Origin: Streptomyces cinnamoneus
Lineage (GTDB): Bacteria; Actinomycetota; Actinomycetes; Streptomycetales; Streptomycetaceae
NCBI RefSeq assembly: GCF_002939475.1
Contig: NZ_PKFQ01000001.1
Span: forward strand, 4,275,001-4,339,000
Length of the DNA: 64,000 bases
Direction: 5' to 3'
The notes beneath the pieces are model-generated. The model was given only the letters and a program-made list of their open reading frames with translations. It had not been told where the DNA came from and made no database searches. The position numbers and the translations under genes were made by a program. Below, piece by piece: positions 1 to 64,000 of this stretch (its first letter is position 1; each line of letters opens with the position of its first letter).

Positions 1-2
1 AC

Positions 3-569
3 GTCCAGCGCGTCGCCGACGTGATCGGCTCGCCGCTCGTCGCCCTGCTGACCGCCGTACTGGTCGGCATGGTCACGCTGGGCCGCGCGGCCGGCTTCCG
101 CCGGGACCGCCTGGCGGGCACGGTGGAGAAGTCACTGGTCCCGATCGCCGGGATCCTGCTGATCGTGGGGGCCGGCGGCGGCTTCAAGCAGACGCTCATC
201 GACGTGGGCGTCGGCCGGATGATCCTGGACGTCTCCAAGGACTGGTCGGTCTCCGCCCTGCTGCTGGCCTGGCTGATCGCGGTCGGCATCCGCCTCGCCA
301 CCGGGTCCGCGACGGTGGCGACGATCTCCGCCGCCGGGCTGGTGGCCCCGCTGGCGGCGGACATGAGCACGACCCACTCGGCCCTGCTGGTGCTCGCGGT
401 GGGCGCGGGGTCCCTGTTCTTCAGCCACGTGAACGACGCCGGCTTCTGGATGGTGAAGGAGTACTTCGGGATGGGCGTCGGCCAGACGATCAAGACGTGG
501 TCGCTGATGGAGACCGTCATCTCGGTGGTGGGGCTGGGGTTCGTGATGGCGCTGTCGGTGGTGCTGTAG
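3..569 (+). CDS. GntP-family gluconate/organic acid permease (3' part only)
   Basis: C-terminal 188 codons of an integral membrane transporter; the reading frame is open from base 3 and its start lies before the window. The protein is a chain of hydrophobic helices with the loop LATGSATVATISAAG and the late signature FFSHVNDAGFWMVKEYFGM, both typical of GntP/GntT gluconate and related sugar-acid permeases, which act as proton symporters in the cytoplasmic membrane. Substrate cannot be told from this fragment. A strong hairpin follows directly after the stop codon and separates it from the convergent hydroxylase gene. Family assignment is firm; substrate is inferred only from the family name. 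Confidence 0.85.
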   Translation, partial: VQRVADVIGSPLVALLTAVLVGMVTLGRAAGFRRDRLAGTVEKSLVPIAGILLIVGAGGGFKQTLIDVGVGRMILDVSKDWSVSALLLAWLIAVGIRLATGSATVATISAAGLVAPLAADMSTTHSALLVLAVGAGSLFFSHVNDAGFWMVKEYFGMGVGQTIKTWSLMETVISVVGLGFVMALSVVL

Positions 570-570
570 G

Positions 571-595
571 GGCGGGCCGGGCGCGCCGGCCCGCC
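571..595. terminator. Bidirectional hairpin terminator
   Basis: A perfect 10-bp stem GGCGGGCCGG / CCGGCCCGCC with a 5-nt loop starts two bases after the permease stop and precedes the convergent hydroxylase stop at 616. No U-tract, as usual in Streptomyces. Confidence 0.7.
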
Positions 596-615
596 GGGGC
601 AGCGGGGGCGGGACG

Positions 616-2142
616 TCAGGCCGCCACCAGCTTCACGTACTCCGCCACGTCCGCCACGTCGTCCGTCGCCAGCGCCACGTACCCGTCCGGCCGGACCAGG
701 AAGAACCCGGAGCCGTAGCCGGACTTGGCGTGGCCGTGGGCGTCGCGGAGGTCCGCGGACGCGCCGCCGCCCACCCGGCAGGTGCGGATCCAGTCCTCTG
801 CGGGTGCCGTGAACTCCTCGTCCGTCAGCGCGAGCAGCGTGAAGTGCGGCCCCCGGAAGACGTCGAAGAACCGGACCGGGGACCCCGAGGCGTCCATGCA
901 CGTCGCGTCCGGGGCGCGGTCCCCGGCGCGCAGGGCGTCCTCCGGCACGTCGTGGCGCAGGTCGCGGCTGAGGGCGCTGTCGCGGTAGCCGAGGGTCAGC
1001 TGGTGGGTCTCCTTGCCGCGCCGCTGGAGACCGTCGCGGCCGCCCGCGCGGTCGGCCCGGTGGACGCTGGCGGCCAGCCCCAGCACGCCGGCGGCGACAC
1101 GGGTCCGCTCGGCGTCGTACGAGTCCAGCAGCGCGTCGGGCGCCCCCCGCCGCAGGACGGCGGCCAGCTTCCAGCCGAGGTTGTACCCGTCCTGGAGGCT
1201 GGTGTTGAGGCCCTGTCCGCCGTTCGGCGGGTGGACGTGCGCGGCGTCCCCGGCCAGGATCACCCGCCCGTGGCGGAACCGCTCGGCCATCGCCGTGCGC
1301 GCCCGGAAGTCCGACACCCAGCGCACCTCCGTCACCGTCAGCCGCATTCCCGTGCGGGTGGCGACCAGGCGGGTCAGGTCCTCGGCGGAGACGTCCCGCA
1401 GGCGGTCCGGTTCGACGGTGGCGTCGAACGCGGCCATGAGCTGCAGGGCGTCCGAGCCCTCCAGCGAGCGCAGGGTGAACAGGCCGCCCTCGGCCCTGGG
1501 CCACATGTGCCAGTGGTCGGAGTCGATCTCGGCGCGGTCGTCCCCCGCCAGCAGGACGTCGGCGATCAACACGGGCTGGGCCGTGAGTTCTTCGCCGGTG
1601 AAGGGCACGCCCAGCGCCTTGCGGACGGTGCTGCGCCCGCCGTCCGCCGCGACGAGCCAGCCCGCCCGTACGGTCTCCACCGTGCCGTCGGCGTGGCGCA
1701 GCGTGGCGGTGACGCCGTCCGGGTCCTGGGCGAAGTCCGTCAGCTCGGTGCGGAAGTCGACGTGGCCGCCCAGCTCCTCAAGGCGCTCGACGAGCAGCTC
1801 GACCGTCCGCCACTGGGGCAGCATCCGCGGGTCGGGGTAGGGCACGCCGGGGGAGGCGTCGGCGGACTCCACGAAATCCCAGACGCGGACGCGCTCGGGG
1901 CCCTCCCATGCCTGGGCCTTGGGGATCAGGCGGCTCTCCGCCATGAAGGCGGGCAGGAGGCCCAGGTCGTCGAAGACCTCCAGGGTGCGGGGCTGGATGC
2001 CCGTGCCTCGGGAGCCGGGGAAGCCGCGCTCGGAGCGCTCGACGAGGCGGTGGGGTATGCCGCGGCGGGCGAGATCGATGGCGAGGACGAGGCCGGTGGG
2101 ACCGGAGCCGACGATGAGGACTTCGGCGTGTGCGGTGTGCAT
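616..2142 (-). CDS. FAD-dependent aromatic monooxygenase
   Basis: 508-residue flavoprotein hydroxylase of the PHBH / polyketide hydroxylase type (RdmE, rifampicin monooxygenase relatives), using NAD(P)H and O2 to hydroxylate an aromatic substrate in the cytosol. Seen: an N-terminal dinucleotide-binding motif GSGPTGLVLAIDLARRG at about residues 12-28; the second FAD motif GDAAHVHPPNGGQGLNTS at about 300; and a C-terminal thioredoxin-like extension of about 130 residues typical of the larger family members. ATG start at 2142 with a G-rich Shine-Dalgarno (AGAGGGGGG) just upstream. Divergent from the TetR regulator at 2234, and the shared 90-bp region carries two operator-like palindromes, so it is probably repressed by that TetR and induced by its substrate or an antibiotic. 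Substrate unknown. Confidence 0.88.
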   Translation of the reverse strand: MHTAHAEVLIVGSGPTGLVLAIDLARRGIPHRLVERSERGFPGSRGTGIQPRTLEVFDDLGLLPAFMAESRLIPKAQAWEGPERVRVWDFVESADASPGVPYPDPRMLPQWRTVELLVERLEELGGHVDFRTELTDFAQDPDGVTATLRHADGTVETVRAGWLVAADGGRSTVRKALGVPFTGEELTAQPVLIADVLLAGDDRAEIDSDHWHMWPRAEGGLFTLRSLEGSDALQLMAAFDATVEPDRLRDVSAEDLTRLVATRTGMRLTVTEVRWVSDFRARTAMAERFRHGRVILAGDAAHVHPPNGGQGLNTSLQDGYNLGWKLAAVLRRGAPDALLDSYDAERTRVAAGVLGLAASVHRADRAGGRDGLQRRGKETHQLTLGYRDSALSRDLRHDVPEDALRAGDRAPDATCMDASGSPVRFFDVFRGPHFTLLALTDEEFTAPAEDWIRTCRVGGGASADLRDAHGHAKSGYGSGFFLVRPDGYVALATDDVADVAEYVKLVAA

Positions 2143-2175
2143 GGGAACCCCCCTCTGAGAGACCCTCAGAGCCGT

Positions 2176-2224
2176 TTAACGTTGTTAAGCGCTGGCCCTC
2201 CCAGAGTGAACTGAACGTTGTTAA
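2176..2224. promoter_or_regulatory. Paired TetR-type operators in divergent promoter region
   Basis: TTAACGTTGTTAA (2176-2188) is a palindrome with a 3-nt centre; the near-identical TGAACGTTGTTAA lies at 2212-2224, 36 bp centre to centre. The 12-mer AACGTTGTTAAG is exactly repeated. They sit between the divergent hydroxylase and tetR starts, so binding by the adjacent TetR, with autorepression, is inferred. Confidence 0.7.
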
Positions 2225-2233
2225 GGTGTCAAG

Positions 2234-2881
2234 GTGTCTTCTCGCATCGACCGCGCCCTGGTGGCCGGAACCGCACTGCGCCTGCTCAACGAGGTGGGCC
2301 TCGAAGGCCTGACGGTGCGCAGGATCGCCAAGGAACTCAACGTCCAGGCCCCGGCCCTGTACTGGCATTTCAAGAACAAGCAGGAACTGCTCGACGCGGT
2401 GGCCACGGAGATGTTCCGGCGGATGGCCGGATCCATCGCCGCGGCACCCCGCGACACCTGGCAGGAGTACCTGGCGGTCAACGCCAGGGGGCTGCGGGGC
2501 TTCCTGCTCGGCTACCGCGACGGCGCCAAGGTCTTCGGGGGCACGCGCTTCACGGACATCGACAGCTACGCCGCCCCGGTGGAGCAGATGATGCGCGTGC
2601 TCGTGGACGCGGGCTTCACGCCGGACGCGGCCGCCCGGGCCTGGTTCACGGTCAACACGTACACGATGGGGTACGTGATGGAGGAGCAGTCCGTCTTCCC
2701 CGACCCCGCCACCGGGGAGCGCGACCCCGCCTACGCGCTCGACGGCCGGGCGCGGCGTCTGGAGGACTACCCCCTGGTGGACCAGGCCGGGCACACGTTC
2801 TTCGGGGACATGGAGAAGGGCTTCGACGAGGGCCTGCGCGCCGTCGTCGCGGGCATCGAGGCGACCTTGCTGCGGCCGTAG
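2234..2881 (+). CDS. TetR-family repressor (TetR_C-like)
   Basis: 215-residue transcriptional repressor. The N-terminal helix-turn-helix spans roughly residues 12-50 (LTVRRIAKELNVQAPALYWH), followed by FKNKQELLD, the hallmark of the true TetR subgroup with a tetracycline-repressor-type C-terminal ligand domain. GTG start at 2234, with AAGG six bases upstream; the repeat AAGGTGTC AAGGTGTC surrounds the start. Divergent from the FAD monooxygenase; the two TTAAC-GTT-GTTAA palindromes in between are its likely binding sites, the second one lying only about 10 bp from its own start codon, which suggests autoregulation. Ligand unknown; aromatic compounds or drugs are common for such pairs. Confidence 0.88.
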   Translation: MSSRIDRALVAGTALRLLNEVGLEGLTVRRIAKELNVQAPALYWHFKNKQELLDAVATEMFRRMAGSIAAAPRDTWQEYLAVNARGLRGFLLGYRDGAKVFGGTRFTDIDSYAAPVEQMMRVLVDAGFTPDAAARAWFTVNTYTMGYVMEEQSVFPDPATGERDPAYALDGRARRLEDYPLVDQAGHTFFGDMEKGFDEGLRAVVAGIEATLLRP

Positions 2882-2902
2882 CGAAGCCGTCCGCGACCCG
2901 GA

Positions 2903-2941
2903 CCGCGACCGCCGGGCCGCCCCGCCCGGCTACGGTCGCGG
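2903..2941. terminator. Hairpin terminator between convergent genes
   Basis: Stem of 15-16 bp (2903-2917 with 2924-2941, a TA bulge on the right arm) over a 6-nt loop. It lies after tetR and overlaps the last codons of the convergent acyltransferase, so it can serve both directions. Confidence 0.6.
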
Positions 2942-4075
2942 GCCGTCCGGACGGCCCCGGCCGCCCTCCAGGGCCCGCCGCAGCGCGGGCGTGAACCGCC
3001 GTTCCACGCAGCGGTGGAGGGCCCACGCCAGCAGCAGCATCAGCGCCAGCGTCAGCGCGAAGGTGACGGCGGACGGCAGGCCCAGCCCCCGGTGCAGGCC
3101 CCCGATCACGACCCAGCCCAGGTGCTCGTGCACCAGGTAGAAGGGGTAGGTCAGCGCCCCGGCGAAGGGCAGCCAGCGCCAGTTCGCCCACGTGGTCCTC
3201 CCGAGTGCCACCGCCGCGACGGCCGCGTACCCGAGGGCGAGGACGGCGATGATGACGTAGGGCGAACGGTATGAGAAGTAGTGCGGGTTGGGCGGGTGCC
3301 ACAGCCCCGCCACCGCGTAGTGCTGGCCCAGCAGGAAGCTGACCGCGACGATGCCCCACGCGAGGGCGTCGTGCCCGAAACGGTGCACGAGGTACAGGCC
3401 GACGCCGCCGATGAAGTACGCGGAGTACTCCGGCATGAACACCACACGCAGGAACTCCACATGGGAGGCCGTGGTGACGACCGTCATCAGCGTCCACACC
3501 GCACAGAACAGCATCACGCGCTGCCGGCTCGCCCCCGGCAGCACCACGAACAGCGCGAACAGGGCGTAGAAGCGCAGCTCCGCCCACAGCGTCCAGCACA
3601 CGCCCAGCACCCGCTCGGCACCGACGGGCTGCTGGAGCATGGTGAGGTTGACGAGAGTGTCGCTCGCGGACACGGTCTTGTACGTCACCCACGGCAGCGC
3701 GAAGGCCACGGTGACCAGCGCGATCGCGACCCAGTAGGCGGGGTAGAGGCGGGCCGCGCGCGAGGCGACGAAGGAGCGCAGGGGGCGGCCCCAGCCGCTC
3801 ATGCAGATCACGAAACCGCTGATGACGAAGAAGATCTGCACACCGAGACAGCCGTAGGCGAAGGCCGGTGACAGGTGCGGGAACTCATGGCGGGGCGACG
3901 CCCCCCACGCCCGGCTGACGTCGCCGTCCCGCCCGCCGTAGTGGTAGAGCGCCACCATCAGCGCGGCGACGAGCCGCAGCCCGTCGAGCGCCCGCAGCCG
4001 GCCGTGCGCGCGGGGCTCCTCCGGCGGGGCGGTGCGGGCCCGGGGGAGGGCCGGGGTGGCGGCCGTCGTGGTCAT
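2930..4075 (-). CDS. Acyltransferase family 3 (OafA/YrhL-type) membrane protein
   Basis: 381-residue polytopic membrane protein with about ten hydrophobic helices. Near the N-terminus it has the family-3 signature RLRALDGLRLVAALMVALYH, where the final histidine is the conserved catalytic-site residue, followed by YGGRDG; FFVISGFVICMSGWG follows at about residue 85. The family O-acetylates (or otherwise acylates) extracytoplasmic sugars using cytosolic acyl-CoA. It is the distal gene of the minus-strand half of the nonulosonate/glycosyltransferase locus, 37 bp after the polysialyltransferase-like gene, so a role in decorating the locus's cell-wall polymer is inferred. Stop overlaps the terminator hairpin shared with tetR. 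Confidence 0.85.
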   Translation of the reverse strand: MTTTAATPALPRARTAPPEEPRAHGRLRALDGLRLVAALMVALYHYGGRDGDVSRAWGASPRHEFPHLSPAFAYGCLGVQIFFVISGFVICMSGWGRPLRSFVASRAARLYPAYWVAIALVTVAFALPWVTYKTVSASDTLVNLTMLQQPVGAERVLGVCWTLWAELRFYALFALFVVLPGASRQRVMLFCAVWTLMTVVTTASHVEFLRVVFMPEYSAYFIGGVGLYLVHRFGHDALAWGIVAVSFLLGQHYAVAGLWHPPNPHYFSYRSPYVIIAVLALGYAAVAAVALGRTTWANWRWLPFAGALTYPFYLVHEHLGWVVIGGLHRGLGLPSAVTFALTLALMLLLAWALHRCVERRFTPALRRALEGGRGRPDGPRP

Positions 4076-4112
4076 CGGGCCACCGGCTTCGGCCCCGGCC
4101 TCGCTGCGGACG

Positions 4113-5468
4113 TCATGTCGTCACCGTTCTCTTCAGCAACCGCCGCCGCACCGCCCGCGCCCGGCGCACCACGCGCCGCACGGCCGGACTGCGGGGGAGG
4201 AAGGCGAGCTGGGAGGGGATCGCGCCCGGCAGGGCCAGCGCGGTCAGGCGGCGGCGCTTGAAGTAGCGCCGGGTACGGGCGTTCAGGCGCGCCGACAGAT
4301 AGCGTTCGGCGGCCGGGCGCAGCCCGGGCAGGACCTGGGGCTGCATCGCGTAGCCGACCGCCGCCAGCAGGCCGTCGAGGTCCTCCTCGCCGGCCCCGGC
4401 GGCCGGGCCCGACCGCTCCAGGTCGGGCAGCAGCGCGTCCACGATCGTCACCGGCACGCGGTTGCTGTTCTGGTACGGCGCCAGCCGCTCCAGCAGCAGG
4501 TCCGTGCCGGCCCGGGCGACGGGCAGCCCGTAGAGGGTGCGCGCGGTGAGCAGGGCCGTGGAGAAGCAGGCGACGACGAGCGCGGGCCGCAGCCGCTGGT
4601 AGAGCACCTCGGCGAGCACGGGCGCGTCCAGCACCGTCAGGTCCGCGCCGAGCCGCTCCGCCTCCTCCTCCAGCATCCCGGACCAGCGGGCCGGGGACGA
4701 GGGGTGCGGCTTGAAGACCACCCGGCGGTGGCCGCGGGCGACCGCGCCGCGCAGCATCCGCACATGGAGGCGCTCCTCCTCCTCGGGCGTGAGGATGTCC
4801 AGCGCCGACAGGTACTGGCCGAGCAGCAGGGCGGCCCCCTCGGGGGCCGGGGGCAGGCTCGCTGCGGCCGCGTCGGCCAGCTCGCCCAGCACCTTGGTGA
4901 CGACCTCGCCGGGCACGACCCGCGGCTCCACCCCGAACTCGGAGAGCAGCAACGGTCTGAGCCCCGGCACCAGGTCGAGGTGGAGCAGGCTCCGCACCCG
5001 GGTGCCGACCAGCGGGTCGAGCTTGCTGCGCGTGGGCCCGTAGCTCATCAGCCCGTCGGCGTAGACGTCCAGCGGGGCGTCGGTGAAGATCTGGGCGAGC
5101 GCGAGGGCCGGGTTGACCTGGAGGGACTCCAGGACGATCGCCACCTCGTCCGTGCCCAGGTCCCACAGCAGCCGCAGGTGGCGCTCCCACAGCGGCGCGT
5201 CGTCCGGGCGGGGCGACCAGCCGGTGGGGTGGAAGGGGCGGATGGCGTCGTTCCAGGACAGCAGCCCGTCGAAGCGGGCGCCCAGCGACGCGAAGCCGGG
5301 CGCCTCGTCGAGCGCGGCGGTGGTCTCGGGCGTGGCGGCGGTGTTGGCGACCACCAGCAGCCGGCGGTCCGCGGCGGGCAGCAGCCCGGCGTCCAGCGCG
5401 GCGGCGAGGGTGGCGGCCCCGTAGAGCGTCGAGGCGAGGAGGATCTGGGTGCGCTGGCGGGCCGGCAT
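4113..5468 (-). CDS. Alpha-2,8-polysialyltransferase-like protein
   Basis: 451-residue cytosolic glycosyltransferase candidate resembling the A-2_8-polyST / GT52-like family that polymerises sialic acid in bacterial capsules. Visible features are the N-terminal STLYGAATLAAALDAG, the central EVAIVLESLQVNPALALAQIF and YADGLMSYGPTRSKLD, then LLLGQYLSALDILTPEEEER and the later VFKPHPSSPARWSGMLEEEA, with the HP motif and downstream CFSTALLTARTLYG that bind CMP-sugar in this superfamily. The ATG at 5468 overlaps the GT2 stop by one base (TGATG), so translation is coupled. A longer open frame runs further upstream inside the GT2 gene but is not coding. Probably adds nonulosonate units to a cell-wall polymer; donor and acceptor are inferred from context. 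Confidence 0.78.
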   Translation of the reverse strand: MPARQRTQILLASTLYGAATLAAALDAGLLPAADRRLLVVANTAATPETTAALDEAPGFASLGARFDGLLSWNDAIRPFHPTGWSPRPDDAPLWERHLRLLWDLGTDEVAIVLESLQVNPALALAQIFTDAPLDVYADGLMSYGPTRSKLDPLVGTRVRSLLHLDLVPGLRPLLLSEFGVEPRVVPGEVVTKVLGELADAAAASLPPAPEGAALLLGQYLSALDILTPEEEERLHVRMLRGAVARGHRRVVFKPHPSSPARWSGMLEEEAERLGADLTVLDAPVLAEVLYQRLRPALVVACFSTALLTARTLYGLPVARAGTDLLLERLAPYQNSNRVPVTIVDALLPDLERSGPAAGAGEEDLDGLLAAVGYAMQPQVLPGLRPAAERYLSARLNARTRRYFKRRRLTALALPGAIPSQLAFLPRSPAVRRVVRRARAVRRRLLKRTVTT

Positions 5469-6442
5469 CAGGCGGTCGCCTCCGCCCGCACGGGCCTGCG
5501 GCGCAGCCTGCGCAGCCGCACGGCGCGGTCCTCGTCCATGGCGCGCAGGGCGTCCTCCACCAGGTGCCGGGGCATGCGCCGCAGAGCGGCCGCGCTTTTC
5601 GAACGGAGTGTCCGGGCGACATCCGGTTCGAATCGTTCGATATGAGCGAGGTGGTGCGCAATGATCGCGCAATAGGTGCGGACGGCTTTCGGGAGAAGTT
5701 TTTCCGCATCCCGGTCGCGTGAGGTTTCGTCGATTACCTGATCGAATGCGCGAAGGAAATCCAGTTGCCGCACGTCGCCGATCTGCGTGAGGGACGTCGC
5801 CACGCCGCGCCGGTAGAAAACACCCAGAAGTCCGGTGACGGCGAACGACCGCGCCTCGCGGTGCAGCCGCCAGATCCAGGGGCGGTCCTCCGCGGTGCGC
5901 AGGCCGTCGTGGAAGTGCAGCACGCCCTCGTCCAGCAGGCGGCGGTGGTAGACGCCCGCCCAGGCGTAGGGGTAGTCGACGGAGGTCGAGCGGTCGGCGG
6001 GCAGGATCGCCTCGCGCGGCGTGAGCGCCACGCCGCGCCGGCCGACCGGAGCCCGGTGGACCGTACGGGTCCGGCCCGTGCACTGGACGTGGTCGGTGCG
6101 GACGAAGTCCACCCCCAACTCCTCGGCGAAAGCGAGCAGTTCGGTGTAGTAGCCCGGCGCGAGCCAGTCGTCGCCGTCGAGGAACGTGACGTACTCCCCG
6201 CGCGCCGCGTCCAGGCCGGTGTTGCGGGCCGTGGCCAGGCCGCCGTTCTTCTCGTGGCGCACGAGCACCGCCCCCGGCAGCTCCCGCCCAGCGCGCTCCA
6301 GCACCTGCCCGGTGCCGTCCGTCGAACAGTCGTCGACGAGAATGAATTCGAAGTCCTCGCGGGCGTTCGCACGAAGACTTCGCAGGGTGTCGGGGGCGTA
6401 TGTCTGCACGTTGAAGAACGGCACGACGACGGAGAGCTTCAC
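5468..6442 (-). CDS. Family 2 glycosyltransferase (GT-A)
   Basis: 324-residue cytosolic glycosyltransferase. It opens with KLSVVVPFFNVQTYAPDTL, then FEFILVDDCSTDGTGQVLE and ARGEYVTFLDGDDW: the standard GT2 nucleotide-sugar site with the DDCSTDGT acid pair and a DGDD (DxD) metal motif. The C-terminal third (residues about 210-320) is helical and lacks membrane segments. Start taken as GTG at 6442 (GTG 6445 is also possible); the open frame continues upstream without family similarity. It is the first gene of the minus-strand unit and overlaps the next by one base. The divergent DUF6716 gene starts 190 bp away. Likely adds a hexose or linkage sugar to the nonulosonate polymer; sugar unknown. 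Confidence 0.85.
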   Translation of the reverse strand: MKLSVVVPFFNVQTYAPDTLRSLRANAREDFEFILVDDCSTDGTGQVLERAGRELPGAVLVRHEKNGGLATARNTGLDAARGEYVTFLDGDDWLAPGYYTELLAFAEELGVDFVRTDHVQCTGRTRTVHRAPVGRRGVALTPREAILPADRSTSVDYPYAWAGVYHRRLLDEGVLHFHDGLRTAEDRPWIWRLHREARSFAVTGLLGVFYRRGVATSLTQIGDVRQLDFLRAFDQVIDETSRDRDAEKLLPKAVRTYCAIIAHHLAHIERFEPDVARTLRSKSAAALRRMPRHLVEDALRAMDEDRAVRLRRLRRRPVRAEATA

Positions 6443-6593
6443 CACCCGGGTGACGCTATGCGCTTCCCCGGCATTCGTCCTGACGCACGGCATAAGGGTG
6501 GGTGAACGAAGCGCGGCGGAACGATGAACCGCCCGGCCCCGCCATCCGCGTCCCCGATCGTCGGTGTGCTGTTTACCGGCTGTTGAAGTGCCG

Positions 6594-6623
6594 TTGGGCA
6601 ACGAAACGGAATGCATTTCTATC
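6594..6623 (+). promoter_or_regulatory. Putative promoter of the DUF6716 gene
   Basis: TTGGGC (6594-6599), 18-bp spacer, TCTATC (6618-6623). The GTG chosen as start lies 9 nt downstream with no Shine-Dalgarno, which would suit a leaderless or nearly leaderless transcript. Read by eye only. Confidence 0.35.
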
Positions 6624-6632
6624 GTCGGCGAC

Positions 6633-7970
6633 GTGCCATCACGTGCTGCCGAACGCTCGTCGCCCCCGCCGCGCACCGCCGTGCTCGCGGACTCCGACAC
6701 CCGGTGGAAATGGGGGGCGCTCACCGCTCACCGGATCGCGCCGGGCGGCCGGCTCGACGGCTTCCTGCTGCGGGGCCGCGCCACCCCGACCGTCCGCCAG
6801 CTCGCCGAGGTCGGCGTCCGCCCCGACGCGCTGCGCGAGGTCACCGGCACCGAGTTCGTCCACGCGGTGGACCGGGACCGCTACGACGTGGTGGTCCTGG
6901 CCTGCGTCGGGGGAGCCGTGCAGGCGATGCTGCACGGGCTGGCCGCCACCTGGCGCGGCCGGCCCCGCCGTCCGGTCGTCGTCACCGGCTACGTGGGCGT
7001 CGTCTACGAGAAGCTCGCCGACGGCCTGCTGCTGCGGCACGGCGCCGACCTCGTCCTCGCCAACTCCCGCCACGACGCGGAGCGTTTCCGCGCGGTGTAC
7101 GAGGGCGCGGGCGCCCCGGCGGACGGCGTCACCGAGTGCGCGCTGCCGTTCCTGGGCGGCGCCCGCTACGCCGGCCGCCCGCCGGGACGCCCGTACACCC
7201 TGGCCTTCGCCGCCCAGCCCTCCGTGCCCGACCGCAAGGAGGACCGGATGTACCTGCTGGAGCGCGCCGCCCGGCACGCCCGGCGGCACCCGGACCGCGA
7301 GGTGCTCATCAAGCTGCGCAGCAAGCCCGGCGAGCACACCACACACATCGAGGAACTCCCGTACCAGAAGCTCGCCGTCCGGCTCCCCGGCGGCCTGCCG
7401 CCCAACTGCCGTCCCGTCTACGGTCACATGGGCGAGGTCCTCGACCGCACCGACCTCCTGGTCACCGTCAGCTCCACGGCCGCCCTGGAAGCCCTCCACC
7501 GCGGCGTCCCCACCGCCGTCCTCACCGACCTCGGCATCCGCGAACCCCTGGGCAACCACCACTTCCTCGGCTCCGGCTGCCTCGCCTCCTGGGACCAGCT
7601 CGACGCCGGCCACCTGCCCGTGCCGGACCCCGCCTGGACGGCCCGCCAGGGCGTCGCGCCGGACGGGACGTACGAGCACGCCTTCGACACCGCCCGCGAA
7701 CGCGTCGCCGAGCTGGCCGCCCGCCCCGTCCTGCCCCCGCTCGCCCCCTACTACACCGCGCGGACCGCACCCGGCTACCTCCCCGGCGTCCTCGCCCGCC
7801 ACGGCCTGGACCCCACCGGCCGGCCCCTGCCCGGACGGGCCGCACCCGGCCGCCCGGAGAGCGCCCTCGCCCGCCTGACCCGCGGCGCGCTGCGCGACGC
7901 GGCGCGCAGCGCCTACCGGCACGGGGTGCAGCGCGTGGCGCCCGTCATCCGCCGGCTGGGAGAGCTGTGA
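6633..7970 (+). CDS. DUF6716 putative glycosyltransferase
   Basis: 445-residue protein that I recognise as the DUF6716 putative glycosyltransferase family seen beside nonulosonate genes in Streptomyces. It has a GT-B-like look: an N-terminal half ending in RPVVVTGYVGVVYEKLADGL and a C-terminal half with PDREVLIKLRSKPGEHTTH and LVTVSSTAALEALHRGVPTA, the latter like the CMP-sugar-binding S-T motif of sialyltransferase-like enzymes. No signal peptide or membrane span. GTG start at 6633 (the frame is open back to 6564 but without an SD). It ends 23 bp before the CMP-synthetase gene and is the first gene of the plus-strand operon. Role in the polymer inferred from neighbours. Confidence 0.75.
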   Translation: MPSRAAERSSPPPRTAVLADSDTRWKWGALTAHRIAPGGRLDGFLLRGRATPTVRQLAEVGVRPDALREVTGTEFVHAVDRDRYDVVVLACVGGAVQAMLHGLAATWRGRPRRPVVVTGYVGVVYEKLADGLLLRHGADLVLANSRHDAERFRAVYEGAGAPADGVTECALPFLGGARYAGRPPGRPYTLAFAAQPSVPDRKEDRMYLLERAARHARRHPDREVLIKLRSKPGEHTTHIEELPYQKLAVRLPGGLPPNCRPVYGHMGEVLDRTDLLVTVSSTAALEALHRGVPTAVLTDLGIREPLGNHHFLGSGCLASWDQLDAGHLPVPDPAWTARQGVAPDGTYEHAFDTARERVAELAARPVLPPLAPYYTARTAPGYLPGVLARHGLDPTGRPLPGRAAPGRPESALARLTRGALRDAARSAYRHGVQRVAPVIRRLGEL

Positions 7971-7993
7971 CCGCGTCCCCGAAGGAGCATCCC

Positions 7994-9211
7994 GTGTCCC
8001 GTGCAGTCCTCGCCGTCATCCCCGCCCGCGGCGGCTCCAAGGGCGTCCCCGCCAAGAACCTCGCCCCGGTCGGCGGCGTGCCGCTCGTCGCCCGCGCGGT
8101 CCGCGCCTGCCGCGAGGCGCGCCTGGTCACCGACGTCGTCGTCTCCACCGACGACCCGGCCATCGCGGAAGTGGCGCGCGGCGCCGGCGCGGTCGTCGTC
8201 CACCGGCCACCGGCCCTCGCCGGCGACACCGCGAGCAGCGAGGCGGCCGTGCTGCACGCCATGGACGCGTACGAGTCGACGCGGGCGCGCCCGGTCGCCG
8301 CCGTCCTGCTCGTGCAGTGCACCAGCCCGTTCCTCACGGCGCAGGACGTGGACGGCGTGGCCTCCGCCGTCGTGGAGGGCGGGGCGGACAGCGCGCTGAC
8401 GGTGGCGCCCTTCCACGGCTTCGTGTGGCGGGGCTCCGCCCCGGACCCCGCCCCGCCGGCGGGCGGGCGGTCCTCCGGAGGCCACGGCGTCAACCACGAC
8501 AAGGCCACCCGCCCCCGCCGCCAGGACCGCCCCCAGGACCTCCTGGAGACCGGCGCCGCCTACGCCATGCGCGCCGACGGCTTCCGCGCCGCCCGCCACC
8601 GCTTCTTCGGCCGCACCGAGCTCGTCCGCACCGACGCCGCCCGCGTCCTGGAGGTCGACGACCCGCACGACCTCGCCCGCGCCCGCGCGCTCGCCCCCCT
8701 GCTCGACACCGCCCCCACCGCGCTGCCCCGCCACGAGGACGTCGACGCCGTCGTGCTCGACTTCGACGGCACCCAGACCGACGACCGCGTCCTCATCGAC
8801 GCCGACGGCCGGGAACTCGTCGCCGTCCACCGCGGGGACGGGCTCGGCGTCGCTGCGCTGCGCCGGGCGGGGCTCGCGGTGCTGATCCTCTCCACCGAGA
8901 CCAACCCCGTCGTCGCCGCCCGCGGCCGCAAGCTCGGCGTGCCCGTGATCCACGGCAGCGAGCGCAAGGACCTCTCGCTCAAACGGTGGTGCGACGAGCA
9001 CGGCATCGACCCCCAGCGGGTGCTCTACGCCGGCAACGACGTCAACGACCTGCCCTGCCTGGACCTCGTCGGCTGGCCCGTCGCCGTCGCCGACGCCCAC
9101 GGCTCCGTCCGCGCCGCGGCCCGCGCCGTGACCGCCACCCCGGGCGGCCGCGGAGCCGTGCGCGAGATCGCCGGGTGGCTGCTCGGCGAGCACCTCGCCC
9201 CCAGCGCCTGA
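7994..9211 (+). CDS. CMP-nonulosonate cytidylyltransferase fused to KdsC-like HAD phosphatase
   Basis: 405-residue bifunctional protein. Residues 1-235 form an acylneuraminate cytidylyltransferase (NeuA/CMP-Kdn synthetase), with AVIPARGGSKGVPAKN as the CTP-binding loop near the N-terminus, then LLVQCTSPFLTAQDVDGV and LLETGAAYAMRADGF. Residues about 250-400 form a KdsC-type HAD phosphatase with all four motifs: DFDGTQTDDR (nucleophile and acid), ILSTETN, a lysine in SERKDLSLK, and GNDVNDLPCL. The likely jobs are dephosphorylating a nonulosonate-9-phosphate and activating the free sugar with CMP. GTG start at 7994 is chosen for the GAAGGAG seven bases upstream. Domain order matches vertebrate CMP-sialate synthetase. 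Whether the sugar is Neu5Ac, Kdn or another nonulosonate cannot be read from sequence. Confidence 0.88.
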   Translation: MSRAVLAVIPARGGSKGVPAKNLAPVGGVPLVARAVRACREARLVTDVVVSTDDPAIAEVARGAGAVVVHRPPALAGDTASSEAAVLHAMDAYESTRARPVAAVLLVQCTSPFLTAQDVDGVASAVVEGGADSALTVAPFHGFVWRGSAPDPAPPAGGRSSGGHGVNHDKATRPRRQDRPQDLLETGAAYAMRADGFRAARHRFFGRTELVRTDAARVLEVDDPHDLARARALAPLLDTAPTALPRHEDVDAVVLDFDGTQTDDRVLIDADGRELVAVHRGDGLGVAALRRAGLAVLILSTETNPVVAARGRKLGVPVIHGSERKDLSLKRWCDEHGIDPQRVLYAGNDVNDLPCLDLVGWPVAVADAHGSVRAAARAVTATPGGRGAVREIAGWLLGEHLAPSA

Positions 9212-9277
9212 CCCCACCGCCCGCCCCTTCCCCTCCCCGACCCGTCCCCACCCCATGACCGAAGGAACCGCCCCGTC

Positions 9278-10216
9278 ATGAACGCAGCCCCGCGCAGCGG
9301 AACCCGCACCCGTCTCCTCGGCGACCGTCCCGTAGGCCCCGGCCACCCCGTCTACGTCACCGGCGAGATCGGCATCAACCACAACGGCGACCTCGCCAAG
9401 GCCCTCGCCCTCGTCGACGCGGCCGCCGACGCCGGCTGCGACGCCGTGAAGTTCCAGAAGCGCACCCCCGAGGTCTGCACCCCGCGTGACCAGTGGGACC
9501 TCGAACGGGAAACGCCCTGGGGCCGGATGACGTACATCGACTACCGGCACCGCGTCGAGTTCGGCGAGGAGGAGTACCGGGCCGTCGACGAGCACTGCCG
9601 CAAGCGCGGCATCGCCTGGTTCGCCTCGCCCTGGGACACCGAGTCGGTCGCCTTCCTGGAGAAGTTCGACCTGCCCGCCCACAAGGTGGCCTCCGCCTCG
9701 CTCACCGACGACGAGCTGCTGCGCGCCCTGCGCGCCACGGGCCGCACGGTGATCCTGTCCACCGGCATGTCGACGCCCCAGCAGATCAGGCACGCCGTCG
9801 AGGTGCTCGGCAGCGAGAACATCGTGCTCTGCCACGCCACCTCGACCTACCCGGCCAAGGCCGCCGAGCTCAACCTCCGGGTGATCAACACCCTGCAGGC
9901 CGAGTACCCCAACGTCCCCATCGGCTACTCCGGTCACGAGACCGGGCTGCAGACCACCCTCGCCGCCGTCGCCCTCGGCGCCGCCTTCGTCGAACGCCAC
10001 ATCACCCTCGACCGCGCCATGTGGGGCTCCGACCAGGCCGCATCCGTCGAACCGGGCGGCCTGCAGCGGCTCGTGCGCGACATCCGCGTCGTCGAGGAGT
10101 CGCTGGGCGACGGGGTGAAGCGGGTGTACGACAGCGAGCTCGGCCCCATGCGCAAGCTGCGCCGCGTCGCGGGCACCGTGGCCGCCTCCGCCGACCGCGA
10201 ACCCGTCGCGGTCTGA
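9278..10216 (+). CDS. neuB: NeuB-family nonulosonate synthase lacking SAF domain
   Basis: 312-residue TIM-barrel enzyme condensing phosphoenolpyruvate with a six-carbon sugar (ManNAc, mannose or their 6-phosphates) to a nonulosonate. Seen: VTGEIGINHNGDLAKA, DAVKFQKRTPEVCTP, FASPWDTESVAFLEKF, LSTGMSTPQQI, CHATSTYPAKAAELNL, IGYSGHETG and VERHITLDRAMWGSDQAAS, i.e. the full catalytic barrel. It stops about 20 residues after the point where the C-terminal antifreeze-like (SAF) domain normally begins, so it is shorter than the usual 340-360 residues. ATG start with GAAGGA 12 bases upstream. It follows the CMP-synthetase/phosphatase gene in the same operon, supplying its substrate. Confidence 0.9.
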   Translation: MNAAPRSGTRTRLLGDRPVGPGHPVYVTGEIGINHNGDLAKALALVDAAADAGCDAVKFQKRTPEVCTPRDQWDLERETPWGRMTYIDYRHRVEFGEEEYRAVDEHCRKRGIAWFASPWDTESVAFLEKFDLPAHKVASASLTDDELLRALRATGRTVILSTGMSTPQQIRHAVEVLGSENIVLCHATSTYPAKAAELNLRVINTLQAEYPNVPIGYSGHETGLQTTLAAVALGAAFVERHITLDRAMWGSDQAASVEPGGLQRLVRDIRVVEESLGDGVKRVYDSELGPMRKLRRVAGTVAASADREPVAV

Positions 10217-10229
10217 GCGGGCGCCGACG

Positions 10230-11507
10230 GTGACCCCAGCCGAGGGGCCGGTGACCGGCCCACCCCCGGCGGCGGCGGACGCCCCCGCCGCCCGCCGCCG
10301 GGGGCCCAAGGCGCCTCCGGCCGGCACGCTGGCCTTCGTCGAGAGCCCGGTGCAGCTGCTGAACGTCCTCGAATGGGCGTACCGCGGCGCCGGCAACGCC
10401 CTGGCGCCCCCACCCGACGCCGAACCCCGCCCGCTGCGCGACGGCGTCCCCCGCCAGCCCGCCGCCCGGGACCTCACCCCCCTCGCCGGGGACCTCCTCG
10501 TCGTGGTCCTGGCCCCCCACGACCCCATGACGCGCGGCCAGCTGCGCCGCATGTGCGAGCTGGCCCGGGACCAGGGCCACCGGGTGCGCTGGGAGGAGGC
10601 CAGAAGCGGACCCGGGGCGCCGGTGAGCACGATCGGTTCGCTGGCCGGGCCGCTGCGCCGGGCGCGGCGCGTCGTCATCGGCGACCCGTTCTCGCGGTAC
10701 GTCCAGCTGCTGCTGACCCTCACCCGCGCCCGCGAGCTGATCGTGGTGGACGACGGCACCGCGACCATGGAGTTCGTCTCCCAACTCGCCCGTGGGGAAC
10801 GCCTCGTGCGCTGGCACCGGCGCGCGAGCTGGGGGGCGCGTGATCTGCTCTTCGCGCCGGTGTCCGCTTCAGCGCGCCGGAAGCTCACCCCGAAGAACCG
10901 CCGGAGGGTGGAGATCTTCACCTCGATGCCCGTCGAGGCGCCACCCGGAGTGACCGTCACGCCCAACGACTTCGCCTGGACGCGCGCCACTTACGGCCCG
11001 CCCCGCCTCACCCGCGGCACCGACCTCGTCGGCACGAACCTCGTCGAGACCAAGGTCGTGGACCCCGAGCGCTATCTGGCCGCCGTCGCCGCCCTGGCCC
11101 GCGCCCACGGCGCCACCCGCTACTTCGCCCACCGCCGCGAGCACACCGACAAGCTGCGCCGCATATCCACCGAGCTGGGCCTGGAGGTCGTACGACCCGA
11201 GCTGCCGCTCGAACTCGTCGCCCGGCGGGGCCCCGTCGGGCGGACGGTCCTGAGCTTCCCGTCCACGGTCGTCCACACCCTGCCGCTCGCGCTCGCCGGC
11301 GCCGGCGTGACCGTCGCGGTCTGCGACATCGACCCCTCCTGGCTCACCGAGGACGCCTCGCCACGCGCCGAGGACTTCCTCTCCGGAGTCAGTGGCACCG
11401 CCCGCGATGTGCGTCACCTGCCGTACACGCCCGTCACGGCTCCGCAGGGGCCTAAATACGGGTCATACCCCCCGCCCGACCCATCCATGCGGCTGAACTT
11501 TTCTTGA
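10230..11507 (+). CDS. Second polysialyltransferase-like glycosyltransferase
   Basis: 425-residue protein. After a 30-residue proline/alanine-rich leader it has LAFVESPVQLLNVLEWAYRG, the N-terminal signature of alpha-2,8-polysialyltransferase-like enzymes. A basic-aromatic segment YFAHRREHTDKLRRISTELG and VLSFPSTVVHTLPLALAGAG, which match the H-R-R-E and S-T donor-site motifs of GT52/polyST relatives, follow in the C-terminal half. GTG start at 10230 lies 13 bp after neuB; GTG 10251 is an alternative. Cytosolic, no membrane segments. Likely polymerises or caps the CMP-activated nonulosonate made by the two preceding genes. A lone hypothetical glycosyltransferase with other specificity remains possible. 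Confidence 0.72.
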   Translation: MTPAEGPVTGPPPAAADAPAARRRGPKAPPAGTLAFVESPVQLLNVLEWAYRGAGNALAPPPDAEPRPLRDGVPRQPAARDLTPLAGDLLVVVLAPHDPMTRGQLRRMCELARDQGHRVRWEEARSGPGAPVSTIGSLAGPLRRARRVVIGDPFSRYVQLLLTLTRARELIVVDDGTATMEFVSQLARGERLVRWHRRASWGARDLLFAPVSASARRKLTPKNRRRVEIFTSMPVEAPPGVTVTPNDFAWTRATYGPPRLTRGTDLVGTNLVETKVVDPERYLAAVAALARAHGATRYFAHRREHTDKLRRISTELGLEVVRPELPLELVARRGPVGRTVLSFPSTVVHTLPLALAGAGVTVAVCDIDPSWLTEDASPRAEDFLSGVSGTARDVRHLPYTPVTAPQGPKYGSYPPPDPSMRLNFS

Positions 11508-11549
11508 TCGAGAGGCAGTTGCCCCATTCGGGGCTCTACTCTTCACAGG

Positions 11550-12797
11550 GTGAACCATCTGATGCCCTGCGAAGCCGACCCCGAAACCACAGACGGAGAA
11601 CTGCCCGGCGCGCTCCCTCCGGGGCTGCGCGCCGAACTCATCGCGTTCCGCCGGGACTTGCACATGCATCCCGAGCTCGGGAACCGTGAGTACCGCACCA
11701 CCGCGGCGGTGCGGGCGAGGCTGGAGAAGGCAGGGCTCAGACCGCGCACCCTCACCGGGGGCACCGGCCTCATCTGTGACGTCGGACGGGACGGTGCCGC
11801 CTACCCCGCCGGCCGCGGCCGCCCGGTGCTCGCGCTGCGCGCGGACCTCGACGCGCTGCCCATCCCGGACACCAAGACCGTCCCCTACCGCTCCACCATC
11901 CCCAAGATGGCCCACGCCTGCGGCCACGACGTGCACACCACGGTCGTCCTCGGCGCCGGCCTCGTCCTCGCCGAGCTGGCGGAGAAGGGGCTGCTGCCCC
12001 ACCCGGTCCGGCTGATCTTCCAGCCCGCCGAGGAGGTGCTGCCCGGCGGCGCCCTGGACGCCATCGAGTGCGGCGCCCTGGACGGGGTGGGCCGGATCCT
12101 CGCGGTGCACTGCGACCCGAAGGTCGAGGTCGGCAAGCTCGGCCTGCGCACCGGCGCCATCACCTCCGCCTGCGACCGGGTGGAGGTCGCCCTGGCCGGC
12201 CCCGGCGGCCACACCGCCCGCCCCCACCTGACCACCGACCTGGTGACGGCCGCTGCCCGGGTCGCCGCCGACGTCCCGGCCGTGCTCGCCCGCCGCGCGG
12301 ACGCCCGCTCGGGGCTGTCCCTGACCTGGGGACGCCTGGAGACGGGTCACGCCTGCAACGTCATCCCCCAGCACGCCGAGCTGTCCGGCACGGTCCGCTG
12401 CCTGGACGTGCACACCTGGCGGGACGCCCCCGACCTGGTGCACGCCGCGGTCGACGAGATCGCCACGCTCCACCGCGCCAAGTCCGAGATCACCTATATG
12501 CGGGGGGTGCCGCCCGTCGTCAACGACCCGGAGGTCACCGCACTGCTGCGGCGGGCCATGACCGCGCGCCGGGGCCGGTACGCCCTGGAGGACACCGAGC
12601 AGAGCCTGGGTGGCGAGGACTTCTCCTGGTACCTGGAGCACGTGCCGGGCGCGATGGCCCGACTGGGCGTCCGCCCAGTGGGTGATACGACCCGCCGTGA
12701 CCTGCATTGCGGTGATTTCGATGTCGACGAGGACGCGATCGGGGTCGGAGTGGAGCTGTTCACCGCCGCCGCCCTGCTGGATGGCAACCGAATGTAG
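11550..12797 (+). CDS. M20-family amidohydrolase (AmiA/HipO type)
   Basis: 415-residue cytosolic metallohydrolase of the M20D group (N-acyl amino acid / hippurate / IAA-amino acid amidohydrolases). Seen: LIAFRRDLHMHPELGNREY at about residue 32, the metal site HACGHDVHTT, the catalytic acid region FQPAEEVLPGGALDA, CNVIPQHAELSGTVRC in the dimerisation lid, and the last metal ligand region LGGEDFSWYLEH. GTG start at 11550 after AGGGT. It is 42 bp after the glycosyltransferase operon and 115 bp before the nucleoside lipoprotein gene; its stop is followed by that gene's operator region. The substrate is unknown; the gene order is a common Streptomyces arrangement but no functional link to nucleosides is evident. 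Confidence 0.88.
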   Translation: MNHLMPCEADPETTDGELPGALPPGLRAELIAFRRDLHMHPELGNREYRTTAAVRARLEKAGLRPRTLTGGTGLICDVGRDGAAYPAGRGRPVLALRADLDALPIPDTKTVPYRSTIPKMAHACGHDVHTTVVLGAGLVLAELAEKGLLPHPVRLIFQPAEEVLPGGALDAIECGALDGVGRILAVHCDPKVEVGKLGLRTGAITSACDRVEVALAGPGGHTARPHLTTDLVTAAARVAADVPAVLARRADARSGLSLTWGRLETGHACNVIPQHAELSGTVRCLDVHTWRDAPDLVHAAVDEIATLHRAKSEITYMRGVPPVVNDPEVTALLRRAMTARRGRYALEDTEQSLGGEDFSWYLEHVPGAMARLGVRPVGDTTRRDLHCGDFDVDEDAIGVGVELFTAAALLDGNRM

Positions 12798-12863
12798 GCA
12801 ATATGGTCAAGTCCGGTTAACGACGAATCGATAACGGCTTGCAGCCACCCCTTTTATCTGCAT

Positions 12864-12875
12864 CTACGCGCGTTA
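12864..12875. promoter_or_regulatory. Nucleoside-regulon operator, variant copy
   Basis: CTACGCGCGTTA within ATCTACGCGCGTTACG, 10 of 12 positions identical to the palindrome CTACGCGCGTAG found at four other nucleoside genes. It overlaps a possible -10 box TACGAT (12874-12879), 34 bp before the lipoprotein GTG. Confidence 0.65.
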
Positions 12876-12912
12876 CGATTCCCGCGAACCAGCGCCAACG
12901 GAGGCGCTTCGA

Positions 12913-13959
12913 GTGAAGGGGCCCCTCGTGCGCCGGGTATCCACCATCGCTGTCGCGGGCATCAGCACCGCGGCTCTCGCATTCACTCTCACCGCCTGTG
13001 GTGAGTCCTCCACCGAGTCGGGTGGCGGCAAGGACAAGGGCGTCGGCCTGGCGTTCGACGTCGGCGGCCGTGACGACCACTCCTTCAACGAGTCCGCCGC
13101 CCGTGGCGTGGACAAGGCGGAGAAGGAGCTCGGTGTCAAGAGCCGCATGATGACCGCCAAGAACGGCGAGACCGAGGCCGACCGCGAGCAGCGGCTGAAC
13201 TCCCTCGCCGAGGCGGGCTACAACCCGGTGATCGGCGTCGGCTTCAACTACGCCAAGTCCATCGAGAAGGTGGCCAAGGACTACCCCAAGACGACCTTCG
13301 CCGTCGTCGACTCGGTTGTCCCGGGCAACAACGTGGACAGCATCACCTTCGGTGAGCACGAGGGCTCCTACCTGGCCGGCGTGGCCGCCGCCCTGAAGTC
13401 CAAGAGCCACAAGGTCGGCTTCATCGGCGGCGTGAACAACGCGCTGATCCAGAAGTTCCAGGCCGGCTTCGAGCAGGGCGCGAAGGACACCGACCCGAGC
13501 GTCGAGGTCACCTCGCAGTACCTGTACCCGAACAACGACAAGGGCTTCAACGACCCGGCGGCCGCGAAGGACAAGGCCAAGGGCATGCTCGACTCGGGCA
13601 TCGACGTGATCTACACCGCGGCCGGCCTCTCCGGCAACGGCTCGATCGAGGCCGTGGCCGGTCAGAAGGGCGCCTGGGCGATCGGCGTCGACTCCGACCA
13701 GTACCAGCAGCCGGGCCTGGAGAAGTACAAGGCCTCCATCCTCACCTCCGTCGTCAAGAACGTGGACGTCTCCGTCTTCGACCTCATCAAGAGCGTCAAG
13801 GACGGCAAGCCGCTCACGGGCCCGCACGCCTACCTGGTGAAGGACGGCGGCGTCTCCCTGGCCACCTCCGGTGGTCAGATCGACGACATCAAGGACAAGC
13901 TGGACGCCGCGAAGCAGAAGATCGTGGACGGCCAGGTCAAGGTCCGCACCGCTCCGTGA
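12913..13959 (+). CDS. BMP/PnrA-type nucleoside-binding lipoprotein
   Basis: 348-residue substrate-binding lipoprotein of a nucleoside ABC importer. The signal peptide ends in the lipobox LTAC at about residues 27-30, so the mature cysteine is lipid-anchored outside the membrane. Then comes the nucleoside-pocket segment GLAFDVGGRDDHSFNESAAR, which matches the D-x-S-F-N motif of the purine nucleoside receptor PnrA, and VIGVGFNYAKSIEKVAKDYP and ITFGEHEGSYLAGVAAALKS. GTG 12913 is preferred, with GGAGG eight bases upstream; GTG 12928 is the alternative. It is first in the nucleoside uptake block; a strong terminator follows it, so it is probably made in excess over the ATPase and permeases. An operator half overlaps its promoter. 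Confidence 0.92.
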   Translation: MKGPLVRRVSTIAVAGISTAALAFTLTACGESSTESGGGKDKGVGLAFDVGGRDDHSFNESAARGVDKAEKELGVKSRMMTAKNGETEADREQRLNSLAEAGYNPVIGVGFNYAKSIEKVAKDYPKTTFAVVDSVVPGNNVDSITFGEHEGSYLAGVAAALKSKSHKVGFIGGVNNALIQKFQAGFEQGAKDTDPSVEVTSQYLYPNNDKGFNDPAAAKDKAKGMLDSGIDVIYTAAGLSGNGSIEAVAGQKGAWAIGVDSDQYQQPGLEKYKASILTSVVKNVDVSVFDLIKSVKDGKPLTGPHAYLVKDGGVSLATSGGQIDDIKDKLDAAKQKIVDGQVKVRTAP

Positions 13960-13992
13960 TCGCAGGCCGGCACTGACCGGCCCGTAAGGACG

Positions 13993-14034
13993 GCGGGCCC
14001 GGCGTCGGGGGTGAGCCCCCGGCGCCGGGCCCGC
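13993..14034 (+). terminator. Strong hairpin terminator after the lipoprotein gene
   Basis: 19-bp stem (13993-14011 with 14016-14034) with one G-U pair and a TGAG loop, starting 34 bp after the lipoprotein stop. Likely partial or full termination, giving a high ratio of binding protein to transporter. Confidence 0.85.
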
Positions 14035-14050
14035 ATATACGCGCAGAACG

Positions 14051-14082
14051 CTACGCGCGTAGCACCCCTTTGACGCGTGTAG
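14051..14082. promoter_or_regulatory. Nucleoside-regulon operator, tandem sites
   Basis: GCTACGCGCGTAGC (14050-14063) is a perfect 14-bp palindrome containing the core CTACGCGCGTAG. A degenerate second copy, TGACGCGTGTAG, lies at 14071-14082 (9 of 12 matches), 20 bp on. Located about 90-110 bp upstream of the ABC ATPase start. Confidence 0.8.
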
Positions 14083-14164
14083 CGTCGCCCCCGCCCAGCC
14101 GGATCCGCCGACCCCCGCACGGCCGACCCGGCTTCCCCGCTCCCTTCCCCGAGGAGAGTGCGCC

Positions 14165-15865
14165 ATCAAAGCGTCCACCAAAGAGTCCAGCAGTACCGCC
14201 CCAGCGGTGGAACTCGCGGGCATCACGAAGCGGTTCCCCGGAGTCGTGGCCAACCACGACATCCACCTGACGGTCCGCCGCGGCACCGTCCACGCCCTGT
14301 GCGGCGAGAACGGCGCCGGCAAGTCCACCCTGATGAAGATCCTCTACGGCATGCAGAAGCCGGACGAGGGCACCATCACCCTGGACGGCGAGCAGGTCAC
14401 CCTGCACACGCCCGCCGACGCCATCGGGCGCGGCATCGGCATGGTGCACCAGCACTTCATGCTCGCCGACAACCTCACGGTCCTTGAGAACGTCGTCCTC
14501 GGCGCCGAGAAGCTCCACGGCATCGGCAACAAGGCCCGTAAGAAGATCAAGGAGATCTCCGACGCCTACGGCCTCGGCGTGCGCCCCGACGTCCTCGTCG
14601 AGGACCTCGGCGTCGCCGACCGCCAGCGCGTGGAGATCCTCAAGGTCCTCTACCGCGGCGCCCGCACGCTGATCCTCGACGAGCCGACCGCCGTCCTGGT
14701 GCCGCAGGAGGTCGACGCGCTCTTCGACAACCTGCGCGAGCTGAAGTCCGAGGGCCTGACGGTCATCTTCATCTCCCACAAGCTGGGTGAGGTCCTCTCC
14801 GTCGCCGACGACATCACCGTCATCCGCCGCGGCACCACCGTCGGCACCGCGGTCCCCAGCGAGACCACGCCCAAGCAGCTGGCCGAGCTGATGGTCGGCG
14901 AGGAGCTGCCCTCGCCCGAGACCCGCGAGTCCACGGTCACCGACACGCCGATGCTCACCGTCGACGGCCTGCACCTGTCGGCCACCGACTCCGACGGCGT
15001 CGTCCGTGCCGTGCTCGACGGCATCACCTTCACCATCCACAAGGGCGAGGTCCTCGGCCTCGCGGGCGTGGAGGGCAACGGCCAGGCCGAGCTGGTCGAG
15101 GCCATCATGGGCATGCGTACGCCGGACGGCGGCACCGTCACCCTGGACGGCGCCGACATCACCACCGCCCCGACGCGCAAGCGCCGCGAGGGCGGCATCG
15201 GGTACATCCCCGAGGACCGGCACCGCCACGGCCTGCTCCTTGAGGCGCCGCTGTGGGAGAACCGCATCCTCGGCCACGTGACCGAGAAGCCCAACAGCAA
15301 GGGCGGGCTCCTCGACATCAAGGCCGCCCGTGAGGACACCGAGCGGATCGTGCGCGAGTACGACGTCCGCACGCCCGGCATCGAGGTCACCGCGGCTTCG
15401 CTCTCCGGCGGCAACCAGCAGAAGCTGATCGTCGGCCGCGAGATGAGCCACGAGCCCAAGCTCCTCATCGCCGCGCACCCCACCCGGGGCGTGGACGTCG
15501 GCGCCCAGGCGCAGATCTGGGACCAGATCCGCGAGGCGCGCCGAGAGGGCCTGGCGGTGCTGCTGATCTCCGCCGACCTGGACGAGCTGATCGGGCTCTC
15601 CGACACCCTGCGGGTGATGTTCCGCGGCCGCCTGGTCGCCGACGCCGACCCCGCCACGATCACCCCGGAGGAGTTGGGCTCGGCCATGACCGGTGCCGCG
15701 ACCGGCCACCTCGAGCACACCGAGGACGGCGAGGCCACGCAGACCGCCGAGGAGCCGGGGGAGACCCCCGACGCCCCGGTGGACGCCGAGGCCCCCAAGG
15801 ACGCCGAGGCCCCCGAGGCCGGCGACGACACGACCGAGAAGCCGGAAGGCGGTGACGCGAAGTGA
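14165..15865 (+). CDS. Nucleoside ABC importer, double ATPase subunit
   Basis: About 566 residues; two fused ATP-binding cassettes as in RbsA/NupO-type importers. First cassette: Walker A GENGAGKSTLMKILYGMQ, Q-loop region MVHQHFMLADNL, Walker B LILDEPTA. Second cassette: degenerate Walker A GVEGNGQAELVEAI, signature LSGGNQQKL, and LLIAAHPTRGVD at Walker B. An acidic, proline-rich tail of about 45 residues follows. The start is unusual: the only in-frame conventional codon is GTG 14207, which has no Shine-Dalgarno and would begin inside the conserved domain; the AUC at 14165 lies 8 bases after GAGGAG and gives a normal N-terminus. Its stop overlaps the first permease (GTGA). Regulated by the operator at 14051. 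Confidence 0.92.
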   Translation: MKASTKESSSTAPAVELAGITKRFPGVVANHDIHLTVRRGTVHALCGENGAGKSTLMKILYGMQKPDEGTITLDGEQVTLHTPADAIGRGIGMVHQHFMLADNLTVLENVVLGAEKLHGIGNKARKKIKEISDAYGLGVRPDVLVEDLGVADRQRVEILKVLYRGARTLILDEPTAVLVPQEVDALFDNLRELKSEGLTVIFISHKLGEVLSVADDITVIRRGTTVGTAVPSETTPKQLAELMVGEELPSPETRESTVTDTPMLTVDGLHLSATDSDGVVRAVLDGITFTIHKGEVLGLAGVEGNGQAELVEAIMGMRTPDGGTVTLDGADITTAPTRKRREGGIGYIPEDRHRHGLLLEAPLWENRILGHVTEKPNSKGGLLDIKAAREDTERIVREYDVRTPGIEVTAASLSGGNQQKLIVGREMSHEPKLLIAAHPTRGVDVGAQAQIWDQIREARREGLAVLLISADLDELIGLSDTLRVMFRGRLVADADPATITPEELGSAMTGAATGHLEHTEDGEATQTAEEPGETPDAPVDAEAPKDAEAPEAGDDTTEKPEGGDAK

Positions 15866-16968
15866 AGAAGTTCGACAAGAACAAGCTGATCCTGGCTCTG
15901 GCCGCCCCGCTCCTGGCGATCGTGGCCGCCCTGGTGATCACCTCGGTCATCATCGCCTCGACCGGCGGGGACCCGTTCCACGCCTACGAGGTCATGATCG
16001 ACTTCGGCTCGAAGGCCGACAGCCAGGTCTGGATCATCAACAAGGCGACGCCGTACTACCTGTCGGCGCTGGCGGTGGCCATCGGCTTCCGGATGAACCT
16101 GTTCAACATCGGCGTCGACGGCCAGTACCGCATCGCGGCCTTCTTCGCCGCGGTCGTCGGCGGCGCGCTGACGCTGCCGGGCTTCATCCAGATCCCGGTG
16201 ATCATCATCGTGGCGATGGCGGTCGGCGCCGTCTGGGCCGGCATCGCCGGCCTGCTGAAGGTGACCCGCAACGTCAACGAGGTCATCAGCACGATCATGC
16301 TGAACGCCATCGGCGCCTCGGTCATCGGCTACTTCCTCCAGGACGGCCGGCTCGCGGAGAAGGAGGGCAACCTGATCCACACGCCCTACCTGCCCGACTC
16401 CGCGCACTTCTTCGAGATCCCGACCACGCCCAAGCCCGTCTACGGCTTCGTCGTGATCGCGGCCCTCGCGGGTGCCGCCTACTGGTTCGCCCTGAACCGC
16501 ACGCGCTTCGGCTTCGACCTGCGCACCGTCGGCCGGTCCGAGTCGGCCGCGCAGGCCAGCGGCGTGAGCGTCAAGCGCATGGTGATCACCGCCATGCTGC
16601 TCTCCGGCGCCATGGCCGGCCTCGTCGGCATGCCGACCCTGCTCGGCGTCTCGTACAACTACGGCACCGACTTCCCCACCGGCATCGGCTTCACGGGTAT
16701 CGCCATCGCGCTGCTCGGCCGCAACAACCCCGTCGGCATGGCCCTCGCGGCCCTGCTCTGGGGCTTCCTGGAGCGCACCGGCACCCAGCTGGAGTTCGAG
16801 GGCTACGCCCAGGAGATCGTCGGCGTGATCCAGGGCGTCATCGTCCTGTGCGTCGTCATCGCCTACGAGATCGTGCGCCGGTACGGACTCAAGGTCCAGC
16901 AGCGCAAGGTCGGCGAGGAGCTCGCCGCCCAGGCCCGTAAGAGCGACAAGGCGGAGGCCTCCGCATGA
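15862..16968 (+). CDS. Nucleoside ABC importer permease 1
   Basis: 368-residue membrane subunit of the branched-chain/ribose type permease family (BPD_transp_2). About nine to ten hydrophobic helices; characteristic stretches are FRMNLFNIGVDGQYRIAAFF near residue 75 and VNEVISTIMLNAIGASVIGY near 140, the latter being the coupling region for the ATPase. A substantial periplasmic-side loop lies around residues 155-190. GTG start overlaps the ATPase stop by 4 bases and its own stop overlaps the next gene (ATGA), so the whole importer is translationally coupled. Forms a heterodimeric pore with the following permease and imports nucleosides delivered by the PnrA-like lipoprotein. Confidence 0.92.
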   Translation: MKKFDKNKLILALAAPLLAIVAALVITSVIIASTGGDPFHAYEVMIDFGSKADSQVWIINKATPYYLSALAVAIGFRMNLFNIGVDGQYRIAAFFAAVVGGALTLPGFIQIPVIIIVAMAVGAVWAGIAGLLKVTRNVNEVISTIMLNAIGASVIGYFLQDGRLAEKEGNLIHTPYLPDSAHFFEIPTTPKPVYGFVVIAALAGAAYWFALNRTRFGFDLRTVGRSESAAQASGVSVKRMVITAMLLSGAMAGLVGMPTLLGVSYNYGTDFPTGIGFTGIAIALLGRNNPVGMALAALLWGFLERTGTQLEFEGYAQEIVGVIQGVIVLCVVIAYEIVRRYGLKVQQRKVGEELAAQARKSDKAEASA

Positions 16969-18254
16969 GTACGACCTTCACCTCCTCGCTCGCCGAGCGG
17001 CTGAGCGGAAAGAACAAGCAGGACAAGGGCCGGAAGCTCTCCTACCCCGTCGTCCTGCTCATGATCGCCGGCGCCCTGGTGCTGCTGTCGGCCGTCCGGG
17101 TCATCACCGACGCGGGCGACCTGACCTCCTCCGGCCAGTGGAGCGGCGCGCTCGGCGCGGCCGTGCCCATCGGCCTCGCGGGCCTGGGCGGCCTGTGGGC
17201 CGAGCGGGCCGGTGTCGTCAACATCGGCCTCGAAGGCATGATGATGCTCGGCACCTTCTCCGCCGGCTGGATCGGCTGGCAGCACGGCCCGTGGGCCGCC
17301 GCGGCCGCCGGCGTCGTCGGCGGTGCCCTCGGTGGTCTCATCCACGCCGTCGCCACCGTCACCTTCAACGTGGACCACATCATCTCCGGTGTGGCCATCA
17401 ACATCCTGGCGCTGGGTGTCACCCAGTACCTGGCCAAGATGTGGTTCGGCGCCGAGGGCAGCGCGGCCCAGCAGGCGGGCGGCAACGACAAGCAGTCGCC
17501 CGTCATGGACAACATGGGCACCTTCTCGATCCCCGGCCTGTCCGACTGGCTGAACTCGATCGAGAAGCACCACTGGTTCCTGGTCTCCGACGCGGCCGGC
17601 ATCCTCGACGGCCTCGTCACCGACGTCTCCTGGCTGACGATCGTCGCGGCGCTGCTGTTCGTGGTCACGTTCTTCGTGCTGTGGCGCTCCGCCTTCGGTC
17701 TGCGCCTGCGCTCCTGCGGCGAGAGCCCGGTGGCCGCCGAGTCCCTCGGCGTCAACGTCTACAAGTACAAGTACTGGGCCGTGGTCGTCTCCGGCGGCCT
17801 CGCGGGCCTCGGCGGCGCGTTCCTCGCCATCGGCACGCACATGTACTCCGACGGCCAGACCGGTGGCCGCGGCTACATCGGTCTCGCCACGATGATCTTC
17901 GGCAACTGGCGTCCGGGCGGCGTCGCGATGGGCGCGGGCCTGTTCGGCTTCATGGACAGCCTCCAGCTGCGCGCCGGCGGTCCGACCGTCCACGCGCTGC
18001 TGCTGCTCGTCGCGGTGCTGCTGGCGGGCCTGGCCCTGTGGCGCCTCAAGGCCGGCAAGAAGAAGCCGGCGGTCATCAGCGGCGTCGTGGCGGCGCTGCT
18101 CGTCCTCTGGTACGCGCTGACCAAGACCGTGCCGCTGGAGTTCGTCGACGCCACGCCGTACGTCGCGACGCTGCTGGTCCTGTCGCTGTCCGCACAACGC
18201 CTGCGGATGCCCAAGGCCGACGGCAAGCCGTACCGGAAGGGTCAGGGCAAGTGA
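16965..18254 (+). CDS. Nucleoside ABC importer permease 2
   Basis: 429-residue permease, longer than the usual 300-330. The core spans residues about 20-340, with GLGGLWAERAGVVNIGLEGM and FNVDHIISGVAINILALGV, both diagnostic of the second permease of BMP-type nucleoside importers. A C-terminal extension with three further hydrophobic segments (HALLLLVAVLLAGLALWRLK, VVAALLVLWYALTK, VATLLVLSLSAQRLRMP) accounts for the extra length. ATG overlaps the previous stop, and its own stop overlaps the cytidine deaminase start (GTGA). Partner of permease 1 in the membrane. Confidence 0.92.
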   Translation: MSTTFTSSLAERLSGKNKQDKGRKLSYPVVLLMIAGALVLLSAVRVITDAGDLTSSGQWSGALGAAVPIGLAGLGGLWAERAGVVNIGLEGMMMLGTFSAGWIGWQHGPWAAAAAGVVGGALGGLIHAVATVTFNVDHIISGVAINILALGVTQYLAKMWFGAEGSAAQQAGGNDKQSPVMDNMGTFSIPGLSDWLNSIEKHHWFLVSDAAGILDGLVTDVSWLTIVAALLFVVTFFVLWRSAFGLRLRSCGESPVAAESLGVNVYKYKYWAVVVSGGLAGLGGAFLAIGTHMYSDGQTGGRGYIGLATMIFGNWRPGGVAMGAGLFGFMDSLQLRAGGPTVHALLLLVAVLLAGLALWRLKAGKKKPAVISGVVAALLVLWYALTKTVPLEFVDATPYVATLLVLSLSAQRLRMPKADGKPYRKGQGK

Positions 18255-18646
18255 CCGACTCCCCGGACTGGGAGAGCCTGCGTGCGCGGGCCCGGGACGC
18301 CATGTCCCGGGCCTACGCCCCGTACTCCCGCTTCCCCGTCGGCTCGGCGGCCCTGGTGGACGACGGCCGCGTCGTCACCGGCTGCAACGTGGAGAACGCC
18401 GCCTACGGCGTCGCCCTCTGCGCCGAGTGCGGCATGGTCTCCGAGCTGATCGCCACGGGCGGCGGCCGTCTGACGCACTTCACCTGCTGCGACCGCCACG
18501 GCAACATCCTGATGCCGTGCGGCCGCTGCCGTCAGCTGCTGTGGGAGCACGGCGGCCCGGAGCTGGCGGTGGACACCACGAAGGGTGTCCGCCCGCTGTC
18601 GGAGCTGCTGCCCGACGCGTTTGGGCCCGCTGACCTGAATCGTTGA
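18251..18646 (+). CDS. cdd: Cytidine deaminase
   Basis: 131-residue homotetramer-type cytidine deaminase, converting cytidine and deoxycytidine to uridine and deoxyuridine in the cytosol. Seen: YAPYSRFPVGSAALVDDGR (substrate loop), CNVENAAYG, the zinc and proton-shuttle site CAECGMVSEL with catalytic Glu, and PCGRCRQLL supplying the other two zinc cysteines. The GTG overlaps the permease stop by four bases, so uptake and deamination are coupled. A clean hairpin follows and closes the operon. Length and motif order are standard. Confidence 0.95.
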   Translation: MTDSPDWESLRARARDAMSRAYAPYSRFPVGSAALVDDGRVVTGCNVENAAYGVALCAECGMVSELIATGGGRLTHFTCCDRHGNILMPCGRCRQLLWEHGGPELAVDTTKGVRPLSELLPDAFGPADLNR

Positions 18647-18661
18647 AGATGTCCCTAAGCG

Positions 18662-18691
18662 CCGGACGGGCTGATGTTTCAGCCCGTCCGG
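18662..18691 (+). terminator. Hairpin terminator after cdd
   Basis: Perfect 13-bp stem CCGGACGGGCTGA / TCAGCCCGTCCGG with a TGTT loop, 15 bp after the cdd stop. The phosphorylase gene follows 56 bp later, so either read-through is allowed or it has its own promoter. Confidence 0.8.
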
Positions 18692-18747
18692 GTCACTTTC
18701 CGGCCCCGGGAAGACCTGAGGACTACGAACCTAAGGAAAATGTGCTG

Positions 18748-20025
18748 ATGGACGCCATTTCCGTTATCCGCACCAAGCGCGACCGCGGCCGTCTGACCGA
18801 CGAGCAGATCGACTGGATGATCGACGCGTACACGCGCGGCGAGGTCGCCGACGAGCAGATGTCCTCGCTCGCCATGGCCATCCTGCTCAACGGCATGGAC
18901 CGTGCGGAGATCGCCCGCTGGACCGCCGCGATGATCAAGTCCGGCGAGCGCATGGACTTCTCGTCCCTCCCCGTCCCGACCGCGGACAAGCACTCCACGG
19001 GCGGCGTCGGCGACAAGATCACCCTGCCGCTGGCCCCGCTCGTCGCCGCGTGCGGCGCGGCCGTGCCGCAGCTGTCCGGCCGCGGCCTCGGCCACACGGG
19101 CGGCACCCTCGACAAGCTGGAGTCCATCCCCGGCTGGCGCGCCCTGCTGTCGAACGACGAGATGATGCAGGTCCTGCGTGACGTCGGCTCCGTCATCTGC
19201 GCGGCGGGCGACGGCCTGGCCCCGGCGGACAAGAAGCTCTACGCGCTGCGCGACGTGACCGGCACCGTGGAGGCGATCCCGCTGATCGCCAGCTCCATCA
19301 TGTCGAAGAAGATCGCGGAGGGTACGGGCTCGCTCGTGCTCGACGTCAAGGTCGGCTCCGGCGCCTTCATGAAGAACATCGAGGACGCGCGCGAGCTGGC
19401 GTCGACGATGGTGGGCCTGGGCACCGACCACGGCGTCAAGACCGTGGCCCTGCTCACCGACATGTCCACCCCCCTCGGCCTCACCGCGGGCAACGCCCTT
19501 GAGGTCCGCGAGTCGGTGGAGGTCCTGGCGGGCGGCGGCCCGGCGGACGTCGTCGAGCTCACCATCGCCCTGGCCCGCGAGATGCTCGACGCGGCCGGCA
19601 TCAAGGACGCCGACCCGGCCAAGGCCCTGGCGGACGGCTCGGCCATGGACCACTGGCGCCGCATGATCATCGCCCAGGGCGGTGACCCGGACGCGACCCT
19701 GCCGGTGGCCCGCGAGCAGCACGTGGTGACGGCCGCCGAGTCCGGTGTCCTCAGCAAGCTCGACGCCTACGCCGTCGGCGTCTCCGCCTGGCGCCTGGGC
19801 GCGGGCCGCGCCCGCAAGGAGGACCCGGTGCAGGCCGGCGCGGGCATCGAGATGCACGCCAAGCCGGGCGACACGGTGGTCGCCGGTCAGCCGCTGATGA
19901 CGCTGCACACGGACACGCCGGAGAAGTTCGACTACGCGCTGAAGGCCCTGGAGGGCGGCGTGGAGATCGCGGCGGCGGGCACGGCGTTCACGCCGAACCC
20001 GATCGTGCTGGACCGCATCGCGTAA
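18748..20025 (+). CDS. deoA: Thymidine / pyrimidine-nucleoside phosphorylase
   Basis: 425-residue enzyme splitting thymidine, deoxyuridine or uridine with phosphate into base and (deoxy)ribose-1-phosphate. Seen: residues 1-65 alpha domain (DAISVIRTKRDRGRLTDEQI), the phosphate loop KHSTGGVGDKITLPLAP at about 78-94, SGRGLGHTGGTLDKLESIPG, SSIMSKKIAEGTGSLVLDVK with substrate-binding Ser/Lys, and the C-terminal barrel-sandwich domain. ATG 18748 chosen for AAGGA ten bases upstream and for family length; the frame is open back to 18643 but without similarity. Sits directly after cdd, whose product (deoxy)uridine it can use. Strong terminator follows. Confidence 0.95.
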   Translation: MDAISVIRTKRDRGRLTDEQIDWMIDAYTRGEVADEQMSSLAMAILLNGMDRAEIARWTAAMIKSGERMDFSSLPVPTADKHSTGGVGDKITLPLAPLVAACGAAVPQLSGRGLGHTGGTLDKLESIPGWRALLSNDEMMQVLRDVGSVICAAGDGLAPADKKLYALRDVTGTVEAIPLIASSIMSKKIAEGTGSLVLDVKVGSGAFMKNIEDARELASTMVGLGTDHGVKTVALLTDMSTPLGLTAGNALEVRESVEVLAGGGPADVVELTIALAREMLDAAGIKDADPAKALADGSAMDHWRRMIIAQGGDPDATLPVAREQHVVTAAESGVLSKLDAYAVGVSAWRLGAGRARKEDPVQAGAGIEMHAKPGDTVVAGQPLMTLHTDTPEKFDYALKALEGGVEIAAAGTAFTPNPIVLDRIA

Positions 20026-20042
20026 GCGGTCGCTGCGGATCT

Positions 20043-20072
20043 GACGGGCCGGCGGACATCCGCCGGCCCGTC
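20043..20072 (+). terminator. Rho-independent terminator after deoA
   Basis: 13-bp perfect stem GACGGGCCGGCGG / CCGCCGGCCCGTC with ACAT loop, followed by GTCTTTTC: an unusually canonical terminator with a T-run for this genome. Confidence 0.9.
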
Positions 20073-20160
20073 GTCTTTTCCCGGCTCAAAGTGATCCTTA
20101 TGTCTCCATCTCTGCCATGCTGATCGCCTTATGGTCCGTGGGTGAGGAGCGTGGTGCGCG

Positions 20161-20850
20161 ATGAAGACGATCGGCCTGATCGGCGGGATGAGCTGGGAGT
20201 CGACGGCGGAGTACTACCGGCTCCTCAACGAGCTGACACGCGACCGGCTCGGCGGGCTCCACTCGGCCCGGTGCGTGCTGTACTCGGTGGACTTCGCGGA
20301 CATCGAGCGGTTGCAGACGGAGGGCCGCTGGGCGGAGGCCGGCGAGACGCTGGCGGCGGCGGCCCGGTCCCTGGCCGCGGCCGGCGCCGACATGGTGCTG
20401 ATCTGCACCAACACCATGCACAAGGTCGCCGACGGCGTGGAGGCGGCCGTGTCGATCCCGCTCCTGCACCTGGCCGACGCCACCGCCGAGGCCGTAAGGG
20501 CGGCGGGCCTGCGCCGGGTCGGCCTGCTGGGCACGGCGTTCACGATGGAACAGGACTTCTACCGGGGCCGCCTGGAGGCCGGCGGGCTCGACGTCCTCGT
20601 GCCGGACGCCGAGGGGCGCGCGCTGGTCCACCGGGTGATCTACGAGGAGCTGTGCCTGGGCGTGGTCCAGGACGCCTCGCGCGCCGCGTACCGGAAGGTC
20701 ATCGAAGACCTCGTCGCCGACGGCGCGGAGGGCGTCATCCTGGGCTGCACGGAGATCGAGCTGCTCGTCGGCCCGGCCGACAGCCCGGTGCCCGTCTTCC
20801 CCACCGCGCGCCTGCACGCGGAGGCCGCGGTGGCGGCCGCGCTGGAGTGA
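20161..20850 (+). CDS. Aspartate/glutamate racemase family protein (YgeA-like)
   Basis: 229-residue cofactor-independent racemase of the Asp/Glu/hydantoin superfamily. Two-domain alpha/beta fold with the two catalytic cysteines in MVLICTNTMHKV (first half) and EGVILGCTEIELL (second half), plus the N-terminal IGLIGGMSWESTAEYY and LGTAFTMEQDFY. This pattern is that of YgeA-type broad-specificity amino-acid racemases rather than MurI. ATG 20161; the upstream GTG 20152 is in another frame. Stands alone between the deoA terminator and the methyltransferase fusion, 136 bp before the latter. Substrate unknown. Confidence 0.9.
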   Translation: MKTIGLIGGMSWESTAEYYRLLNELTRDRLGGLHSARCVLYSVDFADIERLQTEGRWAEAGETLAAAARSLAAAGADMVLICTNTMHKVADGVEAAVSIPLLHLADATAEAVRAAGLRRVGLLGTAFTMEQDFYRGRLEAGGLDVLVPDAEGRALVHRVIYEELCLGVVQDASRAAYRKVIEDLVADGAEGVILGCTEIELLVGPADSPVPVFPTARLHAEAAVAAALE

Positions 20851-20951
20851 GGACCCGTTGGCTGGGGACGGGCAAAGGGACGGATCGTCACGGCCCTGGA
20901 GAGGCGAGGGGAGGCGCGTCGGGGGAGGGCCGGGGGCGCCGCACCGGAAGA

Positions 20952-20971
20952 GGGCCCACCCTGGTGGGCCC
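20952..20971. repeat. Inverted repeat just upstream of the methyltransferase start
   Basis: GGGCCCACC CT GGTGGGCCC, a perfect 9-bp stem with a 2-nt centre, 16 bp before the next ATG and 100 bp after the racemase stop. Could be an operator or a terminator; too tight a loop for a good terminator. Confidence 0.5.
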
Positions 20972-20986
20972 CTAAGCTGCCGGTCC

Positions 20987-22174
20987 ATGACCGAACCGGA
21001 CTTCCTGACCACCGTCCGCACGTTCTACGACGCCGTGGCCGTCGACTACGCGGACCGCTACCGCGACCAGTTGGCGGCCAAGCCGCTGGAACGGGCGATG
21101 CTCGCGGGCTTCGCGGACCTCGTCCGGGGTGGGGGCGGCGGACCGGTGGCCGATCTGGGATGCGGCGAGGGCCGTGTGACCGCGCACCTGCACGCCCTGG
21201 GGCTGTCCGTGCGCGGGATCGACCTGTCCCCACGGATGATCGAGCTGGCCCGCCGGGACCGTCCCGGCCTGCGGTTCGACGTGGGGTCGATGCTCGCCCT
21301 GGACCTCCCGGACGGCGCGCTTGCCGGCGCGCTTGCCTGGTACTCGATCATCCACACGCCGCAGGAGCGGCTGCCGGACCTCTTCGCCGAACTCCACCGG
21401 GTGCTGGCACCCGGCGGCCACGCGCTGATCGCCTTCCAGGTCGGCGACGAGCCTCTGCACCTGGAGGGGCCCTTCGGCCACGACGTGTCGCTCGACTTCC
21501 ACCGGCGGCGGCCGGACCGCATCGCGGAGCTGCTCGGGGAGGCGGGACTGGACGTGACGGCACGGATGGTGCGCGAGCCGGAGGACGGCGTGGAGAAGGT
21601 CGAGCAGGCCTTCCTGATCGCCCGCAAGGCCCCCGAACCCCACCGGTTCGATCTCGTGCAGATAGCCGACGGCGACGACGTCACGCCGGAACTCCGCCGG
21701 CAACTGACCGACTGCTGGACCGAGGTCACCAATGCGGGCGGTGCCGCCGGGTTCCCGTTCCCGCCCGTCGGCCACGGCGAGGTGGCGCCGGCGGTGGAGA
21801 AGCTCGCCGGCCGCCTCGACGCCCGGAACAGCCGCCTCGTCCTCGCGCGGGTCGGCGACGCCCTCGCGGGCTGGGTCTTCCTCAGCCGCGACCCCGACCG
21901 GCTGGTCGCCCACTGGGGCACGCTCCACCACCTCCAGACCCACCCGGACTTCCGCGGCCGCGGCATCGGCTCCGCGCTCGTCCGCAGGGCGCGGGACGTC
22001 GCGCGCGACGAACTGGGCCTGGAACAGCTGCGCCTGGCGGCCCGCGGCGGCGAGGGCCTGGAAGCGTTCTACGAACGGCTCGGCTGGCGCGAGACCGGTC
22101 GCTGGCCGTCCGCGCTGCGCTTCACCCCCGACGACACGCGCGACGAGGTCCTCATGACGCTCGCACCGCTGTGA
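20987..22174 (+). CDS. SAM-dependent methyltransferase fused to GNAT acetyltransferase
   Basis: 395-residue two-domain protein. Residues about 1-220 are a class I methyltransferase: VADLGCGEGRVTAHLHALG (SAM motif I), RGIDLSPRMIELARRD, and LDLPDGALAGALAWYSIIHT before the motif-III-like HRVLAPGGHALIAFQV. Residues about 225-395 are a GNAT N-acetyltransferase: LVLARVGDALAGWVFLSRD, the acetyl-CoA loop HPDFRGRGIGSALVRRARD, and ARGGEGLEAFYERLGWRETG. Continuous in one frame with no stop or linker gap, so the fusion is real in this sequence. ATG 20987; the upstream open frame is non-coding. Substrates unknown. Confidence 0.85.
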   Translation: MTEPDFLTTVRTFYDAVAVDYADRYRDQLAAKPLERAMLAGFADLVRGGGGGPVADLGCGEGRVTAHLHALGLSVRGIDLSPRMIELARRDRPGLRFDVGSMLALDLPDGALAGALAWYSIIHTPQERLPDLFAELHRVLAPGGHALIAFQVGDEPLHLEGPFGHDVSLDFHRRRPDRIAELLGEAGLDVTARMVREPEDGVEKVEQAFLIARKAPEPHRFDLVQIADGDDVTPELRRQLTDCWTEVTNAGGAAGFPFPPVGHGEVAPAVEKLAGRLDARNSRLVLARVGDALAGWVFLSRDPDRLVAHWGTLHHLQTHPDFRGRGIGSALVRRARDVARDELGLEQLRLAARGGEGLEAFYERLGWRETGRWPSALRFTPDDTRDEVLMTLAPL

Positions 22175-22184
22175 GCGGGGCGCG

Positions 22185-22634
22185 TCACCCCTGAGGCAGG
22201 TCGAACACCATGAGGATCACGGCCAGTGGCGGGAGCAGGGCGCACCACGCCGCGAGCCTGCGGGCGGCGGCGTATCGCATGCGCGGCGGCAGGGCCCAGG
22301 AGACCAGGAGCATCAGGGGCGTGGCGGTGAACGTCGCGTACAGGCACCAGACGATGCCGGCGAGGGCCTGGTTGAGCGCCCGGGAGCAGTGGTCGGGTCC
22401 GCAACTGTCCGTGGCCATCGGGGAGAGCCCGCCGAAGAGCACGGCCACGGGCACGAGCAGCAGGGCCAGCCCCGTGGCCCAGCCGGGCGCGAGCCAGGGG
22501 TGCCGGTCACGGTCGGCGGGTCCGAGGGGCCCGTCCCCGGGTGCGTTCTCCGTGGCGTCGGCGGCGTCCGCGGCGTTGGCGGAGGCCCACGCCCGCCGCA
22601 GCTCGTCGTCGGTCAGTGTCCCGTGGCTGTTCAT
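22185..22634 (-). CDS. Hypothetical membrane protein, 3 TM segments
   Basis: 149 residues. The first 45 are polar and acidic (LTDDELRRAWASANAADAAD), then comes ATGLALLLVPVAVLFGG, a loop with two cysteines in DSCGPDHCSRAL (a possible extracytoplasmic disulfide), then IVWCLYATFTATPLMLLVSW, a basic loop, and a last span LLPPLAVILMVF. I do not recognise the family. Convergent with the methyltransferase fusion (10 bp between stops). ATG at 22634 preceded by a weak G-rich stretch. Confidence 0.6.
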   Translation of the reverse strand: MNSHGTLTDDELRRAWASANAADAADATENAPGDGPLGPADRDRHPWLAPGWATGLALLLVPVAVLFGGLSPMATDSCGPDHCSRALNQALAGIVWCLYATFTATPLMLLVSWALPPRMRYAAARRLAAWCALLPPLAVILMVFDLPQG

Positions 22635-22710
22635 GCCCTCAGTGAATCCCGCGCACGGGCCGCCCGGCCTCGTCCCGGGTACTCAGGAGGGGCGGGTGCG
22701 GATACTCATT

Positions 22711-23241
22711 TCACCGTACGGGCGAGGTGAGGCACCGTTCGGACACCGCCCGGCCGTGTGCCCGCTGCCGCTTCGCGTACGACCAGGTCACCGCGGTCAT
22801 CAGGGCCGGGATGGCGAACAGCGGGGCGAAGACGAAGGCCCAGACGGTGTGTGCCGTACCGCTCGTCATGTACGTCCGGCTCTCGACGGTGAAGGCGACC
22901 ACGACTTGCCACAGGGCGGCCAGGACGAGGACGGCCGAGGCCGTCCAGGCCAGCCGGGCGAGGGTCCGGGGGCGCAGCGGCCGCCACCGGTCGCTGACGA
23001 GGAGCAGCGGAAAGAGGGCGGCCGCTTCGGAGAGGACGGAGAGACCGACGACGTAGGCGATGCCCCAGCCCGGGATGGCGAAGACGTCCCGAAGGACCTG
23101 CTCGCTGTAACCGACGTAGACGCCGGACGCCATGGCGACGCGCCACAGCCCGGACGGGAGGGCGCACAGGGCGATGGCGTGGGCGGCCCGACGGGCCCAG
23201 AGGGGAGCGGGGACGCTGACGGGGGCGGTCGCGGTGGTCAT
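22711..23241 (-). CDS. Hypothetical membrane protein, about 4 TM segments
   Basis: 176 residues from ATG 23241 (ATG 23250 adds three residues). Hydrophobic spans around IPGWGIAYVVGLSVLSEAAALF, a short basic loop WRPLRPRTLARL, then AWTASAVLVLAALWQVVVAF and HTVWAFVFAPLFAIPALMTA. The N-terminal motif HAIALCALPSGLWRVAMASG is shared with many uncharacterised actinobacterial membrane proteins. Same strand as the preceding hypothetical gene with a 76-bp gap. No function can be assigned. Confidence 0.6.
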   Translation of the reverse strand: MTTATAPVSVPAPLWARRAAHAIALCALPSGLWRVAMASGVYVGYSEQVLRDVFAIPGWGIAYVVGLSVLSEAAALFPLLLVSDRWRPLRPRTLARLAWTASAVLVLAALWQVVVAFTVESRTYMTSGTAHTVWAFVFAPLFAIPALMTAVTWSYAKRQRAHGRAVSERCLTSPVR

Positions 23242-23372
23242 GACGTACATGCTGGCCGCGGACGTACCGGCCCCGCTTCGGCCGCGCCGGCAGACCGCCT
23301 CCGCCGTCCGGCGGAGGGCGCACCCGGCTGGGGGAGGAGCCGGGTGGCCGCTGAATCACCCCAGGGACTTCC

Positions 23373-23458
23373 ATGGGCAGCACGGACAGTGGTGCGTACG
23401 AGAGGTTCACGGCCGAGGAGCGCGGATCGCTGAGCTGTGGGGCGTTGCCGGTGCCGGG
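23373..23458 (+). pseudogene. Possible 5' remnant of a decayed gene
   Basis: ATG at 23373 with AGGGA nine bases upstream begins MGSTDSGAYERFTAEERGS, which reads like the start of a real small protein (the YERFTAEER segment occurs at the N-terminus of small DUF1801/YdeI-like proteins as I recall them). Continuation runs antisense through the ATP-binding protein gene and loses any similarity, so only the first 20-odd codons look genuine. Weak evidence. Confidence 0.25.
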
Positions 23459-24031
23459 TCATCGGGGGTGGGCGTCGTGGACGTGCCGCCGCATCGCGAC
23501 GGTCGCTGCTACGGCACGTTGCTTGCTGCCGCTGTCCACGGCCCGGCGCTGGGCGGCGCCGAGTCGGGCGCACTCGCCGCACGTGTCACGCGCCCAAGCC
23601 GGCTCGGCCTTGGGTGCCGGCGCGCCCAGCGTGAACCACATCGCCTTCCCGGCCCCGCCGCCCTGTGCGCAGAACCCCCAGGCGTCCGCGCTGCCCTCGA
23701 TCAGCGTCAGGCCACGCCCCGACTCGTCCTCGCCCGAGGCGCTGCGCCGACGGCTCTCCGGCACGCCGGGTGCGTTGTCGTGGACGAGCACGAGGAGTTG
23801 ATCGAGGCTCGTCCACTCGGCGAGGACGGTGACGGGGGTGTCGCAGCCCCCGGCCCGGCAGGCGTTGACGGCGTTGGTGACAGCTTCCGAGGACAGGACG
23901 ACGGCGGTGTCGGTCAGATCGGTGCGCTTGGCCGCGGCGAGCAGCGCACGCACCACTTCGCGAACGATGCGGACCCATGCGGGGTGGGGTGGGAAGACGA
24001 GGGAGCAGTCGCTGGCCGGGCTAGTTGTCAT
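23459..24031 (-). CDS. Anti-sigma-factor-like ATP-binding protein (HATPase_c)
   Basis: 190-residue GHKL ATPase of the RsbW/SpoIIAB-like group that is very numerous in Streptomyces. Seen: the N box DTAVVLSSEAVTNAVNAC at about residue 40, the G1 box VLVHDNAPGVPESR and the G2 box GRGLTLIEGSADAWGF, with an unusual cysteine-containing C-terminal tail (about 45 residues, DTCGECARLG) beyond the usual end. ATG 24031 with GGAGACG upstream. Divergent from a DUF397 gene. These proteins typically act with a DUF397 protein and an XRE regulator in developmental or antibiotic control; the XRE gene is not present here. Kinase/anti-sigma target unknown. Confidence 0.82.
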   Translation of the reverse strand: MTTSPASDCSLVFPPHPAWVRIVREVVRALLAAAKRTDLTDTAVVLSSEAVTNAVNACRAGGCDTPVTVLAEWTSLDQLLVLVHDNAPGVPESRRRSASGEDESGRGLTLIEGSADAWGFCAQGGGAGKAMWFTLGAPAPKAEPAWARDTCGECARLGAAQRRAVDSGSKQRAVAATVAMRRHVHDAHPR

Positions 24032-24195
24032 GGGGCGTCTCCTGGGGAGGTGGGGGGCCGCTCGCGGTGGCGTTGCCCGCGCCAACTACCTACGGTGCGA
24101 GTGCACTTCCGCGCGCCAGCGTCCTGGCGAGTCGCGTCGACCGTAGTAATAAGTTTCCGGAGACCGCCCCTGAGAGCCAGGAAGCCGAAGACTCC

Positions 24196-24225
24196 TTGAG
24201 CTTGATTCAACATGTGCTCTACGAA
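24196..24225 (+). promoter_or_regulatory. Putative promoter of the DUF397 gene
   Basis: TTGAGC (24196-24201), 18-bp spacer, TACGAA (24220-24225) in a locally A/T-richer stretch, 17 bp before the ATG, which has AGGTGG as Shine-Dalgarno. Confidence 0.4.
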
Positions 24226-24242
24226 TTGAGATAGGTGGCGAG

Positions 24243-24485
24243 ATGCCCCAGCTTGTATGGCGTAAGTCCTCGTACAGCGTCGGGCAAGACGGCGACTGCG
24301 TGGAAGTCGCCCCGCATCCCGGCGGCCTGATACGCGTCCGCGAGAGCGACGATCCCGACTTCATCCTCACTGCCTCCCCTGCGGCCTTCGCCGGCCTCCT
24401 CCGCGACCTCAAGCGCGACATCAAGGCCAAGACCGCCCCGGCGGCGCATCACGAGGCGCCCCGGCGGGCGGCCGGAGCGCCGTAG
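24243..24485 (+). CDS. DUF397 protein
   Basis: 80 residues with the DUF397 signature: N-terminal WRKSSYSVGQDGDCVEVA (W-R-K-S-S-Y-S and the D-C-V-E-V core), then GLIRVRESDDPDFILTASPA and a helical AFAGLLRDLKRDIKAK. Such proteins are small partners of XRE-type regulators (WhiJ-like systems) in Streptomyces. ATG 24243, AGGTGG upstream. Divergent from the ATP-binding protein with 211 bp between. The C-terminal 20 residues after DIKAK are alanine/proline-rich and not conserved. Confidence 0.88.
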   Translation: MPQLVWRKSSYSVGQDGDCVEVAPHPGGLIRVRESDDPDFILTASPAAFAGLLRDLKRDIKAKTAPAAHHEAPRRAAGAP

Positions 24486-24509
24486 TCGTGCGGCGGAATC
24501 AGTGGGGGA

Positions 24510-24935
24510 TCAGGTCACCTTCACCGTGACCACGGCAGAGTGCGTCTTGCCGTGAACCACCCGCAGATGTTCCGTGCCCTTGTGGTTGAGCTTGACCTTG
24601 ACGCTGTAGGAACCGTGCTTGACGGTGGTGGTCTCCAGCGAGACCCACCTGTTGCCCTTCCTGTGCTCGACAGTGAGCCTGCTGCCGTCCCTGATGTGGA
24701 AGACCTTGCCGCTGAGCCGCACCGTCCCGCCATGCCGCACGCTCTTCGCGTTCGCGTGGATGGTGATGAACTCCCTCTTCGACTGAGGGTCGTGCGCGAC
24801 AGCGGCTACTCCGTTGACGTGCGAAGCCTCTACCGAGGCGAGCGCGGGTGCCGCACCGCCGGCCAGGAGGGCGGTGCAGGCAGCGCCTGAGATCACGGCC
24901 GTCCGGAGGCGGCGTGAGTTGTTCATGGCCGTCAC
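24510..24935 (-). CDS. Secreted beta-sandwich protein, unknown function
   Basis: 141 residues. Sec signal peptide (RRLRTAVISGAACTALLAGG, cleavage near ALAS at about residue 33). The mature part is basic and rich in alternating hydrophobic/polar strands (ANAKSVRHGGTVRLSGKV, RWVSLETTTVKHGSYSVKVK, EHLRVVHGKTHSAVVTVKVT), resembling an Ig-like domain with the G-T-V-R-L-S-G-K-V pattern seen in bacterial surface repeats. GTG 24935 follows GAGGTG; ATG 24926 is the alternative. The upstream region 24940-25010 is A/T-rich and probably holds its promoter. Monocistronic. Confidence 0.72.
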   Translation of the reverse strand: MTAMNNSRRLRTAVISGAACTALLAGGAAPALASVEASHVNGVAAVAHDPQSKREFITIHANAKSVRHGGTVRLSGKVFHIRDGSRLTVEHRKGNRWVSLETTTVKHGSYSVKVKLNHKGTEHLRVVHGKTHSAVVTVKVT

Positions 24936-25146
24936 GACGCTTCACCTCGCCCCTGAGGGCGGGAACCTCTCTGAAGTGGCAAAACGTTTTTATTGATTCT
25001 TCTATCAGTCAACGCCCGGCGCCGGGCAGGGTCAAGCCGTTCCCGCGCCCGCCCGGCGCCCGGGACACCGACCGCCCACCGGTCGCATGCGTGCGGATGC
25101 GACCGGTGAAGGAGGGCTGGCGTTCATCGGCAGTCGAGACGGCTGT

Positions 25147-25914
25147 CTACCCCCCGTGACCTGACTGATCCGTACCTGGCTCGGCAGCGCCGGCCGGGGT
25201 CGTTTCCGCCTTCGTGTAGAGGATGTCGCGGGCCTGCTCCGCGGCGTGGGCCATTCTCTCGCCGACGAAGTCGACGAAGCGGGCGATGTTCTCGAGGCGG
25301 ACGGCGGCGGGGGTGTCGCGGCCGAGGACGCTGACGCCCTGCCGTGCGATCTCGGCGAGCTGGGCGTGGGACCGGGCGGCGGCGATCATCCCCTGGTACC
25401 AGACGTCGTTGTCGACGACGTAGCGCTCGCGGCGGCGGTCGTCGCGTTCCCGGCGGACGAGGCCCTGGCTTTCCAGGAGCGCGATCGCTTTGGAGACGGA
25501 CGCGGGGCTGACCTGGAGGCGCTGGACGAGTTCGGACGCGGTGAGACTGCCCGCGTCGGTGGTGTAGAGGCAGGTCAGCACCCGCGCCGTCATCTTGGGC
25601 AGGCCCGTTTGTATGAGGAGGGTGGTGAACGTCTCCTCGTACTCGTGCAGGGCCTCGGCGTCGCGTCCGTGGGCCTGCGCGGGCGCCTGCGGCCCTTGGG
25701 GCGCGGCCTGCCTGCGCCGGTGGGTGCGGCGTTCGGTGGCGCGGTGGGCCAGGTCGGCGCGGTAGGCGGTGGGGCCGCCGTTGCGCATCACCTCGCGCGT
25801 GATGGTCGAGGTGGGGCGGTCGAGACGTCTGGCGATCTCCGCGTAGGCGAGTTCGTCGGCCAGGCCCAGCGCGATCTGCTGGCGTTCCCGCTGAGTGAGC
25901 CTGCCTCCCGGCAT
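25147..25914 (-). CDS. Chimeric regulator: IS30-type HTH plus MarR/GbsR domain
   Basis: 255-residue transcription factor with two DNA-binding modules. Residues 5-48 (LTQRERQQIALGLADELAYA, EIARRLDRPTSTITREVMRN) match the helix-turn-helix found at the front of IS30-family transposases. After an Ala/Pro/Arg linker, residues about 85-185 form a winged helix of MarR/GbsR type: LPKMTARVLTCLYTTDAGSL, ASELVQRLQVSPASVSKAIA, LLESQGLVRRERDDRRRERY. The C-terminal helices probably dimerise. There is no transposase catalytic domain, so this is a regulator, not an IS. ATG 25914 with AAGGGAG upstream. Divergent from the DUF4097/ABC operon across a region full of GCAAC half-sites, its likely target. Confidence 0.82.
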   Translation of the reverse strand: MPGGRLTQRERQQIALGLADELAYAEIARRLDRPTSTITREVMRNGGPTAYRADLAHRATERRTHRRRQAAPQGPQAPAQAHGRDAEALHEYEETFTTLLIQTGLPKMTARVLTCLYTTDAGSLTASELVQRLQVSPASVSKAIALLESQGLVRRERDDRRRERYVVDNDVWYQGMIAAARSHAQLAEIARQGVSVLGRDTPAAVRLENIARFVDFVGERMAHAAEQARDILYTKAETTPAGAAEPGTDQSGHGG

Positions 25915-25973
25915 CACGATCTCCCTTGTGCGCTTCCTTGACGGCCCCCAGCATAGCGTTCACTTTCATCCAT

Positions 25974-26098
25974 TGCAACGAAAGGGAGGGTGGTTGTTGC
26001 GTTAGTTTCCAGAACGTTGCAACGAAATAGGGGCTGTGACCTGCATATATGTAGGCGGGATGCAACGAAGTTGTTGCCGCACTCGCGAATGCAACGTA
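25974..26098. promoter_or_regulatory. Array of TGCAACGAA / GCAAC half-sites
   Basis: TGCAACGAA occurs at 25974, 26018 and 26061 and as TGCAACGTA at 26090. Counting both strands, GCAAC/GTTGC half-sites start at 25975, 25996, 26016, 26019, 26062, 26073 and 26091; CGTTGCAACG (26015-26024) is a perfect palindrome and GCAAC-N6-GTTGC lies at 26062-26077. Spacing of the first three full copies is 44 and 43 bp. Located between the divergent regulator and DUF4097 genes. Confidence 0.7.
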
Positions 26099-26139
26099 GC
26101 TTTTCCCTCATCGGAAACGACGAGCTCAAGGAGAGCACC

Positions 26140-26805
26140 GTGCAGAAGTTCACCACCCCCGCCCCGATCGCCGCCGTCCTCGACGTCCCCGCCGGGCGCG
26201 TCCAGTTCATTGCCGCCGACCGGGCCGACACCACGGTCGAGGTCCTGCCCGTGGACGCCTCGAAGGGCCGCGACGTGAAGGCGGCGGAGCAGACCACGGT
26301 CGAATACGGCGACGGCGTCCTGCGGATCGCGGTCCAGGCGGCGAAGAACCAGTACTTCGGCTCCTCCGGGTCCATCGAGGTGACGGTCCAGCTGCCCGCC
26401 GGCTCCCGCGTCGACGTGACGGCGGCCGCCGCCGAGTTCCGGGCCGTCGGACGCCTCGGCGACGTGGTCTTCGACGGCGCGCACGGCGCGATCAAGGTCG
26501 ACGAGGCCGAGAGCGTCCGCCTCACCGCCCACGCCGGTGACGTCTCGGTCGGCCGCCTCAACGGCCCCGCGGAGATCAGCACCCAGAAGGGCGACATCCG
26601 GATCGCCGAGGCCGTGCGCGGCGCGGTCGTGCTCCGCACCCAGGCCGGCGACATCTCGGTCGGCGCCGCCCGCGGAGTCTCCGCCTCCCTGGACGCCGGC
26701 ACCAGCTACGGCCGCATCGGCAACGCCCTCAAGAGCGACGGCAACGCCGAACTCGACATACGCGCCACCACCTCCTACGGCGACATCACCGCCCGCAGCC
26801 TGTAA
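26140..26805 (+). CDS. DUF4097 beta-helix repeat protein
   Basis: 221 residues, no signal peptide. After a short N-terminal region the protein is a series of beta-strand repeats (RADTTVEVLPVDASKGRDVK, TVQLPAGSRVDVTAAAAEFR, VRLTAHAGDVSVGRLNGP, ISTQKGDIRIAEA, TQAGDISVGAARGVSASLDA, TSYGRIGNAL, TSYGDITARSL), the pattern of DUF4097/adhesin-like right-handed beta-helix proteins. GTG 26140 with AAGGAGAG upstream. First gene of an operon with an ABC exporter (41 bp gap). In Streptomyces this protein often precedes DrrA-like ABC genes; its role is unknown. Probably controlled by the divergent chimeric regulator. Confidence 0.8.
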   Translation: MQKFTTPAPIAAVLDVPAGRVQFIAADRADTTVEVLPVDASKGRDVKAAEQTTVEYGDGVLRIAVQAAKNQYFGSSGSIEVTVQLPAGSRVDVTAAAAEFRAVGRLGDVVFDGAHGAIKVDEAESVRLTAHAGDVSVGRLNGPAEISTQKGDIRIAEAVRGAVVLRTQAGDISVGAARGVSASLDAGTSYGRIGNALKSDGNAELDIRATTSYGDITARSL

Positions 26806-26846
26806 AGACCCGCAGCCTGCAACGACCGGTAAAGGGAGCACCTCTC

Positions 26847-27842
26847 ATGACCAACCTGGCCATCGCGGCGAACGGGCTGCGCAAGTCCTACGGCGACAAG
26901 GTCGTGCTCGACGGCGTCGACCTGGCCGTCCCGGAGGGCACGGTCTTCTCCCTGCTCGGCCCGAACGGCGCCGGCAAGACCACCGCCGTCAAGATCCTCT
27001 CCACGCTGATCAGGGCCGACGCCGGCGCGATCCGCGTCGGTGGCCACGACCTGGCCGCCGACCCGCAGGCGGTCCGCGCCGCCATCGGTGTCACCGGGCA
27101 GTTCTCCGCCGTCGACGGGCTGATCACCGGCGAGGAGAACATGCTCCTCATGGCGGACCTGCACCACCTCCCGCGCCGCGAGGGCCGGCGCACCGCCGCC
27201 GAGCTGCTGGAGCGCTTCGGCCTCACCGAGGCCGCGAAGAAGCCCGCGTCCACCTACTCCGGCGGCATGAAGCGCCGCCTGGACATCGCCATGACCCTGG
27301 TCGGAGGCCCGCGGATCATCTTCCTCGACGAGCCGACGACGGGCCTCGACCCGCGCTCCCGTCACCACATGTGGCAGATCGTCCGCCAGTTGGTCGCCGA
27401 CGGCGTCACCGTCTTCCTCACCACCCAGTACCTCGACGAGGCCGACGAACTCGCCGACCGCATCGCCGTGCTCGACGACGGGAAGATCGCCGCCGAAGGC
27501 ACCGCCGAGGAGCTCAAGCGGCTCGTCCCCGGCGGACACGTCCGGCTCCGCTTCACCGACCCGGCCGCGTACCAGGGTGCCGCCTCCGCCCTGCGCGAGG
27601 CCACCCTCCTCCAAGGCCCCGGCTCCGCCCGGGCAGGGGACACCCCCCTCGACGAGTCCCTCATGCTGCAGATCCCCTCCGGCGGCAGCCCGCGCGAGCT
27701 GCGCTCCCTCCTCGACTGGCTGGACGCCGCCGGCATCGAGGCCGAGGAACTCACCGTGCACACCCCCGACCTCGACGACGTGTTCTTCGCCCTGACCGCC
27801 GGCGGCGACGTCCCCCACCAGCCCGAGGAGGCTGTCCGATGA
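26847..27842 (+). CDS. DrrA-type ABC exporter ATPase
   Basis: 331-residue ABC ATPase of the daunorubicin-resistance (DrrA) group. Seen: Walker A LLGPNGAGKTTAVKIL, Q-loop VTGQFSAVDGLITGEEN, signature YSGGMKRRLDIAM, Walker B IIFLDEPTTGLD, H-loop FLTTQYLDEADELADRI, then the DrrA-type C-terminal regulatory domain (about residues 225-331) ending in HTPDLDDVFFALTAGG. ATG 26847 with GGGAGC upstream. Its stop overlaps the permease ATG (ATGA), so the two are co-translated. Likely powers export of a drug, lipid or secondary metabolite. Confidence 0.93.
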   Translation: MTNLAIAANGLRKSYGDKVVLDGVDLAVPEGTVFSLLGPNGAGKTTAVKILSTLIRADAGAIRVGGHDLAADPQAVRAAIGVTGQFSAVDGLITGEENMLLMADLHHLPRREGRRTAAELLERFGLTEAAKKPASTYSGGMKRRLDIAMTLVGGPRIIFLDEPTTGLDPRSRHHMWQIVRQLVADGVTVFLTTQYLDEADELADRIAVLDDGKIAAEGTAEELKRLVPGGHVRLRFTDPAAYQGAASALREATLLQGPGSARAGDTPLDESLMLQIPSGGSPRELRSLLDWLDAAGIEAEELTVHTPDLDDVFFALTAGGDVPHQPEEAVR

Positions 27843-28630
27843 GCTCCCTGTCCCTTGCCGTGCGCGACTCGTCCACGATGCTGCGCCGCAACCTGCTGCA
27901 CGCCCGGCGCTACCCGTCCCTCACCCTGAACCTGCTGCTCACACCGGTCATGCTGCTGTTGCTGTTCGTCTACATCTTCGGCGACACCATGAGCGCGGGC
28001 ATCGGCGGCGGCGGAGCCGACCGCTCCGACTACATCGCCTACCTCGTGCCGGGCCTGTTGCTGATGACCATCGGCAGCACCACGATCGGTACCGCGGTGT
28101 CCGTCTCCAACGACATGACCGAGGGCATCATCGCCCGCTTCCGCACGATGGCGATCCACCGCCCTTCGGTGCTCGTCGGGCACGTCGTCGGCAGCGTGCT
28201 CCAGTCGATCATGAGCGTGGTCGTCGTCGGCGCCGTCGCCGTGGCCATCGGCTTCCGGTCCACCGACGCCACCGTCCTGGAGTGGATCGCGGCGTTCGGG
28301 CTGCTCACGATGTTCGCCCTGGCGCTCACCTGGATCGCGGTCGGGATGGGCATGGTCAGCCCGAACGCCGAGGCCGCCAGCAACAACGCGATGCCGCTGA
28401 TCTTCCTCCCGCTCATCTCCAGCGCCTTCGTCCCGGTCGACGCGATGCCGGGCTGGTTCCAGCCCGTCGCCGAGTACCAGCCGTTCACCCCCGCCATCGA
28501 AACCCTGCGCGGCCTGCTGCTCGGCACCGAGATCGGTGACAACGGGTGGCTCGCGATCGCCTGGTGCCTGGCGCTGACCGTCCTCGGCTACCTGTGGTCG
28601 AAGTCGGTGTTCAACCGCGACCCGAAGTGA
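27839..28630 (+). CDS. DrrB-type ABC exporter permease
   Basis: 263-residue ABC-2 membrane subunit. Six hydrophobic helices with the ABC-2 hallmark sequences LTLNLLLTPVMLLLLFVYIF, YLVPGLLLMTIGSTTIG, NDMTEGIIARFRTMAIHRPS (coupling helix) and LPLISSAFVPVDAMPGWFQP near the end. Pairs with the preceding DrrA-like ATPase, which it overlaps by four bases. A pair of terminator hairpins follows. The substrate is unknown; the divergent MarR-like regulator suggests induction by a toxic small molecule. Confidence 0.92.
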   Translation: MSSLSLAVRDSSTMLRRNLLHARRYPSLTLNLLLTPVMLLLLFVYIFGDTMSAGIGGGGADRSDYIAYLVPGLLLMTIGSTTIGTAVSVSNDMTEGIIARFRTMAIHRPSVLVGHVVGSVLQSIMSVVVVGAVAVAIGFRSTDATVLEWIAAFGLLTMFALALTWIAVGMGMVSPNAEAASNNAMPLIFLPLISSAFVPVDAMPGWFQPVAEYQPFTPAIETLRGLLLGTEIGDNGWLAIAWCLALTVLGYLWSKSVFNRDPK

Positions 28631-28645
28631 CCGCTGTGAAAACGC

Positions 28646-28696
28646 GGGCCCCGTACGGGGCCCTGCGCCCCTCCGGGTACCGCACGGAGGGGCGCA
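28646..28696. terminator. Tandem hairpin terminators
   Basis: First: the 18-bp perfect palindrome GGGCCCCGTACGGGGCCC at 28646-28663. Second, immediately adjacent: TGCGCCCCTCCG / CGGAGGGGCGCA (28664-28675 with 28685-28696) over a 9-nt loop. They separate the ABC operon from the convergent MFS gene. Confidence 0.82.
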
Positions 28697-28793
28697 GCCG
28701 TCCCCGGGCCGCCCCTCGCGGCGCCCACGCGAAAGGCCCGCCCCACCGGACAAGCGGCAGGACGGGCCCTCCAAGAAGATGCCGGGCCGCGGA

Positions 28794-30098
28794 TCAGGCG
28801 CGGCGCGCCACGGCGACCCGGCGCTCCACGAGCGCCCGCCGCGTCGCGTACAGCGTGATCGACGCCGCCGCCACCATCGCCACCAGGCCCAGCACGACCG
28901 TGCCGTCCCAGCCCGCCGCGCGGAAGGCCAGGGCGCCCAGCGTGCCGCCGACGGAACTGCCCACGTAGTACGCGGTCTGGTACAGGGCCGACGCCTGGGC
29001 GCGGCCGTGGGTGACGGCCCGGCTCACCGCCGACGAGGCGACCGCGTGGCCGGCGAAGAAGCCCGCCGTGATCAGGACCAGCCCCGCCAGCACCGCCACC
29101 AGCGACGACGACACGGACAGCAGCAGACCCGACGTCGTCGTGCCGACCGCCAGGTACAGCGCCCCGCGGCGGCCCATGCGGCCCACCAGCCTGCCGGCCG
29201 CCGCCGACGAGGCCGTACCGACCAGGTAGATCAGGAAGATCGAGCCGACCACACCCTGCGGGAGGGAGAACGGCGCCTCCGCCAGGCGGTAGCCGATCAC
29301 CGTGTAGACCGCGCCGAAGACGGTCATGAACAGCGCGCCGATCGCGTACAGGCGCCGCAGCAGCGGGTCGGACAGGTGCGCCCCGACCGTGCGGGCCAGC
29401 GACCGCGCCGAGACCGCCGAAGCCGTGAAGTGACGTGCCTTCGGCACCATCAGGCGGAAGACCAGGGCGCACACCACCGCCAGCGCGCCCACCGCCGCGA
29501 GGCCGGCCCGCCAGCCCCCGGCCTGCGCGACCCAGCCGGCGAGGATGCGGCCGACCATGCCGCCGATGGAGTTGCCGGCCACGAACAGGCCGATCGCGCC
29601 GATCAGCGCCTTCGGCCGCACCTCCTCCGAGAGGTAGGCCATCGCCGACGCCGGCACACCCGCCAGCGCCGCGCCCTGCACCGCGCGCAGCGCGACCAGC
29701 CAGCCCAGGTCCGGAGCCATCGGCACGAGCAGGGCCACGAACGCCGCGACGCACAGCGCGGCGGTCATCGTCGCGCGCCGGCCGTAGCGCTCCGACAGGG
29801 CGCTGAGCGGGATGACCGCGAGGGCCAGGCCGCCGGTCGCCGCCGAGACGGTCCAGCTCGCCTGATCCGGTGTCACACCGAGGTCGGCGGAGATCGCGGG
29901 AAGCAGCGCCTGGGTGGAGTAGAGGAGGGCGAAGGTGGCGACACCGGCCGCGAAGAGCGCGAAGCTCATCCGGCGGTAACCGAGCCCGCCGGGGACCAGC
30001 CGAGTGTCATCGGGTGCGGAAGCGGTGGGAAGAGACGACAAGGCAGAGGCATCCGACCGCATGACCACGGTGGATGCCCCGGTATCGGCAGGAGGCAT
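28794..30098 (-). CDS. MFS transporter (YnfM/arabinose-efflux-like)
   Basis: 434-residue 12-helix major facilitator. An N-terminal cytosolic tail of about 45 residues is followed by MSFALFAAGVATFALLYSTQ, the loop-2/3 motif LSERYGRRATMTAAL, AMAYLSEEVRPKALIGAIGL, and the mirrored loop RLVGRMGRRGALYLAVGTTT in the second half. It resembles YnfM-like drug/sugar exporters. ATG 30098 is taken as start; ATG 30062 is also possible. No Shine-Dalgarno precedes either. TACGGT six bases before ATG 30098 would allow a leaderless message. Divergent from a LysR regulator, with a LysR box in the shared region. Confidence 0.88.
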   Translation of the reverse strand: MPPADTGASTVVMRSDASALSSLPTASAPDDTRLVPGGLGYRRMSFALFAAGVATFALLYSTQALLPAISADLGVTPDQASWTVSAATGGLALAVIPLSALSERYGRRATMTAALCVAAFVALLVPMAPDLGWLVALRAVQGAALAGVPASAMAYLSEEVRPKALIGAIGLFVAGNSIGGMVGRILAGWVAQAGGWRAGLAAVGALAVVCALVFRLMVPKARHFTASAVSARSLARTVGAHLSDPLLRRLYAIGALFMTVFGAVYTVIGYRLAEAPFSLPQGVVGSIFLIYLVGTASSAAAGRLVGRMGRRGALYLAVGTTTSGLLLSVSSSLVAVLAGLVLITAGFFAGHAVASSAVSRAVTHGRAQASALYQTAYYVGSSVGGTLGALAFRAAGWDGTVVLGLVAMVAAASITLYATRRALVERRVAVARRA

Positions 30099-30117
30099 GC
30101 GAGAACCGTATGCAGCC

Positions 30118-30139
30118 TGCATTTGATGCGTCCAATGCA
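30118..30139. promoter_or_regulatory. LysR-type operator box
   Basis: TGCATT-N10-AATGCA, a perfect inverted repeat with the T-N11-A core of LysR binding sites. It lies between the divergent MFS and LysR genes, 20 bp from the MFS start. Confidence 0.7.
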
Positions 30140-30143
30140 CAGA

Positions 30144-31151
30144 ATGCCGATAATCGATTCTGTGTCGCATCAGTACAGGTCACGGGCCCCCTTGTCACCG
30201 CCCGGCAACGAAAAAGACATCCCCGCAACAATCGATGTCGAGGAGGACTCCTGGGCCACCGCGCTCACCCCGCGCCTGGCCCAGTTCGTCGCCGTGGCCC
30301 GCCACGAGCACGTCACCCGGGCCGCCCAGCAGCTGGGCATGCCGCAGTCCACGCTCAGCCGGTCGGTGGCGCGCCTCGAACACGACCTGGGCGTCGCCCT
30401 CTTCGCCCGCCACGGCCGCACGGTCTCCCTGACCGCCGCCGGCCGGGCCTTCCTCGCCTCCGTCGAACGGGCGCTGTCCGAAGTCGAGCGCGCCGCCGAG
30501 GCCGTACGGGCCGACGCCGACCCCGCCACGGGGAAGGTCGCCTTCGGCTTCCTGCACACCATGGGCTCCGAGACCGTACCCGAACTCATAAGGGCCTTCC
30601 GAGCCGATCACCCGCGGGTGCGCTTCCAGCTCGTCCAGAACTACGGCGAGGCGATGATCGAGCGGCTGCGCGACGGCGACCTCGACCTGTGCCTGACCTC
30701 ACCCGTCCCCGACGAGCCCGACCTGGTGGCGCGCCGGCTCGACGAACAGAAGCTGCGCCTGGTCGTCCCCGACGACCACCCCCTCGCCGTGCGCAAGCGC
30801 ATCCGGCTGGCCGAGGCGGCCTCCGAACTGTTCGTCACGCTCGAACCGGGCTACGGACTCCGTCGCATCACCGACGCGCTCTGCGCGGAGGCGGGGTTCA
30901 CGCCGAAGGTCGCGTTCGAGGGCGAGGACCCCGAGACGCTGCGCGGCCTCGTCGCCGCCGGGCTGGGCGTGGCGCTGCTGCCGCCCCCGGCCGTACCGCG
31001 GCCCGGCGTCGTGGAACTCACGGTGACCGCGCCGCGCGCCGTGCGCGAGATCGGCGTGGCGTGGCTGGACGGGCACCCGGACACCCCGCCGGTGGCGGCG
31101 TTCAAGCGGTTCCTGCTCTCGCGCAGGGGCCAACTGCTGCTCCACCGCTGA
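30144..31151 (+). CDS. LysR-family transcriptional regulator
   Basis: 335 residues from ATG 30144 (ATG 30135 and GTG 30162 also in frame; the first 30-odd residues are not family sequence). Winged HTH: LAQFVAVARHEHVTRAAQQL, GMPQSTLSRSVARLEHDLGV, ALFARHGRTVSLTAAGRAFL, then the linker helix and the substrate-binding domain with GKVAFGFLHTMGSETVPELI, GDLDLCLTSPVPDEPDLVAR and LRGLVAAGLGVALLPP. Controls, by inference, the divergent MFS exporter, binding the TGCATT-N10-AATGCA box that sits just before its own start. Similar to regulators paired with YnfM-type transporters. Confidence 0.88.
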   Translation: MPIIDSVSHQYRSRAPLSPPGNEKDIPATIDVEEDSWATALTPRLAQFVAVARHEHVTRAAQQLGMPQSTLSRSVARLEHDLGVALFARHGRTVSLTAAGRAFLASVERALSEVERAAEAVRADADPATGKVAFGFLHTMGSETVPELIRAFRADHPRVRFQLVQNYGEAMIERLRDGDLDLCLTSPVPDEPDLVARRLDEQKLRLVVPDDHPLAVRKRIRLAEAASELFVTLEPGYGLRRITDALCAEAGFTPKVAFEGEDPETLRGLVAAGLGVALLPPPAVPRPGVVELTVTAPRAVREIGVAWLDGHPDTPPVAAFKRFLLSRRGQLLLHR

Positions 31152-31155
31152 CCCA

Positions 31156-31177
31156 TCGGACACACCCTAGTGTCCGA
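31156..31177. terminator. Short bidirectional hairpin
   Basis: TCGGACAC / GTGTCCGA with a 6-nt loop, sitting across the 15-bp gap between the convergent LysR and hydrolase stop codons and overlapping the end of the hydrolase frame. Confidence 0.55.
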
Positions 31178-31973
31178 GCGTCTCCCCGAACCCCGACGCC
31201 AGCGGCATCCGCAGCCCCAGGGGCGGCGGGGCCGCCAGCGCGTCCGCCAGCGGGCGGGCGTAGGGATGGCCGAAGAGGGTGCCGCGGACGAAGTCGGCGG
31301 CGAGGGCGAGGACTTCGGAGCGGTGCTGCTTCAGGCCGTGGCCGTCGGAATGGACCTCGAAGCGGCAGACGTCGCGATTGGTCTTCTTGGCCCGCTCCGC
31401 GAGCCGGTAGGACAGGTCCGGGTCCGTGCGCTCGTCGTTCGTGCCGTGGACGATGAGCACCCGCCGGCCCGCCAGCTGCCGCACCGGATCCGGGTCGAGG
31501 ACGGCCTCGGGCTCCGGCAGCCACGGGGCGATGGCCAGCACCGCCGCGACGGCGTCGTGCCCGGCGGCCCGCAGCGCGGCGCGGGCGCCCATGCCCGTGC
31601 CGATCAGGCACACCGGCACGTCGCCGTAGCGCCGCACCATCTCGTCCGCCGCCCACCGCGCGTCCCGCACCGGGTCGGCCGACGAACCGTTCCAGCCGCG
31701 GTGGCGGTAGCGCACGAGATGGATGGCCAGCCCCTCCGCGCCGCCCGCCCGGGTGAGCCGGCGGGCCAGCGGGCGCTGCGCCGCGAGCGTCAGGGCCGTC
31801 GGCCCCCGCAGTCCCACGGGGCGGCCGCCCGGCAGCAGCAGGGCCACGCCGTGCACGGCCTTCCCGGCGTGCCCGGCGCCCAGCGGTCTGCCCAGTCGCG
31901 GGGCCGCGACGGGCGTGCTCGACGTGCCTGCCGGACCTTCTGGATCTCGCTGCGGCAACGCTTGCTGCACCAT
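31167..31973 (-). CDS. Alpha/beta hydrolase family protein
   Basis: 268 residues from ATG 31973. Alpha/beta-hydrolase fold: [18 protein letters not shown] (beta-strand and oxyanion loop), a nucleophile-elbow region [18 protein letters not shown] in which the usual G-x-S-x-G reads G-T-G-M-G, then a C-terminal [20 protein letters not shown] (acid strand) and [16 protein letters not shown] with the expected histidine. Because threonine/glycine replaces the nucleophile serine, it may be catalytically altered or non-hydrolytic. Divergent from adenosine deaminase, 105 bp between starts; shares that upstream region with the nucleoside operator. Confidence 0.75.
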
Positions 31974-32042
31974 GGCAGACAACGATGACAGAAGGACGGG
32001 CGCTGTCCACCCCGCCGATCGGTCACTGTTCCGTATCGTTCG

Positions 32043-32071
32043 CTGATATCTACGCGCGTAGGGGCTACAGT
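32043..32071 (+). promoter_or_regulatory. add promoter with nucleoside-regulon operator in the spacer
   Basis: -35-like CTGATA (32043-32048), 17-bp spacer holding CTACGCGCGTAG (32050-32061), -10 TACAGT (32066-32071). The ATG begins 7 bp after the -10 box, so the transcript would be leaderless. A repressor on the palindrome would block polymerase directly. Confidence 0.7.
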
Positions 32072-32077
32072 GCGGAA

Positions 32078-33226
32078 ATGACGAGCGAGACCACCTCCCC
32101 ATCGACCTCCCGCCCCTCCCCGGAGCAGATCCGCCGCGCGCCCAAGGTGCTGCTGCACGATCACCTGGACGGCGGCCTGCGCCCGGGCACCGTCGTCGAG
32201 CTGGCCGCCGCGATCGGCTACGACAAGCTCCCCGAGACCGACCCGGACAAGCTGGGCGTCTGGTTCCGCGAGGCCGCCGACTCCGGCTCGCTGGAGCGCT
32301 ACCTGGAGACGTTCGCGCACACCTGTGCCGTCATGCAGTCCCGTGAGGCGCTGGTCCGCGTGGCCGCCGAGTGCGCCGAGGACCTGGCCGAGGACGGCGT
32401 CGTCTACGCCGAGGTGCGCTACGCCCCCGAGCAGCACCTGGAGGCGGGGCTCACCCTCGAGCAGGTCGTCGAGGCCGTGAACGAGGGCTTCCGCGAGGGT
32501 GAGCGCCGGGCCCGCGCGAACGGCCACCGCATCCGCGTCGGCGCGCTGCTGACCGCCATGCGCCACGCGGCCCGCGCCCTGGAGATCGCCGAGCTGGCCA
32601 ACCGCTACCGCGACTCCGGCGTGGTCGGCTTCGACATCGCGGGCGCCGAGGCGGGCTTCCCCCCCACCCGCCACCTGGACGCGTTCGAGTACCTCAAGCG
32701 CGAGAACAACCACTTCACCATCCACGCCGGCGAGGCCTTCGGCCTGCCGTCCATCTGGCAGGCCCTCCAGTGGTGCGGCGCCGACCGGCTGGGCCACGGC
32801 GTGCGCATCATCGACGATATCGAGATCGCGGAGGACGGCTCGGTCAAGCTCGGCCGGCTCGCCTCGTACGTGCGGGACAAGCGCATTCCGCTGGAAATGT
32901 GCCCCACCTCCAACCTCCAGACGGCCGCCGCTAATTCATATGAAGACCACCCCATCGGTCTTCTGCGTAAGCTGCACTTCCGGGCGACGGTGAACACCGA
33001 TAATCGTCTGATGAGCGGCACCAGCATGAGCCGTGAATTCGAGCACCTGGTGAAGGCGTTCGGCTACACGCTGGACGACATGCAGTGGTTCACCGTCAAT
33101 GCCATGAAGTCGGCCTTCATCCCATTCGATGAACGTCTGGCCATGATCAATGACGTGATCAAGCCGGGTTACGCGGAGCTGAAGTCCGAGTGGCTTTTCC
33201 GCCAGACCAGCACCGGGACGGTCTGA
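32078..33226 (+). CDS. add: Adenosine deaminase
   Basis: 382-residue zinc enzyme deaminating adenosine and deoxyadenosine to inosine and deoxyinosine. Seen: the zinc pair in [38 protein letters not shown], the third zinc histidine and proton donor in [38 protein letters not shown], and [20 protein letters not shown], where the metal aspartate is kept but the second aspartate of the usual T-D-D is asparagine. Start ATG 32078: no Shine-Dalgarno, but a promoter -10 box 7 bp upstream implies a leaderless mRNA. Carries the regulon palindrome in its promoter and is closed by a strong hairpin. Its product feeds the purine nucleoside phosphorylase at 46.6 kb. Confidence 0.95.
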
Positions 33227-33279
33227 CCAGCAATTCCCGTTCGGTCTTCCGGGTGACGGGCCCGAACTGAATACACCGC

Positions 33280-33310
33280 ACACGGCCGGGACTTCAAGTC
33301 CCGGCCGTGT
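33280..33310 (+). terminator. Strong hairpin terminator after add
   Basis: 15-bp stem (33280-33294 with 33296-33310), functionally a TTCAA loop, followed by CATTGTTTG. 53 bp after the add stop. Confidence 0.88.
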
Positions 33311-33398
33311 CATTGTTTGCGGGCCGCGGGGGACGTGGCTAGGTTGCGGGGCGCCCGGCATTTCCCTGCCGTTCCCCCGTCACGAGGACAGATCTCAG

Positions 33399-33791
33399 AT
33401 GAAGCAGGCAACCCTCAAGGCTCTCGGTGCCGTGGCCGTCGGCGCGGCGATCGCCGCCAGCGCCGCCGGCACGGCCTCCGCCGGCACGCTCGAATCGGTC
33501 ACCACCACCGCCACCGGTGCGACGAAGGGACTCCCCATCGAGCAGGTCGCGCCGATCGCCCCGGCGGGCGGGCCGGTGCTCGTCGCCACGAACCGCCTGA
33601 TCGCCTCCGGCGTCCTGGAGCAGACGGCCAAGGCGGCCGACCACGCCCTGGCGCCCCACCTGCCCACCGAGAAGCTGGCCGCCCCGACCGACAACAAGGG
33701 CAACGCGGGCCTGCTCGGCGGCCTGCCCACCAAGGCCATCGCCCCCAACGGCATCTCCCTGCCCGGCATCGGCACCCCGAACATGCGCTGA
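33399..33791 (+). CDS. Small secreted protein, unknown function
   Basis: 130 residues. Sec signal peptide MKQATLKALGAVAVGAAIAA ending at ASAAGTASA (about residue 28). The mature chain is low in charged residues with LPIEQVAPIAPAGGPVLVAT and a Gly/Pro/Leu-rich end (LLGGLPTKAIAPNGISLPGI). I recognise it only as one of the small secreted proteins common in Streptomyces; no cysteine, no sortase motif, no chaplin domain. ATG 33399; GAGGACAG upstream is a plausible ribosome site. Monocistronic: terminator hairpins lie on both sides. Confidence 0.7.
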   Translation: MKQATLKALGAVAVGAAIAASAAGTASAGTLESVTTTATGATKGLPIEQVAPIAPAGGPVLVATNRLIASGVLEQTAKAADHALAPHLPTEKLAAPTDNKGNAGLLGGLPTKAIAPNGISLPGIGTPNMR

Positions 33792-33821
33792 CGGGGCCAA
33801 CGGGAGAGCAGAACAGCGCGC

Positions 33822-33865
33822 CGCGGCGGCCGCGCCCCCCTTACCCGGGGTGCGCGGCCGCCGCG
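33822..33865. terminator. Bidirectional hairpin terminator
   Basis: 14-bp perfect stem CGCGGCGGCCGCGC / GCGCGGCCGCCGCG, extended by CCCC/GGGG at the loop side, between the secreted-protein gene and the convergent PspC gene. Confidence 0.8.
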
Positions 33866-33885
33866 TGCGCGCGTGGGGCAGGCCG

Positions 33886-34092
33886 TCACCAGGCCGTGGC
33901 CGTGTGGTTCTTGTCGGAGGGGAGCAGGATCCACAGCGCGAGGTAGAGCACGAACTGCGGACCGGGCAGCAGGCACGAGAGCAGGAAGATCACCCGCATC
34001 GTCGTGCGGGAGATCCCGAACCGCTCGGCGAGCCCCGCGCAGACGCCGGCGATCATCCTGTGGTTACGGGGGCGGACCAGCGGAGCGGGCAT
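33886..34092 (-). CDS. PspC-domain membrane protein
   Basis: 68 residues, essentially one PspC domain: RNHRMIAGVCAGLAERFGIS followed by a hydrophobic hairpin RVIFLLSCLLPGPQFVLYLA and LWILLPSD. Small stress-response membrane proteins of this type are common in actinobacteria. ATG 34092; a G/A-rich Shine-Dalgarno (AAGGAGTCGCTGCC) lies just upstream. Monocistronic; a bidirectional terminator lies beyond its stop. Function beyond membrane-stress association is not known. Confidence 0.88.
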   Translation of the reverse strand: MPAPLVRPRNHRMIAGVCAGLAERFGISRTTMRVIFLLSCLLPGPQFVLYLALWILLPSDKNHTATAW

Positions 34093-34217
34093 GGCAGCGA
34101 CTCCTTCGTCGTCTTCTCGGTGCCGTCGGCACCGAGGCCGGCGTCATCGACGTCATTCGCGGGAACGTTCTCCCGACGACCTCAACGCTACGGCCGCCAC
34201 CCGGGCAAAGCGTCGCT

Positions 34218-34772
34218 CTACGGGGCGATCCCGACCCTGGGGATCGTCGGGGTCAGACCCCGGTCCGGCTCCTTCCGCCGGAGGGGAGGAGTGGGGCGCC
34301 CCTCCGCCCTGCGGCGGAGCCGGGCCCGTACGGCGGGCACCACCGCCACGTGGGCGAGGGCCACTCCCGTGACGTTCATCAGCAGCTTGTCCACGTCCAG
34401 GACCTGGCCCACCACACCGCTCTGCACCACCTGGAGGGCCAGCGAGAGCATCACCGCCGTGAAGAGCGTCCGCGCCAGCGAGCCCAGCGCCGACACCGCG
34501 ATCCGGCCCCCCGCCCACGGCAGCAGCACCCCCAGCGGGGCGAACGGCAGCACCCCCGCTCCTATCGACCGCGCCGCGTCCCAGGGCGACAGCGCCAGGT
34601 CCGCACGGATCGTGGCCAGCGGCTCCAGACGCGCGGCGGACACCCACGGTGCGGTCAGCGGCCGCAGAGCGAGCCAGCCGACCACCAGGAGCTGGACGGT
34701 CAGGAGGACACAGCCCGCCACGCGGTAGCGGTATCGGAGGGCGGGCGTACCGCCGTAGCCATGACGCTGCAC
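34218..34772 (-). CDS. VanZ-family membrane protein
   Basis: 184 residues, about four membrane spans. Signature region: GVLPFAPLGVLLPWAGG (the conserved N/L-P-F-G pattern of VanZ), ALQVVQSGVVGQVLDVDKLL and MNVTGVALAHV, where the D-x-x-x-N arrangement is the family hallmark. C-terminal tail is basic and cytosolic. VanZ proteins are associated with low-level teicoplanin resistance and envelope physiology, but most actinobacterial members are uncharacterised. ATG 34772. On the same strand downstream of the afsQ lipoprotein gene with a 67-bp gap, so it could be co-transcribed. Confidence 0.82.
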   Translation of the reverse strand: MQRHGYGGTPALRYRYRVAGCVLLTVQLLVVGWLALRPLTAPWVSAARLEPLATIRADLALSPWDAARSIGAGVLPFAPLGVLLPWAGGRIAVSALGSLARTLFTAVMLSLALQVVQSGVVGQVLDVDKLLMNVTGVALAHVAVVPAVRARLRRRAEGRPTPPLRRKEPDRGLTPTIPRVGIAP

Positions 34773-34839
34773 GCCCCCGAGGACGCGGCGCGCGGGGCGC
34801 GCGGTTCCGCCGACGGGTACAGAGAGTCAGCGCCCCGCG

Positions 34840-35460
34840 TCAGGACACTGGGGCCCCGGTGCTCCGGGTCCGCTCCGGGTGGGTGCGCGTCTCCTCGGTG
34901 CAGGTGAAGCCCCTGGGCTTCTCGTCGTCCGGGCCGCCCAGCACGACCGTGCCCTTGCCGTCGGCCGCGGCCGTGCCGGCGTAGGTGCACACGAGCTGCG
35001 CCAGGGCGACCGGGGGCAGCTCGTCCGGCTTCACGCCCAGGCGCAGGGTCCCCGCCGGGTCGCCGGGGCCGGAGCCCCGCACGGTCAGCCGCTGCGGCAC
35101 GTCCGTGGCGAAGCCGGCGTCGTCCTCCACCGGCGACGGCTGCCGCTGGAGCTCCTCGAGCAGCGCGCGGGCCGTCCCGACGGACTCGCCGCTCTCCGGC
35201 AGGGCGACGGAGCGGGGGACGGGCAGGAGCTGGGAGCCGCACAGCAGCTGGACGGACATCACGGCACTGCCCGGGAGCGGGTCGCTCTGCGGGGCGGCCG
35301 GGCGCACCACACAGGTGGCCCGGGAGGGCGCGCTGCCGGCGTCCACGGGCACGGCGGTGCCGCGGATGCCGCACCCGGCGACCAGTCCGGCCCCGGCCGC
35401 CAGGGCGGCGGCGCGGACGGCGGTCGTACGGACGGTGGCGGGCAGTCTCATGACGCTCAT
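34840..35460 (-). CDS. AfsQ-operon lipoprotein
   Basis: 206-residue exported lipoprotein. The signal peptide TTAVRAAALAAGAGLVAGCG gives a lipobox with the modified cysteine at about residue 29. Mature part contains four more cysteines (ATCVVRP, VQLLCGS, AQLVCTYAG, GFTCTEETR) that could form two disulfides. Its ATG overlaps the afsQ2 stop (ATGA), so it is the third gene of the afsQ1-afsQ2 operon. As I recall, S. coelicolor has a lipoprotein gene in the same position. A role as a periplasmic partner of the AfsQ2 sensor is a reasonable inference, not shown. Confidence 0.85.
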   Translation of the reverse strand: MSVMRLPATVRTTAVRAAALAAGAGLVAGCGIRGTAVPVDAGSAPSRATCVVRPAAPQSDPLPGSAVMSVQLLCGSQLLPVPRSVALPESGESVGTARALLEELQRQPSPVEDDAGFATDVPQRLTVRGSGPGDPAGTLRLGVKPDELPPVALAQLVCTYAGTAAADGKGTVVLGGPDDEKPRGFTCTEETRTHPERTRSTGAPVS

Positions 35461-37019
35461 GACGCACCGCCTTCCGGGGCGCGGTCGCCCGACGGGGGGC
35501 CCTCGCCGTCGTCCACGGTCGCGGAGTCGTCGCGCGGCAGCGTCAGCGTGAAGACGGCGCCGCCGTCGGAGGAGTTGGCGGCGGTGATCTCGCCCCCGTG
35601 GATGTGGGCGTTCTCCAGGGCGATGGACAGCCCGAGGCCACTCCCCTCGGAGCGCGGCCGCGAGGCGCTGGCCTTGTAGAAGCGGTCGAAGACGTGCGGC
35701 AGGACGTCCTCGGGGATGCCGGGGCCGTGGTCGCGCACCGCGATCACCAGCTCGTCGTCCGTCTGCCGCACGGAGACGCGGACGGGCGAGCCGCCGTGCT
35801 TGAGGGCGTTGCCGATGAGGTTGGCCAGGATCACGTCCAGGCGGCGGGGGTCGAGGCGGGCCATGGTGCCGCGCTCCGCGTCCAGCTCGACGGCGTCGAG
35901 CCAGGCGCGCGCGTCGATGCACGCCGTGATCTGGTCGGCGATGTCCACGTCGTCCAGGACCAGCCGGGCCGTGCCCGCGTCGAAGCGGGTGACCTCCATC
36001 AGGTTCTCCACCAGGTCGTTCAGGCGGCGGGTCTCGCTCACCACGAGCTGCACCGCGGGCGCGATCATGGGGTCGAGGTTGTCGGCCTCGTCCTCCAGCA
36101 CCTCGGTCACCGCGGTGATCGCCGTGAGCGGGGTGCGCAGCTCGTGTGACATGTCGGCGACGAAGCGACGGCTGGCCGCCTCCCGGGCGCTCAGCTCCTC
36201 CACCCGCTTCTGCAGCGATTCCGCGGTCTTGTTGAAGGTGCGCGACAGGTCGGCCAGTTCGTCGGTGCCCGACACCTGGAGCCGGGTGTCCAGCTTGCCC
36301 TCGCCGAGCCTGCGGGCCGCGTCGCCGAGGCGCTGGACGGGCCGCAGCACGGTCGAGGCGGCGGCCTGGGCGAGCAGGGCCGAGCCGATGAGGGCGAGGC
36401 CCGTGGCGATGCCCAGCGACCAGGCCAGGGAGTTCAGGTCGGCCCGCTCGTTGTCCAGCGACTTCAGCAGGTACCCGGTGGGGCCGCCGCCGATCACCTT
36501 GGCGCCGCCGACCAGGTACGGCTTGCCGCCGAGCGTGATCCGCTGCCAGTACAGGTGGTACGGGTACGGATTGGACTCGTCGACCTTGCGTTCCCGGTTG
36601 ACGGCGGTGACCAGCGTCCTGGGCACCACCCCGAGCGTGAACAGGTCGCGGTCCGAGGGCGCGGCGCAGTCGCCGCCGCCCTTGACCTTGCCGATCAGCA
36701 GCACCTCGTACTTCTGCGAGGTGGCCGCCATCCGGTCCGCGGCCTCCTGCAGCTCGGGACAGGTCGGGGTCAGCGGCAGCGACCCGGTGTTGTCCTGGAG
36801 GGACTTGCGGAAGTCGTCGAGGGCGGCGTTCTGCGTCCTCGTGAGGACGGCGTCGCGGTTGAGCCAGTAGGCGATGGCGGACGCCGACACGGCGGCGGCG
36901 AGGGCGACCAGGGCGAAGACGAGCATCAGCCGCAGTCGCAGGCTGATCCACCGCATGCTCAGCTTCATGATGTTCTTCGCCGCCGCCCAGCCCCGCACCC
37001 GACCGGGCTCTTCTGTCAC
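35457..37019 (-). CDS. afsQ2: Sensor histidine kinase AfsQ2
   Basis: 520-residue transmembrane kinase. TM1 about residues 31-53, an extracytoplasmic sensor of about 145 residues containing two cysteines (TPTCPEL, GGDCAAP), TM2 about 199-221, HAMP 222-275, HisKA with phospho-acceptor His292 in FVADMSHELRTPLTA, then HATPase boxes VILANLIGNALKHGG, VIAVRDHGPGIPEDV and RSEGSGLGLSIALEN. GTG start 37019, 40 bp after afsQ1; its stop overlaps the lipoprotein gene. In S. coelicolor AfsQ1/Q2 links nitrogen/glutamate supply to antibiotic production and development; assignment here rests on gene order with sigQ plus sequence type. Confidence 0.92.
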   Translation of the reverse strand: MTEEPGRVRGWAAAKNIMKLSMRWISLRLRLMLVFALVALAAAVSASAIAYWLNRDAVLTRTQNAALDDFRKSLQDNTGSLPLTPTCPELQEAADRMAATSQKYEVLLIGKVKGGGDCAAPSDRDLFTLGVVPRTLVTAVNRERKVDESNPYPYHLYWQRITLGGKPYLVGGAKVIGGGPTGYLLKSLDNERADLNSLAWSLGIATGLALIGSALLAQAAASTVLRPVQRLGDAARRLGEGKLDTRLQVSGTDELADLSRTFNKTAESLQKRVEELSAREAASRRFVADMSHELRTPLTAITAVTEVLEDEADNLDPMIAPAVQLVVSETRRLNDLVENLMEVTRFDAGTARLVLDDVDIADQITACIDARAWLDAVELDAERGTMARLDPRRLDVILANLIGNALKHGGSPVRVSVRQTDDELVIAVRDHGPGIPEDVLPHVFDRFYKASASRPRSEGSGLGLSIALENAHIHGGEITAANSSDGGAVFTLTLPRDDSATVDDGEGPPSGDRAPEGGAS

Positions 37020-37059
37020 TGTGCGCTCTCAGTCCTCGTGATCGTCACCACTGGGCCGC

Positions 37060-37746
37060 TCACTGCGGCGCGTCGAGCCGGTAGCCGACACCGCGCACGG
37101 TGCGGATCAGGGTCGGCGACGACGGAACGTCCTCGACCTTGGCCCGCAGCCGCTGGACGCAGGCGTCCACCAGCCGGGAGTCGCCGAGGTAGTCGTGCTC
37201 CCACACCAGCCGCAACAACTGCTGCCGGGACAGGGCCTGCCCCGGCCGGCGGCTCAGCTCCAGCAGCAGCCGCAGCTCGGTCGGGGTCAGCTGGAGGTCC
37301 TGGCCGTTCTTGGTGACGGTCATCGCGGACCGGTCGATGACCAGCGAACCGAAGACCGCCGAGTCGTTCGACTCGCGCTCGCCGCGGCGCAGCACGGCCC
37401 GGATCCGGGCGTCCAGGACCCGGCCCTGCACGGGCTTGACCACATAGTCGTCGGCGCCGGACTCGAGCCCGACCACCACGTCGATGTCGTCGTTGCGGGC
37501 GGTCAGCAGGATGATCGGCAGCTGGTCCGTCCGCCGGATGCGCCGGCACACCTCGAACCCGTCGATGCCCGGCAGCATCACGTCCAGCACGATCAGGTCC
37601 GGCCGCTGCTCTCGCAGCATCTTCAGGCCGTCCTCGCCCGTCGCCGCGGTCACCACACGGTGGCCCTGGCGGGACAGGGAGAACTCGAGGGCCGTGCGGA
37701 TGGCGTCGTCGTCCTCGATCAGCAACAGGAAAGGCACGGTGGTCAT
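37060..37746 (-). CDS. afsQ1: Response regulator AfsQ1
   Basis: 228-residue OmpR/PhoB-type regulator. Receiver: LLIEDDDAIRTALEFSLSRQ with the acidic pair, phospho-acceptor Asp55 in LIVLDVMLPGIDGFEV, Thr in ILLTARNDDI, and Lys in DDYVVKPVQGRVL. C-terminal winged helix: LQLTPTELRLLLELSRRPGQ, ALSRQQLLRLVWEHDYLGDS, RLVDACVQRLRAKVEDVPSS. First gene of the operon afsQ1-afsQ2-lipoprotein; ATG 37746. Divergent from sigQ over 194 bp, matching the known S. coelicolor layout in which AfsQ1 activates sigQ and nitrogen/antibiotic genes. Confidence 0.95.
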   Translation of the reverse strand: MTTVPFLLLIEDDDAIRTALEFSLSRQGHRVVTAATGEDGLKMLREQRPDLIVLDVMLPGIDGFEVCRRIRRTDQLPIILLTARNDDIDVVVGLESGADDYVVKPVQGRVLDARIRAVLRRGERESNDSAVFGSLVIDRSAMTVTKNGQDLQLTPTELRLLLELSRRPGQALSRQQLLRLVWEHDYLGDSRLVDACVQRLRAKVEDVPSSPTLIRTVRGVGYRLDAPQ

Positions 37747-37826
37747 TCTGGCCTAAGTGTGGCCGGTAGTTCGACAGAAGGACGTCGCAGCGACGCCCGC
37801 GGGGGCCGGCGGGCTGTTGCAGGGCT

Positions 37827-37842
37827 GTGACAGTCGGCGGAC
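37827..37842. promoter_or_regulatory. Possible AfsQ1 box
   Basis: GTGAC-N6-CGGAC in the sigQ-afsQ1 intergenic region, one half matching the described GTnAC-N6-GTnAC direct-repeat consensus and the other half imperfect. Position suits sigQ activation; the match itself is weak. Confidence 0.3.
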
Positions 37843-37940
37843 AGCGCGATGAAACTGACCCGGCAGGCTTTTCGTCACCGGGCAGTTCGAGGTCCGGATC
37901 ACTGACGGACCGAGCTGGCTCCACCGACGGGGGGCGCGAG

Positions 37941-38708
37941 ATGAACACACTGCACAGCACCACGACCAGCGCAGTTCGCACGCGCCTTCACGACGCCGGA
38001 CGGAGCCCGGAGAAGTCCGGTGCCGTGGGCGGGCGGGGGTGCGCTCGCGGTACCGGACGTGGACGGCCGCAATACGTCTACTTGACGGCGGCGATCGACG
38101 CGATCGCGTACGGGGAGCCCAAGGGGGGCGCTCCGGGGGGCACGGGGGAGCGCGGCGCGCAGGTGCCGCGGACGAAGGCGTCGGACGCCGAAGAGGCGTT
38201 CACCGCATACGTCCAGGAGCGCAGGGCCTCCCTGTACGCGACCGCGTACCACCTGACCGGTGACCGGCACGAGGCGGAGGACCTGCTGCAGAGCGCGCTG
38301 TTCTCCACCTACCGCGCCTGGGACCGCATCGCCGACAAGGCGGCCATCGGCGGCTACCTGCGCCGCACCATGACCAACCTGCACATCAGCGCCTGGCGCC
38401 GGCGCAAGCTCAACGAGTACCCGACCGAGGAACTGCCGGAGACGGTGGGCGAGCAGGACGCGATGCGCGGCACCGAGCTGCGCGCGGTCCTGTGGCAGGC
38501 GCTCGCCCGGCTGCCCGAGCTCCAGCGCACGATGCTGGTCCTGCGCTACTACGAGGGCCGCACCGACCCGGAGATCGCGGAGATCCTGGACATCAGCGTC
38601 GGCACGGTCAAGAGCAGCATCTGGCGCTCGCTGCGCCGGCTCCGCGACGACGAGGTCATCTGCTCGGGGCGGGTCGCCGAGGAGTCCTTCGGCGAGCTGG
38701 TGGCCTAG
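37941..38708 (+). CDS. sigQ: ECF-type sigma factor SigQ
   Basis: 255 residues from ATG 37941 (GAGATG with a G-rich Shine-Dalgarno). A non-conserved, low-complexity N-terminal 75 residues precedes the sigma domains. Region 2 (about residues 95-160) includes YATAYHLTGDRHEAEDLLQS and WDRIADKAAIGGYLRRTMTN; region 4 (190-245) has LARLPELQRTMLVLRYYEGR and TDPEIAEILDISVGTVKSSI. It resembles SigE/SigU-like SACE-type ECF sigmas. Divergent from afsQ1 and followed by a bidirectional hairpin. In S. coelicolor SigQ counteracts or mediates AfsQ1-dependent control of antibiotic genes. Confidence 0.92.
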   Translation: MNTLHSTTTSAVRTRLHDAGRSPEKSGAVGGRGCARGTGRGRPQYVYLTAAIDAIAYGEPKGGAPGGTGERGAQVPRTKASDAEEAFTAYVQERRASLYATAYHLTGDRHEAEDLLQSALFSTYRAWDRIADKAAIGGYLRRTMTNLHISAWRRRKLNEYPTEELPETVGEQDAMRGTELRAVLWQALARLPELQRTMLVLRYYEGRTDPEIAEILDISVGTVKSSIWRSLRRLRDDEVICSGRVAEESFGELVA

Positions 38709-38754
38709 GTCCCACGGGGGGAACGGCCGCGAGGCCGACGGGGGAACGGGGGAG

Positions 38755-38797
38755 GAGAGCGGGCGTGGCAGCCGGGGGGATTGCCGCGCCCGCTCTC
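38755..38797. terminator. Bidirectional hairpin terminator
   Basis: Stem of 16 bp (38755-38770 with 38782-38797, one non-Watson-Crick pair; outer 11 bp GAGAGCGGGCG perfect) between the convergent sigQ and uridine kinase-like genes. Confidence 0.85.
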
Positions 38798-38814
38798 GCA
38801 CGTCCGCGGCCGCC

Positions 38815-39468
38815 TCAGGTGCGCACGGTCTCCCGGTGCCCGGCGGCAGCGGCGGCGATCCGCCCCATGGCGGTCTGGCCGCCGCAGGCGAAGGCGCCCA
38901 GCGCCGTCTGCCGGGCCACGATGGCCCGCTCCGAGCGCATCAGCCGCAGCCCCCGCCGCACCAGGGTCGGCACCGGCTTGCGCGCCTCGCGCAGGTCGCG
39001 CAGCAGCCGCCGCCGGAACGTCGTCGACGGCCGGCCCCGCAGACACAGGGCGTCCGCGAGGTGGCCGAGGTCACGGCACCGGTCGATGATGTCCGCGGCG
39101 AAGATGCCCTCCGCGATGAACAGCGGGGTGCGCCCGATGTCGAGCGCGCTCTCGCCGACGCGCGAGCTGGTGGAGATGTCGTACACCGGCACGGTCGTAC
39201 GGGCCGTACGGCACAGCGAGTCGATCGCCGCGACAGCCGCGTCCGCGTCCCACGAGCGCGGCGAGTCCCAGTCCGTGCCGCCGTCCGTGAGCAGCGGCAG
39301 CGACGGGTCGTCGCCCTCCTTGTAGAAGTCGTCGAGGTTCAGCACCGGCAGCCCGGTGCGGGCGGCGAGGGACGACTTTCCGGAGCCCGAGGGGCCGGTC
39401 AGGAGGATGACGCGCGCGGATGGCAGGAGGGAGGTCACGGGACACCAGTGTGAGGCATTGGTCCGCAT
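38815..39468 (-). CDS. Uridine kinase-like P-loop protein
   Basis: 217 residues. P-loop VILLTGPSGSGKSSLAARTG at about residues 20-39, LPVLNLDDFYKEGDDPSLPL with the substrate-acid D-D-F-Y, TDWDSPRSWDADAAVAAID, PVYDISTSSRVGE, and IFAADIIDRCRDLGHLADAL: the architecture of uridine/cytidine kinase and phosphoribulokinase-like proteins. Would phosphorylate uridine/cytidine to UMP/CMP, which fits the nucleoside genes in this region, though actinobacterial members of this branch are not proven kinases. ATG 39468; GTG 39435 alternative. Monocistronic, convergent with sigQ. Confidence 0.82.
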   Translation of the reverse strand: MRTNASHWCPVTSLLPSARVILLTGPSGSGKSSLAARTGLPVLNLDDFYKEGDDPSLPLLTDGGTDWDSPRSWDADAAVAAIDSLCRTARTTVPVYDISTSSRVGESALDIGRTPLFIAEGIFAADIIDRCRDLGHLADALCLRGRPSTTFRRRLLRDLREARKPVPTLVRRGLRLMRSERAIVARQTALGAFACGGQTAMGRIAAAAAGHRETVRT

Positions 39469-39576
39469 GGGGGATCCCCCTGGGTCGGAGCGTGCGCGCG
39501 GAGTGACTGCTCAACTACGCTGCGCAGTCGATCCTGGTCCGAACCGAACCGTCAACTCACCCCCCGGCAGGTGGTC

Positions 39577-40026
39577 ATGGCTTCCCACGCTCGTCACGCA
39601 CGTTCCGCGCCCAACCCTCCGCCCCGGCTCCAGCGCACCCTGGCGCGCGTCGGGCTGACCCTCTCCGCGGGCGCCGCGCTCGTCGCGGGGGGCGCGGCCG
39701 GGGCGAGCGCCACGCCCCAGGCCCCCCGGGCCGAGCTCGGCCGTACGGACGTCGGGGCGGCCCTGCAGGGCACCGGCATCGCCGTGGAGAAGTCGGTGCA
39801 GGGCATCTCGCCGGTCGTGAAGTCCTTCAAGGCGTACCCGATGGCCGGGACGCACGTGGACCCGCTGGACAACGGCGTCAGGACGAAGGTCGCCGACTAT
39901 CCCGCGGTCGGCACGACGGCGGTCACCGACACCATCACCAAGACGGGGCAGATCAGCGACCTGCCCCTGATCGGCCAGATGGTGAAGCTGCTGCCGGGCC
40001 CGCTGGCGCCGCCCTCCGGCGACTGA
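39577..40026 (+). CDS. Secreted protein, unknown function
   Basis: 149 residues from ATG 39577 (AGGTGG immediately upstream). Long Arg-rich n-region (ASHARHARSAPNPPPRLQRT) then a hydrophobic core VGLTLSAGAALVAGGAAGAS ending in SAT-P, a probable Sec signal of about 47 residues. The mature chain is Val/Ile/Thr-rich with an amphipathic centre (VKSFKAYPMAGTHVDPLDNG) and ends in a Pro-rich tail. Loosely similar in make-up to the other small secreted proteins at 33.4 and 54.5 kb. No recognised domain. Confidence 0.65.
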   Translation: MASHARHARSAPNPPPRLQRTLARVGLTLSAGAALVAGGAAGASATPQAPRAELGRTDVGAALQGTGIAVEKSVQGISPVVKSFKAYPMAGTHVDPLDNGVRTKVADYPAVGTTAVTDTITKTGQISDLPLIGQMVKLLPGPLAPPSGD

Positions 40027-40036
40027 TCCGCGGAAC

Positions 40037-40077
40037 GACGGATGCCGGCCTCCCCTCGGGGGAGGCCGGCATCCGTC
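40037..40077. terminator. Very strong bidirectional terminator
   Basis: 19-bp perfect stem (40037-40055 with 40059-40077) and a 3-nt loop, 11 bp after the secreted-protein stop and 12 bp before the convergent aldehyde dehydrogenase stop. Confidence 0.9.
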
Positions 40078-40088
40078 ATGGGCGCACG

Positions 40089-40973
40089 TCAGTAGGACGA
40101 GCCGCCCGCGCCCAGCGACCCGGTGGGGTGCCAGACGGTCTTGGTCTCCAGGAACGCCGTCAGGCGGTCCGTGCCGGGGTCGGCGGACCAGTCCACAGGC
40201 TGTGGACGGACGACGCGCTTGAGGTTGTCAGCCGCCTCGATCTCCAGGGCCTTGGCCGTCTCGGCGTCGGCGCCCGCCAGGTCGATGGCGTTGACGTCCT
40301 GGTGCGCGGCGAGCGGCACGGCGATCTCCGCGACCTTGCCGGACAGGATGTTGACCACACCGCCGGGCACGTCGGAGGTGGCCAGCACCTCGCCCAGCGA
40401 CAGGGCGGGCAGCGGGGCCTTCTCCGAGGCCACGACGACCACGGTGTTGCCGCTCGCGATCACCGGGGCGACCACGGACACCAGGCCCAGGAGCGAGGAC
40501 TCCTGCGGCGCGACGACCGCCACGACACCGGTGGGCTCGGGGGAGGTGACGTTGAAGAACGGCCCGGCGACCGGGTTCGTCCCGCCCGTGACCTGCGCGA
40601 TCTTGTCGGTCCAGCCCGCGTACCAGACCCAGCGGTCGATGGCGGCGTCCACCTGCGCGGCGGCCTTGGACTTCGAGAGGCCCTCGGCGTCCGCGACCTC
40701 GGCGACGAACTGGTCCCGGCGGCCCTCCAGCATCTCGGCGACGCGGTAGAGGATCTGACCGCGGTTGTAGGCGGTCGCGCCGGACCAGCCGCCGAACGCC
40801 TTGCGCGCCGCCACGACGGCGTCACGGGCGTCCTTGCGGGACGACAGGGGGGCGTTGGCGAGCCAGTGGCCCTTGGAGTCGGTCACCTCGTACACCCGCC
40901 CGCTCTCGGACCGGGGGAACTTGCCCCCGACGAACAGCTTGTAGGTCTTGAAGACACTGAGCCGATCAGACAT
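40089..40973 (-). CDS. Truncated aldehyde dehydrogenase-like protein
   Basis: 294 residues, little more than the NAD-binding half of an aldehyde dehydrogenase. Present: YKLFVGGKFPRSESGRVYEV, AYNRGQILYRVAEMLEGRRD, RWVWYAGWTDKIAQVTGG, VVAVVAPQESSLLGLVSVVA, PVIASGNTVVVVASEKAPLP and DVPGGVVNILSGKVAEIAVP. Absent: the L-E-L-G-G catalytic glutamate loop and the entire catalytic-cysteine domain. It overlaps the full-length enzyme gene by eight bases and is the last gene of the deoC operon. The frame ends cleanly at a terminator, so it looks like a maintained short protein, perhaps a non-catalytic partner subunit, rather than fresh decay. Confidence 0.85.
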   Translation of the reverse strand: MSDRLSVFKTYKLFVGGKFPRSESGRVYEVTDSKGHWLANAPLSSRKDARDAVVAARKAFGGWSGATAYNRGQILYRVAEMLEGRRDQFVAEVADAEGLSKSKAAAQVDAAIDRWVWYAGWTDKIAQVTGGTNPVAGPFFNVTSPEPTGVVAVVAPQESSLLGLVSVVAPVIASGNTVVVVASEKAPLPALSLGEVLATSDVPGGVVNILSGKVAEIAVPLAAHQDVNAIDLAGADAETAKALEIEAADNLKRVVRPQPVDWSADPGTDRLTAFLETKTVWHPTGSLGAGGSSY

Positions 40974-42396
40974 CGAGGTAGGCCTCCAGACCGTGACGGC
41001 CACCCTCGCGACCGAAGCCCGACTCCTTGTACCCACCGAACGGGGAAGTCGGATCGAACTTGTTGAACGTGTTGGCCCAGACGACGCCCGCCCGCAGTTT
41101 GCCGGCCACGGCCAGCATCCGCGAACCCTTCTCGGTCCAGATGCCGGCGGACAGCCCGTACTGCGAGTTGTTGGCCTTGGCGACGGCCTCGCCGGGCGTA
41201 CGGAAGGTCAGCACCGACAGGACCGGGCCGAAGATCTCCTCGCGGGCGATCCGGTGGGCCTGCGTGACGCCCGTGAAGAGCGTCGGGGCGAACCAGTAGC
41301 CGTTGCCCGGCAGCTCGCACGCCGGGGCCCAGCGCTCGGCGCCCTCGGCCTCGCCGCTGTCGGCCAGCGCGGTGATGCGGGCCAGCTGCTCGGCGGAGTT
41401 GATGGCGCCGACGTCGGTGTTCTTGTCCAGCGGGTCGCCCACCCGCAGCGTGGACATGCGGCGCTTCAGCGCGTCCAGCAGCTCGTCCTGGATGGACTCC
41501 TGCACCAGCAGGCGCGAGCCCGCGCAGCAGACCTGCCCCTGGTTGAAGAAGATGCCGCCCACGATGCCCTCGACCGCCTGGTCGATCGGCGCGTCGTCGA
41601 AGACGATGTTGGCGCCCTTGCCGCCCAGCTCCAGGGTCAGCCTCTTGTCCGTGCCGGCGACGGTACGGGCGATCTCCTTGCCCACCGCGGTGGAGCCGGT
41701 GAAGGCGACTTTGTCGACGCCGTCGTGGGCCACGATCGCCGCACCCGTCGAACCGTCACCGGTGAGGATGTTGACGACGCCCTTGGGCAGCCCGGCCTGA
41801 CGGCAGATGTCGGCGAAGAACAGCGCCGACAGCGGCGTGGTCTCGGCCGGCTTGAGCACGACGGTGTTGCCCGCCGCCAGCGCGGGGGCGATCTTCCACG
41901 CCAGCATCAGCAGCGGGAAGTTCCACGGGATGACCTGGCCGGCGACACCGAGCGGACGCGGGTTCGCGCCGAACCCGGCGTGGTCCAGCTTGTCGGCCCA
42001 GCCGGCGTAGTAGAAGAAGTGCGCGGCGACCAGCGGGAGGTCGGCGTCGCGCGTCTCCTTGATCGGCTTGCCGTTGTCCAGGGTCTCCAGGACGGCCAGC
42101 TCACGCGACCGCTCCTGGATGATCCGGGCGATGCGGAACAGGTACTTGGCCCGCTCGGAACCGGGCAGCGCCGACCACTTCTCGAAGGCCTTGCGCGCGG
42201 CCTTGACGGCGGCGTCGACGTCCTCGGCGGACGCCTGGGCGACCTCCGAGAGCACCTCCTCCGTCGACGGGGAGACGGTCTTGAAGACCTTCCCGCCGGT
42301 GGCCTCGCGGAACTCGCCGTCGATGAACAGCCCGTAGGAGGGGGCGATGTCGACGACCGAGCGCGACTCGGGCGCCGGTGCGTATTCAAAAGCCAT
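40966..42396 (-). CDS. Aldehyde dehydrogenase (full length)
   Basis: 476-residue NAD(P)-dependent aldehyde dehydrogenase. Seen: [19 protein letters not shown] at the N-terminus, [59 protein letters not shown], catalytic Glu in [16 protein letters not shown], catalytic Cys in [17 protein letters not shown], and [12 protein letters not shown] near the end. ATG 42396 lies two bases after the deoC stop. Because DeoC releases acetaldehyde, the natural role inferred from this operon is oxidation of acetaldehyde to acetate during deoxynucleoside breakdown. Start chosen by family length; the frame is open further upstream. Confidence 0.92.
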
Positions 42397-42398
42397 GA

Positions 42399-43397
42399 TC
42401 AGTCCACCGTCACGTAGTCGGGACCGGAGTAGCGCCCGGTGCTCAGCTTCTGCCGCTGCATCAGCAGGTCGTTGAGGAGGCTGGAGGCACCGAAGCGGAA
42501 CCAGTCGTTGGTCAGCCACTCCTCGCCCACGGTCTCGTTGACGAGCACCAGGAACTTCATGGCGTCCTTGGTGGTGCGGATCCCGCCCGCGGGCTTCACG
42601 CCGACCTGGACGCCGGTCGTGGCCCGGAAGTCGCGCACGGCCTCCAGCATCAGCAGGGTGTTCGCCGGGGTGGCGTTCACCGCGACCTTGCCGGTGGAGG
42701 TCTTGATGAAGTCGGCGCCGGCCAGCATGCCGAGCCAGGAGGCACGGCGGATGTTGTCGTACGTCGACAGCTCGCCGGTCTCGAAGATGACCTTCAGCCG
42801 GGCGGCCGAGCCGTCGGGCCGGCGGCAGGCGTCCTTGACGGCCTTGATCTCCTCGAAGACGCTCAGGTAGCGCCCGGACAGGAAGGCGCCGCGGTCGATC
42901 ACCATGTCGATCTCGTCGGCACCCGCGGCGACGGCGTCCACCGTGTCGGCCAGCTTGACCGGCAGGGCGGCGCGGCCGGCCGGGAAGGCCGTCGCGACGG
43001 AGGCGACCTTGACGCCGGAGCCGCGCAGGGCCTCGGCGGCGGTGGCCACCATGTCGGGGTAGACACAGATCGCGGCGGTGCGCGGGGTGTCGCGGTCGGT
43101 GGGATCGGGGTTGACGGCCTTGGCGCAGAGCGACCGGACCTTGCCCGGGGTGTCCGCACCCTCCAGGGTCGTCAGGTCGATCATCGAGATCGCCAGGTCG
43201 ATGGCGTAGGCCTTCGCCGTCGTCTTGATCGAGCGGGTGCCGAGCGCCGCGGCGCGGGCTTCCAGCCCGACCGGGTCGACGCCCGGGAGGCCGTGCAGGA
43301 AGCGGCGCAGCGCTCCGTCGGAGGCGGTCACGTCCGCCATCGACGCCAGTCGCTCCGCGGCCTCGTTGCCGTTTGAGGGAACAGTGGGCATGGTCAC
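42399..43397 (-). CDS. deoC: Deoxyribose-phosphate aldolase
   Basis: 332 residues from GTG 43397, longer than E. coli DeoC (259) because of a 70-residue N-terminal segment, as in the eukaryotic-like DERA subgroup. Cleaves 2-deoxyribose-5-phosphate to acetaldehyde and glyceraldehyde-3-phosphate. Seen: AAICVYPDMVATAAEAL, VASVATAFPAGRAALPVKL, DEIDMVIDRGAFLSGRYLSV, LKVIFETGELSTYDNIRRAS, the Schiff-base lysine in ADFIKTSTGKVAVNATP, and VGVKPAGGIRTTKDAMKFLV. GTG 43397 is preferred over ATG 43391 because a near-consensus -10 box ends six bases before it, implying a leaderless transcript. First gene of deoC-ald-ald'; the regulon palindrome lies in its promoter. Confidence 0.95.
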   Translation of the reverse strand: MTMPTVPSNGNEAAERLASMADVTASDGALRRFLHGLPGVDPVGLEARAAALGTRSIKTTAKAYAIDLAISMIDLTTLEGADTPGKVRSLCAKAVNPDPTDRDTPRTAAICVYPDMVATAAEALRGSGVKVASVATAFPAGRAALPVKLADTVDAVAAGADEIDMVIDRGAFLSGRYLSVFEEIKAVKDACRRPDGSAARLKVIFETGELSTYDNIRRASWLGMLAGADFIKTSTGKVAVNATPANTLLMLEAVRDFRATTGVQVGVKPAGGIRTTKDAMKFLVLVNETVGEEWLTNDWFRFGASSLLNDLLMQRQKLSTGRYSGPDYVTVD

Positions 43398-43403
43398 CGG
43401 ATG

Positions 43404-43432
43404 AGCATATCTACGCGCGTAGCGCATGTCAC
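43404..43432 (-). promoter_or_regulatory. deoC promoter with nucleoside-regulon operator in the spacer
   Basis: On the minus strand: -35 GTGACA (43432-43427), exactly 17-bp spacer containing CTACGCGCGTAG (43422-43411), -10 TATGCT (43409-43404). This is the best promoter in the window, and the operator fills its spacer. The GTG start is 7 bp downstream of the -10 box. Confidence 0.82.
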
Positions 43433-43504
43433 CCCCCAGGGCCTCTCCACCGCCCATGCTGACACCTCCGGGGCGCCCGCGCAGTGTGGGGCACAATCGG
43501 CGGC

Positions 43505-44128
43505 ATGACGAGCGACCCGAAGGCAGCACCGGAATTCGCCGAGCGGTGCTACCGCTCCTCGGCAGGCATCGGCAGTGGTGTCCTGCTCCTCGCGCTGGCC
43601 GCGTGGCTGGGGGGCGACGCGATCGTGAGCGGCGAGGGCCGCACGCCCTGGCTCGCCCTGGCCGGCCTGCTCTTCGCGGTGCCGCTGATCATCGCCTTCA
43701 CGGTGCGGCCGGCGGTGTGGGCGGGGGAGGACCGGCTGCTGGTGCGCAACCCCTTCCGCACGATCACGGTGCCGTGGGCCTCCGTCGAGGCTGTCCGGGC
43801 CGGCTACTCCAGTGAGGTGCTGGCCGGCGGCGCGAAGTACCAGCTGTGGGCGATCCCCGTGTCCCTCCGCCAGCGCAAGCGGGCGGCGCGGTCGGCTGCG
43901 CGGGCCGCCGCGGAGGACGTGACGGGGACGGTGTCCTCGACGGCCCCTTCGCCGGGGCTGCTGCGGGCACCGTCCGACCAGGCGATCGAGGACCTCCGGG
44001 AACTCGCGGAACGGGGTGCGTCCCGGGAGGGTGCGCAGGGGGTGCCGACGGTGCGCTGGGCGTTCGAGCTGATCGTGCCGTCGCTGGTGGGCTTGGCGCT
44101 GCTGGCGGGGCTGGGGGGCCTGGCCTGA
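43505..44128 (+). CDS. PH-domain membrane protein (bPH2-like)
   Basis: 207 residues. Two hydrophobic spans (IGSGVLLLALAAWLGGDAIV and LALAGLLFAVPLIIAF) precede a bacterial PH fold: RPAVWAGEDRLLVRNPFRTI, TVPWASVEAVRAGYSSEVLA and KYQLWAIPVSLRQRKRAARS. A charged helix follows, then a last membrane span IVPSLVGLALLAGLGGLA. Typical small PH-domain proteins of actinobacteria, function unknown. ATG 43505. Divergent from deoC (108 bp between starts), convergent with the phosphosugar mutase across the long inverted repeat. Confidence 0.82.
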   Translation: MTSDPKAAPEFAERCYRSSAGIGSGVLLLALAAWLGGDAIVSGEGRTPWLALAGLLFAVPLIIAFTVRPAVWAGEDRLLVRNPFRTITVPWASVEAVRAGYSSEVLAGGAKYQLWAIPVSLRQRKRAARSAARAAAEDVTGTVSSTAPSPGLLRAPSDQAIEDLRELAERGASREGAQGVPTVRWAFELIVPSLVGLALLAGLGGLA

Positions 44129-44182
44129 CGGGCGGGGTGAGGTGGCCCACTCCCACCGGGCGGTAGTTGCCGCGCGGCGGGA

Positions 44183-44313
44183 GGGGGCGGGGTGGGACGG
44201 GGCCTGGCAGGGGGCGTAAAGCGCTCTTTGCGGGAGTGCGGGGCACGTATCGACACGTAACCAGGAACCGCAAAGAGCGCAGCCCCCAGAAGGCCCCGTC
44301 CCACCCCGCCCCC
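44183..44313. repeat. Long inverted repeat, copy A
   Basis: Outer 23-bp perfect arms (44183-44205 with 44291-44313), then GGGGGC/GCCCCC, then inner 13-bp arms GCGCTCTTTGCGG (44221-44233) and CCGCAAAGAGCGC (44268-44280) around a 34-nt centre. Shares the arms and blocks such as CAGGGGGCGTAAAGCG with copy B at 46268, in opposite orientation. Lies between the convergent PH-domain and mutase genes. Confidence 0.88.
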
Positions 44314-44439
44314 GCCCCACCGCGTGCCCGACACGCACGCACCGGGCACGTACCCGGCACACCCGCACCGGGGCACCTACGCGCACGCACGCACCGGCAC
44401 GCACGCGCACGCACGCACGTACCGGCACGCACCGCAGCG
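44314..44439. repeat. CACG-rich low-complexity tract
   Basis: About 125 bp dominated by GCACGCACG/CACCGGCAC units, running from the end of repeat copy A to the mutase stop. No coding signal on either strand that I would trust. Confidence 0.7.
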
Positions 44440-46125
44440 TCAGATGCCGGCCACCCGCGACAGGTCCGTCTTGATCGCCGCCAGCACCGCGTCCGCCCGC
44501 CCCCGCGCGTCCACCAGGCCCGCAGCGGAGCCCACCGGCACCACGACCTCCAGGTAGCACTTCAGCTTCGGCTCCGTGCCGCTGGGCCGCACGATCACCC
44601 GCGCCCCCGAAACCGCACCCGCCTCGTCGCCCGCCAGGGCGTACCGCAGGCCGTCCGTCGGCGGCAGCGACTCCGTCCCCTTCGCCAGGTCCTCCGCGGA
44701 CACCACGTGCAGCCCCGCCAGCGTGGTCGGCGGCTGCTCCCGCAGCCTCCGCATCGCCGCCGCGATCAGCGACAGGTCCTCCACCCGCACCGACAGCTGG
44801 TCCGTCGCGTGCAGGCCGTGCTCCACCGCCAGGTCGTCCAGGAGGTCGCTCAGCGTCTGTCCGGTCTCCTTCAGCTCGGCCGTCAGCTCTGCCACCAGCA
44901 GCGCCGCCGTGATGCCGTCCTTGTCGCGCACCCCGTCGGGGTCGACGCAGTACCCCAGCGCCTCCTCGTAGGCGTAGCGCAGGCCGTCCACCCGGGACAG
45001 CCACTTGAAGCCGGTCAGCGTCTCCTCGTACGAGGCGCCCGCCGCGGCCGCGGCGATCCGCGACAGCAGGGACGACGAGACGATCGTCGTGGCGAACGTC
45101 CCGCGCGCGCTCTTGTGCACGAGGTGCGTGGCGAGCAGGGCCCCGACCTCGTCGCCGCGCAGCATCCGCCAGCCCTCGACGGTCTCCGGAGCCGGCACGG
45201 CCACCGCGCAGCGGTCCGCGTCGGGGTCGTTGGCGATGATGATGTCGGGCGTCTCGCCGCGCGCGGCCGCCTCGCGGGCGGTGGCGAAGGCCAGGTCCAT
45301 CGCGCCCGGCTCCTCGGGGTTCGGGAACGCGACGGTCGGGAAGTCGGGGTCGGGCTCGGCCTGCGCGGCCACGACGTCCGGGGCGGGGAACCCGGCGCGG
45401 GCGAACGCGGCGGTCAGCACGTCGCGGCCGACGCCGTGCATCGGGGTGTAGACGGTGCGGACGTCGCGGGGGGAGCCGGCGGTCAGGACGGCGTCGGTGC
45501 GCTCCAGGTAGGCGCCGACGACGGCGTCCTCGCGGAGGGTCTCCCAGCCGGCGGAGGGCCGCGGCACGTCGTTCAGGCTGGCGACGGCGGCGATCTCGGC
45601 GGCGATCTCCGCGTCCGCGGGCGGCACGATCTGGGAGCCGTCGCCGAGGTAGACCTTGTAGCCGTTGTCGCGCGGCGGGTTGTGGCTGGCGGTGACCTCG
45701 ATGCCGGCGACGGCGCCGATGTGGCGGATCGCGAAGGCGAGGACGGGCGTGGGCAGCGGCTTGGGCAGCAGCGCGGCCTTCAGGCCGGCGCCGACCATGA
45801 CCGCGGCGGTGTCCAGGGCGAAGTCCGCGGACTTGTAGCGGGCGTCGTAGCCGATGACGACGGTCCCGCCGGTGTGGCCCTGCTTCTTGAGGTACGCGGC
45901 GAGGCCGGCGGCGGCGCGGATGACGACGGCGCGGTTCATGCGCATGGGGCCGGCGCCGAGTTCGCCGCGGAGGCCGGCGGTGCCGAACTGGAGGGTGCCG
46001 GCGAAGCGGTCGCCCAGCTCGGTGAGGTCGCCGGCGTCGATGAGCCGCGCGAGCTCGTCACGGGTTTCGGGGTCGGGGTCCTCGGCGAGCCAGGTCTGGG
46101 CCTGCGCGATGAGGTCTCGCTCCAC
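44440..46125 (-). CDS. Phospho-sugar mutase of PGM2 type, probable phosphopentomutase
   Basis: 561 residues, alpha-D-phosphohexomutase fold. Seen: LQFGTAGLRGELGAGPMRMN, the phosphoserine loop GIEVTASHNPPRDNGYKVY, the metal loop IIANDPDADRCAVAVP, the sugar loop GFKWLSRVDGLRYAYEEALG, and the phosphate-binding end VIVRPSGTEPKLKCYLEVV. The -N-P-P-R-D-N-G-Y-K-V-Y form and the length of 550-580 are those of the PGM2/phosphopentomutase subgroup rather than of PMM/PGM. It sits next to purine nucleoside phosphorylase and deoC, so conversion of (deoxy)ribose-1-phosphate to the 5-phosphate is the inferred role. GTG 46125 with GGAGGA five bases upstream. A 505-bp repeat-rich gap precedes it. Confidence 0.9.
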   Translation of the reverse strand: MERDLIAQAQTWLAEDPDPETRDELARLIDAGDLTELGDRFAGTLQFGTAGLRGELGAGPMRMNRAVVIRAAAGLAAYLKKQGHTGGTVVIGYDARYKSADFALDTAAVMVGAGLKAALLPKPLPTPVLAFAIRHIGAVAGIEVTASHNPPRDNGYKVYLGDGSQIVPPADAEIAAEIAAVASLNDVPRPSAGWETLREDAVVGAYLERTDAVLTAGSPRDVRTVYTPMHGVGRDVLTAAFARAGFPAPDVVAAQAEPDPDFPTVAFPNPEEPGAMDLAFATAREAAARGETPDIIIANDPDADRCAVAVPAPETVEGWRMLRGDEVGALLATHLVHKSARGTFATTIVSSSLLSRIAAAAAGASYEETLTGFKWLSRVDGLRYAYEEALGYCVDPDGVRDKDGITAALLVAELTAELKETGQTLSDLLDDLAVEHGLHATDQLSVRVEDLSLIAAAMRRLREQPPTTLAGLHVVSAEDLAKGTESLPPTDGLRYALAGDEAGAVSGARVIVRPSGTEPKLKCYLEVVVPVGSAAGLVDARGRADAVLAAIKTDLSRVAGI

Positions 46126-46139
46126 GGTGTTCCTCCGGG

Positions 46140-46267
46140 GTGTCGGGGGTCGCTTGGGGTGCGTGGTGGGGCCGTGGCCGTGGCCAGAGCGTGGCCAGAG
46201 CCGTGGCCGGGGCCGGGGCGGGGGCCAGAGCCGTGGCCGTGGCCAAGGCCAGGCCGTGGCGGGGGCC
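46140..46267. repeat. GTGGCCGTGGCC / GGCCAGAGC tandem low-complexity tract
   Basis: Imperfect repeats built from GTGGCC, GGCCAGAGCC and GGGGCCGGG units fill the space upstream of the mutase start. No gene is visible. Confidence 0.7.
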
Positions 46268-46397
46268 GGGGGCGGGGCGGGGTGGGCCCTTCTGGGGGCT
46301 GGGGTATGTGCGGCGCCCGCCAGGCGTAAAGCGTGCCCGGCGAGCGCCGCACATACCCCTTTACGCCCCCTGTCAGGGCCCACCCCGCCCCGCCCCC
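46268..46397. repeat. Long inverted repeat, copy B
   Basis: Outer 23-bp perfect arms (46268-46290 with 46375-46397), middle GGGGGC/GCCCCC, inner 16-bp perfect arms GGGGTATGTGCGGCGC (46301-46316) and its complement (46344-46359). Same family as copy A, inverted relative to it; shares GGGGCGGGGTGGG, CCTTCTGGGGGCTG and GGCGTAAAGCG blocks. Lies between the purine nucleoside phosphorylase and mutase genes. Confidence 0.88.
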
Positions 46398-46570
46398 TCC
46401 CGTCCGCTCGGCGGTGCGGGCCGTCTCGGGGGCCGGTTCGGGCCGGTCCGCTCGGCGGGCCGCCGTCCGCCTCGGGGGCCGGTCAGAGCCGGTTCGCTCG
46501 GCGGCTGCGGTCGCCTTCGGTCTGGTCCGGGCCGGGCCGCCTCGGGGTCCGGTCCGGACCAGCTGGTGGA
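46398..46570. repeat. Degenerate GC-rich tandem repeat
   Basis: Three or so imperfect units of roughly 50-60 bp, each with GCTCGGCGG, then CCTCGGGGGCCGGT and GGGCCGGTCC-like blocks. No coding potential recognised. Confidence 0.6.
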
Positions 46571-46574
46571 AACG

Positions 46575-46607
46575 CCCGTGCCGGAGGCGCTAGGCCCCCG
46601 GCACGGG
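46575..46607 (-). terminator. Hairpin after purine nucleoside phosphorylase
   Basis: 10-bp perfect stem CCCGTGCCGG / CCGGCACGGG with a 13-nt loop, 24 bp beyond the phosphorylase stop on the minus strand. Confidence 0.75.
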
Positions 46608-46630
46608 TGTGGCAGTGGTGACCCGAGGGG

Positions 46631-47452
46631 TCAGAGCTTCGGCAGGACCTGCGCCAGGAGGGAGCCCATCCGCGCGGCGGAGTCGCGGCCCGCCTGGAGG
46701 ACCTCCTCGTGGTTGAGGGGCTCGCCTGTCATGCCGGCGGCGAGGTTCGTCACCAGGGAGATGCCCAGGACCTCGGCACCCGCCTCGCGGGCCGCGATGG
46801 CCTCAAGGGTGGTGGACATGCCCACCAGGTCGCCGCCCAGCGTGCGGACCATCTTGATCTCGGCCGGGGTCTCGTAGTGCGGGCCGGGGAGCTGGACGTA
46901 GACGCCCTCCTCGAGGGTGGGGTCGACCTCCTTGCACAGCGCGCGCAGACGGGGGGAGTACAGGTCGGTGAGGTCGACGAAGTTGGCGCCGACGATCGGC
47001 GAGGTCGCCGTCATGTTGATGTGGTCGCTGATCAGCACCGGCTGGCCGGGGCGCATGCCCTCGCGGAGGCCGCCGCAGCCGTTGGTGAGGACGATGGTCT
47101 TGCAGCCGGCGGCCACGGCGGTGCGGACGCCGTGCACGACGGCGGCGACACCGCGGCCCTCGTAGTAGTGGGTGCGGCCGAGGAAGACGAGCACGCGCTT
47201 GTCGTTGATCTTGTACGAGCGGAAGGTGCCCGCGTGGCCCGCGACGGCGGCGGCGGTGAAGCCGGGGAGCTCGGTGACCGGGAACTCGGCCTCGGGGGTG
47301 CCGAGCGCTTCGGTGGCGGGGACCCAGCCGGAGCCCATGACCAGGGCGACGTCGTGGGTCTCGGCGCCCGTGAGCTCGCGCAGGCGGGCGGCGGCGTCGT
47401 TGGCCGCGGCGTACGGGTCGGCCTGGATGTCCGGAGTAACTGATGCGTTCAC
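46631..47452 (-). CDS. Purine nucleoside phosphorylase (trimeric type)
   Basis: 273-residue class II purine nucleoside phosphorylase (PunA/PNP-I family), splitting inosine, guanosine and deoxy forms with phosphate. Seen: [18 protein letters not shown] (phosphate Ser), [100 protein letters not shown] and [20 protein letters not shown] with the purine-contact Asn. GTG 47452. It follows adenosine deaminase in the pathway (inosine as substrate) and lies upstream of the probable phosphopentomutase. The regulon palindrome is 26 bp upstream of the start. Confidence 0.95.
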
Positions 47453-47477
47453 GCGGACGAGGGTAACCGCTCAGGGC

Positions 47478-47489
47478 CTACGCGCGTAG
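47478..47489. promoter_or_regulatory. Nucleoside-regulon operator at the PNP gene
   Basis: CTACGCGCGTAG, perfect 12-bp palindrome; on the minus strand it reads ATCTACGCGCGTAGG. It overlaps the expected -35 region if TACCCT (7 bp before the GTG) is the -10 box. Confidence 0.8.
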
Positions 47490-47553
47490 ATGTCGCTGGT
47501 CACGGTGTTCCGATTGTTGCTTTGTGCTTTGCGACGAGACGCAATCGTCACCT

Positions 47554-47991
47554 TCAGCACGGGCGCTTGCGCAGCTCCATGACGTAGTCGTGGGGGGCGC
47601 CGGCGGATTCCGCGGCGTCGGCGATCTCACCGAGGTAGCGGGCGGAGGGCAGGCCGCCCTCGTAGCCGTTGAGGACATACACCCAGGCTGGCTCCTCACC
47701 GTCGAGGGTGTGCACCCGGACACGCATCCGCCGGTAGATGTCGAGGCCGACACCCTCCCAACGGTCCATCGAGTCCTCGTCCATCGGAGCGATGTCGTAG
47801 AGGGCCACGAAGACCTGGGAGCGCGGGGCCTCCACGATCGTGGCGAGTGCGCCCTCCCAGCCCATCTGCTCCCCGCCGAAGGTCAGCCGCCAGCCGTTGA
47901 GCCAGCCGGTGCCGCGCAGCGGCGAGTGCGGTGCGCGGCGGGTCATCAGCCGCGCGTCGAGGTTGCCGGCGTACGCGGCGTAGAGCGACAT
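47554..47991 (-). CDS. Gamma-glutamylcyclotransferase-like protein
   Basis: 145 residues with the GGCT fold: LYAAYAGNLDARLMTRRAPH (the conserved Y-x-x-G-N/S-L loop), GTGWLNGWRLTFGGEQMG, ALYDIAPMDEDSMDRWEGVG with the catalytic acidic residue region, and YVLNGYEGGLPSARYLGEIA. Members cleave gamma-glutamyl amino acids or act on similar amides, though most actinobacterial ones are untested. ATG 47991; the frame is open far upstream, antisense to the quinone dehydrogenase. 63 bp beyond its stop lies the PNP operator. Confidence 0.82.
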   Translation of the reverse strand: MSLYAAYAGNLDARLMTRRAPHSPLRGTGWLNGWRLTFGGEQMGWEGALATIVEAPRSQVFVALYDIAPMDEDSMDRWEGVGLDIYRRMRVRVHTLDGEEPAWVYVLNGYEGGLPSARYLGEIADAAESAGAPHDYVMELRKRPC

Positions 47992-48144
47992 GCTTCCGAG
48001 GGTACGGGAGTGAGGCGGAACGGCATTTGGGGTGGCAATCTCGAAGGGAGGTTCGTGGGGAACTATCCGTCGACGTTCGTACGGATCGGCGGGAACGTCG
48101 CTAAGGGAGGCCCCGGAAGGAGCCGCTTCGATGGGTGCGGAACA

Positions 48145-49593
48145 ATGGAATACGTGACTCGGATCGTGATCATCGGTGGCGGACCCGGCGGCTATGAGGC
48201 GGCGCTCGTCGCCGCACAGCTCGGCGCGGAGGTGACCGTCGTCGACTGCGACGGTCTGGGCGGGGCGTCGGTGCTCACCGACTGCGTGCCCTCGAAGACT
48301 CTCATCGCCACGGCTGAGGTGATGACCACCTTCGACTCCTCGTACGAGGAGCTGGGGATCATCGTCGCCGACGACACGCCGCCGCTGGAGCGGGCGGCCG
48401 GGGTCGTGGGCGTGGACCTGGGGAAGGTCAACCGCCGGGTGAAGCGGCTGGCGCTCGCGCAGTCGCACGACATCACCGCGTCGGTGACGCGTGCGGGCGG
48501 GCGCGTCATGCGCGGCCGCGGACGGCTGGAGCCGCAGCAGGCGCCGGACGGGTCGCGGCGCGTGGTGGTGCGGGCGGCCGACGGCACGGAGGAGACGCTC
48601 GCCGCGGACGCGGTGCTGATCGCGACCGGCGCCCACCCGCGGGAGATCCCGGACGCGCTGCCCGACGGCGAGCGCATCCTGAACTGGACCCAGGTCTACG
48701 ACCTGGAGGAGCTCCCCGAGGAGCTGATCGTGGTGGGCTCGGGCGTCACCGGCGCCGAGTTCGCCGGCGCCTACCAGGCGCTGGGGTCCAAGGTGACGCT
48801 GGTGTCGTCGCGGGACCGGGTGCTGCCGGGCGAGGACCCCGACGCCGCCGCGGTGCTGGAGGACGTCTTCCGCCGGCGCGGCATGAACGTCATGGCGCGG
48901 TCCCGGGCGCAGTCGGCCAAGCGGGTCGGCGACCGGGTGGAGGTGACGCTGGCCGACGGCCGCGTGATCACCGGTACGCACTGCCTCATGGCGGTCGGCT
49001 CCATTCCGAACACGGCCGGCATCGGCCTGGAGGAGGCCGGGGTCCGGCTCAAGGAGTCCGGGCACGTCTGGACGGACAAGGTCTCGCGGACGAGCGCCCC
49101 CGGCGTGTACGCGGCGGGCGACTGCACCGGTGTCTTCGCGCTGGCCTCGGTCGCGGCGATGCAGGGCCGGATCGCGATGTACCACTTCCTCGGTGACGCG
49201 GTCGCTCCGCTCAATCTCAAGGCCGTATCGGCGAACGTGTTTACGGATCCGGAGATTGCGACGGTCGGTTATACCCAGGCCGACGTCGACAACGGCCTGA
49301 TAGACGCACGGGTGGTGAAGCTTCCGCTGCTGCGGAATCCGCGGGCCAAGATGCAGGGCATTCGCGATGGATTCGTGAAGATGTTCTGCCGTCCGGGTAC
49401 GGGCATCGTCGTGGGTGGCGTCGTGGTGTCCCCGCGGGCGAGCGAGCTGATTCATCCGATCTCGATCGCGGTCGACAACAATCTGACCGTCGAACAGATC
49501 GCAAACGCGTTCTCCGTGTATCCGTCGCTGTCCGGTTCGATCGCCGAGGTGGCACGGCAGTTGCACACGAGGAAGACGCAACGCGAGGCGTAG
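48145..49593 (+). CDS. NAD(P)H-quinone dehydrogenase (LpdA type)
   Basis: 482-residue flavoprotein of the pyridine nucleotide-disulfide oxidoreductase superfamily. FAD loop VIIGGGPGGYEAALVAAQLG, then GGASVLTDCVPSKTLIATAE, in which the first cysteine of the redox C-x4-C is replaced, as in mycobacterial LpdA (Rv3303c-like) quinone reductases. NAD motif VVGSGVTGAEFAGAYQALGS; second FAD motif YAAGDCTGVFALASVAAMQG; C-terminal dimer domain with FTDPEIATVGYTQADVD. It would therefore reduce quinones rather than lipoamide. ATG 48145; GTG 48154 is an alternative. Divergent from the cyclotransferase gene. Confidence 0.9.
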   Translation: MEYVTRIVIIGGGPGGYEAALVAAQLGAEVTVVDCDGLGGASVLTDCVPSKTLIATAEVMTTFDSSYEELGIIVADDTPPLERAAGVVGVDLGKVNRRVKRLALAQSHDITASVTRAGGRVMRGRGRLEPQQAPDGSRRVVVRAADGTEETLAADAVLIATGAHPREIPDALPDGERILNWTQVYDLEELPEELIVVGSGVTGAEFAGAYQALGSKVTLVSSRDRVLPGEDPDAAAVLEDVFRRRGMNVMARSRAQSAKRVGDRVEVTLADGRVITGTHCLMAVGSIPNTAGIGLEEAGVRLKESGHVWTDKVSRTSAPGVYAAGDCTGVFALASVAAMQGRIAMYHFLGDAVAPLNLKAVSANVFTDPEIATVGYTQADVDNGLIDARVVKLPLLRNPRAKMQGIRDGFVKMFCRPGTGIVVGGVVVSPRASELIHPISIAVDNNLTVEQIANAFSVYPSLSGSIAEVARQLHTRKTQREA

Positions 49594-49712
49594 CGAATCG
49601 GCACCTCGCGTTCCAGCTCTCTCTACCACCTCACGGGTCGCGGAGCGGACAACTTCCGTTAATTGCTGCAACCTGCTGAAAACAGATGGTCGTTGGCGTT
49701 ACTGTCGGTTTC

Positions 49713-50723
49713 GTGTTCGCTGCAGAACGTCGTCAATTGATCCTCGAAATGGTGCGGGCCAACGGAGCGGTTTCGCTCCGTGAGCTCGCCCGCGTCGTCC
49801 AGACCTCTGAAGTGACCGTACGGCGGGACGTGCGGGCGCTGGAGGCCGAAGGACTGCTCGACCGCCGGCACGGCGGTGCGGTGCTGCCGGGCGGTTTCAC
49901 CAGGGAGTCCGGCTTCCCGCAGAAATCCCATCTAGCGACCGCCGAGAAGACGGCCATCGCCGATCTCGCGGCGAGCTTCGTCGAAGAGGGCGAGGCCGTC
50001 GTCGTCGGCGCCGGTACGACCACCCAGGAGCTGGCCCGCCGGCTCGCTCGCGTACCGGGTCTGACCGTGGTCACCAACTCCCTGCTCGTCGCCCAGGCCC
50101 TGGCCCACGCCAACCGGGTCGAGGTCGTCATGACCGGCGGCACGCTCAGAGGGTCGAACTACGCCCTGGTGGGCAGCGGCGCCGAGCAGTCCCTGCAGGG
50201 GCTGCGGGTCTCGCGCGCCTTCCTGTCCGGCAGCGGGCTGACCGCCGAGCGCGGCCTGTCCACGTCCAACATGCTCTCCGCGAGCGTGGACCGGGCGCTG
50301 GTCCAGGCGGCCGCCGAGGTCGTCGTCCTCGCCGACCACACCAAACTGGGCACCGACACGATGTTCCAGACGGTGCCCACCGACGTCATCACCCGACTGG
50401 TCACCGACGAGCCCCCGGCTCACGACGACCGGGCGGCCACGGAGCTCCAGGCCCTGGCCGACCAGGGCGTGCACATCTCGGTCGCGGGGCCCGGCGCGGG
50501 GTCGGGCTCGTCTGCCGGGACGGTGCACGGCGACGCGGTCGGTCCGGCCCGCCGCCGTGACGTCCCGCCGCTGCCGGGACAGCGCCGGAACCTCCCCCTG
50601 GGCCACGGGCAGTCGCCCGGACCGGGGCAGGGCGGCCCGCCGGGCGCCCAGCTGCGCAGCGCGGTGTCCCTGGGCGAGCAGCCCTCGGCCCGGGTCGCTG
50701 ACCTGGCACCACGCCGGCGGTGA
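49713..50723 (+). CDS. DeoR-family transcriptional regulator
   Basis: 336 residues. Winged HTH at the N-terminus (AERRQLILEMVRANGAVSLR, ELARVVQTSEVTVRRDVRAL, EAEGLLDRRHGGAVLPGG), then the sugar-phosphate sensor domain: GEAVVVGAGTTTQELARRL, LTVVTNSLLVAQALAHANRV, VEVVMTGGTLRGSNYALVG and DHTKLGTDTMFQ. The C-terminal 75 residues are Gly/Pro/Arg-rich and not part of the family. GTG 49713 gives the standard DeoR N-terminus but has no Shine-Dalgarno; ATG 49686 is in frame. Follows the quinone dehydrogenase by 119 bp. A role in sugar or nucleoside control is plausible; its DNA target is unknown. Confidence 0.88.
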   Translation: MFAAERRQLILEMVRANGAVSLRELARVVQTSEVTVRRDVRALEAEGLLDRRHGGAVLPGGFTRESGFPQKSHLATAEKTAIADLAASFVEEGEAVVVGAGTTTQELARRLARVPGLTVVTNSLLVAQALAHANRVEVVMTGGTLRGSNYALVGSGAEQSLQGLRVSRAFLSGSGLTAERGLSTSNMLSASVDRALVQAAAEVVVLADHTKLGTDTMFQTVPTDVITRLVTDEPPAHDDRAATELQALADQGVHISVAGPGAGSGSSAGTVHGDAVGPARRRDVPPLPGQRRNLPLGHGQSPGPGQGGPPGAQLRSAVSLGEQPSARVADLAPRRR

Positions 50724-50747
50724 GGGGGAGGGGGCGTGATACCGGGC

Positions 50748-51329
50748 CTACGCCCTGATGCCGGTCAGCGTCAGCTTGAGCAGGCGGTCGGCCAACTCCG
50801 GGTCGTCCGGAGACTGTTCGGCCGCCAGCGAAATGGCGTTGGTCAGCTGCATCAGGTCCGCGATGTCCACGTCCTCGCGCACGGCGCCCGCCCGCTTCGC
50901 GCGGGTGAGCAGCGTGTCGCCGGCCTCCCGCATCGGCAGGCTGCACCGGGACATGGCGGAGGCCTCGTCGCTCTGGGCCGCCATCAGGGCGCGGGAGAGG
51001 CCCCGGTAGGTGCCCGCGTGGGTCACGATGGCCCGCAGCCAGGCCACCAGCGCCCGGCAGGGCTCGGGGGAGGCCAGCAGCTCCCGGGAGCGGGCGAGCA
51101 GGCCGTCGACCTCGCCCTGGAAGACCGCGCTCATCAGGGCGGTGCGGTTGGGGAAGTGACGGTAGAGCGTGCCGATGCCGACGCCGGCGCGCTTGGCGAT
51201 GTCCTCGAGCGAGGCGTCCGTGCCGTGCGCGGTGAAGGCCGTGCGGGCCTCCGTGAGCAGCCGCTCGTAGTTGCGCCGCGCGTCCGCGCGCATGGGTCGT
51301 GGTGACGTCTGCGCCGCATCGGTCGCCAT
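50748..51329 (-). CDS. TetR-family regulator
   Basis: 193 residues from ATG 51329 with GGGAGGA eight bases upstream. HTH: RLLTEARTAFTAHGTDASLE, DIAKRAGVGIGTLYRHFPNR (recognition helix with L-Y-R-H-F). The C-terminal ligand domain is helical, with a SRCSLPMREAGDTLLTRAKR segment typical of the large TetR subgroup associated with SbtR-like proteins. Convergent with deoR (24 bp between stops) and 178 bp from the end of accA2. No operator is obvious. Target unknown. Confidence 0.88.
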   Translation of the reverse strand: MATDAAQTSPRPMRADARRNYERLLTEARTAFTAHGTDASLEDIAKRAGVGIGTLYRHFPNRTALMSAVFQGEVDGLLARSRELLASPEPCRALVAWLRAIVTHAGTYRGLSRALMAAQSDEASAMSRCSLPMREAGDTLLTRAKRAGAVREDVDIADLMQLTNAISLAAEQSPDDPELADRLLKLTLTGIRA

Positions 51330-51507
51330 TGCGTCCGTCCTCCCGATCGGTGGCTCAGGGGGTGGCACACCCCCTGGGGCCCACAGTCCCCGTCAGTCAA
51401 GGATGCCAGGCCGCCGGGGCGGCCGGACCACGAACGCCCACGGGCCCCGGCCGGTGCGGCGGGGGCCCGTGGGACGGACGGGGTGCTGGATCAGCTCGAT
51501 CCGGCGA

Positions 51508-53262
51508 TCAGTCCTTGATCTCGCAGATGACGGCGCCGGAGGAGACCGAGGCGCCGACCTCGGCGGTGATGCCCTTGACGGTGCCGGAGCGGTGCGCGTT
51601 CAGCGGCTGCTCCATCTTCATGGCCTCCAGGACCACGATGAGGTCGCCCTCGTTGACCTCCTGGCCCTCCTCGACCGCGACCTTGACGATCGTGCCCTGC
51701 ATCGGGGAGGCCAGCGCGTCGCCGGAGGCGGCGGAGCCGGACTTCTTGGCGGCGCGGCGCTTGGGCTTGGCACCGCCGGCCGCGGCCGTACGGGCGAGCG
51801 TCATGCCGAGGGAGGCGGGCAGCGAGACCTCCAGGCGCTTGCCGCCGACCTCGACGACGACCGTCTCGCGGCCTGCCGCCTCCTCGTCCTCCTCGGCCCC
51901 CTGGCCGGCGAAGGGCGGGATGGTGTTCTCGAACTCGGTCTCGATCCAGCGGGTGTGCACCCGGAAGGGGTCGGCCGTGAACGCCGGGTCCGTGACGACG
52001 GCCCGGTGGAACGGGATGGCGGTGGCCATGCCCTCCACCTGGAACTCCGCCAGCGCCCGGGCGGCGCGCTGGAGGGCCTGCTCACGGGTGGCGCCGGTGA
52101 CGATCAGCTTGGCCAGCAGGGAGTCCCAGGCCGGGCCGATGACGCTGCCGGACTCCACGCCCGCGTCCAGGCGCACGCCCGGTCCCGAGGGGGGCGTGAA
52201 GGCGGTGACGGTGCCGGGGGCGGGCAGGAAGTTGCGGCCCGGGTCCTCGCCGTTGATGCGGAACTCGAAGGAATGACCCCGCATCGGCGGGTCGTCGTAG
52301 CCGAGCTCCTCGCCGTCGGCGATGCGGAACATCTCGCGGACCAGGTCGATGCCGGTGACCTCCTCGGTGACCGGGTGCTCGACCTGGAGACGGGTGTTGA
52401 CCTCCAGGAAGGAGATCGTGCCGTCCTGGCCCACGAGGAACTCGCAGGTGCCGGCGCCCTCGTAACCGGCCTCCTTGAGGATGGCCTTGGACGCGCGGTA
52501 CAGCTCGGCGTTCTGCTCGTCGTTGAGGAACGGCGCCGGGGCCTCCTCGACCAGCTTCTGGTGGCGGCGCTGGAGCGAGCAGTCACGGGTGGAGACCACG
52601 ACCACGTTGCCGTGCTTGTCGGCCAGGCACTGGGTCTCGACGTGCCGCGGGCGGTCCAGGTAGCGCTCGACGAAGCACTCGCCCCGGCCGAAGGCGGCGA
52701 CAGCCTCGCGGACGGCCGAGTCGTACAGCTCGGGCACCTCTTCGAGGGTGCGGGCGACCTTCAGGCCGCGACCGCCACCGCCGAAGGCCGCCTTGATGGC
52801 GATCGGCAGGCCGTGCTCCTCGGCGAAGGCCACGACCTCCTCCGCGCCCGAGACCGGGTCGGCGGTGCCGGCGACCAGCGGCGCACCGGCGCGCTGGGCG
52901 ATGTGACGGGCCGCCACCTTGTCGCCGAGGTCCCGGATGGCCTGCGGCGGCGGACCGATCCAGGTCAGACCGGCGTCGATGACCGCCTGGGCGAAGTCGG
53001 CGTTCTCGGAGAGGAAGCCGTACCCGGGATGGACGGCGTCAGCACCCGACTCTGCGGCCGCGGCAAGCACCTTGGTCATGTCGAGGTAGCTCGTCGCCGG
53101 CGTGTCACCGCCCAGCGCGTACGCCTCGTCGGCGGCCCGGACATGCAACGCGTCGCGGTCCGGGTCGGCGTAGACGGCCACGCTCCCGATGCCGGCATCC
53201 CGGCACGCACGAGCGACGCGGACAGCGATTTCGCCACGGTTGGCGATGAGCACCTTGCGCAC
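51508..53262 (-). CDS. accA2: Acyl-CoA carboxylase alpha subunit (biotin carboxylase + BCCP)
   Basis: 584 residues. Biotin carboxylase domain: [43 protein letters not shown]-grasp glycine loop [40 protein letters not shown] and [20 protein letters not shown]. The C-terminal biotinyl domain carries Lys549 in [17 protein letters not shown]. Biotinylated by the BirA encoded at 59.5 kb; together with the AccB-type beta and AccE epsilon subunits it forms an acetyl/propionyl-CoA carboxylase making malonyl- or methylmalonyl-CoA for fatty acids and polyketides. GTG 53262 with GGAGG eight bases upstream. Confidence 0.95.
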
Positions 53263-53555
53263 GATGGCTCCCTCCTTCAAACAAGGTGAGTTTAGGTACA
53301 GGCGACACTCTGTGCCGACCCGACTTCCGGGGTGACGTTGCCCACACGGAGCGTGAAGCGGGAGCCGAGTACGGGCCCAAGGCCCCGGAACCTCCACGGT
53401 ACGCCGGGAATACGCGAGTGCCGGTGGCGTGATGGTGTGGTCAAGGTCTCGGCGTGCGCCTCGAAGCGGCGGTGCCGATTCTTTGTGGAGTCCCTACGAA
53501 CGGGTGACGCAAAGTTTGCGCCCTCGCCTTCGTCGCGGACCCTCTTCCCCCAGGT
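53263..53555. other. Intergenic region upstream of accA2
   Basis: 293 bp without a gene. It must hold the accA2 promoter. I note only an imperfect palindrome GACGCAAAGTTTGCGCC at about 53505-53521; no tRNA or conserved RNA structure is recognised. Confidence 0.4.
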
Positions 53556-54320
53556 CTACCCGCCAGTAGAGCGACTGATGTCGTGGGTGCCCTGGAACTT
53601 GGCGGCCTCGGCGGCGACATGACGGATCGCCTCGGTGACCCGGTCGCCGCGGCGGTGGAAGTCGGCCAGCGGCAGTGCCGCGGATATCGCGGTGAGGGCG
53701 CCGCCGGGACCGGCGGGGACCGGTACGGCCACGCAGGCCACCCCCGGCACCGACTCCTCGACCTCCACGGCACTTCCCTCCCGGCGCACCTGACGCAGTT
53801 GTACGTCCAGTCGCTCGGGGGAGGTGATCGTGCGGGGGGTGATCGCCCGCATCCCGGCCGCCGAGAGGTAGCGCAGCCGCGCGGCCCGCGGCAGGGCCGC
53901 CAGCAGCACCTTGCCGTGGGCGGTGGCGTGCGCGGCCGCGTCCCTGCCCGGCGTGAAGCCGCCGGTGGCGGGGTGGGCGGCGGCGGTGCCGGCGAGCACC
54001 GCGATGTCGCCGTCGCGGTAGGTGCTGAAGTAGGTGTCCACCCCGACGGCCCGGCGCGCCCGCACCAGCAGCTCCTGCACCTCGTCGGCCAGCCGCATCT
54101 GCCGCTGGAAGGCGTGGTGCAGGGACGGCACCCGGTAGCCGAGCACGTAGCCGGCGGGCGTGCGGACCAGGTGGCCGCGGGCGGTGAGGGTGCCCAGCAG
54201 CTCGTACACCGTGGACAGCCCGCAGTCCAGCCGCCGGGCGAGGGCCTTGGCGGGCACGGGCCCCTCGGACGCGGCGACGGCGTCCAGGACGTCCAGGGCA
54301 CGGTCCACGGACTGTGGCAT
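53556..54320 (-). CDS. IclR-family transcriptional regulator
   Basis: 254 residues. N-terminal winged HTH: SVDRALDVLDAVAASEGPVP, AKALARRLDCGLSTVYELLG, TLTARGHLVRTPAGYVLGYR. The ligand domain includes HHAFQRQMRLADEVQELLVR, DTYFSTYRDGDIAVLAGTAA, DAAAHATAHGKVLLAALPRA and VPGVACVAVPVPAGPGGALT, the usual GAF-like IclR fold. ATG 54320, with GAGAGGG upstream. Divergent from the Pro/Ala/Lys-rich secreted protein across an unusually A/T-rich 140-bp region (54325-54385). Ligand and targets unknown. Confidence 0.9.
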   Translation of the reverse strand: MPQSVDRALDVLDAVAASEGPVPAKALARRLDCGLSTVYELLGTLTARGHLVRTPAGYVLGYRVPSLHHAFQRQMRLADEVQELLVRARRAVGVDTYFSTYRDGDIAVLAGTAAAHPATGGFTPGRDAAAHATAHGKVLLAALPRAARLRYLSAAGMRAITPRTITSPERLDVQLRQVRREGSAVEVEESVPGVACVAVPVPAGPGGALTAISAALPLADFHRRGDRVTEAIRHVAAEAAKFQGTHDISRSTGG

Positions 54321-54461
54321 GGCGAACCCTCTCTCGGGGTAATTACTCGCAGTATTTAAAGGGAAGTTATGGGAAATGTATGGGTTTTGGAGGGCCCGGG
54401 AAAACCCCTCGACCGAGGGAGGTGGGGGTGACCGATATGCCGTGACATCGTTGAAGAAGTC

Positions 54462-54995
54462 ATGATCAAGCGCATTGCTGCCGCTGCCGCCCTGGCCGGC
54501 GCCGCTCTGTCCATGTCCTCCGCCGCCACCGTCGTCGCCGATCCGCTGGCGCCGACGCCGGTGCCGCCGCCCTCGTCGAGCGCCGGCCCCCTGAAGGTGA
54601 CCGCCCCGCCGAAGCCGGCACCGGCCCCGTCGAAGAGCGCGCCCGCGAAGACCGCCCCGGCCAAGAGCGCCCCGGCCAAGGCCGCTCCGGCGCAGGGCGC
54701 CCAGGCGAAGGCCGCTCCCGCCAAGCCCACGCCCGCCAAGAGCGCCTCCCCGGCCAAGCCCGTTCCCGTCAAGCCGGCGCCCGCCAAGCCCGCCCCGGCG
54801 AAGGCCGGCCCCAAGGGAATGTACGCCCAGGGGGCGCCCGCCGGGGTGCAGCCGCCGAAGGGCGTGCCCGCGGCCCCCGAGCACGAGCTGCCGGAGACCA
54901 GCCTCTACCCGGGCGTCGTCAACGGTCTGGGCAAGCTCGACCAGCTGGGACAGCTGAAGGAGGTCGGCAGCGCGACCAGCGCCCTGCCGCTCTAG
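54462..54995 (+). CDS. Secreted Pro/Ala/Lys-repeat protein
   Basis: 177 residues. Signal peptide MIKRIAAAAALAGAALSMSS, cleavage near ATVVA at about residue 26. Residues 45-118 are a low-complexity tract of PAK-[ST]-AP and PAKPAPA units, strongly basic and extended, like cell-wall-spanning or peptidoglycan-binding stalks. The last 55 residues (LPETSLYPGVVNGLGKLDQL, GQLKEVGSATSALPL) are short-helix-like and resemble the ends of other small secreted Streptomyces proteins. LPETS superficially resembles a sortase LPxTG motif but lacks the glycine and has no hydrophobic tail. Start ATG 54462. Function unknown. Confidence 0.75.
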   Translation: MIKRIAAAAALAGAALSMSSAATVVADPLAPTPVPPPSSSAGPLKVTAPPKPAPAPSKSAPAKTAPAKSAPAKAAPAQGAQAKAAPAKPTPAKSASPAKPVPVKPAPAKPAPAKAGPKGMYAQGAPAGVQPPKGVPAAPEHELPETSLYPGVVNGLGKLDQLGQLKEVGSATSALPL

Positions 54996-55003
54996 CCGCT
55001 ACG

Positions 55004-55609
55004 TCACCGCGCCCAGAGGTCCGTGATCTGGACCTCCAGCTCCGCGAGCAGATCCCGGAGCAGCGGGAGCGACAGGCCGATGACGTTGCCCGGGTCGCCG
55101 TCGATGCCCCGGACGAACGGGGCGGAGCGGCCGTCCAGGGTGAAGGCGCCCGCCACGTGCAGGGGCTCGCCGGAGGCCACGTAGGCGGCGATCTCGGCGT
55201 CCGTCGGCTCCCCGAAGCGGACCGTCGTGGAGGCGGTCGCCGAGGCGCGGCGGCCGTTGGCGGTGTCGACGACGCAGTGCCCGGTCCGCAGGACGCCCGA
55301 GCGGCCGCGCATCGCCTTCCAGCGCGCGGTGGCCTCCTCGGCGTCGGCCGGCTTGCCGAGCGCCTGGCCGTCCAGCTCCAGCACCGAGTCGCAGCCGACG
55401 ACCAGGGCCCCGGCGGCCGCGGGCCGTGCGGCCACGGCCGCGGCCTTCGCCTCGGCCAGCACCAGCGCCAGCTCGCCCGGCGTGGGGGCGTCCAGCGCGT
55501 CCTCGTCCACCCCGCTCACGACGACCTCGGGGGCCAGCCCGGCTTGGCGCAGCAGGCCGAGGCGGGCGGGGGACTGGGAGGCGAGAACGAGGCGGCGCTG
55601 TGCGGTCAT
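55004..55609 (-). CDS. maf: Maf-family nucleotide pyrophosphatase
   Basis: 201 residues. [20 protein letters not shown] at the N-terminus is the Maf signature, followed by [36 protein letters not shown] (catalytic Asp), [20 protein letters not shown], and [19 protein letters not shown]. Maf proteins hydrolyse non-canonical or dTTP/UTP nucleotides and slow septation. ATG 55609; an in-frame ATG at 55618 adds three residues. On the same strand, 38 bp after the penicillin-binding protein gene, so co-transcribed by spacing. Convergent with the PAK-repeat protein, 8 bp between stops. Confidence 0.93.
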
Positions 55610-55647
55610 GCCCGCCATCGTAGGACGGCGCGGGTACGGACGGGCCC

Positions 55648-57120
55648 TCACTTCTTGAGCACCGACTCCATGACCTTCTTCGCGATCGGCCCGGCGAGGG
55701 TGCCGCCGTGGACGTCGTCGCGGGCGATGTCGGAGCCGCGGGGGTCGATGAAGACGGCGACCGCGACCGACTTGCCCTCGCCGTTCTTCGCGTACGACAC
55801 GAACCAGGCGTACGGCGTCTCCTTGTTGTCCACGCCGTGCTGGGCGGTGCCCGTCTTGGCGCCGACGGTCAGGCCGTCGATGAGGGCGGGCTTGCCGGTG
55901 CCCTCTCCGGCCGTGTTCTCCATCATCTGCTGGACCTTCCGCGCGGCGTCCGCCGAGACGGCCTGGTCCATGACCTCGGGCTTGTGCTTCTCGACGGTCG
56001 ACAGGTCCGGGCTGCGCAGCGAGTCGACCATGGAGGGCTTCATCAGCTTGCCGTCGTTGGCGAGGGCGGCGGTCATCATGGCGATCTGCAGGGGCGTCGC
56101 GTCGAGGCTGCCCTGGCCCATGCCGGTGAGCGCGGTCTGCGCCTTGTCGATGTCGCTCGGGTAGACGCTCTTGGCGGCGCGGACCGGCGTGTCGACCTTG
56201 GCGTCGTTGAAACCGAACTTCTCCGCCGTCTCGCGCATCCTGTCCTTGCCGAGCCGGGCGGCGAGGTCGAGGAAGACGTTGTTGCAGGACCACTGCATGG
56301 CGACCTTGAGGGACGCCTTGTCGCAGGGCGCGGAGGGGATGTCGTTGCGGACCTGGGTCCGGGTGCCGGGCAGGGTGTACGGGGCGGGGGCGCCCGAGGG
56401 TGCGTCGATGTCCGAGACGATGCCGTGGTCGAGGGCGGCCGCGGCGGTGAGGATCTTGAAGGTGGAACCCGGGGGGAATCGTTCCTTCAGTGCCCGGTTC
56501 GCCATCGGCTTGTCCTTGTCGCCCTCCAGGGCGGTCCACGCCTTCTTGTCCTCGCCCGAGCTGCCGGCGAAGACCGACGGGTCGTACGAGGGGGTGGAGG
56601 CCATCGCGAGGATCTTGCCGGTGGCCGGCTCGATGGCGACCACGGCGCCCTTGTACTTGCCCAGGCCCTGGTAGGCGGCCTTCTGGGCGTCGGGGTCGAT
56701 GGTGGTGACGACGTCGCCGCCGCGCGGCTTCTTGCCGGTGAGCATGTCGGCGGTGCGCCGCAGGAACAGCCGGTCGTCGCTGCCGCTCAGCCACTTGCCG
56801 TCGACCGATTCGGCCTCGAGCTGGGTCCCGCCGTAGATCTGCGAGAAGAACCCGGTGACCGGCGCGTACAGCGGGCCGTCCGTGTAGGTGCGCTTCCACT
56901 TGAGGTCGCTGCCGGTGGTCTCCGTGGAGCCCGTGATCGGATGGCCGCCGACGATGATGTTGCCGCGTGGCTGGGCGAAGGCGGCGATCCTGACCCGCCT
57001 GTTCCACTTGCTCTCGGACAGTTCGTCGCCGCGCGCGAACTGCAACCAGGTGGCCTGCAGCAACAGGGCGAGGACGAGCAGGCCGCTGAACACGGCTATA
57101 TGGCGTACGGGCTTGTTCAT
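55648..57120 (-). CDS. Penicillin-binding protein (PbpA/FtsI-like transpeptidase)
   Basis: 490-residue bitopic membrane enzyme. One N-terminal TM helix ([20 protein letters not shown]), an extracytoplasmic pedestal ([17 protein letters not shown]) and a transpeptidase domain with all three motifs: active-site Ser in [19 protein letters not shown] in [18 protein letters not shown], and K-T-G in [14 protein letters not shown]. Class B PBP of the actinobacterial PbpA type (partner of a SEDS protein RodA/FtsW elsewhere). ATG 57120. It sits inside the accA2-accB neighbourhood beside maf; no SEDS gene is nearby, so it is likely an additional developmental or sporulation PBP. Confidence 0.93.
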
Positions 57121-57251
57121 GGCGTGCAGCACTCCCCGGTTCGCGTCCTATCACTGGGCATGACGTGAATCGGGTGATTCTGGTTGCAGCTGGTGCAGAC
57201 CTGTGCGGAATCTGTGGATGTCCGGCCAGGGAACGGCTCGGCGGCGGGGAT

Positions 57252-57389
57252 TCAGCTCACGCCCAGCAGCAGGAACAGCAACACCATCCCCACCGCCAGC
57301 ACCACCCCCGCCCGCCGGAGCATGGCCTGCGCCTCGCGCAGCTCCTCGGGCGGTTCGTCGGACGGGTCGTACCAGAGCATGGCCCCCAT
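57252..57389 (-). CDS. Small single-span membrane protein
   Basis: 45-residue ORF (ATG 57389; ATG 57380 gives 42 residues). It begins [20 protein letters not shown], then [20 protein letters not shown] and LLLGVS. Negative amphipathic head, arginine pair, one transmembrane helix, four-residue tail. The composition, third-position GC and position between accE and the PBP gene support a real conserved microprotein rather than chance. A palindrome follows upstream at 57407. Function unknown; possibly a carboxylase or membrane-complex accessory. Confidence 0.65.
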
Positions 57390-57406
57390 GGTCCGGCGGG
57401 AACGCG

Positions 57407-57440
57407 CGTGGCGCCTGAGTACGCGTACTCAGGCGCCACG
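57407..57440. terminator. 34-bp perfect palindrome
   Basis: CGTGGCGCCTGAGTACG and its exact reverse complement, continuous with no loop bases. It lies 46 bp after the accE stop on the minus strand and 18 bp before the microprotein start, so it probably terminates the accB-accE transcript. Its length and perfection leave an operator or other protein site possible. Confidence 0.75.
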
Positions 57441-57485
57441 GGTAAATCCGGCGGCCGCCCGGCCGGGGCCGGGCGGCAGGCGGGC

Positions 57486-57692
57486 TCAGGCCGGCCAGTA
57501 GGCCGTGCGCCAGGCGCGCGGGCCGGGCCGCGGGGTGCGCCGGGCGGCGGCCAACCGGGCGGGGCTGGCCCACTCCGCGCGGTCCTGGGCCGGCGGCGCG
57601 GCGGCGGCACCGGCCGCCGCGCGCGCCTGAACCACCGCCAGTGCGGCGGCCAGCTCCTCGGGGGTCGGGTTGCCCCGGACGACCTTGATCAC
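57486..57692 (-). CDS. accE: Acyl-CoA carboxylase epsilon subunit
   Basis: 68 residues starting IKVVRGNPTPEELAAALAVV, the conserved N-terminus of AccE/PccE epsilon subunits, followed by an Ala/Pro linker and WASPARLAAARRTPRPGPRA and a C-terminal WRTAYWPA. It stimulates the carboxylase by bridging alpha and beta subunits. GTG 57692, 39 bp after the beta-subunit gene, same operon. Length and motif are standard for Streptomyces. Confidence 0.93.
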   Translation of the reverse strand: MIKVVRGNPTPEELAAALAVVQARAAAGAAAAPPAQDRAEWASPARLAAARRTPRPGPRAWRTAYWPA

Positions 57693-57731
57693 GTCAGCGT
57701 CCCTTCCTTCGTGACCGAAGACGGCGGCTGC

Positions 57732-59321
57732 TTACAGGGGGATGTTGCCGTGCTTCTTCGGCGGCAGCGCCTCGCGCTTGTCCCGCAGCGCCCGCAGCCC
57801 GCGCACGACGTGGCGACGGGTGTCCGACGGCGCGATCACCGCGTCGACGTAGCCCCGCTCGGCCGCCTCGTACGGGCTGAGCAGCGTGTCCTCGTAGTCG
57901 GCGATCAACTGGGCGCGCAGCTCCTCCTGCTCCTCCGGCGACGTCGCCGCCGCGAGGGAGCGGCGGTGCAGGATGTTGACCGCGCCCTGGGCGCCCATGA
58001 CGGCGATCTGGGCGGTCGGCCAGGCGAGGTTCAGGTCCGCGCCCAGGTGCTTGGAGCCCATGACGTCGTACGCGCCGCCGAACGCCTTGCGCGTGATCAC
58101 GGTGATCAGCGGGACCGTCGCCTCGGCGTAGGCGTAGATCAGCTTGGCGCCGCGGCGGATGATGCCGTTGTACTCCTGGTCGGTGCCCGGCAGGAAGCCG
58201 GGGACGTCCACGAAGGTCAGCACCGGGATGTTGAAGGCGTCGCAGGTGCGGACGAAGCGCGCGGCCTTCTCGCTGGCGTTGATGTCCAGGCAGCCGGCGA
58301 ACTGCATGGGCTGGTTGGCGACCACGCCCACCGGGTGGCCCTCGACCCGGCCGAAGCCCGTGACGATGTTCGGCGCGAACAGCGCCTGCGTCTCCAGGAA
58401 CTCCCCGTCGTCCAGCACGTGCTCGAAGACCGTGTGCATGTCGTAGGGCTGGTTCGCCGAGTCCGGGATGAGCGCGTCCAGGTCGCGGTCGGCGTCCGAG
58501 ACCTCCAGGTCGGCCTCCTCGGGGAAGACCGGCGGCTCGGAGAGGTTGTTGGACGGCAGGTAGGACAGCAGCGCCTTGAGGTAGTCGATGGCGTCCTTCT
58601 CGTCGCCCGCCATGTGGTGCGCCACGCCCGAGGTGGTGTTGTGCGTCCGCGCGCCGCCCAGCTCCTCGAAGCCCACGTCCTCACCGGTGACCGTCTTGAT
58701 GACGTCCGGGCCGGTGATGAACATGTGCGACGTCTGATCCACCATCACCGTGAAGTCGGTGATCGCGGGGGAGTAGACCGCGCCGCCCGCGCAGGGGCCG
58801 ACGATCAGCGAGATCTGCGGGACGACGCCGGAGGCGTGCACGTTGCGGCGGAAGATCTCGCCGTACATGCCGAGGGACGCCACGCCCTCCTGGATGCGCG
58901 CGCCGCCCGAGTCGTTGATGCCGACGACCGGGCAGCCCGTCTTGAGGGCGAAGTCCATCACCTTGACGATCTTCTGCCCGAAGACCTCGCCGAGCGCCCC
59001 GCCGAAGACCGTGAAGTCCTGGGAGAAGACCGCCACCGGCCGGCCGTCCACCGTGCCGTAGCCGGTGACCACGCCGTCGCCGTACGGGCGGTTGGCGTCC
59101 ATGCCGAAGTTGGTCGAGCGGTGCCTCGCGAACTCGTCGAGCTCGACGAAGGACCCCTCGTCCATCAGCAGGTCGACGCGCTCGCGCGCCGTCAGCTTGC
59201 CCTTGGCGTGCTGCTTCTCCACCGCCCGCGCGGAGCCGGCGTGCGTGGCCTCCTCGATGCGGCGCTGGAGGTCCGCGAGCTTCCCCGCGGTGGTGTGGAT
59301 GTCGTGTTCCGGCTCGGACAT
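57732..59321 (-). CDS. accB: Acyl-CoA carboxylase beta subunit (carboxyltransferase)
   Basis: 529-residue carboxyltransferase of the PccB/AccB type, biotin-dependent, hexameric. Two crotonase-like halves: [20 protein letters not shown] and [20 protein letters not shown] (N-domain acyl-CoA site), [20 protein letters not shown], then [20 protein letters not shown] and [20 protein letters not shown] (C-domain biotin site). The residue deciding acetyl versus propionyl preference lies in the second half (AYDVMGS), suggesting propionyl-type use. ATG 59321. Promoter region is shared with birA. Followed by accE. Confidence 0.95.
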
Positions 59322-59459
59322 CGGGATGCGGCTCCTGCTCGTCCAGAGGGTGTGGGATGACCGGTGCTACCGGTTCGTAGGGTATCGGCGCGACCGCGCC
59401 GCGACAGTGCGTCGTTGGCCACACCGTTTCGCCGCCGAATGCCTCCTATGGTGGCTGTT

Positions 59460-60311
59460 ATGACCCCCTCCGACGCTTCCGGAAACCGCTGGTCCGACCT
59501 GGACCGCCCACCGCTCAACGCCACCGCGCTGCGCCGCGGGCTGCTGCGCCCCGGCGGACTGTGGACCTCCTTCGACGTGGTCCAGCGGACCGGCTCCACC
59601 AACACCGACCTCGTGGCGGCCGGCGGCGAGGAGGGTGCGGTGCTCGTCGCCGAGGAGCAGTCCGCCGGCCGCGGCCGCCTCGACCGCACCTGGTCCGCCC
59701 CGCCCCGTTCCGGGCTCTTCTTCTCCGTCCGCCTCACCCCCGGCCCTGGGGTGCCCCCCGAGCGCTGGGGCTGGCTGCCGCTGCTCGCCGGCGTCGCCAC
59801 GGCCACCGCCCTGTCCGCCGCGGCCGGCGTCGACACGGCCCTGAAGTGGCCCAACGACCTGCTGGTCACCGTCGGGGACGAGGAGCGCAAGACCGGGGGC
59901 ATCCTCGCCGAGCGCACCGGCGACAGCGTCGTGGTCGGCATCGGGCTGAACGTCTCGCTGCGCGCCGACGAGCTGCCCGTGCCCGGCGCCGGCTCCCTGG
60001 CGCTGGCCGGGGCCGAGGTCCTCGACCGCGACCCGCTGCTGCGGGCCGTGCTCCGCTCGCTGGCCGACTGGTACGAACGCTGGCGCGCCGCCGGCGGTGA
60101 CCCCGCCCGCTGCGGACTCCAGGAGACGTACGCGGCCGGCTGCGCCACCCTCGGTCGGACCGTACGGGCCGAACTGCCGGGCGGGCAGGCGCTGGTAGGC
60201 GAGGCCGTCGCCGTGGACGGTGACGGTCGGCTGGTGCTCGCGACGGCCGACGGAGTGCAGCAACCCGTCGGAGCGGGTGACGTCATCCATTTGCGGCCGG
60301 CCGGGTCGTAA
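59460..60311 (+). CDS. birA: Biotin-protein ligase (class I BirA)
   Basis: 283 residues, no N-terminal DNA-binding domain, so an enzyme only. Seen: VQRTGSTNTDLVAAGG, the biotinyl-AMP loop SAGRGRLDRTWSAPPRSGLF, LKWPNDLLVTVGDEERKTGG, VVGIGLNVSLRADELP, and the small C-terminal SH3-like domain after GRTVRAELPGGQALVG. Attaches biotin to Lys549 of AccA2. ATG 59460 chosen by family start; upstream in-frame ATG 59439 adds seven residues. Divergent from accB with 138 bp between starts, so the two probably share a control region. Gene order birA next to acc genes supports the function. Confidence 0.93.
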   Translation: MTPSDASGNRWSDLDRPPLNATALRRGLLRPGGLWTSFDVVQRTGSTNTDLVAAGGEEGAVLVAEEQSAGRGRLDRTWSAPPRSGLFFSVRLTPGPGVPPERWGWLPLLAGVATATALSAAAGVDTALKWPNDLLVTVGDEERKTGGILAERTGDSVVVGIGLNVSLRADELPVPGAGSLALAGAEVLDRDPLLRAVLRSLADWYERWRAAGGDPARCGLQETYAAGCATLGRTVRAELPGGQALVGEAVAVDGDGRLVLATADGVQQPVGAGDVIHLRPAGS

Positions 60312-60441
60312 ACGTCGTAAAGAGTGAGCGCCGTGCCGTCGGGAGAGTGAGCTACGGCACACCTGACGTATCGTTGTGCACGGAACCTAGGCGAGCAGTG
60401 ATCGGCAGGGCAGTGCGCACGGATCGGACAGGGGGCGGCCG

Positions 60442-61599
60442 GTGACCGCCGACGAGACGGGGAGTGCTGCGCCCGGGGCCGCCGAGGAGGGCCCTCCAGA
60501 CGAGGCGGCCCGGGGGCGTGGCGACGCCGGCGACCCCGCCGCCCGTGAGGTCGAGGAGGACTTCGACGAGGAGGAGGGCGACCCCCTCGCGCTCCGGCTG
60601 GAGTCCCTCATCCTCGGCGCCGAGCGGCGCTACACCCCCTTTCAGGCCGCCCGCGCGGCCGGCGTCTCCATGGACCTGGCCGCCCGCTTCTGGCGGGCCA
60701 TGGGCTTCGCCGACATCGGCCAGGCCAAGGCGCTCACCGAGGCCGACGTCCTGGCGCTGCGGCGGCTCGCGGGCCTGGTGGAGGCCGGGCTGCTGAGCGA
60801 GCCCATGGCCGTCCAGGTCGCGCGCTCCACCGGACAGACCACGGCCCGGCTCGCCGACTGGCAGATCGACTCCTTCCTGGAGGGCCTGACCGAGCCTCAG
60901 GAACCGGGCATGACGCGGGCGGAGATCACCTATCCGCTCGTCGAGCTGCTGCTGCCGGAGCTGGAGGAGTTCCTCATCTACGTCTGGCGGCGGCAGCTGG
61001 CCGCCGCCACCGGCCGCGTCGTGCAGGCCCAGGACGACGCGGAGATGGTCGACCGGCGGCTGGCCGTCGGCTTCGCGGACCTGGTCGGCTTCACCCGGCT
61101 GACCCGGCGCCTGGAGGAGGAGGAACTCGGCGAACTGGTCGAGGCCTTCGAGACCACGGCCGCCGACCTCGTGGCCGCGCACGGCGGCCGGCTGATCAAG
61201 ACGCTGGGCGACGAGGTGCTCTACGCGGCCGACGACGCGGGCACCGCCGCCGAGATCGGGCTGCGGCTGATCGAGACGCTGTCCCACGACGAGACCATGC
61301 CGGAGCTGCGCGTCGGCATCGCCTTCGGCACGGTCACGACCCGGATGGGCGACGTCTTCGGCACCACCGTCAACCTGGCCAGCCGGCTGACGTCGATAGC
61401 GCCGAAGAACGCCGTGCTCGTCGACGGCGCCCTGGCGGAGGAGCTGACCCGCAGCGGCGACGCCCCCAAGTCCGAGGCGGACGCCGCCGCGGCGGAGGAC
61501 CACCCGGCCTACCGCTTCGCGCTCCAGCCGATGTGGCAGCGGCCCGTGCGCGGCCTGGGCGTGGTGGAGCCGTGGCTGCTGACGCGCAGGGGCGACTGA
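60442..61599 (+). CDS. cya: Class III adenylate cyclase
   Basis: 385 residues. N-terminal 45 residues are acidic and disordered. Residues about 50-200 form the helical regulatory domain of Rv1264-type cyclases (AERRYTPFQAARAAGVSMDL, ITYPLVELLLPELEEFLIYV), implying pH-dependent autoinhibition. Catalytic domain: metal Asp in VGFADLVGFTRLTRRLE, adenine-specific Lys in RLIKTLGDEVLYAADDAG, the second specificity Asp and the transition-state Asn/Arg in GDVFGTTVNLASRLTSIAPK. All are present, so it should make cAMP. GTG 60442. Downstream of birA, 130 bp apart; a cAMP link to spore germination is known in S. coelicolor. Terminator follows. Confidence 0.92.
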   Translation: MTADETGSAAPGAAEEGPPDEAARGRGDAGDPAAREVEEDFDEEEGDPLALRLESLILGAERRYTPFQAARAAGVSMDLAARFWRAMGFADIGQAKALTEADVLALRRLAGLVEAGLLSEPMAVQVARSTGQTTARLADWQIDSFLEGLTEPQEPGMTRAEITYPLVELLLPELEEFLIYVWRRQLAAATGRVVQAQDDAEMVDRRLAVGFADLVGFTRLTRRLEEEELGELVEAFETTAADLVAAHGGRLIKTLGDEVLYAADDAGTAAEIGLRLIETLSHDETMPELRVGIAFGTVTTRMGDVFGTTVNLASRLTSIAPKNAVLVDGALAEELTRSGDAPKSEADAAAAEDHPAYRFALQPMWQRPVRGLGVVEPWLLTRRGD

Positions 61600-61628
61600 C
61601 CCCCTGGGCCGGCGGGTGCTCGTGCCGT

Positions 61629-61649
61629 CCGCCCGCTTCCGGCGGGCGG
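61629..61649 (+). terminator. Hairpin after the adenylate cyclase
   Basis: CCGCCCGC / GCGGGCGG with TTCCG loop, 29 bp after the cya stop. The rest of the 311-bp gap up to 61910 shows no gene; I see nothing else structured in it except repeated GTGCTCGTGCCG (61616 and 61681 areas). Confidence 0.65.
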
Positions 61650-61910
61650 TGGCGGGCCGCGATCGCACGGTCCGTGAGCGCGTGCTCGTGCCGGTGAGGG
61701 CGCGCCCGCGGGGCCGGGTGCCGTTGGCCGCGTGTGCCTGATCGCGAGGCCCAGACCGCGCTCCCGCGTCCGCGGGCCCGTGACGTCGTGGCCGTCGTGG
61801 CCGCAGGGGACCCGGCCGGCCGTGTGACCGGCGCCCCCAGGGGTCTGGCCCACCGGGCCGCGTCCGGGCATGATCGGGTCCGACAGAAGCCGACCGGGAG
61901 GGTGAGCCGC

Positions 61911-62711
61911 GTGAGCGAACAGCGCTTCGGAGAATGGATCGCGATCCGTACCCACGAGAACGGCCACGTCGCCGAACTCGTGCTGGACCGGCCCAAGGCG
62001 ATGAACGCCGTCTCCACCGAGATGGGCCGCGGCGTCATGGAGGCCACCGCCGCCCTCGCCGCGGACCGTGACGTGCGCGCCGTCGTGCTGACCTCCTCCC
62101 ACGAGCGGGCCTTCTGCGTCGGCGCCGACCTGAAGGAGCGCAACTCCTTCACCGACGCCGACCTGCAGCGCCAGCGCCCCTTCGCCCGCGCCTGCTACAC
62201 GGGCGTGCTGGAGCTGCCCATGCCGGTCATCGCGGCCGTGCACGGCTTCGCCCTCGGCGGCGGCTTCGAGCTGGCACTGTCCTGCGACCTGATCGTCGCG
62301 GACCGCACGGCCGTGGTGGGGCTGCCCGAGGTGTCGGTCGGCGTGATCCCCGGCGGGGGCGGCACCCAGCTGCTGCCGCGTCGCGTCGGGTCGGCCCGGG
62401 CCGCCGAGCTCATCTTCAGCGCCCGCCGGGTGCAGGCCGAGGAGGCCCACGCGCTGGGCCTCGTCGACCAGCTCGTCCCCGAGGGCCAGGACCGTACGGA
62501 GGCCCTGGCGCTGGCCGGGCGGATCGCGGCCCACTCACCGGTCGGGCTGCGTGCCGCCAAGCGGGCGCTGCGCCTGGGCCACGGCCTCGACCTGAGGGCC
62601 GGGCTGGAGGTGGAGGACGCCGCGTGGCGCACGGTGGCCTTCTCCGGTGACCGGGCGGAGGGCGTGGCGGCCTTCAACGAGAAGCGGCGCCCCGACTGGC
62701 CCGGCGAGTGA
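61911..62711 (+). CDS. Enoyl-CoA hydratase/isomerase family protein
   Basis: 266 residues, crotonase fold. Seen: AELVLDRPKAMNAVSTEMGR, the oxyanion hole AVVLTSSHERAFCVGADLKE, AAVHGFALGGGFELALSCD, catalytic-Glu region VGLPEVSVGVIPGGGGTQLL, and FNEKRRPDWPG at the end. It would hydrate trans-2-enoyl-CoA in fatty-acid degradation or a related route. GTG 61911 with GGGAGG nine bases upstream (GTG 61902 is closer). Adjacent to the acyl-CoA carboxylase/cyclase block but with its own promoter region. Exact substrate unknown. Confidence 0.92.
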   Translation: MSEQRFGEWIAIRTHENGHVAELVLDRPKAMNAVSTEMGRGVMEATAALAADRDVRAVVLTSSHERAFCVGADLKERNSFTDADLQRQRPFARACYTGVLELPMPVIAAVHGFALGGGFELALSCDLIVADRTAVVGLPEVSVGVIPGGGGTQLLPRRVGSARAAELIFSARRVQAEEAHALGLVDQLVPEGQDRTEALALAGRIAAHSPVGLRAAKRALRLGHGLDLRAGLEVEDAAWRTVAFSGDRAEGVAAFNEKRRPDWPGE

Positions 62712-62837
62712 TCCGCCGTGCCGGGCCCCGGCCGCGGTGAGCCGGACCCCCGTCACGCGGGAAGTCCGGCCGGGGAAGCCGGAGGTGGGGCTGCGGCGAT
62801 CCGGCCCCGTCCAGGCCCCCGGACGCAAGGAACCGGC

Positions 62838-62895
62838 GTTTTCAGGGGCTGAAAACCGGCGTTCCCAGCGAATGATTCCGGCCACGAGGCGGAAT
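62838..62895. repeat. Inverted repeats in the promoter region of the GGDEF gene
   Basis: GTTTTCA-N5-TGAAAAC at 62838-62856 and ATTCCG-N9-CGGAAT at 62875-62895, plus a direct repeat CCGGCGTT. They lie 42-99 bp before the GTG at 62937. The first may terminate the hydratase transcript; the second looks like an operator. Confidence 0.5.
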
Positions 62896-62936
62896 GAGCC
62901 GAACATTCTTACGCTGGAGTGCGAGATCCGCACACG

Positions 62937-64000
62937 GTGACGGAATGTGAGGCCCGGGTGGCAGGGAACGGGGAGTGCGACGCCCGGCTGCGCGCCGTCG
63001 TGGAGCTCGCGCAGGCGATGGCGGCGGCGCCGTCCCCGCTGGAGAGCGTGGAGGCGGCCGCCGAAGGCGCGCGCCGGGCCCTGGGCGGCACGTTCGCCGC
63101 CGTCTCGGTCTGGGAGCGCGAGCACGGCCGGCTCCGGGTGCTGGTGAACGCCGGTGAGCGCACCGGCGGGGAGGAACGTTTCCCCAGTGCCGAGTCCTAC
63201 CCCGTGCACGATTTTCCGGAGATCGCGGAGTTCCGGCACGAGCACTGGATGGGCGGCCAGCCGCACGCGTGGGTGGAGACCGCGGGCGACGTGGACGAAC
63301 ACGGGGGCACCTTCCGCCACCAGAGGGTCGCCGCACTGCGGCGGCGCGGGCGGGGCTGCTGTGTGATCGCCCCGATCGTGCTGCACGGGCGGGCCTGGGG
63401 CGAGCTGTACGTCGCGCGCCCGGCCGGGGCACCGGTCTTCGACCGTACGGACGCGGACTTCGCGACCGTTCTCGCCGCCGTGACGGCGTCCGGCATCGCC
63501 CAGACCGAACGGCTGGAGGAGGTGCGCAGGCTGGCCTTCACCGACCCGCTCACCGGGCTCGCCAACCGGCGGGCGGTCGACGCGCGGCTCGACGAGGCGG
63601 TCGAACGGCACCTCGGGGACGGGGTGGTGGTCAGCCTGGTGGTCTGCGACCTCAACGGCCTCAAACGGGTCAACGACACCCTGGGGCACGCGGTCGGCGA
63701 CCGTCTGCTCGAACGTTTCGCGTCGTTGCTGTCGCTGTGCGGCGCCCAGTTGCCGGGGGCGCTGGCCGCGCGGCTGGGCGGTGACGAGTTCTGCCTGCTG
63801 ACGGTGGGGCCGACGGCGGACGAGGTGGTCCGGGTGGCCGACGAACTGTGCGGGCGCGCGGGCGAGTTGGAGCTGGGCGAGGGCGTGGCCTGCGGCATCG
63901 CCTCCACCGGCGACCCCATCGGCCCCCTGCGGTCCGCGCGGCGGCTCTTCCGCCTCGCGGACGCCGCCCAGTACCGGGCGAAGGCGGCGCGGGCCGCGAA
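62937..64000 (+). CDS. GAF-GGDEF diguanylate cyclase (3' end beyond window)
   Basis: At least 354 codons, open to the window edge. Residues about 12-175 are a GAF-like sensor (LRAVVELAQAMAAAPSPLES, GCCVIAPIVLHGRAWGELYV), then VRRLAFTDPLTGLANRRAVD (start of the cyclase), VSLVVCDLNGLKRVNDTLGH, and an intact active site in ARLGGDEFCLLTVGP; GEGVACGIAS and RLFRLADAAQYRAKAARA follow. The G-G-D-E-F motif predicts c-di-GMP synthesis; no obvious RxxD inhibitory site is seen just before it (the segment reads G-A-Q-L-P-G-A-L-A-A). GTG 62937 is the first in-frame start; GTG 62958 is an alternative. c-di-GMP controls Streptomyces sporulation via BldD. Confidence 0.88.
   Translation, partial: MTECEARVAGNGECDARLRAVVELAQAMAAAPSPLESVEAAAEGARRALGGTFAAVSVWEREHGRLRVLVNAGERTGGEERFPSAESYPVHDFPEIAEFRHEHWMGGQPHAWVETAGDVDEHGGTFRHQRVAALRRRGRGCCVIAPIVLHGRAWGELYVARPAGAPVFDRTDADFATVLAAVTASGIAQTERLEEVRRLAFTDPLTGLANRRAVDARLDEAVERHLGDGVVVSLVVCDLNGLKRVNDTLGHAVGDRLLERFASLLSLCGAQLPGALAARLGGDEFCLLTVGPTADEVVRVADELCGRAGELELGEGVACGIASTGDPIGPLRSARRLFRLADAAQYRAKAARAA

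Follow-up and report, generated by a model that had tools for sequence, protein, structure and literature searches.

The window, that is, the whole stretch of 64,000 nucleotides of Streptomyces cinnamoneus DNA analyzed here, carries a sugar phosphate mutase gene that is bracketed by two copies, A and B, of a long hairpin repeat in opposite orientation. The positions of both elements, their parts and the neighboring genes are given in Table 1.

Architecture of the two hairpins and their core

Both copies (A, 44183-44313; B, 46268-46397) fold with outer arms of 23 bp, in agreement with the original prediction. The RNA fold of copy A has a free energy of -114.8 kcal/mol (z = -11.9) and that of copy B -134.6 kcal/mol (z = -12.9); compared with dinucleotide shuffles (n = 200 each), neither fold was matched in stability by a single shuffle. 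The strings AGGGGGCGTAAAG and CAGCCCCCAGAAGG, said to be common to the two copies, each occur exactly twice in the window without mismatch, on the plus strand in copy A and on the minus strand in copy B. A third assignment had to be corrected: GGCGTAAAGCG on the plus strand of copy B (about 46325-46335) belongs to the tip of B, and the counterpart of copy A's motif lies on the minus strand at about 46359-46371. Inner arms of 13-16 bp had been proposed for both copies; copy A does have such arms (13 bp), but copy B forms a perfect 25-bp stem. The proposed G5C block is present, as a 6-bp stem with a conserved, asymmetric internal loop on either side. Read 5' to 3' on the plus strand for copy A and on the minus strand for copy B, the common design starts with GRCGGGA, the 23-bp outer stem and a loop UG[GA]CA opposite AGA, and continues with the stem GGGGGC/GCCCCC, a loop GUAAA opposite A, the inner stem and a variable tip. 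The tip of copy B also contains CTTTACGCC, which over 9 nt is perfectly complementary to the GGCGTAAAG loop strand of the same copy (46326-46334 versus 46359-46371, minus strand); no tip complement of this type was seen in copy A, and the one in B is possibly due to chance.

Table 1. Positions of copies A and B, their parts and the enclosed gene
Feature	Position	Strand	Remarks
Copy A, whole element with 7-nt 5' flank GGCGGGA	44176..44313	+	144 bits, best match in the genome to model R1
Copy A, site			Convergent junction, gene 43484-44128 (+) versus mutase gene (-)
Copy A, outer stem 5' arm, 23 bp	44183..44205	+	Fold
Copy A, internal loop 1, 5' side GGCA	44206..44209	+	Fold; conserved in six aligned copies of this genome
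Copy A, middle stem GGGGGC	44210..44215	+	Fold; covarying helix 1
Copy A, internal loop 2 GTAAA, single A opposite	44216..44220	+	Fold
Copy A, inner stem 5' arm, 13 bp	44221..44233	+	Fold; covarying helix 2
Copy A, inner stem 3' arm	44268..44280	+	Fold
Copy A, middle stem 3' arm GCCCCC	44282..44287	+	Fold
Copy A, outer stem 3' arm	44291..44313	+	Fold
Mutase gene between the copies, 561 aa	44440..46125	-	Outside the element
Copy B, whole element with 7-nt 5' flank GACGGGA	46268..46404	-	133 bits
Copy B, site		-	Purine nucleoside phosphorylase (PNP) gene upstream, mutase gene downstream, all on -
Copy B, outer stem 3' arm	46268..46290	-	Fold
Copy B, inner hairpin, perfect 25-bp stem, 9-nt tip	46301..46359	-	Fold
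Copy B, internal loop 2 GTAAA	46360..46364	-	Fold
Copy B, middle stem GGGGGC	46365..46370	-	Fold
Copy B, outer stem 5' arm, 23 bp	46375..46397	-	Fold

The core of the hairpin covaries. Across 46 diverse cores, 95.3% of the pair cells are paired and 9 of the 20 pairs have changed on both sides; when the partner was slid by 1-3 bases as a control, pairing fell to 37-45%. The GT of internal loop 2 is invariant in the 46 members, and two pairs of the inner stem are kept as G-U in 41 of them and are A-C in none. The variable outer stem has 128 G-U/U-G pairs and 34 A-C/C-A mismatches, a ratio favored by having folded the sense strand. The ends of the outer stem differ in sequence between members and species and nevertheless stay paired, and a second subfamily (S. 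narbonensis type), read from the sequences, carries a 3x3 GGA/GGA loop in this stem. Covariation together with the retained G-U pairs points to selection on a single-stranded fold, be it RNA or DNA. With its conserved internal loops and covarying core, the element indeed has more structure than a terminator needs, as had been remarked at the outset.

In several species, among them S. cinnamoneus, S. klenkii, S. lilacinus and S. eurocidicus, a different hairpin of ~30 nt (TGGGGGCACCCCCAGCGGTAGCTGGGGGA-like) takes the place of a few bases of the GUAAA loop, always at the same point (loci L094, L095, L096, L130, L145, L170, L179, L214 and L230). It looks as if one repeat had entered another.

Distribution of the family and spread within genomes

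An exact 11-base motif was found at six places in the genome, all of them hairpins of the common design and none a long, autonomous version, whereas the reversed motif gave no match; a second motif added further copies. A covariance model (R1) built from six copies of this genome detected 15 copies, all long hairpins and all within 0.99-5.7 Mb of the 6.46-Mb main contig. The original prediction had suggested a search for further copies and had considered that A and B might be a local duplication only; the 15 copies speak against the latter, as does the core identity of A and B of 70%, which marks them as diverged members and not as a recent duplication.

A pattern scan of GTDB contigs yielded at least 108 stretches, nearly all from Streptomyces among the matches listed. 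Many of these are former Streptoverticillium species (S. cinnamoneus, S. griseocarneus, S. klenkii, S. triculaminicus, S. hiroshimensis and S. olivoverticillatus); S. goshikiensis, S. virginiae, S. exfoliatus and S. gardneri are listed as well. Using a covariance model of the core (R2), the family was detected in 21 of 150 sampled Streptomyces genomes, with 1 to at least 28 copies each, counts that are lower bounds, up to 30 candidates per genome having been scored. No match was obtained in roughly 138 non-Streptomyces actinobacterial genomes, and a class-wide sample of 148 genomes gave matches in the present genome and one other Streptomyces only, with a model that was trained on known members and that more diverged relatives may escape. 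In this sampling the family is thus restricted to Streptomyces. Plasmid and phage records contained no match at blastn sensitivity. Neither words nor sequence strings retrieved a description from the open-licence full-text literature, and the repeat family is apparently undescribed so far.

The copies found are central in the chromosome, from 997918 to 5692020 in the present genome and from 1.395 to 6.98 Mb of 8.7 Mb in genome G086; the outer ~0.8-1.7 Mb at either chromosome end of these two genomes are devoid of copies found. Several draft contigs have one of their ends no more than about 100 bases from a copy (G018 C4, G042 C53 and C59, G097 C63, G131 C92, L170 and L195). The hairpins therefore probably break assemblies, a practical hazard, and copy counts from drafts are probably too low.

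Copies spread or convert within a genome. The core of copy A is 99% identical to that of a copy at 5.047 Mb, 728 kb away, but only 74% identical to the element at the same junction of the compared S. cinnamoneus, and the 5.047-Mb copy is 73% identical to its own counterpart there. Such a pattern at sites that are also filled in the sister species indicates recent copying or gene conversion. The family is patchily distributed, and in some genomes (G086, G296) bursts of near-identical copies were observed. In these two genomes (loci L297-L333), most copies are preceded on their 5' side, over a distance of up to ~400 nt, by a strand-polar mosaic built from other intergenic repeats of Streptomyces (CCTCAAACGCCGG..., TGGGGCTCCGCCCCAGACCC and CCTACCCGCCCTTCC); a CTCAA motif occurs in plus orientation on the left (64) and in minus orientation on the right (11), never the reverse.

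Candidate movers were considered. An IS200/RAYT transposase was rejected: the Y1 transposase domain PF01797 is absent from five element-bearing genomes (G000, G018, G060, G086 and G296), while the same search found it in 5 of 14 control genomes. A MITE moved by a DDE transposase, one of the possibilities originally raised, would explain inverted-repeat ends, intergenic position and high copy number. Over 178 copies, however, the match between left and right flank equals that of the permuted control (3.41 versus 3.42), so that the suggested check for target-site duplications revealed none; moreover, the end sequences differ between species with pairing kept. We consider this origin very improbable.

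Gene context and conservation at the same junctions

After collapsing orthologous junctions, 86 sites remained, of which 38 are convergent, 41 tandem and 7 divergent. All adjacent gene pairs in the loci listed by the pattern scan served as background (97 convergent, 343 tandem and 110 divergent). Convergent sites are enriched about 2.5-fold and divergent sites are depleted by a similar factor; the elements thus prefer gene 3' ends and avoid divergent junctions, as REP/BIME sequences do. A stable GC hairpin at a gene end is also what intrinsic terminators offer, and no T-run was found 3' of the hairpin. In 108 of 152 cases the element lies closer to a gene with its 3' side than with its 5' side, genes having been called by a simple codon-usage script that makes individual distances approximate. 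An apparent sense-strand bias in early, uncollapsed counts (19:7 and 29:14), which shared sites had inflated, disappeared at the site level, where 18 tandem sites are sense and 23 antisense.

These data bear on a structured regulatory RNA, either an attenuator or a protein-binding 3'UTR element, acting on one transcript strand. The strong covariation of the core argues for it, as do the conserved G-U pairs, whose counterparts on the opposite strand would be A-C, and the excess of G-U pairs in the outer stem. However, single-stranded DNA hairpins tolerate G-T as well and the counts profit from the choice of strand, the tandem sites are without strand preference, and Rfam contained no family above the gathering score (below threshold, only microRNA models and one snoRNA model appeared). 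Flanking genes have no common functional theme, which together with the lack of strand bias makes a gene-specific attenuator unlikely. The structural-RNA role originally envisaged is possible, given the covariation of the core and its G-U pairs, kept on one strand; as an explanation of the family, the regulatory RNA is improbable.

Nineteen sites are common to at least two species. Orientation is uniform at 16 of them, and copies in both orientations occur at the other three, two of which include adjacent inverted pairs. A first set (14 of 14) had indicated that orientation is conserved at every shared site; the larger set reduces this to mostly. The PNP-mutase site of copy B is filled in the present genome and at least nine other species, in one orientation throughout. 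Site A is filled in the present genome, S. cinnamoneus, S. olivoverticillatus and S. griseocarneus, and both sites are also filled in S. cinnamoneus and S. olivoverticillatus. The bracketing of the mutase gene hence arises because two conserved sites happen to adjoin one gene. Between the present genome and the compared S. cinnamoneus the intergenic flanks are essentially unalignable, and the element stands out as an island of similarity. Indirect empty-site evidence comes from relatives devoid of the element: at site A and two further junctions these often, not always, carry a strong hairpin of simple form, and in G004 and G015 a CCTCAAACGCCGG-type intergenic repeat occupies the PNP-mutase junction.

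With their inverted orientation and 2-kb spacing on either side of a single gene, the two copies might also act as an inversion device on the mutase gene, as was originally proposed. Yet PNP and mutase keep their order and orientation in most of the relatives examined, whether these carry the element or not, the copies differ in their cores, and a similar spacing is found around other genes (4.731/4.733 Mb), so we give this idea almost no credence. The latter pair (4730857-4733207, L105), about 2.2 kb apart around two divergent genes, resembles the arrangement around the mutase gene.

A purely selfish repeat deserves more weight. Its hairpin would be copied as single-stranded DNA by a putative transposase-like enzyme, with gene ends as the sites of least harm. 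Patchy distribution, near-identical bursts, within-genome homogenization and the lack of strand bias relative to genes are consistent with such a repeat, as is the conserved strand asymmetry, known from REP/IS200-type hairpins. However, the same junctions are kept across species with stems intact while flanks diverge, ordinary hairpins often fill the same slots in relatives, and neither a Y1 transposase in the five genomes nor a target-site duplication was found. We therefore regard a purely selfish origin as possible, though rather unlikely.

Relation to known repeats and a possible role at transcript ends

The closest known systems are the REP/BIME sequences of enterobacteria and pseudomonads, likewise many-copy extragenic palindromes between genes that avoid divergent promoters, are homogenized within genomes and sometimes form adjacent inverted pairs. 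Close inverted pairs, a feature of BIME mosaics, were seen in G039, G042, G097 and S. cinnamoneus (L088); the pair in the window is spaced 2 kb instead. REP units are 20-40 nt long, whereas the family described here measures about 140 nt and has two conserved internal loops with a 6-bp GC stem. It differs further in lacking a GTAG-type 5' motif, with GRCGGGA as the 5' flank of most copies in the present genome, in lacking a RAYT (Y1) transposase in the five element-bearing genomes and in its restriction to Streptomyces in this sampling. ERIC (IRU) and NEMIS are of similar length and form one long imperfect hairpin in transcribed intergenic DNA. To our knowledge they have no sequence relation to the present family, which differs by the missing target-site duplication and by outer stems that vary between members yet stay paired. 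CCTCAAACGCCGG-type Streptomyces intergenic repeats are also dispersed hairpins, but have another sequence and are absent from the window. The I-shaped (U-tract-less) terminators of GC-rich bacteria share the stable GC-rich hairpin at gene ends without a T-run, and the family sits in slots where relatives often have simple hairpins; in contrast to I-shaped terminators it is much longer, forms one family of many copies, and has conserved loops and a covarying core, and termination is in its case a supposition. In S. griseus, Term-seq detected hairpin ends without a U-tract, interpreted as I-shaped terminators (PMC8914203), and for S. coelicolor stable stem-loop RNA species in 3' UTRs were reported (PMC4681348).

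Of the interpretations originally offered, that of a structured, dispersed repeat of the REP type is supported, more copies being present both in this genome and elsewhere in Streptomyces; MITE, local duplication and inversion are not supported. On balance, we lean towards the view that A and B are members of a Streptomyces-restricted family of dispersed, REP/BIME-like extragenic palindromes of about 130-140 bp that probably act as bidirectional transcript-end hairpins. Dispersal, core covariation, gene-end location, the occupation of the same junctions across species and recent copying or conversion inside a genome are its directly supported parts. Each element is one long hairpin with a conserved, strand-asymmetric core, its two internal loops lying around a short GC stem. 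Most likely, the hairpin would work in both directions as a transcription terminator and/or as a 3'-end barrier to exonucleases, given that it is near-palindromic and enriched at convergent ends, where relatives often have ordinary hairpins. The conserved core may be bound by a factor of the cell, which possibly also copies or mobilizes the element.

Termination would account for the location, the near-palindromy and the other hairpins in the same slots, but not for the conserved core, since a plain terminator needs neither conserved internal loops nor G-U pairs. A selfish repeat would account for the bursts and the loops, but not easily for the fact that the stems at old sites are intact. The two ideas may apply together, as with REP sequences. 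Against termination count the tandem position of about half of the sites, the missing T-run, the three multi-species sites with both orientations and the lack of a strong hairpin at the compared junctions in some relatives; the gene-end location would equally follow from neutral insertion avoiding promoters.

More speculatively, the family might constitute a new class of portable bidirectional terminators, whose two-loop core would be recognized by a putative Streptomyces factor; this factor would copy the hairpin within a genome without an IS200/RAYT-type enzyme and overwrite older copies at fixed gene-end slots. We hold this for a tentative proposal; if true, it would mean concerted evolution of transcript ends. 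With this family, an industrially important genus gains an apparently undescribed repeat, whose covarying core suggests a binding partner. The family provides a collection of naturally replicated and replaced hairpins at transcript ends for testing termination, mRNA stability and the spread of repeats.
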